From NCBI GenBank assembly GCA_020630735.1, contig JAHDIP010000022.1, positions 1 through 45,274 of the forward strand: DNA of 45,274 bases. The letters run 5' to 3'. The notes under the pieces are model-generated. The model ran no database searches. It had not been told where the DNA came from and saw nothing but the letters and a program-made list of their open reading frames with translations. Position 1 is the first letter of the stretch. Each line of letters opens with the position of its first letter. Positions 1 through 45,274 of this stretch are shown one piece after another. The position numbers were made by a program, and so were the translations under genes. The stretch is from Saprospiraceae bacterium. Lineage in GTDB: Bacteria > Bacteroidota > Bacteroidia > Chitinophagales > Saprospiraceae.

Positions 1-31
1 AAATAACAAAAAAAGTATACTTAATTTCCTA

Positions 32-69
32 CAACCCTCAATCGGTGAAAACTGATTGAGGGTTGTTTG
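32..69 (+). terminator. Rho-independent terminator of an upstream gene outside the window
   Basis: A perfect 12-bp inverted repeat (arms 32-43 and 54-65, loop of 10 bases) is followed by a T-rich stretch. It lies at the left edge with no gene before it in the window, so it most likely ends a plus-strand gene to the left. The next 100 bases up to the first gene are AT-rich and show no other clear feature. Confidence 0.75.
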
Positions 70-171
70 GTTTTAAGAAATATATTTATTATTTTAGTAT
101 TGAACATGGGCTAACTACAATCCTAAAACTAAAACAGCCCCCATTTTACACCAAATACAATTTTTAATCTC

Positions 172-648
172 ATGAAAAATCCTATTGCGCAAGCTAAGCA
201 ACTGTTTAGGGAGAATGTAATTCTCTATCTGGCTCTTTTGTTGGGTCAATTATTCTTCTCCGTTTTTGTTATTTACATGATTTTTAATAGTCAAGAAACC
301 TCAAGTTTTTCCATTCTTGGTCTATTATTTTGTCCTATCTTATTATTTTTTGCCTACTTCATTTCAAACTTTATGAACAATACTCAGCAATGGTCGAAAC
401 ATCGGACAAAGAGTTTGTTAGGAAAAATAAAGCATAATCGAACGACAATGATTCTTCGAGCAGCACCTTTAGAGGCCGCTAATCTTATCTTTTTATTACT
501 TGCATTATTCCAAAATCAATTATTCTATTTACTCTTTTTCTGCGTTGGGTTGATCCTATTCTTATACTTCCGACCTTCGACAGAAACGTTTATAAAAGAA
601 TATCCATTATCGGATGATGAGCTTGAAATTGCTAGGGCTTTAGCATAA
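172..648 (+). CDS. Small four-helix integral membrane protein of unknown function
   Basis: The 158-residue product has four hydrophobic segments, at about residues 16-37, 46-66, 101-116 and 117-132. A basic, polar stretch of about 30 residues between helices 2 and 3 (many K, R, H, Q) is probably cytoplasmic. The C-terminal tail is acidic. There is no cleavable signal peptide and no catalytic motif that I recognise, so no function is assigned. The ATG is the first in frame, and the reading frame is compositionally normal for the region. It lies 93 bases before the thioredoxin-like gene on the same strand, but nothing links the two functionally. That it is a real gene rests on its length, clean membrane topology and the absence of a competing frame. 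Confidence 0.7.
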   Translation: MKNPIAQAKQLFRENVILYLALLLGQLFFSVFVIYMIFNSQETSSFSILGLLFCPILLFFAYFISNFMNNTQQWSKHRTKSLLGKIKHNRTTMILRAAPLEAANLIFLLLALFQNQLFYLLFFCVGLILFLYFRPSTETFIKEYPLSDDELEIARALA

Positions 649-741
649 CTAAAGAGCTGGTTTACAATATATTTAGATAAAATTATATATAAATATTAGG
701 CAAGGTATTTGAAATGTTAGCTTTTTAAAAGAGGTAATCCT

Positions 742-1977
742 ATGAGAAAAGCTACCACAACTACGTTCCTAACGTTTATTATCTGTTGTTGCCTTAACGT
801 GATGAGTGTTAATGCCCAGATTTCTACTTCCGAAAATGGAGGTGAAAAACTTTCAATGGAAGAAGCACGAAAGCAAGCTATAGAAAAAGCTATGGAAGCT
901 CGTGAATTAAGAGAACAAGGCTTATTGGTGACAAAAAAATCTAATGTTAATAAAACGAAAGCCTTTATCGAAGAAGCAGTACCTGTAGTTGAAGAAAGAG
1001 TACGTAAAAAATCTAAAAAGAAGTCTAAACAAAAAGATAAGAAAGGAAAGTCTAAATTTCCTAAACTGAAAAAAAATAAATTAGGTCTTAATAAAGATGT
1101 TCCTTCAGAGATAGATATGGAAGAGAAGGCTTCCCTTATTAACGAAAAAGACTATTCTACTGAAGTTGATGAGGAAATCGAAATACCTGAGACGAAAAGA
1201 ATCAAGCGAACAGATATTGATGACCCAAGAGTAGGAGATGATATTGTAAGAGCAAATCGAAAAGAAGTTAGAGAATCAATTACAGCTCCTTATGGTGATG
1301 CTGAAGCACCAATTGTTGAAGCTACAAAAGATCATGAATATGGGAATGCAGAAATGCCTGTAGTAGAGCGGAAAGTTGTTGAGCAGAGCACAGATATCAG
1401 TACTCGATCTAGTAATATTAATACTTCTGTAGCGAGTGATATGTCAAAAAGTACGACAACGACGAGAACAGCAATGTCGAATCCAATGACGGTAAATTCA
1501 ACAACTACAAGTCCTACGATGAGTAATTCGACAAAGGTTTCTTCTGCTTATACGACTATCGAAGAACCAGAGCAAAAACTCACTCCTACTTATACAAAAG
1601 TAAATAGTGCGATATTAAATGAATACGAAGGTAAATTAGTTGTATTAAATTTTTGGTTTTCAAAATGTAAAGAGTGTTTGGAGGAAATGCCCAAGCTAAA
1701 TGCTTTAGTAGATAAATACGAAGGCTCTGGCGTAACTTTTTTGGGGATGAGCCTTGATGATACGGCTGAGATCGAAAAAACATTAAAAACAAATCCATTC
1801 AAATATCAAATTGTGCCTCGTGCTAAAAGGTATACCGATGACTTTTTAGTTTTTCTATATCCTTCACATATAGTAGTAAATTCTCGTGGAGAAATTATTG
1901 CACACTTGGCAGGAAGTGGTCGTGATACATTCAACGATTTAGAAAAAGCAATAGAGTTAGGTATGACAATGAAGTAG
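742..1977 (+). CDS. Exported TlpA/ResA-type thioredoxin-fold protein with a long charged N-terminal region
   Basis: A signal peptide (residues 1-25, ending VNAQ) exports the 411-residue product. Residues about 290-411 form a thioredoxin fold of the TlpA/AhpC-TSA kind. They contain the redox motif C309-K-E-C312 followed by LEEMP, as in TlpA proteins, and a cis-proline-type strand (YPSHIVVN) before GEIIAHLAG. TlpA proteins normally reduce disulfides or cytochrome c maturation partners in the periplasm; that role is inferred here. Unusual are the roughly 260 residues between signal and catalytic domain: an Ala/Glu helix, a very lysine-rich block (about residues 88-117), an acidic segment, then a Ser/Thr-rich stretch. 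This looks like a disordered tether. The gene stands alone and ends in a bidirectional terminator shared with the surA-like gene. Redox function is likely; the substrate is unknown. Confidence 0.85.
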   Translation: MRKATTTTFLTFIICCCLNVMSVNAQISTSENGGEKLSMEEARKQAIEKAMEARELREQGLLVTKKSNVNKTKAFIEEAVPVVEERVRKKSKKKSKQKDKKGKSKFPKLKKNKLGLNKDVPSEIDMEEKASLINEKDYSTEVDEEIEIPETKRIKRTDIDDPRVGDDIVRANRKEVRESITAPYGDAEAPIVEATKDHEYGNAEMPVVERKVVEQSTDISTRSSNINTSVASDMSKSTTTTRTAMSNPMTVNSTTTSPTMSNSTKVSSAYTTIEEPEQKLTPTYTKVNSAILNEYEGKLVVLNFWFSKCKECLEEMPKLNALVDKYEGSGVTFLGMSLDDTAEIEKTLKTNPFKYQIVPRAKRYTDDFLVFLYPSHIVVNSRGEIIAHLAGSGRDTFNDLEKAIELGMTMK

Positions 1978-1997
1978 ACTAAGATACTTGTATCAGT

Positions 1998-2040
1998 AAA
2001 AAAGCTCATTAGACAAATTTATCTAATGAGCTTTTTTATT
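1998..2040. terminator. Bidirectional terminator between convergent genes
   Basis: A stem with A-rich and T-rich flanks (core arms 2001-2013 and 2022-2034, 13 bp perfect, 8-base loop) is followed on the plus strand by TTT-ATT and on the minus strand by an equivalent T run. It sits in the 80-base gap between the thioredoxin-like gene (plus) and the SurA-like gene (minus), and can serve both. Confidence 0.85.
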
Positions 2041-2057
2041 GATACAGATCATTCGTC

Positions 2058-3419
2058 TTAGGGATTTTTTATATCCTCTAGCCACTTTTCAATATTTGGA
2101 CATGACTGAAACATAGGGTCGATATTGATATAAGTAGAACCTAGTTTATTGATAATCCAATCATTCATAAAAAGTCCTTTTTGTTCTTCTAAAGCTGCTT
2201 TCTGAATTTTAGAATAATCTTGTTGTAAGTTGGCAGTATGTGGAGGCGTCAAAGATTGTAATTGAACAATTCTAAAAGCCCTATCACCAGATTGTAACTT
2301 GAATTGGAATGGTTTTGATACATCAGAAACATTCATATTATCAATAGTGAAATAAATTTCAGGATCAAGGTCACTTGTCTCAAAAAAAGTATTACCCGTT
2401 TTGGGGTTTACCATTCTACCATCGTTATTATAACTCTGAACACTTTCATCAGAATATATTTTTACAGCTTCCGAAAAAGTCAACGAATCGGTTTCGATAA
2501 GAGTACGGATGGTGTCTAATTTTTGTTCAGCAATTACCAAATCATTATCAGTAATTTCAGGACGAATTAAAATATGACGAGTGTTGGTAGAGTTACCACG
2601 GCGTTCGATTAGTTGTATAAGGTGAAAGCCAAATTCGGATTCGATGATAGATGAAATTTCTCCTTTCTCTAGTTTGTACGCAGTTGCTTCAAATTCCGGA
2701 ACAAAGGTTCCTCTTTTCTGCCAGCCCAAATCGCCACCTGCTCTAGCCGATACAGGATCATCAGAATATTGACGAGCAAGTTCGGCAAATTCTCCTGTTC
2801 CGTCTAAAATTCGCTGGCGAACTTCTTCTAAGGTGCTTATCGCAATTTGTTTTTGCTCCGAATTGACTGTTGGTTTTACAACAATTTCACCAATTTCTAC
2901 TTCGGAGTTAAAATAAGGTAAACTATCAACAGGAATACGATTGAAAAAAGATTTGACTTGTGAAGGCGTAATCGTTACACCAGCCATCACTTGTCCTTGC
3001 ATTCGTTCGATCAAAATTTGGTTTTTAAGATCTGAACGAAAACTTTCTTTAACATCATTTATCGTTTGTCCATAATAAGATTCAAACTGGCTGATATCGT
3101 TGTTCATATAAGCTAAGATTCGATCGATACGAGCATTAAGTTGAGCATCGACTTCTTCTTCTAATACCTCCAAACTATCCAATCGAGCTTGATTGAGCAG
3201 AAGGTTTTGAGCGAGCAAATTCTCAAGAATATCGCAACGAGCGTTTTCTGGAGCTACCCCTTGTTGAGCAGACATTAAGGCATATTGTTCTTCCACATCA
3301 GAAAGCAATACAGGCTCATTACCTATAGTACCTACTACTTTATCGATGATAACTCTGTCTTGCGAAAATGCTGTAAGTTGAAGTAATAAACAGCCAAGGA
3401 CTAAAAATATATTTTTCAT
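2058..3419 (-). CDS. surA: SurA-like periplasmic peptidyl-prolyl isomerase/chaperone
   Basis: The product has 453 residues, close to E. coli SurA in size and domain plan. A signal peptide (1-19, ending AFSQ) precedes a SurA N-terminal chaperone region (about 20-165). Two parvulin domains follow: residues about 173-274, with the GGDLGW and FGFHLIQL signatures, and about 278-385, which is more degenerate. SurA-type proteins escort unfolded beta-barrel proteins through the periplasm to the BAM complex. With two TonB receptors and the SprA barrel nearby, that role is plausible here. It is the last gene of a minus-strand block, 36 bases after a lipoprotein that resembles its chaperone part. The first parvulin domain keeps the conserved glycines; whether either domain is catalytically active cannot be told. 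The ATG directly precedes the signal peptide. Confidence 0.88.
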   Translation of the reverse strand: MKNIFLVLGCLLLQLTAFSQDRVIIDKVVGTIGNEPVLLSDVEEQYALMSAQQGVAPENARCDILENLLAQNLLLNQARLDSLEVLEEEVDAQLNARIDRILAYMNNDISQFESYYGQTINDVKESFRSDLKNQILIERMQGQVMAGVTITPSQVKSFFNRIPVDSLPYFNSEVEIGEIVVKPTVNSEQKQIAISTLEEVRQRILDGTGEFAELARQYSDDPVSARAGGDLGWQKRGTFVPEFEATAYKLEKGEISSIIESEFGFHLIQLIERRGNSTNTRHILIRPEITDNDLVIAEQKLDTIRTLIETDSLTFSEAVKIYSDESVQSYNNDGRMVNPKTGNTFFETSDLDPEIYFTIDNMNVSDVSKPFQFKLQSGDRAFRIVQLQSLTPPHTANLQQDYSKIQKAALEEQKGLFMNDWIINKLGSTYINIDPMFQSCPNIEKWLEDIKNP

Positions 3420-3455
3420 TATAGTGATTTTATCTTTCTTAAAAGTCTATTCCAG

Positions 3456-4322
3456 CTAATTGGTATAAATTTTCACATTATTTCTTCGAACTTCTTTTTC
3501 ATACAGTTCTTCTTTTGTCTTTACCAGAAGTTCTAATTTTCGTTTGTGTAAAATTACTTTTTTTGCTTGGTTTTCGATATACGAAAGCGGAGCTATACTA
3601 TTTTTAGAAATAGTTTTTTGAACATGTAAGTAATACAAATAACTAGAGTCACGGTGTGTCCATTGATTTTTTGTAGCGATATTATTGCTAGTAATCATTC
3701 CTTTAGGAAATTGATTACTTACGGTTGCTAAGTCGTACCAAGAGCTATCTTTTAGCATGTATACTTCAGCATTTGTAGTACAGTATTCAAGCAGCTTTTT
3801 GTAATTGTTTGCATTCGTATTTTCCCACCACTTTTTCACTTCCTCTTGATTCGGTGCATCAACAGGTAGCTTCATAAAGTAACAACGTAAGATCATTTCA
3901 TCTAGTTGGAATTGTTCTTTATTTTTTTCGTAGTACATGTTCAGTTCTTGCTGATTGATGGTAGAATCGAGGCGCAATTCGATCAATTTTTTTTCGTAAT
4001 TGTGCATGATTAAAGAAGAACGATAGTCTCTCACTAGTTTATCAATGTTCAAATCTTTAGGAATATTGTGTTCTGCCTCATTCATCATGACAGATTCTCG
4101 TACCCAACTTTCTACAAAAGCATTGATAAAAAGGGTGCTATCTTGTTTGTTGGCATTTTCAGGAAACATTCCTTCCAACTCAGAAAGGTAAAGGGCTTTA
4201 TTAGCTACCTTAGCCAATAGCTTATCTTTATTATCTTTCTTTTCTTCCATTGGAGTACAAGCAACAACCAGTAGAATAAGAGAAATTATAAGAAAATAAT
4301 ATAGGTGGTGAAAATTTACCAA
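3456..4322 (-). CDS. Lipoprotein resembling the chaperone region of SurA/PpiC proteins; TTG start
   Basis: The 288-residue product has an N-terminal hydrophobic stretch ending in a lipobox (VVAC, Cys at residue 22), so it should be lipidated. The mature part is helical and charged. It contains an ALYLSELEGMFP segment and a helical hairpin typical of the N-terminal region of SurA/PpiC chaperones. I see no parvulin signature (no GGDLG or FGFH-like motif), so it is probably a foldase-like holdase without isomerase activity. The start must be TTG: no ATG or GTG lies in frame between the terminator at 4354-4394 and the lipobox, and the next Met (residue 25) would destroy the signal. It is flanked by two parvulin genes, which suggests that the three proteins share one task in envelope protein folding. 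The function is inferred mainly from neighbours and is moderately sure. Confidence 0.75.
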   Translation of the reverse strand: MVNFHHLYYFLIISLILLVVACTPMEEKKDNKDKLLAKVANKALYLSELEGMFPENANKQDSTLFINAFVESWVRESVMMNEAEHNIPKDLNIDKLVRDYRSSLIMHNYEKKLIELRLDSTINQQELNMYYEKNKEQFQLDEMILRCYFMKLPVDAPNQEEVKKWWENTNANNYKKLLEYCTTNAEVYMLKDSSWYDLATVSNQFPKGMITSNNIATKNQWTHRDSSYLYYLHVQKTISKNSIAPLSYIENQAKKVILHKRKLELLVKTKEELYEKEVRRNNVKIYTN

Positions 4323-4353
4323 GAAGGGAGTTTTTAAAATCTTTTTTTGAGAT

Positions 4354-4394
4354 AAAATAGTACCCGATTTTATTATGAAATCGGGTACTATTTT
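4354..4394 (-). terminator. Intrinsic terminator after the large parvulin gene
   Basis: A 17-bp perfect inverted repeat (4354-4370 and 4378-4394, 7-base loop) lies just past the stop codon of the parvulin gene that ends at 4400. On the minus strand the right arm ends in TTTT. It separates that gene from the lipoprotein gene starting at 4322, so the latter pair may need its own promoter or depend on read-through. Confidence 0.75.
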
Positions 4395-4399
4395 AATGG

Positions 4400-6364
4400 T
4401 TATTTTTTGACTAAGTTCTCAAGAACATCATTGTTGATCTTGACTTTGTACATATCTCTTAGTTCTTCTATCCATTTACGTTCGAGGTAATCTTGGTAAT
4501 CAGCTACCACATAACCACGAGCTTCTTTCAATCCTTTTTCTCTTTTAGGCGTGATCTTTTCGATTTTCATAAAGTTCAACGACTTATCTTTTTTGTTTTC
4601 TTCAATACCAGATAGTTCGCCAACTTTCCAAGTCATAGCATCTAAAACAGGATTTTTACCCTTTTCAATGACTTGCTCTTGAACAGAAAGAACTTCTTTG
4701 TATTTTTCGATTACAGTACTTGATGGATTTTTTCTTGCCATCTTCTTCACTTTATTAATCATACTACTAGCTTGAGCTTTTAATGTATAAATACTAACAT
4801 CAGCTCGGTCTTCGTAGTAATACTTTTTAGTCGAAGAGTTAAAAAATGTTTTTAAGCCACTTGTATCTTGTGAAGCTTTGTCCCAAACTAAAATTTTAGT
4901 AGCCTCGAATAACAAAATGCCTTCTTCATATTCTCGCATCAATGATTTAAATTCTGGATACTTTACTTCCAATTGTGTTTCTTCAAACTTCAAACAACTA
5001 TCTTCTACAAAGTCGTTGTACAGAATATTAACAGCATCCTCTATTTTTGCATTTTGCCCCATACGCATACGTTTACGTGCAGTACGTTGGCAGAAACTTT
5101 CAAAATCACCTAAGGTAAAAGATTGATCACCACCGAGCGTAAACAATGGTTCATCAGATGGTTTGGGATTAGGTTTCCATTTATGAGTCAAAAAGTCTTT
5201 TGTTTGCGATTGCTTAAATTTCGTAAGTGCAAGATCATTTTCTTTAAAATTACCTTCTTTTTTTATACGAACGACCATTGCTTTTTTGGCTGCTTCAAAG
5301 CGAGCATCTTTTTGAACTAACGTTTGTAAACGACGTTTGGCAATATCGTAAGGTTCTACTTCTTTTTTACTAACACGTTTGACAATATGCCAACCCACAC
5401 TACTTTCAACAGGTGTAGAGTAAGTGCCATCATTCGCCAAAGCAAATGCAGCATCTTCGAAAGCACGTTCAAAGCGGTTGATACCGAAGAATCCTAAGTA
5501 ACCTCCCTTTTTAGCTGTCATTCGGTCTTCAGAGTTTGATTTAGCCAAGTCTTCAAAATTAGCACCTGTGCGAAGTGCTTTATGTAAACTGTCTATTTTT
5601 GCTTTTGTTTTACCTTGATCTTTCGATTTGTCTTTAGGGAAACGTACCAAGATATGAGCAACTTCCATTTCACCTCGAGCATCTCTAATATCATTTACTT
5701 TAATGAGGTGGTAACCAGCACTCGTTCTAACTGGTCCAACAACTTCATTTTTTTTAGCACTATAAGCAGCCGTTTCTAAAGGATAAAAACCATTTGGAAA
5801 TAGGGACGTGATATAACCAATATTTCCTGCATTATCTTTAGCAGATTGATCAGTAGAAAACTCTTTAGCTAATTGCCCAAAGTCGCCACCTGCATCTAAT
5901 TTTTTCTTGATGTCTAAAATTTTATTATAAGCAGCAAGGCTATCTTTTGGCGTAGCATTTGGCTTTACTGTAATCATAATGTGACTGATGTTCACATCTT
6001 GCTTGCTACGGTAGTATACTTCCTTCACTAGTTTTTCAGTCACCTCTTTATCTATTAGATAGGAATTTGCTAACTGACGTCTATAGCCTTCCAATTCACT
6101 CATCAAAGCAGGAATGGTATCCAACTGCATTTCTTTAGCACGCTGAACCTTTAGTTTAAATTTTACATAAAGGTCTAAGTATTCATCTAAAGATGATTTA
6201 GAAAAATCTGCTTTGGCTCCATTCGTTTTGGAATAGATATATTTAAATTCGGATACATTTACTGGCGTATCATCTACTGTAAATAATACAGGATCGTTTT
6301 GAGCAAAAGTGCTACTAATTATCAAACATAATGTTGAAAAAAGAGCTATGATATGCTTTCTCAT
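4400..6364 (-). CDS. Large exported peptidyl-prolyl isomerase with two parvulin domains
   Basis: The 654-residue product has a signal peptide (1-21, ending TFAQ). A helical chaperone-like region (25-120) is followed by two well-preserved parvulin (PpiC) domains, at about 123-226 (ISHIMI, AGYHLIKV) and 232-333 (VAHILV, KKGGYLGFFG, VGWHIVKR). A roughly 310-residue helical C-terminal region that I do not recognise completes the protein. The C-terminal half makes it longer than SurA and closer to PpiD-like Bacteroidota proteins, but no membrane anchor is visible apart from the signal peptide, so it is probably soluble in the periplasm. It heads the three-gene foldase block and has its own terminator. 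Proline isomerisation is well supported by both domains; client proteins are unknown. Confidence 0.88.
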   Translation of the reverse strand: MRKHIIALFSTLCLIISSTFAQNDPVLFTVDDTPVNVSEFKYIYSKTNGAKADFSKSSLDEYLDLYVKFKLKVQRAKEMQLDTIPALMSELEGYRRQLANSYLIDKEVTEKLVKEVYYRSKQDVNISHIMITVKPNATPKDSLAAYNKILDIKKKLDAGGDFGQLAKEFSTDQSAKDNAGNIGYITSLFPNGFYPLETAAYSAKKNEVVGPVRTSAGYHLIKVNDIRDARGEMEVAHILVRFPKDKSKDQGKTKAKIDSLHKALRTGANFEDLAKSNSEDRMTAKKGGYLGFFGINRFERAFEDAAFALANDGTYSTPVESSVGWHIVKRVSKKEVEPYDIAKRRLQTLVQKDARFEAAKKAMVVRIKKEGNFKENDLALTKFKQSQTKDFLTHKWKPNPKPSDEPLFTLGGDQSFTLGDFESFCQRTARKRMRMGQNAKIEDAVNILYNDFVEDSCLKFEETQLEVKYPEFKSLMREYEEGILLFEATKILVWDKASQDTSGLKTFFNSSTKKYYYEDRADVSIYTLKAQASSMINKVKKMARKNPSSTVIEKYKEVLSVQEQVIEKGKNPVLDAMTWKVGELSGIEENKKDKSLNFMKIEKITPKREKGLKEARGYVVADYQDYLERKWIEELRDMYKVKINNDVLENLVKK

Positions 6365-6478
6365 TTGTGGTTAAATTTGTAGTTTTTTTAAACTTTCATT
6401 AATTAATGGCACGTAATAAAGTCATCAGAGTAATTAACACGTACTACTTTAAACGTTTCTAATTCGCAAAAAGCACCG

Positions 6479-6486
6479 CAAAATTA
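6479..6486 (-). promoter_or_regulatory. Candidate -7 element for the parvulin gene
   Basis: On the minus strand this reads TAATTTTG, matching the Bacteroidota -7 consensus TAnnTTTG, about 115 bases before the ATG at 6364. A TTTG upstream is only about 14 bases away, shorter than the usual spacing of about 20, so the call is weak. The rest of the 210-base gap (6365-6574) is AT-rich and shows no gene. Confidence 0.35.
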
Positions 6487-6574
6487 GCAATTTTGATGGG
6501 CAAATAGTAATAAGCCCTTAGATTTTAATGGTTTTGATGGCATTAAATTGTGTTAAAAGAACAAAGATGGGAGG

Positions 6575-9043
6575 TTAATCTTGATAATATACTCGTTTTA
6601 CCCGTTCAGAAATACCCGTGAAAATCTCGTAAGGAATAGTATCTAAGCAATCTGCAAGCCCTTGTACAGGTAATTCTTTACCAAAAATAATGACTTCATC
6701 GCCTTCCATTGCTTCAGGGATATGACTGATATTGATCATACACATATCCATACAAACATTGCCAATGATGGGAGCCTTTTTGCCTTTAAGAAGTAGGCTA
6801 TACCGTCCATTTCCTGCTTTTCGCATCAAACCGTCTGCATAACCGATGCTTATAGTAGCAATTGTCATAGGCTTTTTTACCTGACCACTACGACTATAAC
6901 CAATAGTATCTCCAATTTTTACCTCCTTTATTTGAGAAATACTAGCTTTCAGAGTATACACATTTTGGAGTAAATGCTGGATTTGATGTCCACTATCTAT
7001 ACCATACAAACCAATGCCCAAACGTACCATATCCAACTGGTATTGTGGAAAACGGATAATTCCACTAGAATTTAGGATGTGTTTAAGTGGGGTATAACCA
7101 ATAGCTGTACTTATTTTTTGGTATAGTGAAAGATACTTTTCGACTTGTTGGTTCGAAAAATCATCGTGATCTTGAGCTTCACTTGCTGCTAAATGGGAAA
7201 AAATACTTTTGACCTGAATTATTGGATGTATTTTAAGTAAGGATATTAAATAAGGGATGTCTTTTTCGGTAAATCCCAATCGATTCATACCCGTATCCAG
7301 TTTCAGGTGGATAAAAACGGTTTCTTTAGCATGAGCCAATTGTTGTACAAATCGACGAAGCAAAGACAAGCTATATATTTCTGCTTCTAGCCGATAGCGT
7401 AATAAGGTATCAAAACTTGCGACTTCAGGGTTAAGTACAAGTATGGGGAGTTGAATACCTGCTTCACGCAGTTCTACTCCTTCATCGGCATAAGCAACTG
7501 TCAAGTAATCGACTTGGTGAAACTCTAGTAGTCGGGCAACTTCTATGCTCCCACTTCCATAAGCAGATGCTTTTACCATGGCCATCATCTTGGTGTTAGC
7601 ATTTAGTTTTTTGCTATACACATTGAGGTTGTGAAGCAGAGCATTGAGGTTTATTTCTAGAACGGTTTTATGTGCTTTTTTGACTAAGCGGGCAGCTATT
7701 CGTTCAAACTCAAACTGACGAGCACCTTTTAATAAAATAATTTCATCTTCAAATTTTTCTTGCCGAAACTGTTCTAAAAAAGTAGCACTTGAATCAAAAA
7801 AAGTTGACTGTATAGTTGATGAAAGGGGTGCTTTGATGGCATGAATTGCCTGACCAATGCCGATGAAGCGATGAATGTTTTTTTTGTTTAACAATTGAGC
7901 GATTTGTTTGTACAAATCTTCTTTTGTCAAACCACTTTGCAGAATATCAGAAAGTATAATAGTACGCTTCAGGTCTTTGCCTTGTTGATCAAGAAAATTT
8001 AAAGCAATATTCAAAGAAGTTAAGTCGGCATTATAACTATCATTGATAATCGTGCAGTTATTAATTCCGCCTTTTAGTTCCAATCGCATCTTTACAGGAG
8101 TCAGGTATTGCATCCTTTTTTTGATCACCTTGTTTTGGATCCCAAGGTGTAGTAACATCAACCAACAATGAATCGCATTTTCGATGTAAGCACTATCGGT
8201 ATAGTGTAATTCTATTTCAATTGTTTTGTTTTGATAAAGAGCTTTGATATATGAACGAGCCTCTTTTTTTTCGATGGAAAGGATTTGTAAGGTAGCCTTA
8301 TTTTTTTTTGACCAACTTAGTATGGTTTTATTTTGTAGTGTTTCGATTGCTGTATTTACTTGCTTATCATCTTTGCAAAAAACAATAGTTGAGGAGTTAG
8401 TAAAGAGCCGTATCTTTTCGTTTATTTTTTCTTCGACAGAGGCAAAACCTTCACTATGTGCTTGACCAATATTGGAAAATATACCAATAGAACAGTCTAT
8501 AATTGATGCTAGTTTTTGCATCTCGTTCGTAGTCGAAATGCCTGCCTCAAAAATAGCTAAATCATGTTCTTCTGAAAGTTGCCAAACAGACAGTGGTACG
8601 CCTATTTGAGAGTTGTAACTTTTGGGACTACGAACAATATTATAGTCTTCTTGAAGCAATTGAAATAACCATTCTTTTATAATGGTTTTACCATTACTAC
8701 CTGTAATGCCGATACAAGGAAGTGAAAATTGATGGCGATGATAGCTTGCTAATTGTTGTAAAGCTTCTAAAGGATTTTTCACCAAAAGAAAATTAGCATC
8801 GGGATGATCAGTAAAAGCTAATTCTTTAGAAATAATAAAATTACGAACGCCTTTTTCATAAAGACTAGAAATATAGTTATGTCCATCATGCCGTTTTCCT
8901 TCAAGTGCAAAAAATAAGGTTGTTTTTGGAAAAACTAACTGTCTACTATCTAGTAATAGATGTACGATGGTAGCCTCCGTCAATCGTTCATTGAGGGTTT
9001 TGCCATTTACAATTGAGATAATATGTTGAATAGAGTAGTTCAA
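6575..9043 (-). CDS. murF-alr: Bifunctional MurF (UDP-MurNAc-tripeptide--D-Ala-D-Ala ligase) / alanine racemase
   Basis: The 822-residue product fuses two peptidoglycan-precursor enzymes. Residues 1 to about 455 are MurF: the ATP-binding loop GITGSNGKT is at 112-120, SYNSQIGVPLSVW at 142-154, and the C-terminal ILLKGAR at 436-442. Residues about 459-822 are a PLP-dependent alanine racemase: the PLP lysine is K491 in MVKASAYGSG, the catalytic-type tyrosine is Y715 in TIGYSRS, and GYADG is at 734-738. So one chain makes D-Ala from L-Ala and adds D-Ala-D-Ala to the UDP-MurNAc-tripeptide in the cytoplasm. This fusion is known in Bacteroidota. The start is TTG at 9043: the only upstream in-frame codons are TCA and AAA, then the purD stop, and the next Met is far inside the fold. 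It follows purD by 6 bases, so co-transcription is very likely. Confidence 0.93.
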   Translation of the reverse strand: MNYSIQHIISIVNGKTLNERLTEATIVHLLLDSRQLVFPKTTLFFALEGKRHDGHNYISSLYEKGVRNFIISKELAFTDHPDANFLLVKNPLEALQQLASYHRHQFSLPCIGITGSNGKTIIKEWLFQLLQEDYNIVRSPKSYNSQIGVPLSVWQLSEEHDLAIFEAGISTTNEMQKLASIIDCSIGIFSNIGQAHSEGFASVEEKINEKIRLFTNSSTIVFCKDDKQVNTAIETLQNKTILSWSKKNKATLQILSIEKKEARSYIKALYQNKTIEIELHYTDSAYIENAIHCWLMLLHLGIQNKVIKKRMQYLTPVKMRLELKGGINNCTIINDSYNADLTSLNIALNFLDQQGKDLKRTIILSDILQSGLTKEDLYKQIAQLLNKKNIHRFIGIGQAIHAIKAPLSSTIQSTFFDSSATFLEQFRQEKFEDEIILLKGARQFEFERIAARLVKKAHKTVLEINLNALLHNLNVYSKKLNANTKMMAMVKASAYGSGSIEVARLLEFHQVDYLTVAYADEGVELREAGIQLPILVLNPEVASFDTLLRYRLEAEIYSLSLLRRFVQQLAHAKETVFIHLKLDTGMNRLGFTEKDIPYLISLLKIHPIIQVKSIFSHLAASEAQDHDDFSNQQVEKYLSLYQKISTAIGYTPLKHILNSSGIIRFPQYQLDMVRLGIGLYGIDSGHQIQHLLQNVYTLKASISQIKEVKIGDTIGYSRSGQVKKPMTIATISIGYADGLMRKAGNGRYSLLLKGKKAPIIGNVCMDMCMINISHIPEAMEGDEVIIFGKELPVQGLADCLDTIPYEIFTGISERVKRVYYQD

Positions 9044-9049
9044 TGATTT

Positions 9050-10318
9050 TTATAAGTCGAAACCAATATCTTTTCTAAAATACTTGCCTTCAAAATCGAT
9101 TAAATGAGCGTTTTTGTTGGAAGTTATAAGTGCCTCTTTAAAGTCCTTTCCGTAAGAGGTAACAGCAATAACTCTACCGCCATTAGTCAGTATAGTATTG
9201 TCTACGGTTTTAGTGCCAGCATGAAAAATAATGCTATCTTCTACTTGTTCAAAACCTGCAATTGCTTTTCCTTTTTCGTAGGCTTCAGGATAACCGCCTG
9301 ATACTAACATAATAGTTGTTGCTGCTCGTTCATCAATATCAATAGTAGAGCTTTTGAGTGTTCCGTTATCAAGTCGAAGAAATAAATCGACAAGGTCATT
9401 TTTTAAACGAGGTAAGACTACTTCTGTTTCAGGGTCACCCATTCTGCAATTGTATTCAATGACATAAGGCTCATTTTTAACAGATATTAAACCAATAAAG
9501 ACAAATCCTTTGTAGATGATTTCTTTTTCTTTTAGACCACGAATGGTAGGTTGGATTATACGTTCATCAACTTTTTTCATTAAAGTAGCATCGACAAAAG
9601 CGACAGGAGAAACGGCGCCCATTCCACCTGTGTTGAGGCCTTTATCACCTTCTCCTATTCGTTTATAATCTTTAGCAATCGGAAGCACTTTATAGTCTTT
9701 TCCATCAGTTAGCACAAAAACAGAAAACTCAATACCATCCAAAAAGGCTTCGATTACAACAGTGGTACTCGCATCACCAAACTTACCATTAAGCATAGAT
9801 TTTAGCTCTTCTTTTGCTTTTTCTTTATCGTCCAAAATAAGTACACCTTTTCCTGCTGCTAAGCCATCAGCCTTAAGCACAATAGGGGGCTGTTGAGTAT
9901 CAATAAAAGCTAATCCTTTCTGGAGTGTTTCAGTCGTAAACTCTTGATAAGCCGCTGTAGGAATATTAAAATCTTGCATAAATTTTTTGGCATATGCTTT
10001 ACTTCCTTCGAGCATTGCTCCTTCTTTTGATGGACCAATGATAATGATATCTTTGGTTTGAGGATCATTTTTAAGGAAATTATAGATTCCTTTTACAAGT
10101 GGTGCTTCAGGGCCAACGACGATCATCGTTATTTTTTGGGCTATTGCAAAAGCCTTTATTTGGTCAAAATCATTGGGGTTTAGGTCTATATTAGTGCCAC
10201 AAGATGCTGTACCAGCATTACCAGGAGCAATAAATAATTGTTGACAAAGTGCACTTTGATTGATCTTCCAAGAAAAGGCATGTTCACGACCTCCTCCTCC
10301 AAGTATTAGTATGTTCAT
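9050..10318 (-). CDS. purD: Phosphoribosylamine--glycine ligase (GAR synthetase)
   Basis: This cytoplasmic ATP-grasp enzyme joins glycine to 5-phosphoribosylamine in purine synthesis. The 422-residue product begins [15 protein letters not shown], the PurD N-domain signature. It contains [13 protein letters not shown], an ATP-grasp core with [24 protein letters not shown], and the metal-binding [17 protein letters not shown]. Length is normal for the family. I chose the ATG at 10318 rather than an in-frame TTG two codons upstream, because the conserved N-terminus starts right there. It is first in a minus-strand unit with murF-alr, whose start is six bases past the stop and in the same frame. 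A TATCTTTG element 26 bases upstream is the likely promoter. Confidence 0.95.
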
Positions 10319-10343
10319 CTGCAAACTATTTTAAATTTTGGGA

Positions 10344-10351
10344 CAAAGATA
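10344..10351 (-). promoter_or_regulatory. Candidate -7 element of the purD-murF/alr promoter
   Basis: On the minus strand this reads TATCTTTG, an exact match to TAnnTTTG, followed by GTCCC and then the purD ATG at 10318. No convincing -33 TTTG is visible 19-21 bases upstream. It lies in the divergent purD-ruvA gap. Confidence 0.5.
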
Positions 10352-10397
10352 ATAAAGTGAGAGATAGCTGTATTGTAAAAATATTCTTTTAATCTTT

Positions 10398-10425
10398 TTG
10401 TAATGTCTGCTTTTACTTACCTTCG
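10398..10425 (+). promoter_or_regulatory. Candidate ruvA promoter
   Basis: A TTTTTG ending at 10400 and a TACCTTCG at 10418-10425 resemble the Bacteroidota -33 (TTTG) and -7 (TAnnTTTG, one mismatch) elements. The spacer of 17 bases is slightly short. The ruvA ATG follows 24 bases later. Confidence 0.4.
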
Positions 10426-10449
10426 TGACGCATTTTTATTTATTCTCAT

Positions 10450-11040
10450 ATGATTTCATACATAAAAGGTCTAATTACTTTCAAAAATCCTGCTTACATT
10501 ATTGTCGAAACAGGTGGTATTGGCTATCATGTCAACATCAGTTTGAATACCTATACACAAGTTGAAAAGTTAGAACATGTAAAAATACTTACTCATTTAC
10601 ATATAAAAGAGGATAGTCATACGTTGTATGGCTTTGCAGATGAGGCAGAACGGAGTATTTTTCGGAACTTATTATCAGTATCAGGTATAGGAACGAATAC
10701 AGCACGGATACTTTTGTCATCTATGACTGCTGATGAGGTAAGAGCGGCAATAGTAGGAGAAGATGTGATGGCATTTAAGAAAGTAAAAGGTGTAGGACCG
10801 AAAACCGCAAAACGGGTAATTTTGGACTTAAAGGACAAGATTATGAAAGAATCTGGGGATACACCTTTATCTATTACGCCTAAAGACAATACAATAAGAA
10901 ATGAAGCGTTATCTGCATTAGTAGCGTTAGGATTCGCAAAAATAAAAGTCCAGAAAACCCTCAATAAAATTTTGAGCGAACAAGCCGAAGTAAATAGCGT
11001 AGAAGATTTAATAAAAATTGCGCTCAAGCAACTTTCTTAG
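10450..11040 (+). CDS. ruvA: Holliday junction branch migration protein RuvA
   Basis: The 196-residue product has the normal RuvA length and layout: an N-terminal OB-fold starting MISYIKGLI, with HLHIKEDSHTLYGFADEAE at its end; tandem helix-hairpin-helix motifs (LLSVSGIGTNTARILLS and FKKVKGVGPKTAKRVILDLKDK); a flexible linker; and the C-terminal RuvB-contacting domain (ALSALVALGF). RuvA tetramers hold Holliday junctions and load the RuvB motor for branch migration. No ruvB or ruvC is in the window. It lies immediately upstream of sprA on the same strand, a neighbourhood I recall from other Bacteroidota; a functional link is not implied. The 331-base gap and its leader suggest separate control of sprA. 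Confidence 0.96.
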   Translation: MISYIKGLITFKNPAYIIVETGGIGYHVNISLNTYTQVEKLEHVKILTHLHIKEDSHTLYGFADEAERSIFRNLLSVSGIGTNTARILLSSMTADEVRAAIVGEDVMAFKKVKGVGPKTAKRVILDLKDKIMKESGDTPLSITPKDNTIRNEALSALVALGFAKIKVQKTLNKILSEQAEVNSVEDLIKIALKQLS

Positions 11041-11371
11041 TAGGCATCTTAAGCAATTTGTCTATTCCCTGCCCGAGGCAGAGATTTCAAAGTATGTAAA
11101 AAATCAAACATATTATGAGCTTTCTCGTATTTAAGGAAAGCTTAATGTTTATTTGTGTTATTACTAGGAAATAATAACTAGAATAATGTTTTTCAAACCT
11201 TTTTCATTTTTGGGTTCAAATGACTCAAAATTGTTAAAGTTTTGGGCTTTAATCAAAGATAACAACTATCAACGTTACCTTTTAGTAATAACTATTGATC
11301 ATTATAATAGTATTTAAATTTAACAAGTATCGTAAAGAATACGGTACTTCAATACTCTGAGAGTCGTCATT
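11041..11371 (+). other. ruvA-sprA intergenic region with a leader hairpin
   Basis: This 331-base stretch has no supportable gene. It contains a small CTGCC/GGCAG hairpin near 11070-11085 without a T run. Near its end is a 10-bp inverted repeat (11325-11334 and 11340-11349, one G-T pair, 5-base loop) only 22 bases before the sprA ATG. The second hairpin would sit in the sprA leader mRNA and could affect ribosome access. No exact TAnnTTTG with a good -33 partner was found, so the sprA promoter is unplaced. Confidence 0.5.
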
Positions 11372-14300
11372 ATGAATCAAGGACCTTTTTTACTCTGCAT
11401 TCTATTTGTATTAGGATTGTTCTCTACCATTTTTGCGAATGGTGGACACTCCAACTTATCTGATCCGTATATACCTGAATATGTTGTTGTTACACAAGAT
11501 ACGGTACCACCTATTGAAGACCGATATGGTGACTTTATTAATGATTCTGGTAATAATCCTTTCGATCTGAAGGATCCTAATGTCATAGATCAAAAAGTAG
11601 AGTATGACCCAGAATCAGGATATTATATCATTTCCGAAAAAATTGGCGATGATTATTTTCGTATGCCAACATATATGACTTTTGAGGAATATCTCGATTG
11701 GCGGGCAAAAAAACAACAACAGGATTATTTTGATCGTCTTGCAGGAGTAAGTACTGGCGATGGTAGTTCGGGGGAACTTATCGATCCTATTGAAAAATAT
11801 GATATAAAAAACAGTTTAGTTGATCGTCTTTTTGGTGGTACAGCTGTAGATATACGCCCACAAGGTAATATTGATCTTACCTTCGGAGTTGATTTTCAAC
11901 GAGTAGACAATCCTATCTTGACTTTACGTCAACGTCGTCAAGGAGGATTTGATTTTGATATGGGGATTCAGATGAACGTTACAGGTAAAATTGGTGAAAA
12001 GTTGAACTTGTCTACAAATTACAATACACAAGCAACATTTGATTTTGAAAATCAAATGAAGTTAGAGTATAATAGTGATGCTTTTACAGAAGATGAAATT
12101 ATAAAAAAGATAGAGGCGGGTAATGTAAGTTTACCACTTAGAGGTTCGCTTATTCAAGGTAGTCAGAGTTTGTTTGGTTTGAAAACAGAGTTGCAGTTTG
12201 GTAAGTTACGACTGACAGGGGTTGCATCTCAGCAAAAATCGAAGCGAGAAGAACTCCAAATACAAGGAGGTAGTCAGCTTCAAACATTTAGCGTACAAGC
12301 AGATGAATACGATGAAAACCGTCATTTTTTCCTTTCACATTATAATCGTGATGTCTTTACAGATGCTGTTTCCAATCTTCCTTATATCAATAGTTTGTTT
12401 AAGATAAACCGTATTGAAGTTTGGGTAACTAATGATAGAAATGTTACAGAAGGTGTGCGAGATATAGTAGCCTTAACAGATTTGGGTGAACCGACACGAA
12501 TCACCAATGATAATCCTTTATATCAAGCTCCACCATCTCCAAGACACTTAGATATTACAGGAGAAAATGCATTGCCAGGTAGAAATTTAAGTAATGTTTC
12601 TGCTAACGATTTATACGATGGTATCCTCAATAATTCGCAAACTCGTTTTTTAGATAGAGCAGTGTCTACTTTACAATCTCCAGCTTTTGGCTTTCAACAA
12701 GCAACAGACTTTGAAAAGGTAAGGGCAAGACCATTAGCACCAACAGAATTTACCTATCATCCTGAACTAGGATTCATTTCTGTAAATGTAAACTTAAGAC
12801 CTGATCAAGTATTGGGAGTGGCTTATGAGTATACCTATAATGGAGAAATTTATACCGTTGGTGAGTTTAGTAATGATATACCAATTAGTGAAGATACGCT
12901 GAATGTCTTATATGTGAAAATGCTAAAGAGTACAACCCAGCGAGTAGATGTACCTTCGTGGGATTTGATGATGAAAAACGTCTACTCTATTGGAGCATTC
13001 CAAGTTAGCCAACAAGACTTTAAATTAGATATATTTTATGAAGATCCGGGAGGAGGACAAAAACGATTCTTGCCCGAAACAAATTTAGAAGGAGAGCCTC
13101 TATTACGAGTGTTCAATCTCGATAAACTTAATGTACAAGGAGACCCCCAACCCGATGGAATATTTGACTTCGTACCTGGAGTAACTATTAATACTCGAAA
13201 TGGACGGGTCATGTTTCCTGTATTAGAACCGTTTGGAACAGACTTGAGTGAAAAGATAGAAGGAGATGTTTTCAAACGACGATATTCCTATCAAGAGTTG
13301 TATGACTCTACCATTACAAGGGCGAGAGAATATCCCGAATTTAACCGATTTACCATTCGAGGTAGTTACAAATCAAGTGTGTCCTCCGAAATATCCTTAG
13401 GAGCTTTTAACTTGCCCCAAGGATCGGTAAGAGTACGAGCAGGTGGTCAAGTACTTATAGAAGGACAAGACTATGAAGTAGATTATAATATTGGTCGAGT
13501 AAAAATATTAAGAGATGATATCCTTAATTCTGGTGTACCGATTAATGTCTCCTTTGAAGATAATACGCTCTTCGGTTTCCAGACCAAGACTCTTCTAGGG
13601 CTTCGAGCCGATTATGAAATCAATAAAAACTTTAACATAGGAGGTACTTATTTACATTTATTTGAACGACCATTCACACAAAAGGTAAATATTGGGGATG
13701 ACCCGATTAATAACCGAGTTGTTGGATTAGATATCAACTATAGTAAAGAAGCTCCTTGGCTTACTCGTTTTGTTGATCGCATTCCACTCATTGATACAAA
13801 AGAAGCATCAAACATCTCCTTTATGGCGGAAGTTGCTGCCTTAAAACCAGGGCACTCCAGTGCTGTAAACCAAGGAGAAGATGCTGATGGAAATAAAGAT
13901 AAAGGAGGTATTGTTTATCTCGACGATTTTGAAGGAAGTGCTAGTTCTTTTGACCTGAGAACACCAGCTAACAGATGGATTTTATCATCTGTCCCTCAAA
14001 ATGATTTGCAAAACAATAACCCAGGCTTTCCCGAAGCAAATGTGATTGATTCTACACTCTATGGTGTCAATCGTGCAAAATTAAACTGGTATCGTGTAGA
14101 CCAAAGTGTCCTTAGTCAACAGGATCAAAGTGATCGTTATGCAAGAATAGTACGACAAGAAGAAGTATTCCCTAACCTTCAAGTACAACCAGGGCAATTA
14201 GGTAATATACAATCATTTGATTTGACGTATTACCCTGACGAGAGAGGTCCATATAATTTTGATTTACCAGGTGGTACTCAATATTCTGCTGGTTTAAATA

Positions 14301-17300
14301 ATGATGGAAAATTAATCGCTCCAGAAACTAGATGGGCTGGTATTATGCGAGATCTAAATACAAATGATTTTCAAGCTGCAAATATTGAGTATTTAGAGTT
14401 TTGGGTGCTTAATCCTTTTATGGATAAGGCTGATGGTGACCAAGTTTCTGGTCCTGGTAATATTTACATCAACTTAGGTAATGTATCAGAAGATATTTTG
14501 CGAGATTCTCGTTTGTTTTTTGAAAATGGTTTACGTGATAATGCTCGTACGGATACTACAGAATGGGGACGTATACCTAGAACACAGGCGGTTACTAATG
14601 CCTTCGATAACGAACCTGCAAATAGAGTAAAACAAGATGTTGGTTTAGATGGGTTCGATAATGTTGGTGAGCGAGAACATTTCGCTGACGTATTAGCAGT
14701 TTATGAAGCAAATTTAACACCGAATGCCTTCAATGAGATCAATGCCGATCCATCGAATGATGATTTTGTTTACTTTAATGATGAGGCTTTTGGTGATGAT
14801 GATGGCGTTTATGCAAGATATTCTAGGTTCAATAATCCTGAAGGAAACTCAAAAGCTGCAGATGGTAATCAGTTTTCTTCCGCAACGAACCTTCCAGATA
14901 CAGAAGATATTAATAATGATAATACGCTAAACGAAACGGAATCATACTTTCAATATAAAATTCCAATCGAACCAGATGGTGTAGGAGGGATGGAATTCAA
15001 TCAATTTGTTGTTGATTCTATTCAGGGAGCTGAAGATACTTGGTATCGAATTAAAGTACCACTTAATCAATTTACGAGTAAAGTAGGTGGTATTCAAGAT
15101 TTTCGTTCTATTCGTTTTATCAGAATGTACATGAACGGATTTGATCAACGAACGACTTTCCGTTTTGCTCGGTTCGAACTAGTAAGAAACCAATGGAGAC
15201 GTTACCAACGACCATTCTCTTTTGTGGCTGATGCAGAAGATGAAGATAGTGGAACTTTGTTTGATGTGAATGCCGTCAACATTGAAGAAAATAGTAGTAA
15301 ATATCCATTTGCCTACGTGCTGCCACCAGGCATACAACGGGAGCGGTCTATTGGTGCTTTTCCTGATGTTTTACAAAACGAACAATCTCAGTCCATAGAA
15401 GTTTGTAATCTAAAACCAGGAGATGCTAGGGCCATTTATAAAATCATTAATCTCGATATGCGTGTATTCAAACGCCTTCAAATGTTTGTGCATGCAGAAG
15501 TAGATGTACCGCCTAGCGAAGGTATCGTCGATGAATCGGATTTAGGTTCAATTGCACCAGGTGAACTATCTATGTTTATTCGATTGGGTAGTGATTTTGA
15601 AAACAACTATTACGAGTATGAAATACCTTTAGAGATGTCTACTAATAGACAACTTGTACCAACTAGTGATGAATATAAGGAAGAAGTTTGGCTAGAAGGA
15701 AATAATGTCGATTTTCTACTCGAGTTATTTAAAAATGCAAAAGTTCAGCGAAACCAAGCGCAAGGAGTAGGACTTGACGAACGTTTTGGCATTATTGATC
15801 CCGACGATCCTGATAATAAAGTAGTCGTAAAAGGTAATCCAAATTTAGGTCTTGTAAAAGGAGTAATGATAGGTGTTCGAAATAATCGTCCTTCCGATCT
15901 TATTTGTGCACAAGTTTGGGTCAACGAATTAAGAGTTAATGGTTTTGATGAACGTGGCGGATTAGCTGCATTGGCTCGTTTGGATATGCAATTAGCAGAT
16001 TTCGGTAATGTTTCTCTTTCTGGAAACTTTTCAAGTATCGGTTGGGGATCATTAGAGCAAAAAGTAGCGCAAAGAGCACGAGAAGAAGTACTACAATATG
16101 ATGCTGCAACTAGTTTAGAATTAGGTAAATTTTTACCTGAAAAATCAGGTATTAAAATCCCATTCTATGCACAGTACTCCAATACAACACGTACACCAGA
16201 ATATGATCCTTATGATCTCGATATTCCACTCAAAGAAAAACTGGCGGCAGAACCTGATAAACAAACTAGAGATGAAATAAAAGAACAAGCGGTTGACTAT
16301 ACGTCGATTAAGAGTATGAACTTTACGAATGTGCGTAAAGAACGAACCAATACAGAACGGACACCGATGCCTTGGGATATAGAAAACTTTAGTTTCACCT
16401 ATGCATATTCTCAAACAGAACGACGAGATCCTATTATCGCAAGTGACAAATTAGACACACATAGGGGAGCTGTTGATTATTCTTATTCTAGAAAACCAAC
16501 ATATATCACTCCATTGAGTTTTATCAAAAAGGATAAGTACCTGAAATTATTTACAGAATTTAATTTTAATCCATTACCAAATGCCTTTACGTTCAATACG
16601 GCAATGGATCGACAAATATCAGAAACACGTTATCGTTTTGCAGGTGACGATCCGGCTTTCAATACATTCTTTAATAAACGGTTTACTTGGGACCGTAACT
16701 ATAACCTTCAATGGGATTTGACAAAATCATTGAAAGTCAACTTTAGTGCAATTAATAATTCGGTTATTGATGAATTGCCAAATTACGATCCGTTTGCAGA
16801 ACAGTTTAGTACAGAGCAACAACGAAAAGATTTCATTTGGGAAAACATCCAAAACTGGGGACGTACTAAAAATTATGGTCATACGGTAAATGCTAGTTAC
16901 ACCTTACCAATGAAGCACATTCCATTTATGGATTGGGTAACCGTAAAAGCACAATACGGCGGTACGTACAATTGGGCTTCTGGTGCTTACGGTGTCATTG
17001 ATTATGCTGGAGGTTATCAAACAGGTTTGATTGATACGATTGGTAATGTTATCCAAAATACACAGACTCGACAAATCAATGGAGACTTCGATTTTGAAAA
17101 ACTGTATAATAAATCAAAATACTTAAAAAAGATCAACTCAAAGAAAAGAAAAGGTAAAGGGAAAAGTGGTCTTTCAAGAGGTGGTAGAGGAGACAAAGAT
17201 AGCGACGATGAAGCTGATGATGGATCGGGTAAAAACAAAAAAGGTAAGTCCAGAAAAGGTCGTGATAAAGAAGAGTCTGATGATCGAAAAAAGAAAACAA

Positions 17301-18934
17301 AAGATGGCAAAGACGAATTAGCCCTTGGAGGAAAGGATGGGAAAGATAGTAAAGATGGCAAAGGCGGAAAAGACTCTAAAGGAAAGAACAATAAAAAAGA
17401 TAAGAAGAAAAAGGAGCGTGAACCTACTACTGCAGAACGGGTGATTCTTCGACCGCTGATGATGTTGCGTAAAGCTCGTCTCTCCTATTCTGAAAATTTT
17501 GGAACAACAATACCTGGCTATATGCCTCGTACACAACTCATGGGAATGGGGCGTGACTATTCTGCTCCAGGTTGGGATTTTGTGGCAGGGTGGCAACCAG
17601 ATATCAATCCATTTGCTTCACAAACGGATAATGATTGGTTGAATCGTGCAGCAGGTAAAGAATGGATTACGGAAAACATTTTCCTTAATCAACAAGTCCT
17701 TCAAAACTATTCACAAAACTATGACGGAAAAATAACCATTGAACCATTTAATGATTTTCGTTTAGAATTGGAGGCAAATAAACAGTTTACAGAAAACAGT
17801 TCACTCTACTTTAGAGATACAACCTTGTTTGATGATCCTAATGACCTTTATGGAGATCTCGTCCATAGTGTCCCAAGAGATGTTGGTTCTTATACGATCT
17901 CTTATTTTGCAATGAACACCCTTTTTGATAGCGACATTTTTGGACTATTTGAACAGTTTAGTACCAATAGGGAAGTTATTTCTAGTCGTTTGGGTGCATC
18001 GACAGGTAATACAGGATCGCATAGTGAAGATGAAGGCTATCTCGATGGTTTTGGTCAAAACCAACTAGATGTACTTATTCCTGCATTCCTTTCAACTTAT
18101 ACAGGAAAAGATCCTAATACGTTTGATTTAGACGTATTCAAAACATTACCAAAACTGAACTGGAGACTAACGTACAATGGACTATCAAAATTAGATATGT
18201 TCAAAGATATCTTCCAAAGTGTAAGTTTGAGTCATGCTTATCGGTCAACGCTTACGATGAATTCGTTTAATACGAATGCGGAGTTTATTGGCAACAATGC
18301 TAGTGTCTATCAAACTCGTAATGATCTGACAGATAATTATGAGTCTCGTTTTGAGATTCCTCAAATTACGATTAGTGAACAGTTTTCTCCGCTTATTGGT
18401 TTAGACATTCGTTTGAAAAACGATATGAATTTCCGAACCGACTTTAAGAAAGCTCGTAACTTAGATATGATTTTCAGATCGAACCAGTTGAGTGAAACGA
18501 AAACTACAGAATATGTAATTGGTTTTGGATATCGTATCAAAGATGCTTACATCAGTTTCTTACATCCTAACGATAAGAAAAAGAAGAAGCGTAAGAAGAA
18601 GAAAGGTAAAAAAGGAAAGAATAAAAAAGATGATGATAAAGACGATGATAAAGATGCCGAAAAAGAACAAGGTCATGCACTAAACTTTAAGTTTGACTTC
18701 TCTTATCGTGATGACATTACAGTAAATCACTTCTTAAGTGAATCGGATCAAGAACCAATTCCAACTAGAGGTGCGCGAACTATTCGTATTTCGCCTTCAG
18801 TTGATTACGATATTAATAAACGATTAAACGTTCGTTTATTCTATGACTATAGTAAAACTAATCCTAAAACATCTGCTTCGTTCCCGATTACAACGACACA
18901 AGCGGGGGTTACTATCCGATTCTCTTTACAGTAA
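11372..18934 (+). CDS. sprA: SprA, outer-membrane translocon of the type IX secretion system
   Basis: SprA forms the giant beta-barrel (36 strands in the known Flavobacterium structure) through which folded T9SS cargo crosses the outer membrane; it is also needed for gliding in gliding species. The 2520-residue product has a signal peptide (about 1-22), then family features: GGTAVDIRPQGNIDLTFG (about 155-172), LPLRGSLIQGSQSLFGLKTE (about 251-270), KGGIVYLDDFEGSASSFDLR (about 845-864), and a C-terminus ending in aromatic, barrel-like VTIRFSLQ. The length is somewhat above the roughly 2400 residues of Flavobacterium SprA. The excess is partly explained by a 100-residue Lys/Asp/Gly-rich insertion (about 1916-2018) and a second lysine/aspartate tract (about 2402-2433). 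A strong terminator follows. Cargo genes for the system occur nearby, starting with the subtilisin just downstream. Identification is firm; whether the cells glide is unknown. Confidence 0.95.
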   Translation: MNQGPFLLCILFVLGLFSTIFANGGHSNLSDPYIPEYVVVTQDTVPPIEDRYGDFINDSGNNPFDLKDPNVIDQKVEYDPESGYYIISEKIGDDYFRMPTYMTFEEYLDWRAKKQQQDYFDRLAGVSTGDGSSGELIDPIEKYDIKNSLVDRLFGGTAVDIRPQGNIDLTFGVDFQRVDNPILTLRQRRQGGFDFDMGIQMNVTGKIGEKLNLSTNYNTQATFDFENQMKLEYNSDAFTEDEIIKKIEAGNVSLPLRGSLIQGSQSLFGLKTELQFGKLRLTGVASQQKSKREELQIQGGSQLQTFSVQADEYDENRHFFLSHYNRDVFTDAVSNLPYINSLFKINRIEVWVTNDRNVTEGVRDIVALTDLGEPTRITNDNPLYQAPPSPRHLDITGENALPGRNLSNVSANDLYDGILNNSQTRFLDRAVSTLQSPAFGFQQATDFEKVRARPLAPTEFTYHPELGFISVNVNLRPDQVLGVAYEYTYNGEIYTVGEFSNDIPISEDTLNVLYVKMLKSTTQRVDVPSWDLMMKNVYSIGAFQVSQQDFKLDIFYEDPGGGQKRFLPETNLEGEPLLRVFNLDKLNVQGDPQPDGIFDFVPGVTINTRNGRVMFPVLEPFGTDLSEKIEGDVFKRRYSYQELYDSTITRAREYPEFNRFTIRGSYKSSVSSEISLGAFNLPQGSVRVRAGGQVLIEGQDYEVDYNIGRVKILRDDILNSGVPINVSFEDNTLFGFQTKTLLGLRADYEINKNFNIGGTYLHLFERPFTQKVNIGDDPINNRVVGLDINYSKEAPWLTRFVDRIPLIDTKEASNISFMAEVAALKPGHSSAVNQGEDADGNKDKGGIVYLDDFEGSASSFDLRTPANRWILSSVPQNDLQNNNPGFPEANVIDSTLYGVNRAKLNWYRVDQSVLSQQDQSDRYARIVRQEEVFPNLQVQPGQLGNIQSFDLTYYPDERGPYNFDLPGGTQYSAGLNNDGKLIAPETRWAGIMRDLNTNDFQAANIEYLEFWVLNPFMDKADGDQVSGPGNIYINLGNVSEDILRDSRLFFENGLRDNARTDTTEWGRIPRTQAVTNAFDNEPANRVKQDVGLDGFDNVGEREHFADVLAVYEANLTPNAFNEINADPSNDDFVYFNDEAFGDDDGVYARYSRFNNPEGNSKAADGNQFSSATNLPDTEDINNDNTLNETESYFQYKIPIEPDGVGGMEFNQFVVDSIQGAEDTWYRIKVPLNQFTSKVGGIQDFRSIRFIRMYMNGFDQRTTFRFARFELVRNQWRRYQRPFSFVADAEDEDSGTLFDVNAVNIEENSSKYPFAYVLPPGIQRERSIGAFPDVLQNEQSQSIEVCNLKPGDARAIYKIINLDMRVFKRLQMFVHAEVDVPPSEGIVDESDLGSIAPGELSMFIRLGSDFENNYYEYEIPLEMSTNRQLVPTSDEYKEEVWLEGNNVDFLLELFKNAKVQRNQAQGVGLDERFGIIDPDDPDNKVVVKGNPNLGLVKGVMIGVRNNRPSDLICAQVWVNELRVNGFDERGGLAALARLDMQLADFGNVSLSGNFSSIGWGSLEQKVAQRAREEVLQYDAATSLELGKFLPEKSGIKIPFYAQYSNTTRTPEYDPYDLDIPLKEKLAAEPDKQTRDEIKEQAVDYTSIKSMNFTNVRKERTNTERTPMPWDIENFSFTYAYSQTERRDPIIASDKLDTHRGAVDYSYSRKPTYITPLSFIKKDKYLKLFTEFNFNPLPNAFTFNTAMDRQISETRYRFAGDDPAFNTFFNKRFTWDRNYNLQWDLTKSLKVNFSAINNSVIDELPNYDPFAEQFSTEQQRKDFIWENIQNWGRTKNYGHTVNASYTLPMKHIPFMDWVTVKAQYGGTYNWASGAYGVIDYAGGYQTGLIDTIGNVIQNTQTRQINGDFDFEKLYNKSKYLKKINSKKRKGKGKSGLSRGGRGDKDSDDEADDGSGKNKKGKSRKGRDKEESDDRKKKTKDGKDELALGGKDGKDSKDGKGGKDSKGKNNKKDKKKKEREPTTAERVILRPLMMLRKARLSYSENFGTTIPGYMPRTQLMGMGRDYSAPGWDFVAGWQPDINPFASQTDNDWLNRAAGKEWITENIFLNQQVLQNYSQNYDGKITIEPFNDFRLELEANKQFTENSSLYFRDTTLFDDPNDLYGDLVHSVPRDVGSYTISYFAMNTLFDSDIFGLFEQFSTNREVISSRLGASTGNTGSHSEDEGYLDGFGQNQLDVLIPAFLSTYTGKDPNTFDLDVFKTLPKLNWRLTYNGLSKLDMFKDIFQSVSLSHAYRSTLTMNSFNTNAEFIGNNASVYQTRNDLTDNYESRFEIPQITISEQFSPLIGLDIRLKNDMNFRTDFKKARNLDMIFRSNQLSETKTTEYVIGFGYRIKDAYISFLHPNDKKKKKRKKKKGKKGKNKKDDDKDDDKDAEKEQGHALNFKFDFSYRDDITVNHFLSESDQEPIPTRGARTIRISPSVDYDINKRLNVRLFYDYSKTNPKTSASFPITTTQAGVTIRFSLQ
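17118..17424 (+). repeat. Lysine/aspartate/glycine low-complexity segment inside sprA
   Basis: Here the sprA codons are dominated by AAA, AAG, GAT, GAC and GGN, giving a run of short KDGKD, KGGKD and KKDKKKK motifs with no hydrophobic core. It is a disordered insertion within the barrel domain. A second, shorter tract of the same type lies at about 18575-18670. Both are in frame and uninterrupted. Confidence 0.85.
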
Positions 18935-18953
18935 TAGAAGAAGCAAATAGACT

Positions 18954-18991
18954 AAAAGCGGTCATCAGATATACTTCTGGTGACCGCTTTT
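18954..18991 (+). terminator. Intrinsic terminator of sprA
   Basis: A 16-bp stem (18954-18969 and 18976-18991, one G-T wobble, 6-base loop) with an AAAA 5' arm and TTTT 3' arm lies 20 bases after the sprA stop. It should separate sprA from the subtilisin gene. Confidence 0.85.
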
Positions 18992-19109
18992 GATTTAGCT
19001 CACTTAGGGTTTGTGTATAGATGCTGACAGAAGGAATATAAATGAATCGACTCTTTGTGAAATTTAGTATTTTTAATCTTTCAAAACGAAAAACCTTAAC
19101 AGAGAAATT

Positions 19110-20891
19110 ATGATTAGAAATTTTACCTATCTAGTTAGCTTACTATTTTTGGCAACTGCTTTTATGAATTGGTCAACATCAACAAACGATTCTTGGCAAC
19201 AAAAGGTTGATCCTAAAATTTTTGAAGAAGCTGAACAAAATCCAATAATTGACTTTATTATTGCTTTCAAAAACCAATCAGATTTATCTCCTACAAAAGA
19301 ATTAAAGACAAAAGAAGCAAAAGGAATTTATGCCTTTAATGAATTGCAAAAAACAGCGAAAGAAGATCAGGCTATGGTAATCAATTTACTTGAGCAACGA
19401 AACGTCTCTTATCATACCTTCTACATCGTTAATGCTATTCAAGCGAAAGGAGATATAGAACTCATTCAACAATTAGCAGAACTAAACGAAATAAAATTTA
19501 TTGAACATAATGGGTTTTTCAAAGTTGAAGAATTTCTTCCTTCTACTATGGTTCAAAATAGAACAGTAGAATGGGGATTGGAAAAAATAAATGTAGATGA
19601 AGTTTGGGCAATGGGTTATAAAGGAGAAGGAGTAATCATAGCTGGTGCTGATACAGGCTTTAAATGGAATAGTAACCCACTAAAGGATAAATATAGAGGT
19701 TGGAATGGGAGTAGTGCTGACCACAATTATAATTGGCATGACGCAATTCATTCGATCAGTCCATTACATGAAGATCCAGATCCCAATGACCCCAATAATA
19801 ATCCTTGTGGATTGAACACTATTGTGCCTTGCGATGATCATTCGCATGGAACATTTACAATGGGAATTGCTGTAGGAGAAGAAGGAGATAATCAAATCGG
19901 AGTAGCTCCAGACTCAAAGTGGATCGCTTGTCGAAATATGGAAAGAGGATACGGTCAACCATCAACTTATATCGAATGCTTAGAATGGTTTTTGGCACCT
20001 ACCGATCTTAATAACGCTAACCCTGATCCTACAAAGGCGCCACATGTGATCAATAACTCTTGGGGCTGTCCAGAAATGGAAGGATGTAACTCTAGTAATT
20101 GGGCAACGATGGAACAAGTTGTGAACAACCTAAAATCATCAGGTATTGTAGTTGTCACTTCTGCTGGAAATTCAAATATGGATGCATCGATATGCTCATC
20201 AATTACTTCCCCTCCTGCAATCTTCGAACACTCTTTTGCTGTTGGTGCTTCCGACATAAATGATAATATGACAGACTTTAGTAGCTGGGGACCAATTAAT
20301 GTAGATGGAAGTGGTCGACAAAAACCAAATGTTTGTGCTCCAGGTTTAGATATTCGCTCTGTACTATTAGATGGATCTTATGAAGAAAAAAGTGGTACAA
20401 GTGCAGCGGGACCTTTTGTAACAGGTTTAGTAGCATTAATAATCTCAGCTAATCCTGCTTTAGCTGGAGATGTAGAAACGATAGAAACTATAATAGAGCA
20501 AACGGCTGTTCCAAAAGCTTCACCAATAGATTGCGGAGGAATTAGTGGTAGTGCTATACCAAATAATTCATGGGGATATGGTCGTATTGATGCGGTGGCC
20601 GCAGTACAAATGGCGTTGAATACCGTTGATGTAAAAACACCTTCTAAAGCTACAAGCCAATTGATGCCAAATCCTTTTACAGATAATATCCGTTTTGAGT
20701 ATGATGGTTTTGTGGGAAAAACGACATTGGAATTGTTTAGTTCTACAGGACAAAAAGTTGCATCATTTGAATGGACATTGACAGGGAAAGGAAATAAAAA
20801 TATAGAATTTAAAGACTTGCCAAGTGGTATATACTTTTATCAATTACAAAATGGTGAACAGACGATTGGAGGAAAACTGGTGAGGAAATAA
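19110..20891 (+). CDS. Secreted subtilisin-family (S8) serine protease with T9SS sorting domain
   Basis: The 593-residue product has a signal sequence, an I9-like propeptide (about 45-140, including DFIIAFKNQSDLS and VNAIQAKGDIELIQQL), and an S8 catalytic domain. The triad is D181 (AGADTGF), H246 (DHSHGTF) and S431 (SGTSAAGP), with oxyanion asparagine N354 (SAGN). A C-terminal T9SS type-A sorting domain (about 515-593) begins LMPNPFTDNIRFEY and ends SGIYFYQLQNGEQTIGGKLVRK-like, with a basic tail. The enzyme should be exported through the SprA channel, processed, and released or anchored at the surface to degrade peptides. Many cysteines in the catalytic domain suggest disulfides. It directly follows sprA but is isolated from it by a terminator, so it is a separate unit. 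Substrate specificity cannot be inferred. Confidence 0.94.
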   Translation: MIRNFTYLVSLLFLATAFMNWSTSTNDSWQQKVDPKIFEEAEQNPIIDFIIAFKNQSDLSPTKELKTKEAKGIYAFNELQKTAKEDQAMVINLLEQRNVSYHTFYIVNAIQAKGDIELIQQLAELNEIKFIEHNGFFKVEEFLPSTMVQNRTVEWGLEKINVDEVWAMGYKGEGVIIAGADTGFKWNSNPLKDKYRGWNGSSADHNYNWHDAIHSISPLHEDPDPNDPNNNPCGLNTIVPCDDHSHGTFTMGIAVGEEGDNQIGVAPDSKWIACRNMERGYGQPSTYIECLEWFLAPTDLNNANPDPTKAPHVINNSWGCPEMEGCNSSNWATMEQVVNNLKSSGIVVVTSAGNSNMDASICSSITSPPAIFEHSFAVGASDINDNMTDFSSWGPINVDGSGRQKPNVCAPGLDIRSVLLDGSYEEKSGTSAAGPFVTGLVALIISANPALAGDVETIETIIEQTAVPKASPIDCGGISGSAIPNNSWGYGRIDAVAAVQMALNTVDVKTPSKATSQLMPNPFTDNIRFEYDGFVGKTTLELFSSTGQKVASFEWTLTGKGNKNIEFKDLPSGIYFYQLQNGEQTIGGKLVRK

Positions 20892-20895
20892 AACG

Positions 20896-20947
20896 AAGAG
20901 ACTAGAATTATATGGCATGTTTTTATACTATATAATTCTAGTCTCTT
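20896..20947. terminator. Bidirectional terminator between the subtilisin and helicase genes
   Basis: A 17-bp perfect inverted repeat (20896-20912 and 20931-20947) with an 18-base loop fills the 61-base gap between the converging genes. The right arm runs into TTTTC on the plus strand. Confidence 0.8.
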
Positions 20948-20952
20948 TTCAA

Positions 20953-23900
20953 TTAATCATCCAAGTCTTCTGCATCTTTATCAACAAAAGAATCTATTTG
21001 GTTCGTATTTCGAACAAAATTGCACCAAATACAAGTCGCTTCTCCACACCCCTCATAAAATTCATGGCGCATAATTTTCTGATAAGAATCGACAATCATT
21101 TCTTTCACTAATTCTGTTCCTTTAGCATCTATCTCTACCGTTTTATTAAGAAAATTGCCTTGTGTGTCAGGCTCTAAATAAGCGATTTCGCCTGACTTAG
21201 CTTCTCCCTTATTACCTCGATATTCAGCATACAATATTTTATAAAAAATAAGTTGTCGCCAATACAATCCTCCAAGTGGTTTTCTATCAGTAGGAGGCTT
21301 GAGTTTTGAATCTCTAGTGCTACCTGTTTTATAATCGACAATATGTACCTTGCCTTCACCAAGTACTTCGACTTTATCAATTGTACCATTTAACGGAACG
21401 CCATTCATTTCTACATTTCGGATATTATGTTCTATCTGAACGTTCTTATGCCAATTGCTGATGTATCGTTGGTAGTATTTAGGCAAATTAGTAAGCCCCA
21501 TTTGTAGTCGTCGATCATATTCTTTTTTTGAAAAGTTACCTCGTTGGCGTTTCATTTCATGATTAAAAAACACTAGAAAATCTGTTTCACTTGGAAAAAT
21601 TTTCTCTTTATCTAAGAGCATCTTATCAAACAGACGTTTTAAAGCATAATGAAATGCAGTACCATAAGAAGCCGCTTCGCTCGAAGTAGTAGGCACTCTC
21701 AAAACATATTCATAATAAAAACTCAAAGGGCATTGCAAAAAGCGATTGAGGCTCGAAACACTAACACTAAAGTTTTTTAGCAATTCATTAACCACAGCTT
21801 TGTCATTAGCAGGAATAATTGGATGTTTTGTTTCGAGCAAAAGTAAGGCATGAATATCAATCATTTCCTCAGTAGTCAACTCTTTTTCTATGATGGTACA
21901 ATGATTAGAGTCTTGTAGTATTTCATCTACAAATGCTGCTCGTTGTGTTTTCTTTTTAGCGTCATCTTTTAAGGCATAAGACAGGTACAGTTCTTTTTTT
22001 GCCCTTGTCATAGAAACATAGAAAAGGCGTCGTCGAGCTTCTAGAGCATCTTCTTCACCCGATAAGGTTAATGTTGTTGGTAAAGGAAAGCGAAAGCGAC
22101 TACTATTACTAGCAGGTTCCCAATTATCTTTTATACAATTGAGCATAAAGACATATTCAAACTCCAACCCTTTTGAGCTATGTGCTGTCAATAAATTGAT
22201 TCCATCTTCTACATGAACACTTTTGTTGATTCCCATACTCAGTTTATTAGCATCCATATTGGTCAACGTATCGAGTAAGCGTTTGAGTTGTTGGCGAGGA
22301 TTTTTATCCGTTTCTTTTTCTATGAAATCAAAAAATGTTTTTATAACCTGAAGTTTCCACACTTTATCCACATCTGTTAATATAAATCGTAATAAGCCAC
22401 TGCGGTTGATGACTCGCTCGATCAAAACAGGTAAAGTATAGTTTGAATAGGCACTAATTAATTCCTCTAGTAAAGCCGAAAACTGTAGGACTTTGCTAGG
22501 CTGTTTTAGTCCTAATTTGATTAGCAATTCTTCATCTGCTATAGCTTCTCTCCAAGGAATATTATTTTCAAATTTTGCAAGATAAACACTCAGTTTGGTT
22601 AGGTCTTGTAAGCTAATACCGATAAAGTCGAAATGCATTATTTTAAACAATAATAAGGCTCCACTATGAGGTCGTCGGTATTCTGCATAGATGTATTCGA
22701 GAATAGATCGCACATTTTGGATCAAGGGTAAATCCAAAATATTTACCCGTTTTTTTGTATTATAAGGAATACCTTTTTTATCGAGAAGCGAAATGATATT
22801 TTTAACTTGTTTATGTTTAGCATAAATAATAGCAACTTCATTCAACGGGATTTTTGAATGATAGAGTTGTTCAATTTGATTAACCACATCTGCTTCTTCT
22901 TGTAGCCGATTAGAGTAAACGCAAATAGTAGGTTTTACTTTTGATGTTGCTACACTTTCGTTTTTTGCTGTTAGTGTCTTATCGATATTGCCCAGCTCGT
23001 TTACAATACGTTTAGTATTATGGTCAATTAGAATTTTTGAAAGATCTAAAATATGCTGAGAAGAACGATAGTTGTTTTGTAATAAAACAAGTTTGAGTTC
23101 ATCTTGATATTGCTGATAAAAATCTACTAGGTTTTTAAGTCGAGCACCTTGGAATTCGAAAATAGATTGATCATCATCGCCGACGATGAAAATATTAGGG
23201 TTTTTCCAATACGCAATGAGTTGCTGAATGATTTGATTTTGAGCCCCATTTGTATCTTGGTATTCATCTACCAGAAAGTAGAGATATTGCTCTTGGTAGG
23301 TACGCAAAAGAGATTCGTGTTTTTCGAAAGCATCCAAAACCCAAAGAATCATATCATCAAAATCATAGCGTCGCTTTTCATCCATTAAGTCGACATACTT
23401 TGGATATAAATCTACGGCAGCACGAAGGCGATTCATTTTTTCATGCGCTTCTTTTATTTTCCACTGTTTTAAATCTCCTTTTTGCGCAGTAGGTGTATTT
23501 CGTTGGTAAACAAAATCAGGGTTTTCAGATAAATGATCCAAGTAGGTATTGATACTGCTATGAACATGTTCAACTGTCCAACCTTCCGATTTTATTTGTT
23601 TGAATAACTCGTAAAGTTGTGATTCAAAAAAGTAAATATCTCTTCTACCTTGCTTTAGCGGATTACTTTCTTCAACATCATCAAGAATACTACGAATCAT
23701 TTCTACTCGCTCCAAGTCACTCAAAGGTTCCAAATCATGCCGACCAAAAAGCTCTAGGTTATCCTTAATAATGCTATTGCAGAAGGAATGAAAAGTATAA
23801 ATATGTACTCGATGTGCTTCAGGTCCAATTAATTCCAATAAGCGTTCACGCATAGCATTTACGCCTGCATCTGTAAACGTGAGGCAAAGTATATTATGGG

Positions 23901-24102
23901 CAAGAGCATCGGTTTCCAAAAGAATACGTCCAATTCTTGCGGTTAAGATGTGTGTTTTCCCTGTTCCAGGACCAGCCACGACCAAAACAGGACCTTCAAT
24001 AGAAGATACTGCTTCTTGTTGGGCAGGATTCAATTTTTTGAGCGCTTGTAAAAAGGCTCGATTATAGGTTTTTAAGGCTTTTGAGCCTAATTTGTCAGAC
24101 AT
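20953..24102 (-). CDS. UvrD/PcrA-type ATP-dependent DNA helicase fused to a PD-(D/E)XK nuclease
   Basis: The 1049-residue product carries superfamily 1A helicase motifs: Q motif LNPAQQEAV (24-32), Walker A GPGTGKT (44-50), Walker B VDEYQDTN, motif III GDDDQSIFEFQGA, and motifs V-VI LLTAHSSKGLEFEYVFML and RRRLFYVSMTRAKKELYLSY. After about residue 780 comes a RecB/AddB-type nuclease domain: SSLNRFLQCPLSFYYEY (Cys791), GTAFHYALKRLFD, IDKVEV and VDYKTG (catalytic D and K). A terminal C1019-x4-C1024-x2-C1027 cluster, with Cys791, could hold an iron-sulfur cluster as in AddB. It likely unwinds and cuts DNA ends in recombinational repair. It is a single chain, with no AddA or AddB partner in the window. 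It stands alone between a convergent protease and a divergent TonB receptor. A defence role cannot be excluded, but nothing nearby supports one. Confidence 0.9.
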   Translation of the reverse strand: MSDKLGSKALKTYNRAFLQALKKLNPAQQEAVSSIEGPVLVVAGPGTGKTHILTARIGRILLETDALAHNILCLTFTDAGVNAMRERLLELIGPEAHRVHIYTFHSFCNSIIKDNLELFGRHDLEPLSDLERVEMIRSILDDVEESNPLKQGRRDIYFFESQLYELFKQIKSEGWTVEHVHSSINTYLDHLSENPDFVYQRNTPTAQKGDLKQWKIKEAHEKMNRLRAAVDLYPKYVDLMDEKRRYDFDDMILWVLDAFEKHESLLRTYQEQYLYFLVDEYQDTNGAQNQIIQQLIAYWKNPNIFIVGDDDQSIFEFQGARLKNLVDFYQQYQDELKLVLLQNNYRSSQHILDLSKILIDHNTKRIVNELGNIDKTLTAKNESVATSKVKPTICVYSNRLQEEADVVNQIEQLYHSKIPLNEVAIIYAKHKQVKNIISLLDKKGIPYNTKKRVNILDLPLIQNVRSILEYIYAEYRRPHSGALLLFKIMHFDFIGISLQDLTKLSVYLAKFENNIPWREAIADEELLIKLGLKQPSKVLQFSALLEELISAYSNYTLPVLIERVINRSGLLRFILTDVDKVWKLQVIKTFFDFIEKETDKNPRQQLKRLLDTLTNMDANKLSMGINKSVHVEDGINLLTAHSSKGLEFEYVFMLNCIKDNWEPASNSSRFRFPLPTTLTLSGEEDALEARRRLFYVSMTRAKKELYLSYALKDDAKKKTQRAAFVDEILQDSNHCTIIEKELTTEEMIDIHALLLLETKHPIIPANDKAVVNELLKNFSVSVSSLNRFLQCPLSFYYEYVLRVPTTSSEAASYGTAFHYALKRLFDKMLLDKEKIFPSETDFLVFFNHEMKRQRGNFSKKEYDRRLQMGLTNLPKYYQRYISNWHKNVQIEHNIRNVEMNGVPLNGTIDKVEVLGEGKVHIVDYKTGSTRDSKLKPPTDRKPLGGLYWRQLIFYKILYAEYRGNKGEAKSGEIAYLEPDTQGNFLNKTVEIDAKGTELVKEMIVDSYQKIMRHEFYEGCGEATCIWCNFVRNTNQIDSFVDKDAEDLDD

Positions 24103-24424
24103 ATTCTATCATTCACATTAAAATATCGGCACTAAAATACTTCTTTTATTTTTTTGCTAGAAGATTTTTCAATACCTTGACACCACTATTGAGAAAATTA
24201 CTATAATATCTAGTAATCAAAGTAACGAAGAAACACTCAAAACACTATTATTTCTGCGTTGCTAGTCCCAACCACTTTCCTTTTATAATACCCTAATTCA
24301 AATAAGTACAAGCGCACTATTTGTACTTTAAAGTTCTTATAGGTACTTATCGATTAGTAGTATAAATGATTTGTATTACTTCAAGGACTACACTTATATT
24401 TATTTAATCAAAACCAAATTTATT
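24103..24424. promoter_or_regulatory. Divergent helicase/TonB-receptor intergenic region with inverted repeat
   Basis: This 322-base gap holds no gene. An 8-bp perfect inverted repeat (AAGTACAA at 24304-24311, TTGTACTT at 24321-24328, 9-base spacer) lies about 100 bases before the receptor ATG. It could be an operator or an RNA hairpin. A TATTTTAG (one mismatch to TAnnTTTG) on the minus strand close to the helicase start may be its -7 element. Otherwise nothing is recognised. Confidence 0.4.
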
Positions 24425-27124
24425 ATGAGGAAGCAATTACTACTAGCTTTATTTTTTTGTTTTAGCATATCTTCTATGTATGCTCAACAAGTAGTATCTG
24501 GCGTTATTACTGATGAAGCTAACCAACCGCTTATTGGTGTAAATGTATTAGAGAAAGGAACCAGTAATGGTACTATCACAGGAATAGATGGCGATTATAG
24601 AATGAATGTCAGTAGCAGCTCAGCTACACTTGTTATTAGTTATATTGGCTACGCTACTCAAGAAGTAGCACTTAATGGGAAAACTGAAATTAATATTACT
24701 CTTTTAGAAGGAGTTGAATTGGGAGAAGTACTTCTAGTCGGTTCGAGAAGTTATAATCGAACAGCTACCGATTCGCCTGTTGCAATTGATGTGATTGATG
24801 TAGCAGAGTTGGCCTCCAATACAGGTAAAGTAGAAATTAACCAAATCTTACAATATGCTGCACCTTCGTTCAATGCAACGAAACAGTCGGGTTCGGATGG
24901 TGCTGACCATATTGATCCTGCATCACTTCGTGGACTTGGACCTGACCAAACTTTAGTTTTGATAAATGGAAAACGTCGTCACCAATCTTCATTGGTAAAT
25001 GTTTTTGGTACAAGAGGTCGAGGTAATTCGGGTACCGACTTAAATGCTATTCCTGCTTCTGCGATCAAACGTATAGAAGTACTAAGAGATGGTGCATCTG
25101 CACAGTATGGTTCAGATGCGATAGCTGGAGTTATCAACATCGTATTGAAAGACAAAACAGATGGTGTTTCTGGTGGTATTTCTTATGGAGCATATAGTAC
25201 GGCTGTTGGTGCAACTTTCGAAGAAGAGTATGGAGATGCATTATTTAATGTAGATGGAAAACAGCGAGTACTTGATGAGGATGGTGACAAAAGCTTTGAC
25301 GGAAATACAACTAAGGTTGATTTAAACTATGGTATTGAGTTAGGTAAAGAAGGTGGTTACGCCAACTTCACAGCGGAGTATTTGACAAAACAAAGAACCT
25401 TGCGTCCTGGTTTCTCTTGGAGAAAAGGATATGGTAGTGCAGCTATAGACGGGTTTAATTTTATGGTAAATTCTTCTATGCCAATAGGTGACAATACAGA
25501 AGTATATGCTTTTGGCGGACGTAACTTTAGAGATACAGATGCTTTTGCATTCTCAAGAGGTAGCTTTGCAGATGGTGATAATCGTGCAGTTCCTAGTTTG
25601 TACCCAAATGGTTTTACACCAAGAATTACATCGAATATTACAGACCAATCTGTTTCTGCAGGGGTAAGACACTCGATGGATAATGGATGGAAAGTAGATT
25701 TTAATAATACTTATGGTAAAAACCTTTTCCACTATTTTATCAAAGGATCAAACAATGCTTCTTTATGGGATGCCTCTCCTACTGATTTTGATGCAGGTGG
25801 TCATTCACTTTCTATGAATACAACAGGCTTGGATTTTAGCAAATTTTATAATGACTATATAGCAGGAATCAACGTTGCTTTTGGTATGGAATATCGTACA
25901 GAAAACTTCCAAATTTTTGCAGGAGAAGAAGCATCTTATGCATTATATGATACACTTGGTGTAGCGATAACAAATCCTGCGGTACAAGTGCCTGCTGTAG
26001 ATACTAATGGAGATCAACTTTCTGGAGGCTCACAAGGTTTTCCTGGCTATAGTCCATCAAATGAAGTAGATAGAAATAGAACGAACCTTGGAGCTTATCT
26101 GGATATGGAATTTAATATTACTGAGGCATTCCTTATCGGTACAGCCGTTCGTTACGAAACGTACAGCGATTTTGGTGAAACCTTTAACTACAAGTTAGCG
26201 TCTAGATATAAGATTAATGATAATTTCTCTTTAAGAGGTTCTTTTTCTTCTGGATTTAGAGCACCTTCTCTGGCGCAAATTCACTATAATTTACTATTCA
26301 ATAATATCGTAGCAGGTCGTTCTGTTCGTACCTTATTGGCTTCTAATACGAGTACCGTTACAAAGGCATTTGGTATTGATCCTTTAAAAGAAGAAACTGC
26401 CTTGAATGCAAGTGTTGGTTTTACAGCAAAATTTGGAGGTTTTACTGCTACTGTTGATGGCTACTCAATAGCTGTAGATGATCGTATTATTTTGACAGAC
26501 AACTTTGATGCAACGAGTTTAAATGTTGGAGCAGAGGCTGCACAGTTTTTTGCAAATGGTGTTAATACTAGAACAACTGGTTTAGATGTGGTATTAAACT
26601 ACAAACACTACTTAGCGGATGAAAGTAGCAACTTAAATGTTGGTATTGCTGCTAACTTTAATCAACTTGAAATTGATGCGATCAATAGTGGTGAATTAAA
26701 CGAATATACTTTCTTTGGACCATTCTCTCAAGCGTATTTAGAAGCTGCAGCACCTGATTTCAAAGTGGGAGTCAATGTTGGATTTTCTTCTTCTAAGTTT
26801 GATGCGCTCTTATCTTGGACACAATTTAGTGAAGTACAATTACAAGATTTCCAATGGGTAGATTCTCCTGCAACAAACGCAGCTGAAGCCGCTGCCTTAT
26901 TCGAAGTAGCAACAGATACGTACGAAATGGCTGGTACACTTGATTTGAGCTTGACGTATAAGTTTTCTCCATACTTACGGTTGACAATTGGTGGAAATAA
27001 TATTCTAAATGCTTATCCTACTCCTCAATTTGATGGTTGGACAGATCAAGGTGGATTTAATGATTCTGTACAAATGGGATCTGATGGAGCTTACTTCTTC
27101 GGTCGTTTAGGATTCAACTTTTAA
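24425..27124 (+). CDS. TonB-dependent outer-membrane receptor with carboxypeptidase-regulatory-like domain
   Basis: The 899-residue product has a signal peptide (MRKQLLLALF to MYAQ). A CarboxypepD_reg-like/CNA-B domain follows (VSGVITDEANQPLIGVNVLEKGT, about 24-105), then a plug (about 115-240) with LRGLGPDQTLVLINGKRRHQ and IKRIEVLRDGASAQYGSDAIAGVINI, and a beta-barrel ending in aromatic FFGRLGFNF. Such receptors import ligands such as siderophores or oligomers using energy from TonB-ExbBD. No SusD partner follows, so it is not a typical glycan SusCD pair; the substrate is unknown. The ATG at 24425 was chosen because it begins the signal peptide; an in-frame TTG 54 bases upstream would add an unlikely N-terminal extension. 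A strong hairpin terminator lies 40 bases after the stop, inside the next reading frame. Confidence 0.92.
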   Translation: MRKQLLLALFFCFSISSMYAQQVVSGVITDEANQPLIGVNVLEKGTSNGTITGIDGDYRMNVSSSSATLVISYIGYATQEVALNGKTEINITLLEGVELGEVLLVGSRSYNRTATDSPVAIDVIDVAELASNTGKVEINQILQYAAPSFNATKQSGSDGADHIDPASLRGLGPDQTLVLINGKRRHQSSLVNVFGTRGRGNSGTDLNAIPASAIKRIEVLRDGASAQYGSDAIAGVINIVLKDKTDGVSGGISYGAYSTAVGATFEEEYGDALFNVDGKQRVLDEDGDKSFDGNTTKVDLNYGIELGKEGGYANFTAEYLTKQRTLRPGFSWRKGYGSAAIDGFNFMVNSSMPIGDNTEVYAFGGRNFRDTDAFAFSRGSFADGDNRAVPSLYPNGFTPRITSNITDQSVSAGVRHSMDNGWKVDFNNTYGKNLFHYFIKGSNNASLWDASPTDFDAGGHSLSMNTTGLDFSKFYNDYIAGINVAFGMEYRTENFQIFAGEEASYALYDTLGVAITNPAVQVPAVDTNGDQLSGGSQGFPGYSPSNEVDRNRTNLGAYLDMEFNITEAFLIGTAVRYETYSDFGETFNYKLASRYKINDNFSLRGSFSSGFRAPSLAQIHYNLLFNNIVAGRSVRTLLASNTSTVTKAFGIDPLKEETALNASVGFTAKFGGFTATVDGYSIAVDDRIILTDNFDATSLNVGAEAAQFFANGVNTRTTGLDVVLNYKHYLADESSNLNVGIAANFNQLEIDAINSGELNEYTFFGPFSQAYLEAAAPDFKVGVNVGFSSSKFDALLSWTQFSEVQLQDFQWVDSPATNAAEAAALFEVATDTYEMAGTLDLSLTYKFSPYLRLTIGGNNILNAYPTPQFDGWTDQGGFNDSVQMGSDGAYFFGRLGFNF

Positions 27125-27133
27125 GAATCAATA

Positions 27134-28822
27134 ATGCCTTTTATTTTTTTTCATAAAGGTCTTTCGAAGTCCTACGTATCGTTTTGGTACGTAGGACTTC
27201 GTTTTATATTAATCGGTCTATTTTTACTTCACTTCTTTTTTTTATCCTCACTATTAGCACAGCAAACATCAGGTCTTTTCTTGAATGATTCTTTGGCACT
27301 TCAAGGGTATACTCTTTTTGGAAATAATGAAACAACTTATCTTATAAACAACTGTGGACTAATTGTCAATACATGGGAAAGTAATTACAAACCAGGTGAA
27401 GCAATCTATTTGCTTGAAAATGGTAATCTACTACGAACAGCTGAAGTAGATGGCGATTTTAACGCTGGTGGTCTGGGCGGAAGATTTGAATTGTTCTCTT
27501 GGGAAGGTGAGTTATTGTGGTACTATGATTTTGTTAGCGAAACGATGCACCCACATCACGATATTGAACCCTTGCCCAACGGAAATTTTTTATGTATAGT
27601 TTGGGAAAAGATAACAGCAAAAGAAGCCCAAGCAAAAGGGCGACAGTTTGAAGGAGACTTCTGGTCTGAACGTATTGTTGAACTAGAAATGGTGGGAATA
27701 AATGAAGTAAACATCAAATGGGAATGGCGCCTTTGGGACCACCTCATACAAGACTATGATAGTAGTAAACCAAATTACGGAAACGTAAGCCATCATCCTG
27801 AATTGGTCAACCTAAATTATATTGGAGAAGGCGAAGAAACTTCAGGTAATTGGATTCACCTCAATGCCATAGATTATAATGAGAGGCTAAACCAAATTGT
27901 AGTGAGTTCACGACTGTTTGGCGAAATATGGATCATCGACCACAGTACTACTACTGAAGAGGCAGCTTCACACATAGGTGGTCAATCTGGGAAAGGTGGT
28001 GATTTGCTATATCGTTTTGGAAATCCACAAACGTATAAAAGAGGTACAGCCAAAGATCAAATTTTTAGACATCAACATGATGTCCGCTGGATTCCGGAAG
28101 ATAACCTACATAGTGGTAAACTTATGGTGTTTAATAATGATATGCTACCAAATCAATCTCAAGTCAATATTTGGTCAGCACCTATCAAAGAAGATAGCAA
28201 TTATGCTATATTAGAAGATGAAGCTTTTGGACCAACGGAGTTTGATTGGTCATATACAGCTGATGACTTTTACTCCCAGTATATGTCTAGTGCCCAAGTT
28301 TTGCCGAATGAACATCTTTTTATTTGTGAAGGAGGTAGTGGGCATTTTTTCGAAATAGATACTAATGGGAGAATTGTTTGGGAATATATCAATCCTGTCA
28401 ATAGTAATGGAAGCCCAGCTATTCAGGGAGGAACGGTACGATTTAATCAAACGTTTAGAGCCACAAAATATCCATTGGATTATCCTGCATTTAGCGATAA
28501 AATCCTAGAAGGAACAATCCCTGTAGAGATTAACCCTTGGGAAAATGATTGCTTCATCCCTGATCTTTCTTATACAGAAGACGAGGATATAAATATCAAA
28601 ATTATAGGAAACCCTATAATTGATGAGTTAATTGTACAATCAAATAGCGATAGATTAATAACGTTAACTATTTTTAATTCTATGGGTCAAAAGATTAATA
28701 AAATGACCATAAAAGAAGGTAGGAACACAATAGAATTAGGGCGTTTTCCAAGTGGCATATATTTTCTATTATTTACCAATACAACAAAGTTTTCACAAAT
28801 TTATAAGATATGGAAAATATAG
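27134..28822 (+). CDS. Secreted arylsulfotransferase (ASST)-like beta-propeller protein with T9SS sorting domain
   Basis: The 562-residue product has a hydrophobic export signal (about 24-42, cleavage near LLAQQ). The main domain resembles ASST proteins: repeats such as LLENGNLLRTAEV, HHDIEPLPNGNFLCIVWE, HLNAIDYNERLNQIVVSSR and FRHQHDVRW, typical of the ASST propeller. A C-terminal T9SS sorting domain (about 490-562) contains NPIIDELIVQ and PSGIYFLLFTN. ASST enzymes transfer sulfate between phenols; whether this protein does so is uncertain, since many Bacteroidota relatives are uncharacterised. The only ATG, GTG or TTG before the signal is 27134, which gives an unusually long n-region. A 14-bp terminator-like hairpin lies within those codons, so expression may be attenuated. 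It starts 9 bases after the receptor stop. Confidence 0.8.
   Translation: MPFIFFHKGLSKSYVSFWYVGLRFILIGLFLLHFFFLSSLLAQQTSGLFLNDSLALQGYTLFGNNETTYLINNCGLIVNTWESNYKPGEAIYLLENGNLLRTAEVDGDFNAGGLGGRFELFSWEGELLWYYDFVSETMHPHHDIEPLPNGNFLCIVWEKITAKEAQAKGRQFEGDFWSERIVELEMVGINEVNIKWEWRLWDHLIQDYDSSKPNYGNVSHHPELVNLNYIGEGEETSGNWIHLNAIDYNERLNQIVVSSRLFGEIWIIDHSTTTEEAASHIGGQSGKGGDLLYRFGNPQTYKRGTAKDQIFRHQHDVRWIPEDNLHSGKLMVFNNDMLPNQSQVNIWSAPIKEDSNYAILEDEAFGPTEFDWSYTADDFYSQYMSSAQVLPNEHLFICEGGSGHFFEIDTNGRIVWEYINPVNSNGSPAIQGGTVRFNQTFRATKYPLDYPAFSDKILEGTIPVEINPWENDCFIPDLSYTEDEDINIKIIGNPIIDELIVQSNSDRLITLTIFNSMGQKINKMTIKEGRNTIELGRFPSGIYFLLFTNTTKFSQIYKIWKI
27165..27205 (+). terminator. Strong intrinsic-terminator hairpin, overlapping the start of the next coding region
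   Basis: A 14-bp perfect inverted repeat (27165-27178 and 27188-27201, 9-base loop) is followed directly by TTTTATATT. It is 40 bases after the TonB receptor stop, a normal terminator distance, yet it lies within codons 11-23 of the ASST-like gene. It probably terminates or attenuates read-through from the receptor gene. Confidence 0.75.
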
Positions 28823-28906
28823 ACTTTATACATAGTCACTAAATGATATATTTAACGTCTAAAGGTTTTATTATTTTCTGTACTATTATTATATCTTTCA
28901 ACTATC

Positions 28907-28939
28907 ATGAAAAAACTGTATTTTGTATCCTTAAAATAG
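28907..28939 (+). other. Ten-codon mini-ORF (MKKLYFVSLK) in frame with and just before the CotH gene
   Basis: An ATG opens a 10-residue peptide that looks like the beginning of a signal peptide, closed by TAG. The TTG start of the CotH-domain gene lies 6 bases later in the same frame. It could be a leader ORF for coupled reinitiation, a mutated original start, or chance. Confidence 0.4.
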
Positions 28940-28945
28940 AAGAAC

Positions 28946-31300
28946 TTGGAGAAAACACTACTCATACTTTCATGCTGCCTGCTTCTAGGTTTTACTGCTT
29001 TTGCACAAAAAGATGCTTCTGGGAAGACAGATGCACCAAAGCAAAAGAAGTGGTTAGAACTAGACTTTTCGTTGAAAGGGGGTTTTTATAATGAAGAATT
29101 ACAAATAGAACTCTTATCTCCAGGTGCTAAGATTTTTTATACAACTAATGGTGAACCTCCAACCTATGAATCGACAAGATATCAACAACCAATCAAAATA
29201 AAAGAAACTACCGTTCTTCGAGCTATTGCTTACAAAGCAAAGCGTAAGAGTAAGACTAAAGCAAATACATATTTTATTAACGAACCTGCTACTACTTTTC
29301 CTACAATCTCCATTGCTATATCAGATGCTGATTTATTTGACGAAGAAGCAGGCTTATTTATGGATGGTTACGAGGTGCAAGATTCTAGTTGGAGAAAAGA
29401 AGGGGCTAATTTTTGGTCGAGAAAAGAAATATTGACCAACTGTGAGATTTTTGAAAGTGATGGCAAAAGAGAATTTAATAGTATAACAGGCTTTCGACTG
29501 TTTGGTGGCATGAGTCGTTTATTTCCTCAAAAATCTATGACCATTGTTACGAGAGATCGCTATGGTAAAAAAAGAATTTCACATAAGATTTTTGGTAAAG
29601 ACGGTTTGAAAAAGCATAAATTTTTAGTACTTCGAAATTCGGGAAGTGATTTTGGTAAATCGCATTTTAGAGATGCTTTTATGACAAGCCTTTTAGATGA
29701 TTGGGATATTGAGAAGCAAGACTATCGTTCAACACATGTGTATATCAATGGGCGTTATTGGGGAATTTATAATATCAGAGAAAAAATTAATCGCTATTTT
29801 TTAGAAGGACATACCGATCTTGATAAAGATAGTATTGATTTGATAGAGCATCGTATGTCTTTAAAACGTGGTTCGACAAAACACTATCGAAGAATGTTGA
29901 ATTTTTTAGAAGAAAATTCGATGGCTAATGAAGCGAATTATGCTCATCTCCAAACATTGATGGAAGTCGAAAACTTCATGGATTACCAAATAGCTCAAAT
30001 GTTTTTTGATAATCAAGATGCTGGTGGTAATATCAAATTTTGGAGACCACAAGCACCTGCAGGTCGCTGGCGTTGGATTTTATACGATACTGACTGGGGG
30101 TTCGGTTTACACAATCCTGAAGCATATAAAAATAACAGCATTGCTTTTCATCTTGAACCAGAAGGACCCGCTTGGCCAAATCCTCCATGGAGTACGCTTA
30201 TTATGCGTAAACTAATGGAAAACCCTGACTTTAAACAAGCTTTTATTAATCGCTTTGCAGATCATTTGAATACAACATTCGAATCGGAACATGTAGTAGA
30301 ATCCATCAATCGTTTTTATAAAGATTTGGAACCAGAAATGTATAGACACCTTGATCGGTGGAATCTAAGAGAAAAAACATGGTTATCTCATATTGAACGA
30401 ATGCGAATTTTTGGATGGAAACGGCCTGAATATGTTCGTACTTATTTACAAGAAATGTTTGAGCTTGGTCATTTGTCAGAATTGCAGGCAAGTTCGAGTG
30501 CTGGAGGACGTATTGTCATCAATGAAAATATAGTGGTCAACGATAAAGGTTTTGTTGGACAATACTTCGAAAAAGTACCTATCTATATCCAAGCTATTCC
30601 TGAATTTGGGTATAAGTTTTCCCATTGGGATGGAATCGAAATAGACAATGACGTTTTTGATATTACAATGCTACCTCGTGAAAAGAAGTATAACATTCGG
30701 GCAGTGTTTGAAAAATCTCTTCATCCTCTTACAGGTCAAATTCTAATTAATGAAATTAGTTGTAACGATAAGCATGCAGGCGATTGGATAGAGTTGTACA
30801 ATAATTCTGATGAAGAAGTGATGCTGGAAGATTGGATACTTACGGATAAAAAACATTTTTACAAACTACCTTATATTTATCTTAAACCTGATTCTTACCT
30901 GACGGTTTGTGAAGATACAACTGCTTTCCGCAATATGTTTCCTGATGTAAAAGGAATGATTGTTGGTAATTTTAATTTTGGTTTAAGTAAACGAAAAGAA
31001 CGACTTGGTTTTTTTACTAACGAAGGCGCTTCAATAGATAGTGTCTTTTATGACATAGAACCTAAAGATACGACCTTTACTATTGGCTTATTATTACCAC
31101 ATTTAGATAATAGCGATCTTGAAAATTGGGATATAAAAAAGGGGGCTGGAACACCAAACGAGCCTAATCCCTACTATCTAGAAAGTCGTATCAAAGCAGA
31201 ACAAGAGCTTTGGGTCAGAGTAGGTATTGGTATAGGCTTATTGTTAATTTGTTTCTTAGCACTCGCTATGAAACGCCGCAAGACTAGAAAAGCAGCTTAA
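28946..31300 (+). CDS. Membrane-anchored CotH-kinase-domain surface protein with lamin-tail domain
   Basis: The 784-residue product has a signal peptide (1-20, ending AFAQ). A chitobiase C-terminal-like domain follows (about 45-110, SPGAKIFYTTNGEPPTYES), then a CotH domain (about 180-480) with the family motifs NGRYWGIYNIREKINRYF (268-285) and RWRWILYDTDWGFG (374-387, acidic D381 and D383). After it come an InlB-repeat-like segment (FGYKFSHWDG), a lamin-tail domain (about 598-690, ILINEISCN with WIELYNNS), and one C-terminal membrane helix (about 755-775) followed by basic KRRKTRKA. CotH proteins are atypical kinases, known from spore coat phosphorylation; the target here is unknown. No T9SS tail is present. 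The TTG at 28946 is the only usable start before the signal; the ATG at 28907 is separated by TAG. Confidence 0.85.
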   Translation: MEKTLLILSCCLLLGFTAFAQKDASGKTDAPKQKKWLELDFSLKGGFYNEELQIELLSPGAKIFYTTNGEPPTYESTRYQQPIKIKETTVLRAIAYKAKRKSKTKANTYFINEPATTFPTISIAISDADLFDEEAGLFMDGYEVQDSSWRKEGANFWSRKEILTNCEIFESDGKREFNSITGFRLFGGMSRLFPQKSMTIVTRDRYGKKRISHKIFGKDGLKKHKFLVLRNSGSDFGKSHFRDAFMTSLLDDWDIEKQDYRSTHVYINGRYWGIYNIREKINRYFLEGHTDLDKDSIDLIEHRMSLKRGSTKHYRRMLNFLEENSMANEANYAHLQTLMEVENFMDYQIAQMFFDNQDAGGNIKFWRPQAPAGRWRWILYDTDWGFGLHNPEAYKNNSIAFHLEPEGPAWPNPPWSTLIMRKLMENPDFKQAFINRFADHLNTTFESEHVVESINRFYKDLEPEMYRHLDRWNLREKTWLSHIERMRIFGWKRPEYVRTYLQEMFELGHLSELQASSSAGGRIVINENIVVNDKGFVGQYFEKVPIYIQAIPEFGYKFSHWDGIEIDNDVFDITMLPREKKYNIRAVFEKSLHPLTGQILINEISCNDKHAGDWIELYNNSDEEVMLEDWILTDKKHFYKLPYIYLKPDSYLTVCEDTTAFRNMFPDVKGMIVGNFNFGLSKRKERLGFFTNEGASIDSVFYDIEPKDTTFTIGLLLPHLDNSDLENWDIKKGAGTPNEPNPYYLESRIKAEQELWVRVGIGIGLLLICFLALAMKRRKTRKAA

Positions 31301-31340
31301 ACGAAACGAAGCTAGTTTCTTTTTATGACTTCTGATGTTT

Positions 31341-32420
31341 TTAATCCATAAATTTTGCAATTAAAGAATGAAAGTGGTGAACGCCTTTCTCCATCGTTGG
31401 CGAAAATCTTCCTTTTTTATAGTAGCGAGATTGAATACCAAATTGAACACTTTCAACCACTTCCTCATCTTCTATTTCAGTTTTATCAATATTGAATACA
31501 GATTGATCAAATTTTGTATTGTTGAAACGATAGGTTCTAAAAGAGACTTTTGTTTCTTTATGATTGAGTGGTTGAATAATATTTAAAGATAAGCCCCATG
31601 GGTAAAAATTAAGCATCAAGTTGGGGAATAGCCAAAAGTAATAAGCATACACTTTTTTGCCATAATCAATAGCTCCTTCTGGAATATCAAAACATGGTTC
31701 GCCATCTTTGGCAATGCCTAACTGCAAGTTACAATATGGAAAAATTTCGTATTGATAGTTGCCAAAATCAAGTGCCTCATTCAATGCTGGATGTACAAAT
31801 GGAATGTGAAATCCTTCCAAATAATTATCGCAGTATAATGCCCAATGTGCTTTCACAAAATAATCCTTTGATCCTGTTTCGTTATACTCCAGTGTATCCA
31901 GAGGCATCCAACCGATGCGCTCTTGAATAGGAGCAATCATCTCTTCAAATGAGACTAGAGGATTAGGCGAAACGAAGAGCAATCCACTCCACTCAGCAAA
32001 AGGTATCTTAGCAAGATTATCATCTTCGGTTGGAAAGTTTTCCGTTTCTTCAAACTCAGGCATGCTCTTAAACGAACCATCTAACCGAAAGCATCTGCCA
32101 TGGTAGCCACAACTAAGAGTCCGATTATCGCCAGCTTTTTCAACAATTATTTTTCCTCGATGTGTGCAAACATTAGAAAGGCAATGAAGTTTATTGTTTT
32201 TATCTCTGCTAAATAAAAGCGGTTCATCAAGAACATCTTTTAGTAGGGTAAATGGATAAACTTGACCGGGATTTGATACGACACTTGTGTCTGCGACATA
32301 CTGCCAAGTAGCATCAAAAATATGTGCTTTTGATTGCTCAAAAATATTTTGATTTCTATAAAAATTAGTTGGTAAAGTATGGGCTTCTCGTATATCAGTT
32401 TTGATATTGAACTTTTTCAT
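31341..32420 (-). CDS. Rieske-type aromatic-ring-hydroxylating oxygenase, alpha subunit family
   Basis: The 359-residue product has a Rieske [2Fe-2S] site C85-x-H87-x16-C104-x2-H107 (NVCTHRGK and SCGYHGRC). A C-terminal catalytic domain contains the mononuclear iron site: YCDNYLEGFHIPFVH with H205 and H210, and a carboxylate presumably near EDEEVVESVQFG. This is the normal size and order for alpha subunits of ring-hydroxylating or choline-monooxygenase-like oxygenases. It has no signal peptide, so it is cytoplasmic. Neither a beta subunit nor a ferredoxin or reductase gene is in the window; electrons must come from a distant partner. Substrate is unknown. It is convergent with the CotH gene and stands alone, so context gives no pathway. 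Confidence 0.88.
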   Translation of the reverse strand: MKKFNIKTDIREAHTLPTNFYRNQNIFEQSKAHIFDATWQYVADTSVVSNPGQVYPFTLLKDVLDEPLLFSRDKNNKLHCLSNVCTHRGKIIVEKAGDNRTLSCGYHGRCFRLDGSFKSMPEFEETENFPTEDDNLAKIPFAEWSGLLFVSPNPLVSFEEMIAPIQERIGWMPLDTLEYNETGSKDYFVKAHWALYCDNYLEGFHIPFVHPALNEALDFGNYQYEIFPYCNLQLGIAKDGEPCFDIPEGAIDYGKKVYAYYFWLFPNLMLNFYPWGLSLNIIQPLNHKETKVSFRTYRFNNTKFDQSVFNIDKTEIEDEEVVESVQFGIQSRYYKKGRFSPTMEKGVHHFHSLIAKFMD

Positions 32421-32625
32421 TGTAATTTGTTTTTTGATCGTCGTAAATATAGAATAAAATATATTATGTCAGAAAAAAAAAACGGAAAATAAGTAAAATC
32501 AATAGTGGAGAAAAATTGATTAAAATACAGTAAGCAAAGTGGTTTTCGGATTACCAAACAATTAAAGTAACCGATAAGCAATCAAAAACTACAAATGATG
32601 GTCTGATAATCGAATGTAATTAAAC

Positions 32626-33132
32626 TTACAAAAAATCAGCTTTTGTAGGCATTGTAATATCTAGCATACGGAGCCATCGTTTTTTGCCAATTTTTATCGT
32701 TTTCGTTTTAAATATTTTTTGAAGAATAAAACCCGTGGTAAACGAAACAGCAGGTACTATAAGTGCAGCCCAAGTAAGAGGTAACCAAATGGTACCAACT
32801 AAAGAAAAGAAAGCCCAGCTTGCTCCAAATACATAGAGCTTTGTACCGATTCCCTTAGACCAATTTCTATTATCGGTTCTTTTTAGAGCTACAATATTTT
32901 CTAAACGAATAGCTCTATTGGCAAATAGAATAATGTTTTCTTCTATTAACAGATCGTTAATTGTCTCACGATACCAAGTATCATCATCTTTTAGTTGGTA
33001 GCTCAATTGTTCACCGATATAATACCGCTGATTTTTGAGACTACCGTACTTTTCCAACTGAAGTATCTTTTGGCTGTGCCCACTAGACAAGCTGATCGAT
33101 AAGAATAAAATGAGAAATAAAGATAATCGCAT
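32626..33132 (-). CDS. Hypothetical exported/membrane protein downstream of rnpA
   Basis: The 168-residue product has a signal peptide (1-20, ending GHSQ). A polar region of about 75 residues contains YYIGEQLSYQLKDDDTWYRE, and a hydrophobic hairpin follows (about 105-142, FGASWAFFSLVGTIWLPLTWAALIVP in two short pieces), then a basic tail with KTKTIKIGKKRW. I do not recognise a family. It is 30 bases after rnpA on the same strand and could be co-transcribed with rpmH-rnpA. The position is often held by yidD in other bacteria, but this is not YidD-like. Nothing else constrains its role. The 205-base gap beyond it (32421-32625) shows only AT-rich sequence. Confidence 0.65.
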   Translation of the reverse strand: MRLSLFLILFLSISLSSGHSQKILQLEKYGSLKNQRYYIGEQLSYQLKDDDTWYRETINDLLIEENIILFANRAIRLENIVALKRTDNRNWSKGIGTKLYVFGASWAFFSLVGTIWLPLTWAALIVPAVSFTTGFILQKIFKTKTIKIGKKRWLRMLDITMPTKADFL

Positions 33133-33162
33133 AGGGCTTTTATTAGTTAAAAGGAATGGATT

Positions 33163-33570
33163 CTATTCTGTGGTTGGTGTATCTTTCTTTATTTTTTTTA
33201 AAAACCTAGCAATAATAATTTGAAGAGCCTTGTCTATTTCTTGATAGAGCAGTTTTTCTCTTGCAGAATAAATAAACATAATAGCGTATTGCTGAGTATG
33301 GTCGTTGAGACCATCATATATTTTATGCTTGCTCAAACGAAAAGCTTCACGTACTTGACGTTTAATACGATTTCGATCAACCGCTTTTTTAAATGATCGT
33401 TTGGAAACAGTTATCGTAAATTGTATAGGAGATGAGTTAGAACTTTGTTCTATTGGAGCCCAGACAATTCGGAGTGGGTAATTACTAAAAGATTTACCTG
33501 TTTTGAAGAGGCTTTCGATGGTTTTTCTACTCTTAAGTCTTTCGTCTTTATGGAGTTTGAAGGAAGGCAT
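33163..33570 (-). CDS. rnpA: Ribonuclease P protein component
   Basis: The 135-residue product binds RNase P RNA and helps cleave the 5' leaders of pre-tRNAs. It starts MPSFKLHKDERLKSRKTIESLF, which matches the RnpA N-terminus. It contains the family signature KRSFKKAVDRNRIKRQVREAFR, with the basic RNR motif. The ATG at 33570 was preferred over an in-frame GTG 48 bases upstream, because the extension does not resemble the family. It follows rpmH by 71 bases on the same strand, the usual rpmH-rnpA pairing. dnaA and yidC, common neighbours elsewhere, are absent here. Confidence 0.93.
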   Translation of the reverse strand: MPSFKLHKDERLKSRKTIESLFKTGKSFSNYPLRIVWAPIEQSSNSSPIQFTITVSKRSFKKAVDRNRIKRQVREAFRLSKHKIYDGLNDHTQQYAIMFIYSAREKLLYQEIDKALQIIIARFLKKIKKDTPTTE

Positions 33571-33641
33571 CGAATGATGGGAATGTAACAGCCTGAGGAA
33601 GGTAGTTGCTCTAAGCACCCTTAAGGGTACCTAGAGATATA

Positions 33642-33797
33642 TTACTTAACGCCTCTTTCGTCAGAAACAGTTAATTTTAAACGACCTTTAGCTCTACGAC
33701 GAGCTAGTACTTTACGTCCATTTTTCGAACTCATACGAGAACGGAATCCATGTTTATTCGCACGTTTTCTTTTTGAAGGTTGAAATGTCCTTTTCAT
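33642..33797 (-). CDS. rpmH: 50S ribosomal protein L34
   Basis: A 51-codon frame encodes [18 protein letters not shown], then [21 protein letters not shown], a textbook L34, followed by a short [11 protein letters not shown] tail common in Bacteroidota. L34 is a basic structural protein of the large ribosomal subunit. The gene is preceded by a good Bacteroidota promoter (33838-33869) and followed by rnpA. The identification is certain from the sequence, and the start is the ATG of the conserved N-terminus. Confidence 0.97.
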
Positions 33798-33837
33798 TAG
33801 TAACTATATTTAATGAATCTTTTGTTAAAAAGTGGGA

Positions 33838-33869
33838 CAAAGGTAAGCTATTTTTGTTGAAATGCCAAT
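33838..33869 (-). promoter_or_regulatory. Promoter of rpmH-rnpA
   Basis: On the minus strand ATTG (33866-33869) is followed after 20 bases by TACCTTTG (33838-33845), an exact -7 TAnnTTTG with near-consensus -33 and ideal spacing. The rpmH start is about 40 bases downstream. Confidence 0.75.
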
Positions 33870-33933
33870 GTTTTAATGAATTTAGTTTGCCAAGTCTTTT
33901 TTTAGAATTATGATAAGTGGTAAGACAACACAA

Positions 33934-33969
33934 AAAAAGCGAGAAAGATTGATCTCTTTCCCGCTTTTT
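33934..33969 (-). terminator. Intrinsic terminator of rho
   Basis: The stem pairs AAAAAGCG-GAAAGA (33934-33948) with TCTTTC-CGCTTTTT (33955-33969), with one internal mismatch and a 6-base loop, 25 bases beyond the rho stop. On the minus strand the descending arm ends in a T run. It insulates rho from rpmH. Confidence 0.75.
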
Positions 33970-33994
33970 CATTTATATCTTTTCAAAAAAAATA

Positions 33995-35902
33995 TTATCC
34001 ATTCATAGAAGCTAAGAACTCGTCATTACTTGTAGTGTGCAACATACGTTTTCTCAAGAAATTCATTGCTTCGTCTGGTTTCATATCTGCTAAGTGGTTA
34101 CGTAAGATAAACATACGTTGAAGTGTATCTTTATCAAGCAACAAGTCTTCTCGACGAGTACTTGACTTTGTAAGGTCGATAGCTGGATACATACGCTTGT
34201 TCGCCAAAGAACGATCCAATTGTAACTCCATGTTACCAGTACCTTTAAATTCTTCGAAGATAACACTATCCATTTTAGAACCTGTATCAATTAAGGCAGT
34301 TGCTAAAATAGTTAATGAGCCACCATTTTCGATATTTCTCGCTGCACCGAAGAATTTTTTAGGTTTATGTAAAGCGTTCGCTTCAACACCACCCGATAAT
34401 ACTTTTCCGCTTGCAGGCGCAACAGTGTTGTATGCTCTTGCCAAACGAGTAATAGAGTCCAATAAGATGACAACATCATGACCACACTCAACCAATCGCT
34501 TTGCTTTTTCTAAAACAATATTAGCTACTCTTACATGGTTATCAGCTGGTTCGTCAAAAGTAGAAGCGACAACTTCCGCATTAACTGAACGTTTCATATC
34601 TGTTACCTCTTCAGGACGTTCGTCTATTAATAAGACGATCATATAACATTCAGGGTGATTTTTTGCGATAGAGTTCGCAACATCTTTTAGTAAGAATGTT
34701 TTACCTGTTTTAGGTTGTGCTACAATTAGACCACGTTGTCCCTTACCAAGTGGCGTAAATAAGTCAATCATACGATTGCCATAATCTTTACTATTTGGTG
34801 TAGTAAGCGTAAATTTCTCACGAGGGAAAAGAGGTGTTAAATAATCAAAAGGAACACGATCTCTAACATCATTAGGTTCTAACCCATTAATACGAGAGAC
34901 TCTTAGTAGTGCAAAATATTTTTCACCTTCTTTAGGTGGACGAATGGCACCTTTGACTGTATCTCCAGTTCGTAACCCAAAAAGCTTTATTTGAGAAGGA
35001 GAAACATAAATATCATCTGGAGAAGTAAGATAGTTGTAGTCAGCAGAACGAAGGAAACCATAGCCATCAGGCATCATCTCTAAAATACCTTCACCTTCAA
35101 TTATACCATCTAATTCAATATTAAATTTAGGTGTTTCAGGTTCGGAATTTCTATCTCTGTCTCTATCCCGATCTCTGTCTCTATCCCGATCTCTATCATC
35201 ATAACGATCTCTTCTAGAATCTCTTCTACTATCTCTGTCTCTATCATCGTAACGATCTCTTCTAGAATCTCTTCTACTATCTCTGTCTCTATCATCATAA
35301 CGCTCTCTTCTAGAATCTCTCCGTGAGTCCCTTCTATCCCGATCTCTGTCTCTATCATCATAACGCTCTCTTCTTCTGTCGTCATAACGGTCACCACGGT
35401 CTCTGTCTCTATCTCTATCATCATAACGGTCTCTTCGATCACTTCTTCGATCATCATATCGATCATCCTTTCTACGAACTACTACTTTTTCTTTAGGGCT
35501 ATCCTCTTCCTCTTCGTAATCTTCCTCCTCGTCTTCTTCATCTTCCTCCTCTTCATCTTCGTCTTCGTCTTCGTCATCTTCGTATTCTTCCTCAGGAACG
35601 ATTAGGTCATCTTCGTCTTCTTCCTCATCTTCTTCCTCATCTTCCTCTTCACTATTATTGCTACTAGCATTACGAGTGTGTTCTGAATATTCAGAAGCAC
35701 TTACTTTTTTGCGAGTTCTTTTCTTTTTTGGTGAGTCTACAACTTGTTCCTCTTCTTCTTCATTATCTTCTGACTGAGAGTCTAAGATTTGATCAATCAA
35801 ATCTTTTTTATTGAATTTTCTCCAGCCCTTTATTTTTCGTTCTTCGGCGATTTGCTTTAACTCTGTTAATAGCATTTCGTTTAACTGCAGTATATCATAC
35901 AT
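33995..35902 (-). CDS. rho: Transcription termination factor Rho with a long charged disordered insertion
   Basis: The 635-residue hexameric RNA helicase ends untranslated transcripts. It has a Rho N-terminal SAP-like domain (1-44), a disordered region (45-258), a cold-shock RNA-binding domain (262-345, RNP1 YGFLRS 281-286), and the ATPase core with Walker A AQPKTGKT (395-402), Walker B VVILLDS, and the Q and R loop regions [27 protein letters not shown]. Typical Rho is about 420 residues; the extra about 210 consist of an acidic block (84-134, nearly all D and E) and an Arg/Asp-repeat block (143-251, RYDDRDRDS units). Insertions at this place are known in Bacteroidota Rho, and in Bacteroides one was reported to drive phase separation; the same role is an inference here. 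The gene is monocistronic with its own terminator and a long upstream region. Confidence 0.96.
35150..35476 (-). repeat. Coding repeat ([13 protein letters not shown] units) within rho
   Basis: This stretch is built from CGATCT/CTCTGT/CTATC motifs and encodes alternating Arg and Asp with Tyr-Asp-Asp and Ser-Arg-Arg inserts. Two consecutive nearly identical 48-base units (starting at 35203 and 35251, the next beginning at 35299) each encode 16 residues; shorter RD dipeptide runs flank them. Tandem units of this kind can expand or contract in length. Confidence 0.85.
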
Positions 35903-36428
35903 ACGGTATATTACTTTTAATTTTAGATTAGACTTAATTTTTTATGGGAAGCACATATTATTGTTATGAATAACGTGTTTTTGTTATTTTCTCCCTTATT
36001 GGCTTTGTTATTTTGCGGAATTAAAAAAGTGGGGATTACATCATATTTGCGTATGAAAGTGACACCTTGTATCTATAAAATTATTCTAGAAACCCTTAAA
36101 AAACAACAAAATTAAATGATATAAGTTTACTGCGGGAATTTAGAAGGAATTGATTTTATAACATCTTTCGAATGATGTATCTCTTGTATTGAAATCAGGT
36201 GTGCCTTTTTCCGTTAACGCAAAAATACGTTTTATTTTTCAATTCAAATAGTATCTTTGCAAAAAAAAAGTCAGAATCTTATAATTCAAGCACTTTTCGG
36301 GAATTTTATATGACTTTTTTATGTAATAACTTATCAGAAGTTATGCCAACTTGCACTAAATGCTACAAAAAATAGTATTTAATAAGAATATTTTATAGCT
36401 ATTATACATTTTTTAAAACGTAAAATTC
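35903..36428. promoter_or_regulatory. rho-serS divergent intergenic region with candidate promoter
   Basis: This 526-base AT-rich gap has no supportable gene. TATCTTTG at 36252-36259 (plus) is an exact -7 match, 170 bases before serS, and a TTTT-rich -33 region precedes it. On the minus strand TAATTTTG at 36107-36114 could be a -7 element for rho, leaving a leader of about 200 bases, but has no clear -33. Neither leader shows a riboswitch or T-box pattern that I can recognise. Confidence 0.45.
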
Positions 36429-37706
36429 ATGCTCTTAGTACCTTTTATTAGAGAAAATAAAAACCTAGTTATCGAAGGTTTAAAAAAAAGAAACTATTCT
36501 GATAACGATTTAGGTGTAATAGATGATGTTATTGCACTAGATGATAAACGAAAAAATACACAGACTAAACTAGATAGTCTGTTAGCTCAAACCAACACAT
36601 TGTCCAAACAAATTGGTGGTTTATACAAAGAAGGTAAAAGAGAAGAAGCAGATACTTTGAAAACGGAAGTAGCTAGTATAAAAGAACAAAGTAAAAAGCT
36701 GCAAGAAGAAATGTCTACGACAAAAGAAAAGTTAGAAGAGTTGTTACTAGGCATTCCTAATATTCCACATCCATCTGTTCCTTTTGGAAAGTCTGATGAA
36801 GAGAATGAAGTTTTTCAAGAATGGTCAGGTAGTATGCCTGAATTAGGAGAAGACGCATTAGCGCACTGGGATTTAGCTAAAAAATATAATCTAATTGATT
36901 TTGAGCTAGGGGTAAAAATAACAGGAGCTGGTTTTCCTCTTTTTAGAGGAAAAGGTTCTAAGTTACAACGTGCACTAATCAATTTTTTCTTAGACGAAGC
37001 GCATGAAGCTGGCTACGAAGAAATTATTCCTCCGCTATTGGTCAATGAAGCTTCTGCACGAGGTACTGGTCAAATACCTGACAAAGAGGGGCAGATGTAT
37101 TATGCAGAAAAAGATGATCTTTATTTGATTCCTACAGCAGAAGTACCAGTGACAAACATCTTAAGAGATGTTATTTTGGATGAAGGAGACTTCCCGATTC
37201 AGTATACTGGATATACACCTTGTTTTAGAAGAGAAGCAGGTGCTTACGGAAAAGATGTAAGAGGATTAAATCGTGTACATCAATTTGATAAGGTTGAAAT
37301 CGTACATGTTCAACATCCTGATAAATCACATGATACATTGATGGGAATGTTAAAGCATGTGGAAGGACTTTTGCAAAAATTAGAATTGCCTTACCGTATT
37401 CTTCGTTTATGTGGTGGTGACTTAGGGGCAGCTTCTGCACTGACATTTGATTTCGAAGTGTATTCTGCTGCACAAAAAAGATGGTTAGAAGTCAGTTCTG
37501 TTTCTAATTTCGAAACCTATCAAAGTAATCGAATGAAACTTCGTTTCAGAGATGGGAAAACAACAAGATTGGCACATACGCTTAATGGTAGTGCTTTAGC
37601 TTTAGCTCGTATTGTTGCTGCCTTGTTAGAAAACAACCAAAGTACAGAAGGTATTCGTATTCCAAAAGCATTACAATCTTATACTCGATTCGATATTATT
37701 AAATAG
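36429..37706 (+). CDS. serS: Seryl-tRNA synthetase
   Basis: This cytoplasmic class II synthetase charges tRNA-Ser with serine. The 425-residue product has the N-terminal antiparallel coiled coil that reads the tRNA extra arm (about 30-105, rich in K, E and Q), LGIPNIPHPSVPFG before the core, motif 1 in the KGSKLQRALINFFLD region, motif 2 PCFRREAGAYGKDVRGLNRVHQF (about 259-281), and motif 3 LNGSALALARIVAALLENNQ (about 390-409). Serine-binding TAEVP (about 236-240) is also present. Length is normal. It is probably transcribed alone from the candidate promoter at 36252, and no terminator was identified after it. The 159 bases that follow contain nothing clear. Confidence 0.96.
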   Translation: MLLVPFIRENKNLVIEGLKKRNYSDNDLGVIDDVIALDDKRKNTQTKLDSLLAQTNTLSKQIGGLYKEGKREEADTLKTEVASIKEQSKKLQEEMSTTKEKLEELLLGIPNIPHPSVPFGKSDEENEVFQEWSGSMPELGEDALAHWDLAKKYNLIDFELGVKITGAGFPLFRGKGSKLQRALINFFLDEAHEAGYEEIIPPLLVNEASARGTGQIPDKEGQMYYAEKDDLYLIPTAEVPVTNILRDVILDEGDFPIQYTGYTPCFRREAGAYGKDVRGLNRVHQFDKVEIVHVQHPDKSHDTLMGMLKHVEGLLQKLELPYRILRLCGGDLGAASALTFDFEVYSAAQKRWLEVSSVSNFETYQSNRMKLRFRDGKTTRLAHTLNGSALALARIVAALLENNQSTEGIRIPKALQSYTRFDIIK

Positions 37707-37865
37707 TGGCTTCAAATTTGTTGTTTTTCTTCGTATGCTATTATTTTTAATATTAGCATTTACTTAACAATTTTGTAAGTGACATATGATGACCTAAGTA
37801 GTCTTAATAAATAGAGTAGATGAAAATATCTGCTTACACATTTAATAAAATAAAACGATAATATC

Positions 37866-38567
37866 ATGTACGGTGGTTTTATGATTATAACCTTGATAAT
37901 GGGTGCTATTGGCGGTTTAGTTGGTAAAGTACTGCAAAGTAGAATGACTAAATATGCTCAAACTCCCATTCAGTCGGGTGTTTCAGGTAAAGAAGTAGCA
38001 CAACAAATGTTACAACATTATGGAATACATGACGTACAGGTTGTAGAAGGACAAGGTTTTTTAACCGATCACTACAATCCTAAAACAAAAGTAGTATCGC
38101 TTAGTCCGCCTATTTATCAAGGGCAAACAGTGGCAGCGGTAGCAGTAGCAGCTCACGAAGTGGGGCATGCTGTTCAACATGCAGAAGCATATGGCTTTTT
38201 ACAAATGCGCTCTGCAATTGTTCCTTTAGTACAATTTTCAAGTAAGTTTCAACAATTTGCTTTGATGGGAGCTTTTATGACTGTAGGAGCCGGATCAACA
38301 TTCGGAGATATGGCAATGCTTGCTTGTATTGGCCTCTTTGCAATTACAGCCTTATTTAGCTTAATTACTTTACCTGTAGAGTTTGATGCAAGTAAACGAG
38401 GTCTAGCTTATATAGATAATGCAGGCATTGTACAAGGGGAAGAATATACTGGTGCTAAGGATGGTTTGAAATGGGCCGCTATGACTTATGTAGCAGCAGC
38501 ATTATCGGCAATTGTCATGGTACTTTATTTAGTAATGCGTTTTGCTGGGAACAATAGAAGACGATAA
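37866..38567 (+). CDS. Membrane zinc metallopeptidase, YugP family
   Basis: The 233-residue product belongs to the family of neutral zinc peptidases containing B. subtilis YugP. An N-terminal membrane segment (about 4-21) precedes the metal-binding HEVGH motif (H97, E98, H101) in AVAAHEVGHAVQHAEAYGF. A probable third ligand lies in LPVEFDASKRG. Two or three more hydrophobic helices (about 133-175, 205-225) anchor it. The catalytic site faces an uncertain side and the substrate is unknown. Size and motif order are typical for the family. It is followed by a terminator, so it is a single unit. Confidence 0.9.
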   Translation: MYGGFMIITLIMGAIGGLVGKVLQSRMTKYAQTPIQSGVSGKEVAQQMLQHYGIHDVQVVEGQGFLTDHYNPKTKVVSLSPPIYQGQTVAAVAVAAHEVGHAVQHAEAYGFLQMRSAIVPLVQFSSKFQQFALMGAFMTVGAGSTFGDMAMLACIGLFAITALFSLITLPVEFDASKRGLAYIDNAGIVQGEEYTGAKDGLKWAAMTYVAAALSAIVMVLYLVMRFAGNNRRR

Positions 38568-38595
38568 GAGATTAAAAATATTTTTAATAAGATAG

Positions 38596-38633
38596 GGCAG
38601 AAGATTGTTTTTATAAGAATCTTCTGCCTTTTT
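38596..38633 (+). terminator. Intrinsic terminator of the YugP-type gene
   Basis: An 11-bp perfect stem (38596-38606 and 38618-38628, 11-base loop) is followed by TTTTTGTTTT. It lies 28 bases after the stop codon. Confidence 0.85.
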
Positions 38634-38660
38634 GTTTTGAAAATTTTGATAACGGCACAT

Positions 38661-38722
38661 TTTACGTTATTTTAGCAGCCCGAAATCAAACAAGTTTTTC
38701 ACATAATATTTTTACGTTATTT
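38661..38722 (+). repeat. 13-base direct repeat before the PIN/NYN-like gene
   Basis: TTTTACGTTATTT occurs at 38661-38673 and again at 38710-38722, the second copy ending two bases before the ATG at 38725. Spacing is 49 bases start to start. It could be an operator pair or promoter-derived duplication; AT-richness makes chance possible. Confidence 0.4.
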
Positions 38723-38724
38723 AC

Positions 38725-39426
38725 ATGAATACACAAACTCGCAGATATATTTTTATTGACTTCGAGGATCTGAAAAAAGTGAAGTTCAAAAAACTTGAAA
38801 AAGTTTGCGATAAATTGTTTATTCTAATAACTTCAGAAGAACGATATATCCCTTTCGAATTAGTCCAGCAAATGCAAAAAATTGGGAAAGGAGTGAAGTG
38901 GATTCTAGTAGATGACCAAATGGATAAAAATGTGAATTATCACATTTGCTTCTTGATGGGACGTTTACACCAAAAGGTAAATAGCGATATCGAATTTGCC
39001 ATTTTATCAAATGATAAAGCCTTTGATCCAATCGTAAATTTTATTAATAATTGTGGACGAAGTTGTTTGCGTGTAAAACGCAAAAAAAACAAACAAGAAA
39101 GAGAAAAAGTAGAGGTGACAACTCCAGCCACCTATGTCGACTCAGAAGGTAATATTGAAGAACCAGAATTTTTGAATGATCAACCTTCGCACCACATCAT
39201 TGAGGGTAGATTCGACGACCAGCTCATAAAAGAAACAGCAAAAGAAACAGTAAATCGACTAGTGCGTTCTGGCAATCGTCCTTCTGATGTGTTAATGCTT
39301 AAAAATTACATTCTTCTACATAATCAAGAATTGACTACCAATGGTGGTATAGATAAGATCATCAAAGAATTAGAAGTAAGTAATGAAATCGAAATTAATG
39401 AAGGCGAAGTGATATATAATTTTTAA
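38725..39426 (+). CDS. PIN/NYN-like nuclease-fold protein
   Basis: The 233-residue cytoplasmic product resembles small Bacteroidota proteins of the PIN-like superfamily. The pattern is YIFIDFEDLK (D12, E14), then NVNYHICFLMGRL (about 69-81), then FAILSNDKAFDPIVNFINNCG (91-111, D97 and D101). In relatives I recall, the middle motif has an aspartate where this protein has N71, so one acidic residue of the metal site may be lost. A basic stretch (KRKKNKQEREK) and an acidic linker lead to a C-terminal helical region (about 178-233) that may be a winged-helix-like nucleic-acid binding part. It could act on RNA, but activity is not proven by sequence. It sits alone, 72 bases before frr. Confidence 0.65.
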   Translation: MNTQTRRYIFIDFEDLKKVKFKKLEKVCDKLFILITSEERYIPFELVQQMQKIGKGVKWILVDDQMDKNVNYHICFLMGRLHQKVNSDIEFAILSNDKAFDPIVNFINNCGRSCLRVKRKKNKQEREKVEVTTPATYVDSEGNIEEPEFLNDQPSHHIIEGRFDDQLIKETAKETVNRLVRSGNRPSDVLMLKNYILLHNQELTTNGGIDKIIKELEVSNEIEINEGEVIYNF

Positions 39427-39498
39427 GCTATATTTAACGTTGATTACTTGTTTACCTTAAGACCTCACAATAACTATTATTAATTAAATAAATAAATC

Positions 39499-40062
39499 AT
39501 GGAAGAAGATATTAGTTCTTATTTGAGTAACTCAAAAAAGTTAATGAACGACGCTATTGATAGACTCCAAAGAGAATTGGTAAAAATTAGAGCAGGAAAA
39601 GCTTCTCCTGCCATGCTTGATGGCCTCAAAGTAGACTACTACGGTACACCTACTGCGATCACACAAGTAGCAAATGTAAGTGCTTCTGACTCTAAGACGA
39701 TTACGATTCAACCTTGGGAGAAAACAATGTTGGGACCTATCGAACAATCTATCTTTGCTGCCAACTTGGGAATTACACCTATGAATGATGGCGAAACAGT
39801 TCGCATCGTTATTCCTCCATTGACTGAGGAACGAAGAAAAGATTTAGTAAAACAATCCAAAACTTATGGAGAAGATGCTAAAGTTAGTATCCGAAATGTA
39901 CGCCAAAAAGCAATGGATTTTATCAAGAAGGAAGTGAAAGCAGGTTTCCCTGAAGATGCAGGTAAGCGTAAAGAGGATGAAGTTCAAGGAATGGTGAAAA
40001 GCTATAATGAAAAAATTACTAAGCTTATCGAAGCTAAGGAAAAAGATATCATGACTATTTAA
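39499..40062 (+). CDS. frr: Ribosome recycling factor
   Basis: The 187-residue product, with EF-G, splits post-termination ribosomes. It has the family's three-helix bundle and compact second domain: LQRELVKIRAGKASPAMLDGLKVDYYGTPT (about 22-51), ITIQPWEKTMLGPIEQSI (about 70-87), GITPMNDGETVRIVIPPLTEERRKDLVK, and a C-terminal helix ending in MKSYNEKITKLIEAKEKDIMTI-like sequence. Length is normal. pyrH, its usual partner, is absent. An intrinsic terminator follows. Confidence 0.96.
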   Translation: MEEDISSYLSNSKKLMNDAIDRLQRELVKIRAGKASPAMLDGLKVDYYGTPTAITQVANVSASDSKTITIQPWEKTMLGPIEQSIFAANLGITPMNDGETVRIVIPPLTEERRKDLVKQSKTYGEDAKVSIRNVRQKAMDFIKKEVKAGFPEDAGKRKEDEVQGMVKSYNEKITKLIEAKEKDIMTI

Positions 40063-40087
40063 AATCAATTGATTTTTTGTGTCTACT

Positions 40088-40126
40088 AAAAGCAGAGGTT
40101 AACTACGTGTTGCCTCTGCTTTTTTG
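40088..40126 (+). terminator. Intrinsic terminator of frr
   Basis: An 11-bp perfect stem (40088-40098 and 40113-40123, 14-base loop) is followed by further Ts, 25 bases after the frr stop. Confidence 0.85.
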
Positions 40127-40229
40127 CTTTTGCAAAACGTGTTTGTCTAATAAAATACCATTGCTGTAGTGTGCTATTATTCTATTACTTTTTTGTGGAA
40201 AAGTATTAATGAAGGGGCGGCGTTTTTAG

Positions 40230-40237
40230 TATTTTTG
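40230..40237 (+). promoter_or_regulatory. Candidate -7 element of the DadA-like gene
   Basis: TATTTTTG matches TAnnTTTG and lies 16 bases before the ATG at 40254, giving a very short leader. No TTTG is seen at the expected -33 distance. Confidence 0.4.
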
Positions 40238-40253
40238 TAATTAAATAATAAAC

Positions 40254-41498
40254 ATGAAGACAATTATTATCGGAGGAGGAATCATTGGCTTAACAACTGC
40301 TTATTATCTACAGCAAGATGGGCACGAGGTTATTGTTTTGGATAAAAGTGATCTGAAAGATGGTTGTTCATATGGGAATGCAGGTATGATTGTGCCCAGT
40401 CATTTTATTCCATTAGCTGCTCCAGGTGTTATTGCTCAGGGTATAAAGTGGATGTTTAATGCCGAAAGCCCTTTTTATGTTCGACCACGTATTAGCCTCG
40501 ATTTGTTGAGTTGGGGATTAAAGTTTTACAAGGCTTCTTCTGCTAATCATGTAAAAGCCTCGATGCCTGTCCTTCGAGATTTTAACTTATTGAGCAAACA
40601 ATTATTTCAGGAACTAGCAACTCAAGAACAGTTTAATTTTGCTTTTGAAGAACGAGGATTGATGATGCTTTATAATACGACAAAAGCGGAAGAAGAAGAA
40701 TTACATGTTGCCGAACTTGCTAACAAACTCGGCATCGAAGCAAAACCATTAAATACATTGGAGTTACAAGCGATGGAACCTGAAGCAAAAGTTATAGCGA
40801 AGGGTGGTGTATTTTATCCTGGTGATGCGCATCTTTCACCAGCATCTTTAATCCAATGCCTGAAAAATTATTTAAAAGCAAATGGAGTTCAACTATTATC
40901 CCAACAAGAAGTTACTTCGTTTACTTTTTCGAAAGAAAAAATATCTCAAGTCCATACCACCCAAAAGAGTTTCGAGGCAGACGAAGTAATAATTGCTTCA
41001 GGATCTTGGTCTCGGGAACTAGGAAAATTATTAAAAATTAATATCCCGCTACAAGCAGGAAAAGGCTATAGTATCACCTTAAATAAGCCAGTTAAGCAAA
41101 TGCGGATTCCATCAATTTTAGCGGAAGCAAAAGTAGCCGTTACGCCTATGCAAGATACCTTACGTTTTGCGGGTACTATGGAAATTACAGGTATAGACTT
41201 ATCGATTAATCAACGCAGAGTGCAAGGCATTCTAAAATCAATTCCTGAATACTTACCCGATTACCAAATCAAATTACCTGAAAATAAAAATATATGGAGT
41301 GGTCTACGACCTTGTTCGCCCGATGGTTTACCCTATGTTGGTCGATCTAATCGGTTTAAAAATGTAACTATTGCAACAGGACATGCAATGATGGGGCTAA
41401 GCCTTGCTCCTGCCACAGGAAAGCTCGTTAGTGAAATTATTTCTAAAAAGAAAACCTCTATCGAGACAAAAATGTTAAGTCCAAATCGTTATAAGTAG
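40254..41498 (+). CDS. FAD-dependent D-amino-acid dehydrogenase, DadA family
   Basis: The 414-residue product is a DAO-type flavoenzyme: the N-terminal dinucleotide-binding motif IIIGGGIIGLTTAYYL (4-19) with the acidic strand end VLDKSD, SYGNAGMIVPSHFIPLAAPG (39-58) typical of DadA, a central ALSPASLIQ-like segment (AHLSPASL), and a C-terminal FAD contact WSGLRPCSPDGLPYVGRS with GHAMMGLSLAPATGKLVSE. DadA oxidises D-amino acids to 2-oxo acids, passing electrons to the respiratory chain. Related proteins act on D-hydroxyproline, so the substrate is open. No signal peptide is present, so it would be cytoplasmic or peripheral at the inner membrane. No alanine or proline catabolic genes adjoin it; the murF-alr racemase is 30 kb away and need not be linked. 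Confidence 0.88.
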   Translation: MKTIIIGGGIIGLTTAYYLQQDGHEVIVLDKSDLKDGCSYGNAGMIVPSHFIPLAAPGVIAQGIKWMFNAESPFYVRPRISLDLLSWGLKFYKASSANHVKASMPVLRDFNLLSKQLFQELATQEQFNFAFEERGLMMLYNTTKAEEEELHVAELANKLGIEAKPLNTLELQAMEPEAKVIAKGGVFYPGDAHLSPASLIQCLKNYLKANGVQLLSQQEVTSFTFSKEKISQVHTTQKSFEADEVIIASGSWSRELGKLLKINIPLQAGKGYSITLNKPVKQMRIPSILAEAKVAVTPMQDTLRFAGTMEITGIDLSINQRRVQGILKSIPEYLPDYQIKLPENKNIWSGLRPCSPDGLPYVGRSNRFKNVTIATGHAMMGLSLAPATGKLVSEIISKKKTSIETKMLSPNRYK

Positions 41499-41598
41499 AA
41501 AAGAAGTTTACAAGTCATTTACATCAAAGTGAAACTTACTATTGGTATCCAAAATTTACTTATTTTTACAATTCTTTAATTTTAAATAAAAAACAGAT

Positions 41599-42495
41599 AT
41601 GAAGCATCTACTTTTATGTTGTCTGATAATGAGTTCAACGATTCTTTGGGCTCAAAAAACAATTGAGGTTGCTCCTCTGCCAAGTGAAGAAGAACAGGTC
41701 ATTAAAGTCATTGATAAATTATTCGACTCTATGCGAGCAGGTGATGGAAAAGCACTTAAGGGCTTATTTAGAGAAGATGCGACCATGAAAACGGTTCGGA
41801 AAATAGATAATAAATTATCTATCCTTGAAGGTAATGTTGAGGATTTTATGAAAGTAGTAAGCGAGCCTCATGATAAAGTTTTTGATGAAAAAATTTGGTC
41901 GTATGATGTCAGAATAGACGGAGCTTTGGCTACTGTTTGGACAGACTATACATTCTTCCTAGGAGACGAAATGCGTCATTGTGGTATTAATACATTTCAG
42001 CTGATAAAAGGGAGGAAAGGTTGGCAAATAATGGATATAACAGATACCAGAAGAAAGGAAAAATGTATCACAGAATCTGATCCAGAGAAAGAAGTCAACG
42101 AATTTGTAGATGCATGGCACAAAGCAGCTGCTACTGCCGATGGTACTACATTTTTTAGAAGTATGGATAAGGATTGTATCTACATCGGTACAGATGCTTC
42201 TGAAAGATGGGAGCGTGACGAAATGCAAAAATGGGCAAAACCTTATTTTCAGAAAGATTCAGCTTGGGACTTTACAGCAACCAAACGAGATGTTTATTTT
42301 TCAGATGATGGTGTTTACGCTTGGTTCGAAGAATCATTAGATACTTGGATGGGTGTTTGCCGTGGTTCTGGAGTATTGAAAAAAACAAAAAATGGTTGGA
42401 AGTTTAAACATTACCACTTGTCTGTTACCGTTCCAAATGATGTTGTAAAAGATTTCATTAGTCTGGTATCAAAATATGAGGAAGGAAAAAAGTAG
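41599..42495 (+). CDS. Exported protein with two tandem NTF2/SnoaL-like domains
   Basis: The 298-residue product has a signal peptide (1-19, ending LWAQ). Two cone-shaped NTF2-like domains follow: about 30-155 (EEQVIKVIDKLFDSMRAGD, LATVWTDYTFFLG, GWQIMDITDTR) and about 160-290 (VNEFVDAWHKAAATADGTTF, VYAWFEESLD, GWKFKHYHLSVTVPND). The pattern resembles DUF4440 and SnoaL-like folds, which bind small ligands or act as hydrolases or isomerases; here I see no specific catalytic set. The duplicated order points to internal duplication with divergence. It precedes a TonB receptor by 27 bases and a TMEM220-like protein beyond, so all three are probably co-transcribed and may share a substrate. Ligand and role are unknown. 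Confidence 0.75.
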   Translation: MKHLLLCCLIMSSTILWAQKTIEVAPLPSEEEQVIKVIDKLFDSMRAGDGKALKGLFREDATMKTVRKIDNKLSILEGNVEDFMKVVSEPHDKVFDEKIWSYDVRIDGALATVWTDYTFFLGDEMRHCGINTFQLIKGRKGWQIMDITDTRRKEKCITESDPEKEVNEFVDAWHKAAATADGTTFFRSMDKDCIYIGTDASERWERDEMQKWAKPYFQKDSAWDFTATKRDVYFSDDGVYAWFEESLDTWMGVCRGSGVLKKTKNGWKFKHYHLSVTVPNDVVKDFISLVSKYEEGKK

Positions 42496-42522
42496 TTTTA
42501 TTGCTCGTAAAAAATAACAATA

Positions 42523-44856
42523 GTGAGAGTCCTAAAAACAAGTATATTTCTGTGTTTTATTTGTAGTGTTACTTCTTTGTTTGCGCAACAACCAACACAA
42601 ACAATAAGGGGTAAAGTAATAGATACAGACACTAAGCAAACATTAGTAGGAGCTACCGTTTCCTTAATCAACTCAGACCCATCAGTAGGAACTACTTCAG
42701 ATGAAGAAGGAACGTATCGACTCGAAGAAGTGAATATCGGACGATATGAAATGATGATTTCTTATATCGGATATGAGTCGCAAATAATTCCAGAAGTTTT
42801 GTTGGAGTCAGGCAAAGAATTGATTTTAAATGTTGAGCTTAAAGAAAATGCAACGACTCTAGACGAAGTCACTGTTTACTCTTCTCGGCATACGGAACCA
42901 ACGAATGCAACGACAAGTATTCATACACTGACTTTAGAAGAAACCTTTCGATTTCCTGCTACCTTTTATGATCCCGCACGGTTAGCTGCTTCGTTTGCAG
43001 GAGTGGTCAACCAAAACGATCAGGCCAATAATATCATTATAAGAGGGAATGCACCTTCGAGTATGACTTGGCGTTTGGAAGGAGTTGATATCGTCAATCC
43101 AAATCATCTGAGTAATGCAGGAACCTTTAGCGATCGAGCTACTCAAAATGGAGGAGGTGTCAATATTCTTAGTGCACAATTGTTAGGAACTTCTCGATTT
43201 TTAACAGGAGCATTTCCCGCTGAGTATGGAAATACACTTGGCGGAGTGATGGATATGCAATTACGTTCTGGTAATAATGAACAACTAGAATTTACGGGAC
43301 AAATTGGTTTAATCGGAATAGATTTGGCAGCGGAAGGACCGCTCTCTAAAAATGCAGGCTCATCTTTTTTGGTCAACTATCGTTATTCAACACTTGGATT
43401 GTTGAGTGCAATGGGCGTTGACTTAGGAGACGAGGCCATTAGTTTTCAAGATCTAGCGTTTAACTTTTCTTTTCCGAATAAAAAAGGTGGTGAACTTGGT
43501 GTTTTTGGAATGCAAGGAATTAGCAAAAATGTTTTTGAAACAGAACGAGACCCCGAATTATGGGAGTTTGAAAAAGATCGCAACGATATCACTTTTGATA
43601 ATAAAATGGGCGCATGGGGAATTAGCTATTCACAGCCTTTGAGTAATAAACTTTCCTTAAAAACAATTGCAGCCTTTTCGACGCTCGAAAACGAACGTCG
43701 TCAAAATAGTATAGCCAACATCAATTTTTCGGAAATTGATATTGACAAACAAAAAAGGCTATCCGCAAATGTTACATTAAACTATAAAGCAAACAGCAAT
43801 CATAGCATCAAAGCAGGTACATTTGCTAGCTATATCCAAAACGACATCTTTTTAGATTATACAACTATTGATGCTTTTTATGATGGTCAACAAGATGGTG
43901 CGTTGATTCAACCTTTTGTAAACTGGCAATTTCGACCATCTACAAAGCTAACGACTAATGTTGGTCTCCATTACATGCATTACACCTTCAATAAGACGAG
44001 TGCTATCGAACCTAGAGCTTCGCTCAAATGGCGATTTCTGCCTGAGCAAAATATTAGCTTAGCCTATGGCTTACATAGTCAAACGCAATTACCTCAGCTA
44101 TATGGTATCGACGATTTGAGTAACAACTACAAACTTGAACTAACCAAAGCACATCATCTAGTGCTAGGCTACAAAAATGCTTTTAATAAATCAACCTCTT
44201 TACAAGTAGAAGTCTATTATCAGGACTTATTTGATGTGCCAATTTCTAGTAATTTATCTAGTACTTTTTCTGGCTTGAATGCTATTTCAGATTATACTTT
44301 TTCAGATAGTCTAGTAAGTGAAGGAACTGGAAAAAATTATGGTGTAGAACTAAGTCTTCAAAAGTTTCTAACCAACAATTATTATTTCTTATGGACAGGT
44401 ATGTTGTATGAGTCCAAATATACTGCTGCTGATGGTATCGAACGAAATACTCGTTTCAATGGAAATTATGCGACAAACCTGACAGTAGGAAAAGAATTTG
44501 TTTGGATAAATAAAAAAGGTAAGAACCGAACACTTGGCATTAATTCAAGAGTGTCTTATGTAGGTGGACTTCGTGAAACACCTATTGACCAAATTGCTTC
44601 ATCAGTACTAGGGCGAACCGTTTTTGATGACCAAAATGCATTTAGTATTAAGCAAAAGGATTTTTTCAAAATAGATTTACGAATTTACTACAAACGTAAT
44701 AAGCCTAAATACTCTAGTACCCTAGCGCTCGATATCCAAAATGTAACCAATGCTCAAAATATCGCATTTAGCTATTTTGATAATCTGAAAGCGGATGTAA
44801 TCACCAAGTATCAATTAGGCTTAATCCCATTGCTCAATTATCGAATCGAGTTTTAA
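42523..44856 (+). CDS. TonB-dependent receptor with CarboxypepD_reg-like domain; GTG start
   Basis: The 777-residue outer-membrane product has a signal peptide (1-21, ending LFAQ). A regulatory-like beta domain follows (about 25-110, IRGKVIDTDTKQTLVGATVSLI), then a plug (about 115-235) with ARLAASFAGVVNQNDQANNIIIRGN and LTGAFPAEYGNTLGGVMDMQLRSGN, and a barrel ending LGLIPLLNYRIEF. It is smaller than SusC-type receptors and has no SusD gene. It should import an unknown ligand with TonB energy. The start is GTG at 42523; no ATG is available before the signal. It follows the NTF2-like gene by 27 bases and precedes the TMEM220-like gene by 11 bases. Confidence 0.9.
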   Translation: MRVLKTSIFLCFICSVTSLFAQQPTQTIRGKVIDTDTKQTLVGATVSLINSDPSVGTTSDEEGTYRLEEVNIGRYEMMISYIGYESQIIPEVLLESGKELILNVELKENATTLDEVTVYSSRHTEPTNATTSIHTLTLEETFRFPATFYDPARLAASFAGVVNQNDQANNIIIRGNAPSSMTWRLEGVDIVNPNHLSNAGTFSDRATQNGGGVNILSAQLLGTSRFLTGAFPAEYGNTLGGVMDMQLRSGNNEQLEFTGQIGLIGIDLAAEGPLSKNAGSSFLVNYRYSTLGLLSAMGVDLGDEAISFQDLAFNFSFPNKKGGELGVFGMQGISKNVFETERDPELWEFEKDRNDITFDNKMGAWGISYSQPLSNKLSLKTIAAFSTLENERRQNSIANINFSEIDIDKQKRLSANVTLNYKANSNHSIKAGTFASYIQNDIFLDYTTIDAFYDGQQDGALIQPFVNWQFRPSTKLTTNVGLHYMHYTFNKTSAIEPRASLKWRFLPEQNISLAYGLHSQTQLPQLYGIDDLSNNYKLELTKAHHLVLGYKNAFNKSTSLQVEVYYQDLFDVPISSNLSSTFSGLNAISDYTFSDSLVSEGTGKNYGVELSLQKFLTNNYYFLWTGMLYESKYTAADGIERNTRFNGNYATNLTVGKEFVWINKKGKNRTLGINSRVSYVGGLRETPIDQIASSVLGRTVFDDQNAFSIKQKDFFKIDLRIYYKRNKPKYSSTLALDIQNVTNAQNIAFSYFDNLKADVITKYQLGLIPLLNYRIEF

Positions 44857-44867
44857 TTAGAAGTGAA

Positions 44868-45236
44868 ATGAAAATCGTCAACCTCATTTTAGCCATTTTA
44901 TTTGTATCGTTTGCAATAGTACAGTATAACGACCCAGACCCTTGGTTGTGGATTACACTCTATCTTTTTATCGGAGCTATTTCTGCCTTTGCGGCATTTG
45001 GAAAATACAGTAGACCCATTTTGATAGGCGGTATTCTTATTTGTATTGTCGGTATACTGATACTAGTGCCAGAGTTTGTTCATTGGATACAAACAGGTGC
45101 GGAGTCAATTGTGGAGTCTATGAAAACAGAGAAACCTCATATCGAATTTGTGCGAGAATTTTTAGGTTTATTTATTTGTCTAATTACGTTGCTCTTTCAT
45201 TATTCAAAATCGAAGCAATTAACGGGTAAAAAATAA
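44868..45236 (+). CDS. TMEM220-family small membrane protein
   Basis: The 122-residue product has four hydrophobic segments (about 1-18, 26-45, 50-68 and 97-113). It carries the family signature VQYNDPDPWLWITLYLFIGA (residues 18-37), a sequence also seen in eukaryotic TMEM220. The family has no established biochemical role. It starts 11 bases after the TonB receptor stop and likely shares its transcript. The window ends 38 bases after its stop, and no terminator is visible there. Confidence 0.8.
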   Translation: MKIVNLILAILFVSFAIVQYNDPDPWLWITLYLFIGAISAFAAFGKYSRPILIGGILICIVGILILVPEFVHWIQTGAESIVESMKTEKPHIEFVREFLGLFICLITLLFHYSKSKQLTGKK

Positions 45237-45274
45237 GTTCCGCATTTTGGCTATAGAATTTTTGAGTTTAGATA

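Follow-up and report, generated by a model that had tools for sequence, protein, structure and literature searches.

A terminator-like hairpin inside the open reading frame of an arylsulfotransferase-like gene behind a TonB receptor gene, and a possible relocation of the start codon

The stretch of DNA analysed here, which we call the window, comprises 45,274 nucleotides from a Saprospiraceae bacterium whose genome is a draft (434 contigs, 95.96% complete) and the sole sequence of its genus compared. Two neighbouring genes on its forward strand are of concern (Table 1): that of a TonB-dependent receptor, whose relatives at 29 loci from family genomes are 58-80% identical to it, and that of a secreted protein placed by its domain matches in the arylsulfotransferase (ASST) family, with a type IX secretion (T9SS) tail. 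The ASST reading frame is intact across 562 codons, T9SS tail included; upstream it contains the receptor stop, and it is open from that stop onward. No sequence match of the protein to solved ASST structures was found at E 0.001. Its predicted cleavage site, A-QQ, fits the Q-rule of Bacteroidetes, by which signal peptides are cleaved before Gln (as set out in passages of PMC5837995); the predicted cut, in front of QQTSG, would be the same whichever of the start codons considered below is used. A run of eight T at 27236-27243 lies in the signal-peptide codons and is a possible slippage or assembly-error site; slippage there yielding another frame is judged unlikely.

This genome has an expanded set of ASST-like genes (contigs C267, C376, C290 and C32; loci L002-L008), partly in tandem arrays, with four matches on C32 and two on C267; nine ASST-like matches span about 400 or more query residues, the window gene counted. 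On the 3' side of the latter, on the same strand, a protein with a CotH-kinase domain along with LTD and chitobiase-like domains is encoded (window 28946-31300).

Table 1. Features at the junction between the receptor gene and the ASST-like gene (window coordinates)
Feature	Position	Strand	Basis
TonB-dependent receptor (CarbopepD_reg_2, Plug, beta-barrel); probable owner of the terminator	24425..27124	+	Pfam PF13715, PF07715, PF00593
ASST-like secreted protein ending in a T9SS sorting tail (562 aa when started at ATG 27134)	27134..28822	+	Pfam PF05935, PF14269, PF18962; TIGR04183
Start candidate ATG; 9 nt past the receptor stop, 28 nt before the stem, A at -3	27134..27136	+	No other ATG/GTG/TTG in the ASST frame ahead of the mature protein
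Putative terminator hairpin	27165..27201	+	Inverted repeat, fold against shuffles, single copy, positional counterparts in relatives
TTTT tract of the putative terminator	27202..27205	+	Sequence
Codons 21-25 (GGA CTT CGT TTT ATA), homologous place of the relatives' ATG	27194..27208	+	Spacing of 20-24 codons before T-x-G in 11/12

The hairpin begins 40 nt after the receptor stop TAA (27122-27124), with 14 perfect Watson-Crick pairs between the arms CGAAGTCCTACGTA and TACGTAGGACTTCG. As RNA it folds with 16 pairs and a 5-nt loop, reaching a minimum free energy of -26.5 kcal/mol when folded alone (z -8.35), which none of 200 shuffles equalled; the same holds for its 101-nt context, 27125-27225 (z -6.67, 0/200). 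Its stability is therefore well above chance, as expected of an intrinsic terminator, and a T tract follows directly on the 3' side of the stem, though a short one: the tail, TTTTATATTA, has T at 6 of its first 8 positions and no T run longer than 4. Sequence and fold thus agree with the sequence-only reading, which had described a 14-bp perfect stem followed by TTTT, 40 bases past the receptor stop. Between 23000 and 31000 of the window there are four terminator-like sites, a number at chance for the weak pattern (4.2 expected), and this one is the strongest.

Junctions downstream of TonB orthologues were drawn from 110 candidates: the window, 29 loci from family genomes and 80 from named genomes. 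Seven were removed where the downstream DNA was cut or too short, and 10 as duplicates (named-genome loci identical to family-genome loci across the 150 nt that follow the stop), leaving 93 distinct junctions. The family genomes gave 50 TonB matches, for 30 of which loci were taken (one being the window itself), and six of the 20 further matches were inspected (L044, L219, L221-L224); L044-L049 were left out of the 93. From the named genomes, 80 of 117 relatives were retained in the scan with the TonB alignment. A scan of them with the ASST protein as query gave no relative. Nine extra loci were read, of which two were duplicates, one was too short, five had no tandem pair and one was a new tandem pair (L220). 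In total, 12 relatives carry a TonB and an ASST gene in tandem, 11 of them among the 93 junctions plus L220, a count that is not to be read as a frequency because the family genomes sample a larger family. At two other loci (L093 and L098) the TonB orthologue is followed by an ASST-like gene in convergent orientation, on the opposite strand.

A terminator-like hairpin occurs within 120 nt past the orthologue stop, the range of the scan, in 70/93 regions (window included), where dinucleotide shuffles give 1.7 (sd 0.6). Under a strict criterion (at least 9 pairs, at least 4 of them G-C) the count is 64/93 against 0.3; at 23/93 junctions the scan found no hairpin. All 12 tandem relatives have one at the junction, 10 by scan and two (L139 and L220) by fold, with T-poor tails in L104 and L091. 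Compared by fold (n=11), the window hairpin is the strongest at -25.9 kcal/mol, those of the 10 relatives ranging from -14.8 to -19.6 kcal/mol. Arm sequences vary among the tandem relatives and are unlike those of the window; a kept position with differing arms is the pattern to be expected where a terminator, and not a sequence, is conserved. A survey of 690,456 bases of the window's genome (the window and 40 other stretches) found 120 strict terminator-like hairpins, 77 of which lie within 200 nt on the 3' side of a same-strand ORF stop at a median of 31 nt, so that the spacing of 40 nt in the window is typical.

The long and perfect arms might also suggest a mobile or repeated palindrome inserted into the signal-peptide codons. 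This candidate was tried and rejected, as the palindrome occurs once in the genome (no second copy in a scan allowing up to 3 mismatches, nor in a BLAST search with 131 nt) and hairpins of other sequence stand at the same place in relatives; we consider it extremely improbable.

The hairpin with its TTTT is therefore best read as the intrinsic terminator of the receptor gene, at which its transcripts would end. As is the case for Rho-independent terminators generally, it consists of a stem-loop and a T tract some tens of nucleotides past a stop, shortly enough behind it and kept in position, not in sequence, among orthologues; unlike the usual intrinsic terminator, it falls within the frame of the gene that follows. 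The assignment to the receptor gene made from the sequence alone is thus upheld by the 70/93 junctions, and transcripts entering the ASST gene from upstream do have to cross a terminator, as the same reading had it. As a terminator the hairpin is ordinary; its overlap with the next gene is a small, real oddity of a single genome.

That overlap sets the window apart from its relatives. In all 12 tandem relatives the first in-frame ATG of the ASST gene lies on the 3' side of the hairpin, at 6 (L090), 8 (L096), 8 (L097), 10 (L101), 11 (L091), 12 (L041), 18 (L139), 23 (L042), 32 (L220), 41 (L104), 48 (L142) and 58 nt (L103) from the stem, the gap being 6-12 nt in 6/12. This ATG precedes the T-x-G motif of the mature protein by 20-24 codons in 11/12 (31 in L220), compared with 44 codons from ATG 27134 in the window. 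In none of the 12 does an in-frame ATG precede the hairpin. L104 does have an in-frame TTG ahead of it, and L096 has one at the hairpin's edge; we judge both to be unused, because the ATG of these genes sits at signal-peptide distance. The suggestion that the true start lies just after the hairpin is accordingly supported for the ancestor. Homologues that share the long n-region but lack a hairpin, which the sequence-only reading had named as a refutation, were not encountered: in the tandem homologues n-regions are short, and each junction has its own hairpin. Within the genome of the window, 19 of the 120 strict hairpins are near a same-strand frame of at least 90 codons, and the ATG is never less than 20 nt past the stem.

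In the window itself, the ASST frame from the receptor stop to the T-S-G motif of the mature protein contains no ATG, GTG or TTG besides ATG 27134, which confirms it as the sole standard start available; the next in-frame ATG comes 343 nt past the stem. The place homologous to the relatives' ATG is occupied by codons 21-25, which comprise the final bases of the 3' arm followed by the T tract and an ATA. The signal peptide counted from ATG 27134 is about 20 residues too long, with an n-region of 23 residues, unlike those of the tandem relatives. An open frame through the hairpin is no evidence for the use of this ATG, being common (124/210 frames at 70 other junctions; 4/11 tandem relatives, namely L090, L091, L096 and L104). 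Rarer is the combination of an in-frame ATG ahead of the hairpin and a frame that stays open across it, found in 9/210 frames at the 70 other junctions (4.3%; 6.0% in shuffles). ATG 27134 would otherwise be a coincidence of 4-6%, and its use is therefore favoured. It has A at -3, a positive determinant of initiation in Flavobacterium johnsoniae (according to passages of PMC6847099); this base is weak as support because it is present at the ASST ATG of only 5/11 tandem relatives. On balance we moderately favour a start relocated to ATG 27134, which would then be the one in use. Two further survey hairpins (L116 and L132) also fall within a frame and downstream of an ATG; by eye they are intragenic, with a plausible start of their own upstream. 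The latter locus also holds, at 12554-13417, a membrane-protein-like frame with a terminator-like hairpin in its early codons and no ATG at its apparent start, where a TTG looks usable by eye.

The explanation that we put forward, to which as a whole we assign a probability of about 0.5, joins the receptor's terminator, a lost ATG and a displaced start. The receptor gene would end at its own intrinsic terminator (hairpin and TTTT), with the ASST gene, the second in the same direction, close behind and most simply supplied by polymerase reading through. The ancestral ASST start would have stood after the terminator, as the relatives keep it. In this genome that ATG would have been lost, its modal position now being ATA, and the gene would most likely start at the in-frame ATG just past the receptor stop, the terminator having turned into codons of an n-region that is some 20 residues longer. 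It is the absence of a start codon after the hairpin that would have brought the terminator into the frame of the ASST gene. The loss itself is read from one sequence, the genome being a draft and the only member of its genus compared.

The missing ATG could alternatively be made good by a non-AUG start at the ancestral place, right after the hairpin. The most likely candidate is the AUA at 27206-27208, the only codon among 21-25 that is one base off ATG; the AUC at 27212-27214 would be another. The AUA occupies the modal ATG position of the relatives, 20 codons before T-x-G exactly as in L090, L097 and L139, and 4 nt past the stem, close to the 6-12 nt of six relatives. Several observations argue against it: the product, MLIGLFLL..., would have no positive n-region residue, the U-rich site abuts a 16-pair stem and has T where ATG 27134 has A at -3, and the upstream in-frame ATG would be left as the coincidence mentioned above. 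In E. coli, moreover, non-AUG start codons of the ANN type are very inefficient. The passages of PMC11497404 and PMC7815308 that we consulted contain nothing on AUA starts in such a setting or on this junction. We regard a start at this codon as unlikely.

Also unlikely, though less so, is that the ATG after the hairpin is present in the living strain and missing here through an error of assembly or consensus, or that the start was lost recently and the gene is a pseudogene. All 12 tandem relatives keep this ATG, the draft is in 434 contigs with one sequence for the genus, and the T8 run falls within the signal-peptide codons. Assembly base errors are rare, however, the 562-codon frame is intact down to its T9SS tail, and ATG 27134 would again be coincidental. 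The relocated start thus remains our preferred reading.

How the ASST gene is transcribed bears on a further possibility, raised from the sequence alone, namely that ribosomes which initiate at 27134 prevent the hairpin from folding, so that translation decides whether polymerase passes. The geometry would allow it: the ATG, 9 nt past the receptor stop, leaves 28 nt to the stem, which a reinitiating ribosome would reach after about 10 codons. Such attenuation would require ribosomes to load after the receptor stop and then to pursue the polymerase closely. The start that it needs is absent in the relatives (0/12 with an in-frame ATG before the hairpin), and in 27125-27225 the minimum free energy and centroid folds contain the terminator plus one separate weak stem, with no competing structure in that stretch. 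Ribosome-dependent attenuation is therefore not supported; in the window it would be a by-product at most, and as a regulatory device we hold it to be very improbable.

The stem-to-ATG gaps of 6-12 nt in half of the tandem relatives leave no room between terminator and ATG for a promoter giving a leader of usual length, leaders in Bacteroides thetaiotaomicron having a median of 32 nt with about 3.7% shorter than 10 nt (in passages of PMC7366714). Promoters belonging to the ASST genes and overlapping the terminator are possible. A full TAnnTTTG begins 16 nt (L139) and 12 nt (L097) before the ASST ATG, and L139 also has a TTG at about the right distance; no promoter element common to the junctions was found by a TAnnTTTG scan, which is insensitive (full match in only 2/11 receptor upstream regions read as control), and a sigma-70 scan was at chance (28 against 29.1) and is given no weight. 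The simplest source of ASST mRNA would be read-through from the receptor promoter.

Operons with a leaky terminator between two of their genes exist, and the window shares with them two same-strand genes, a terminator between these and no clear second promoter; it differs in that the terminator overlaps a coding frame, and read-through would here be a deduction from the arrangement. Leader-peptide attenuators such as that of pyrBI are coupled to translation, and in the window a ribosome could likewise, in principle, unfold the terminator, but neither a separate leader peptide nor a competing fold is seen and the arrangement is not conserved. Limited word-based literature searches found no publication on the TonB-ASST junction; we do not claim that there is none in print.

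If our reading is right, the loss of a start codon in a crowded junction can leave an ordinary terminator inside a gene, and the annotated N-termini of genes like that of ASST at such junctions may be wrong. The phylum of the host hardly uses Shine-Dalgarno sequences. We may further conjecture, as a joint proposal that is decidedly speculative, that the strong hairpin of the tandem pairs, kept so near the second start (6-12 nt in 6/12 relatives), both limits read-through and covers the landing site of the ribosome, and that in the window the start has hopped over it and made the terminator coding, translation coupled to that of the receptor opening the terminator. Were the hairpin really to serve both purposes in the tandem pairs, it would be a simple means of holding a secreted enzyme below the neighbouring receptor.
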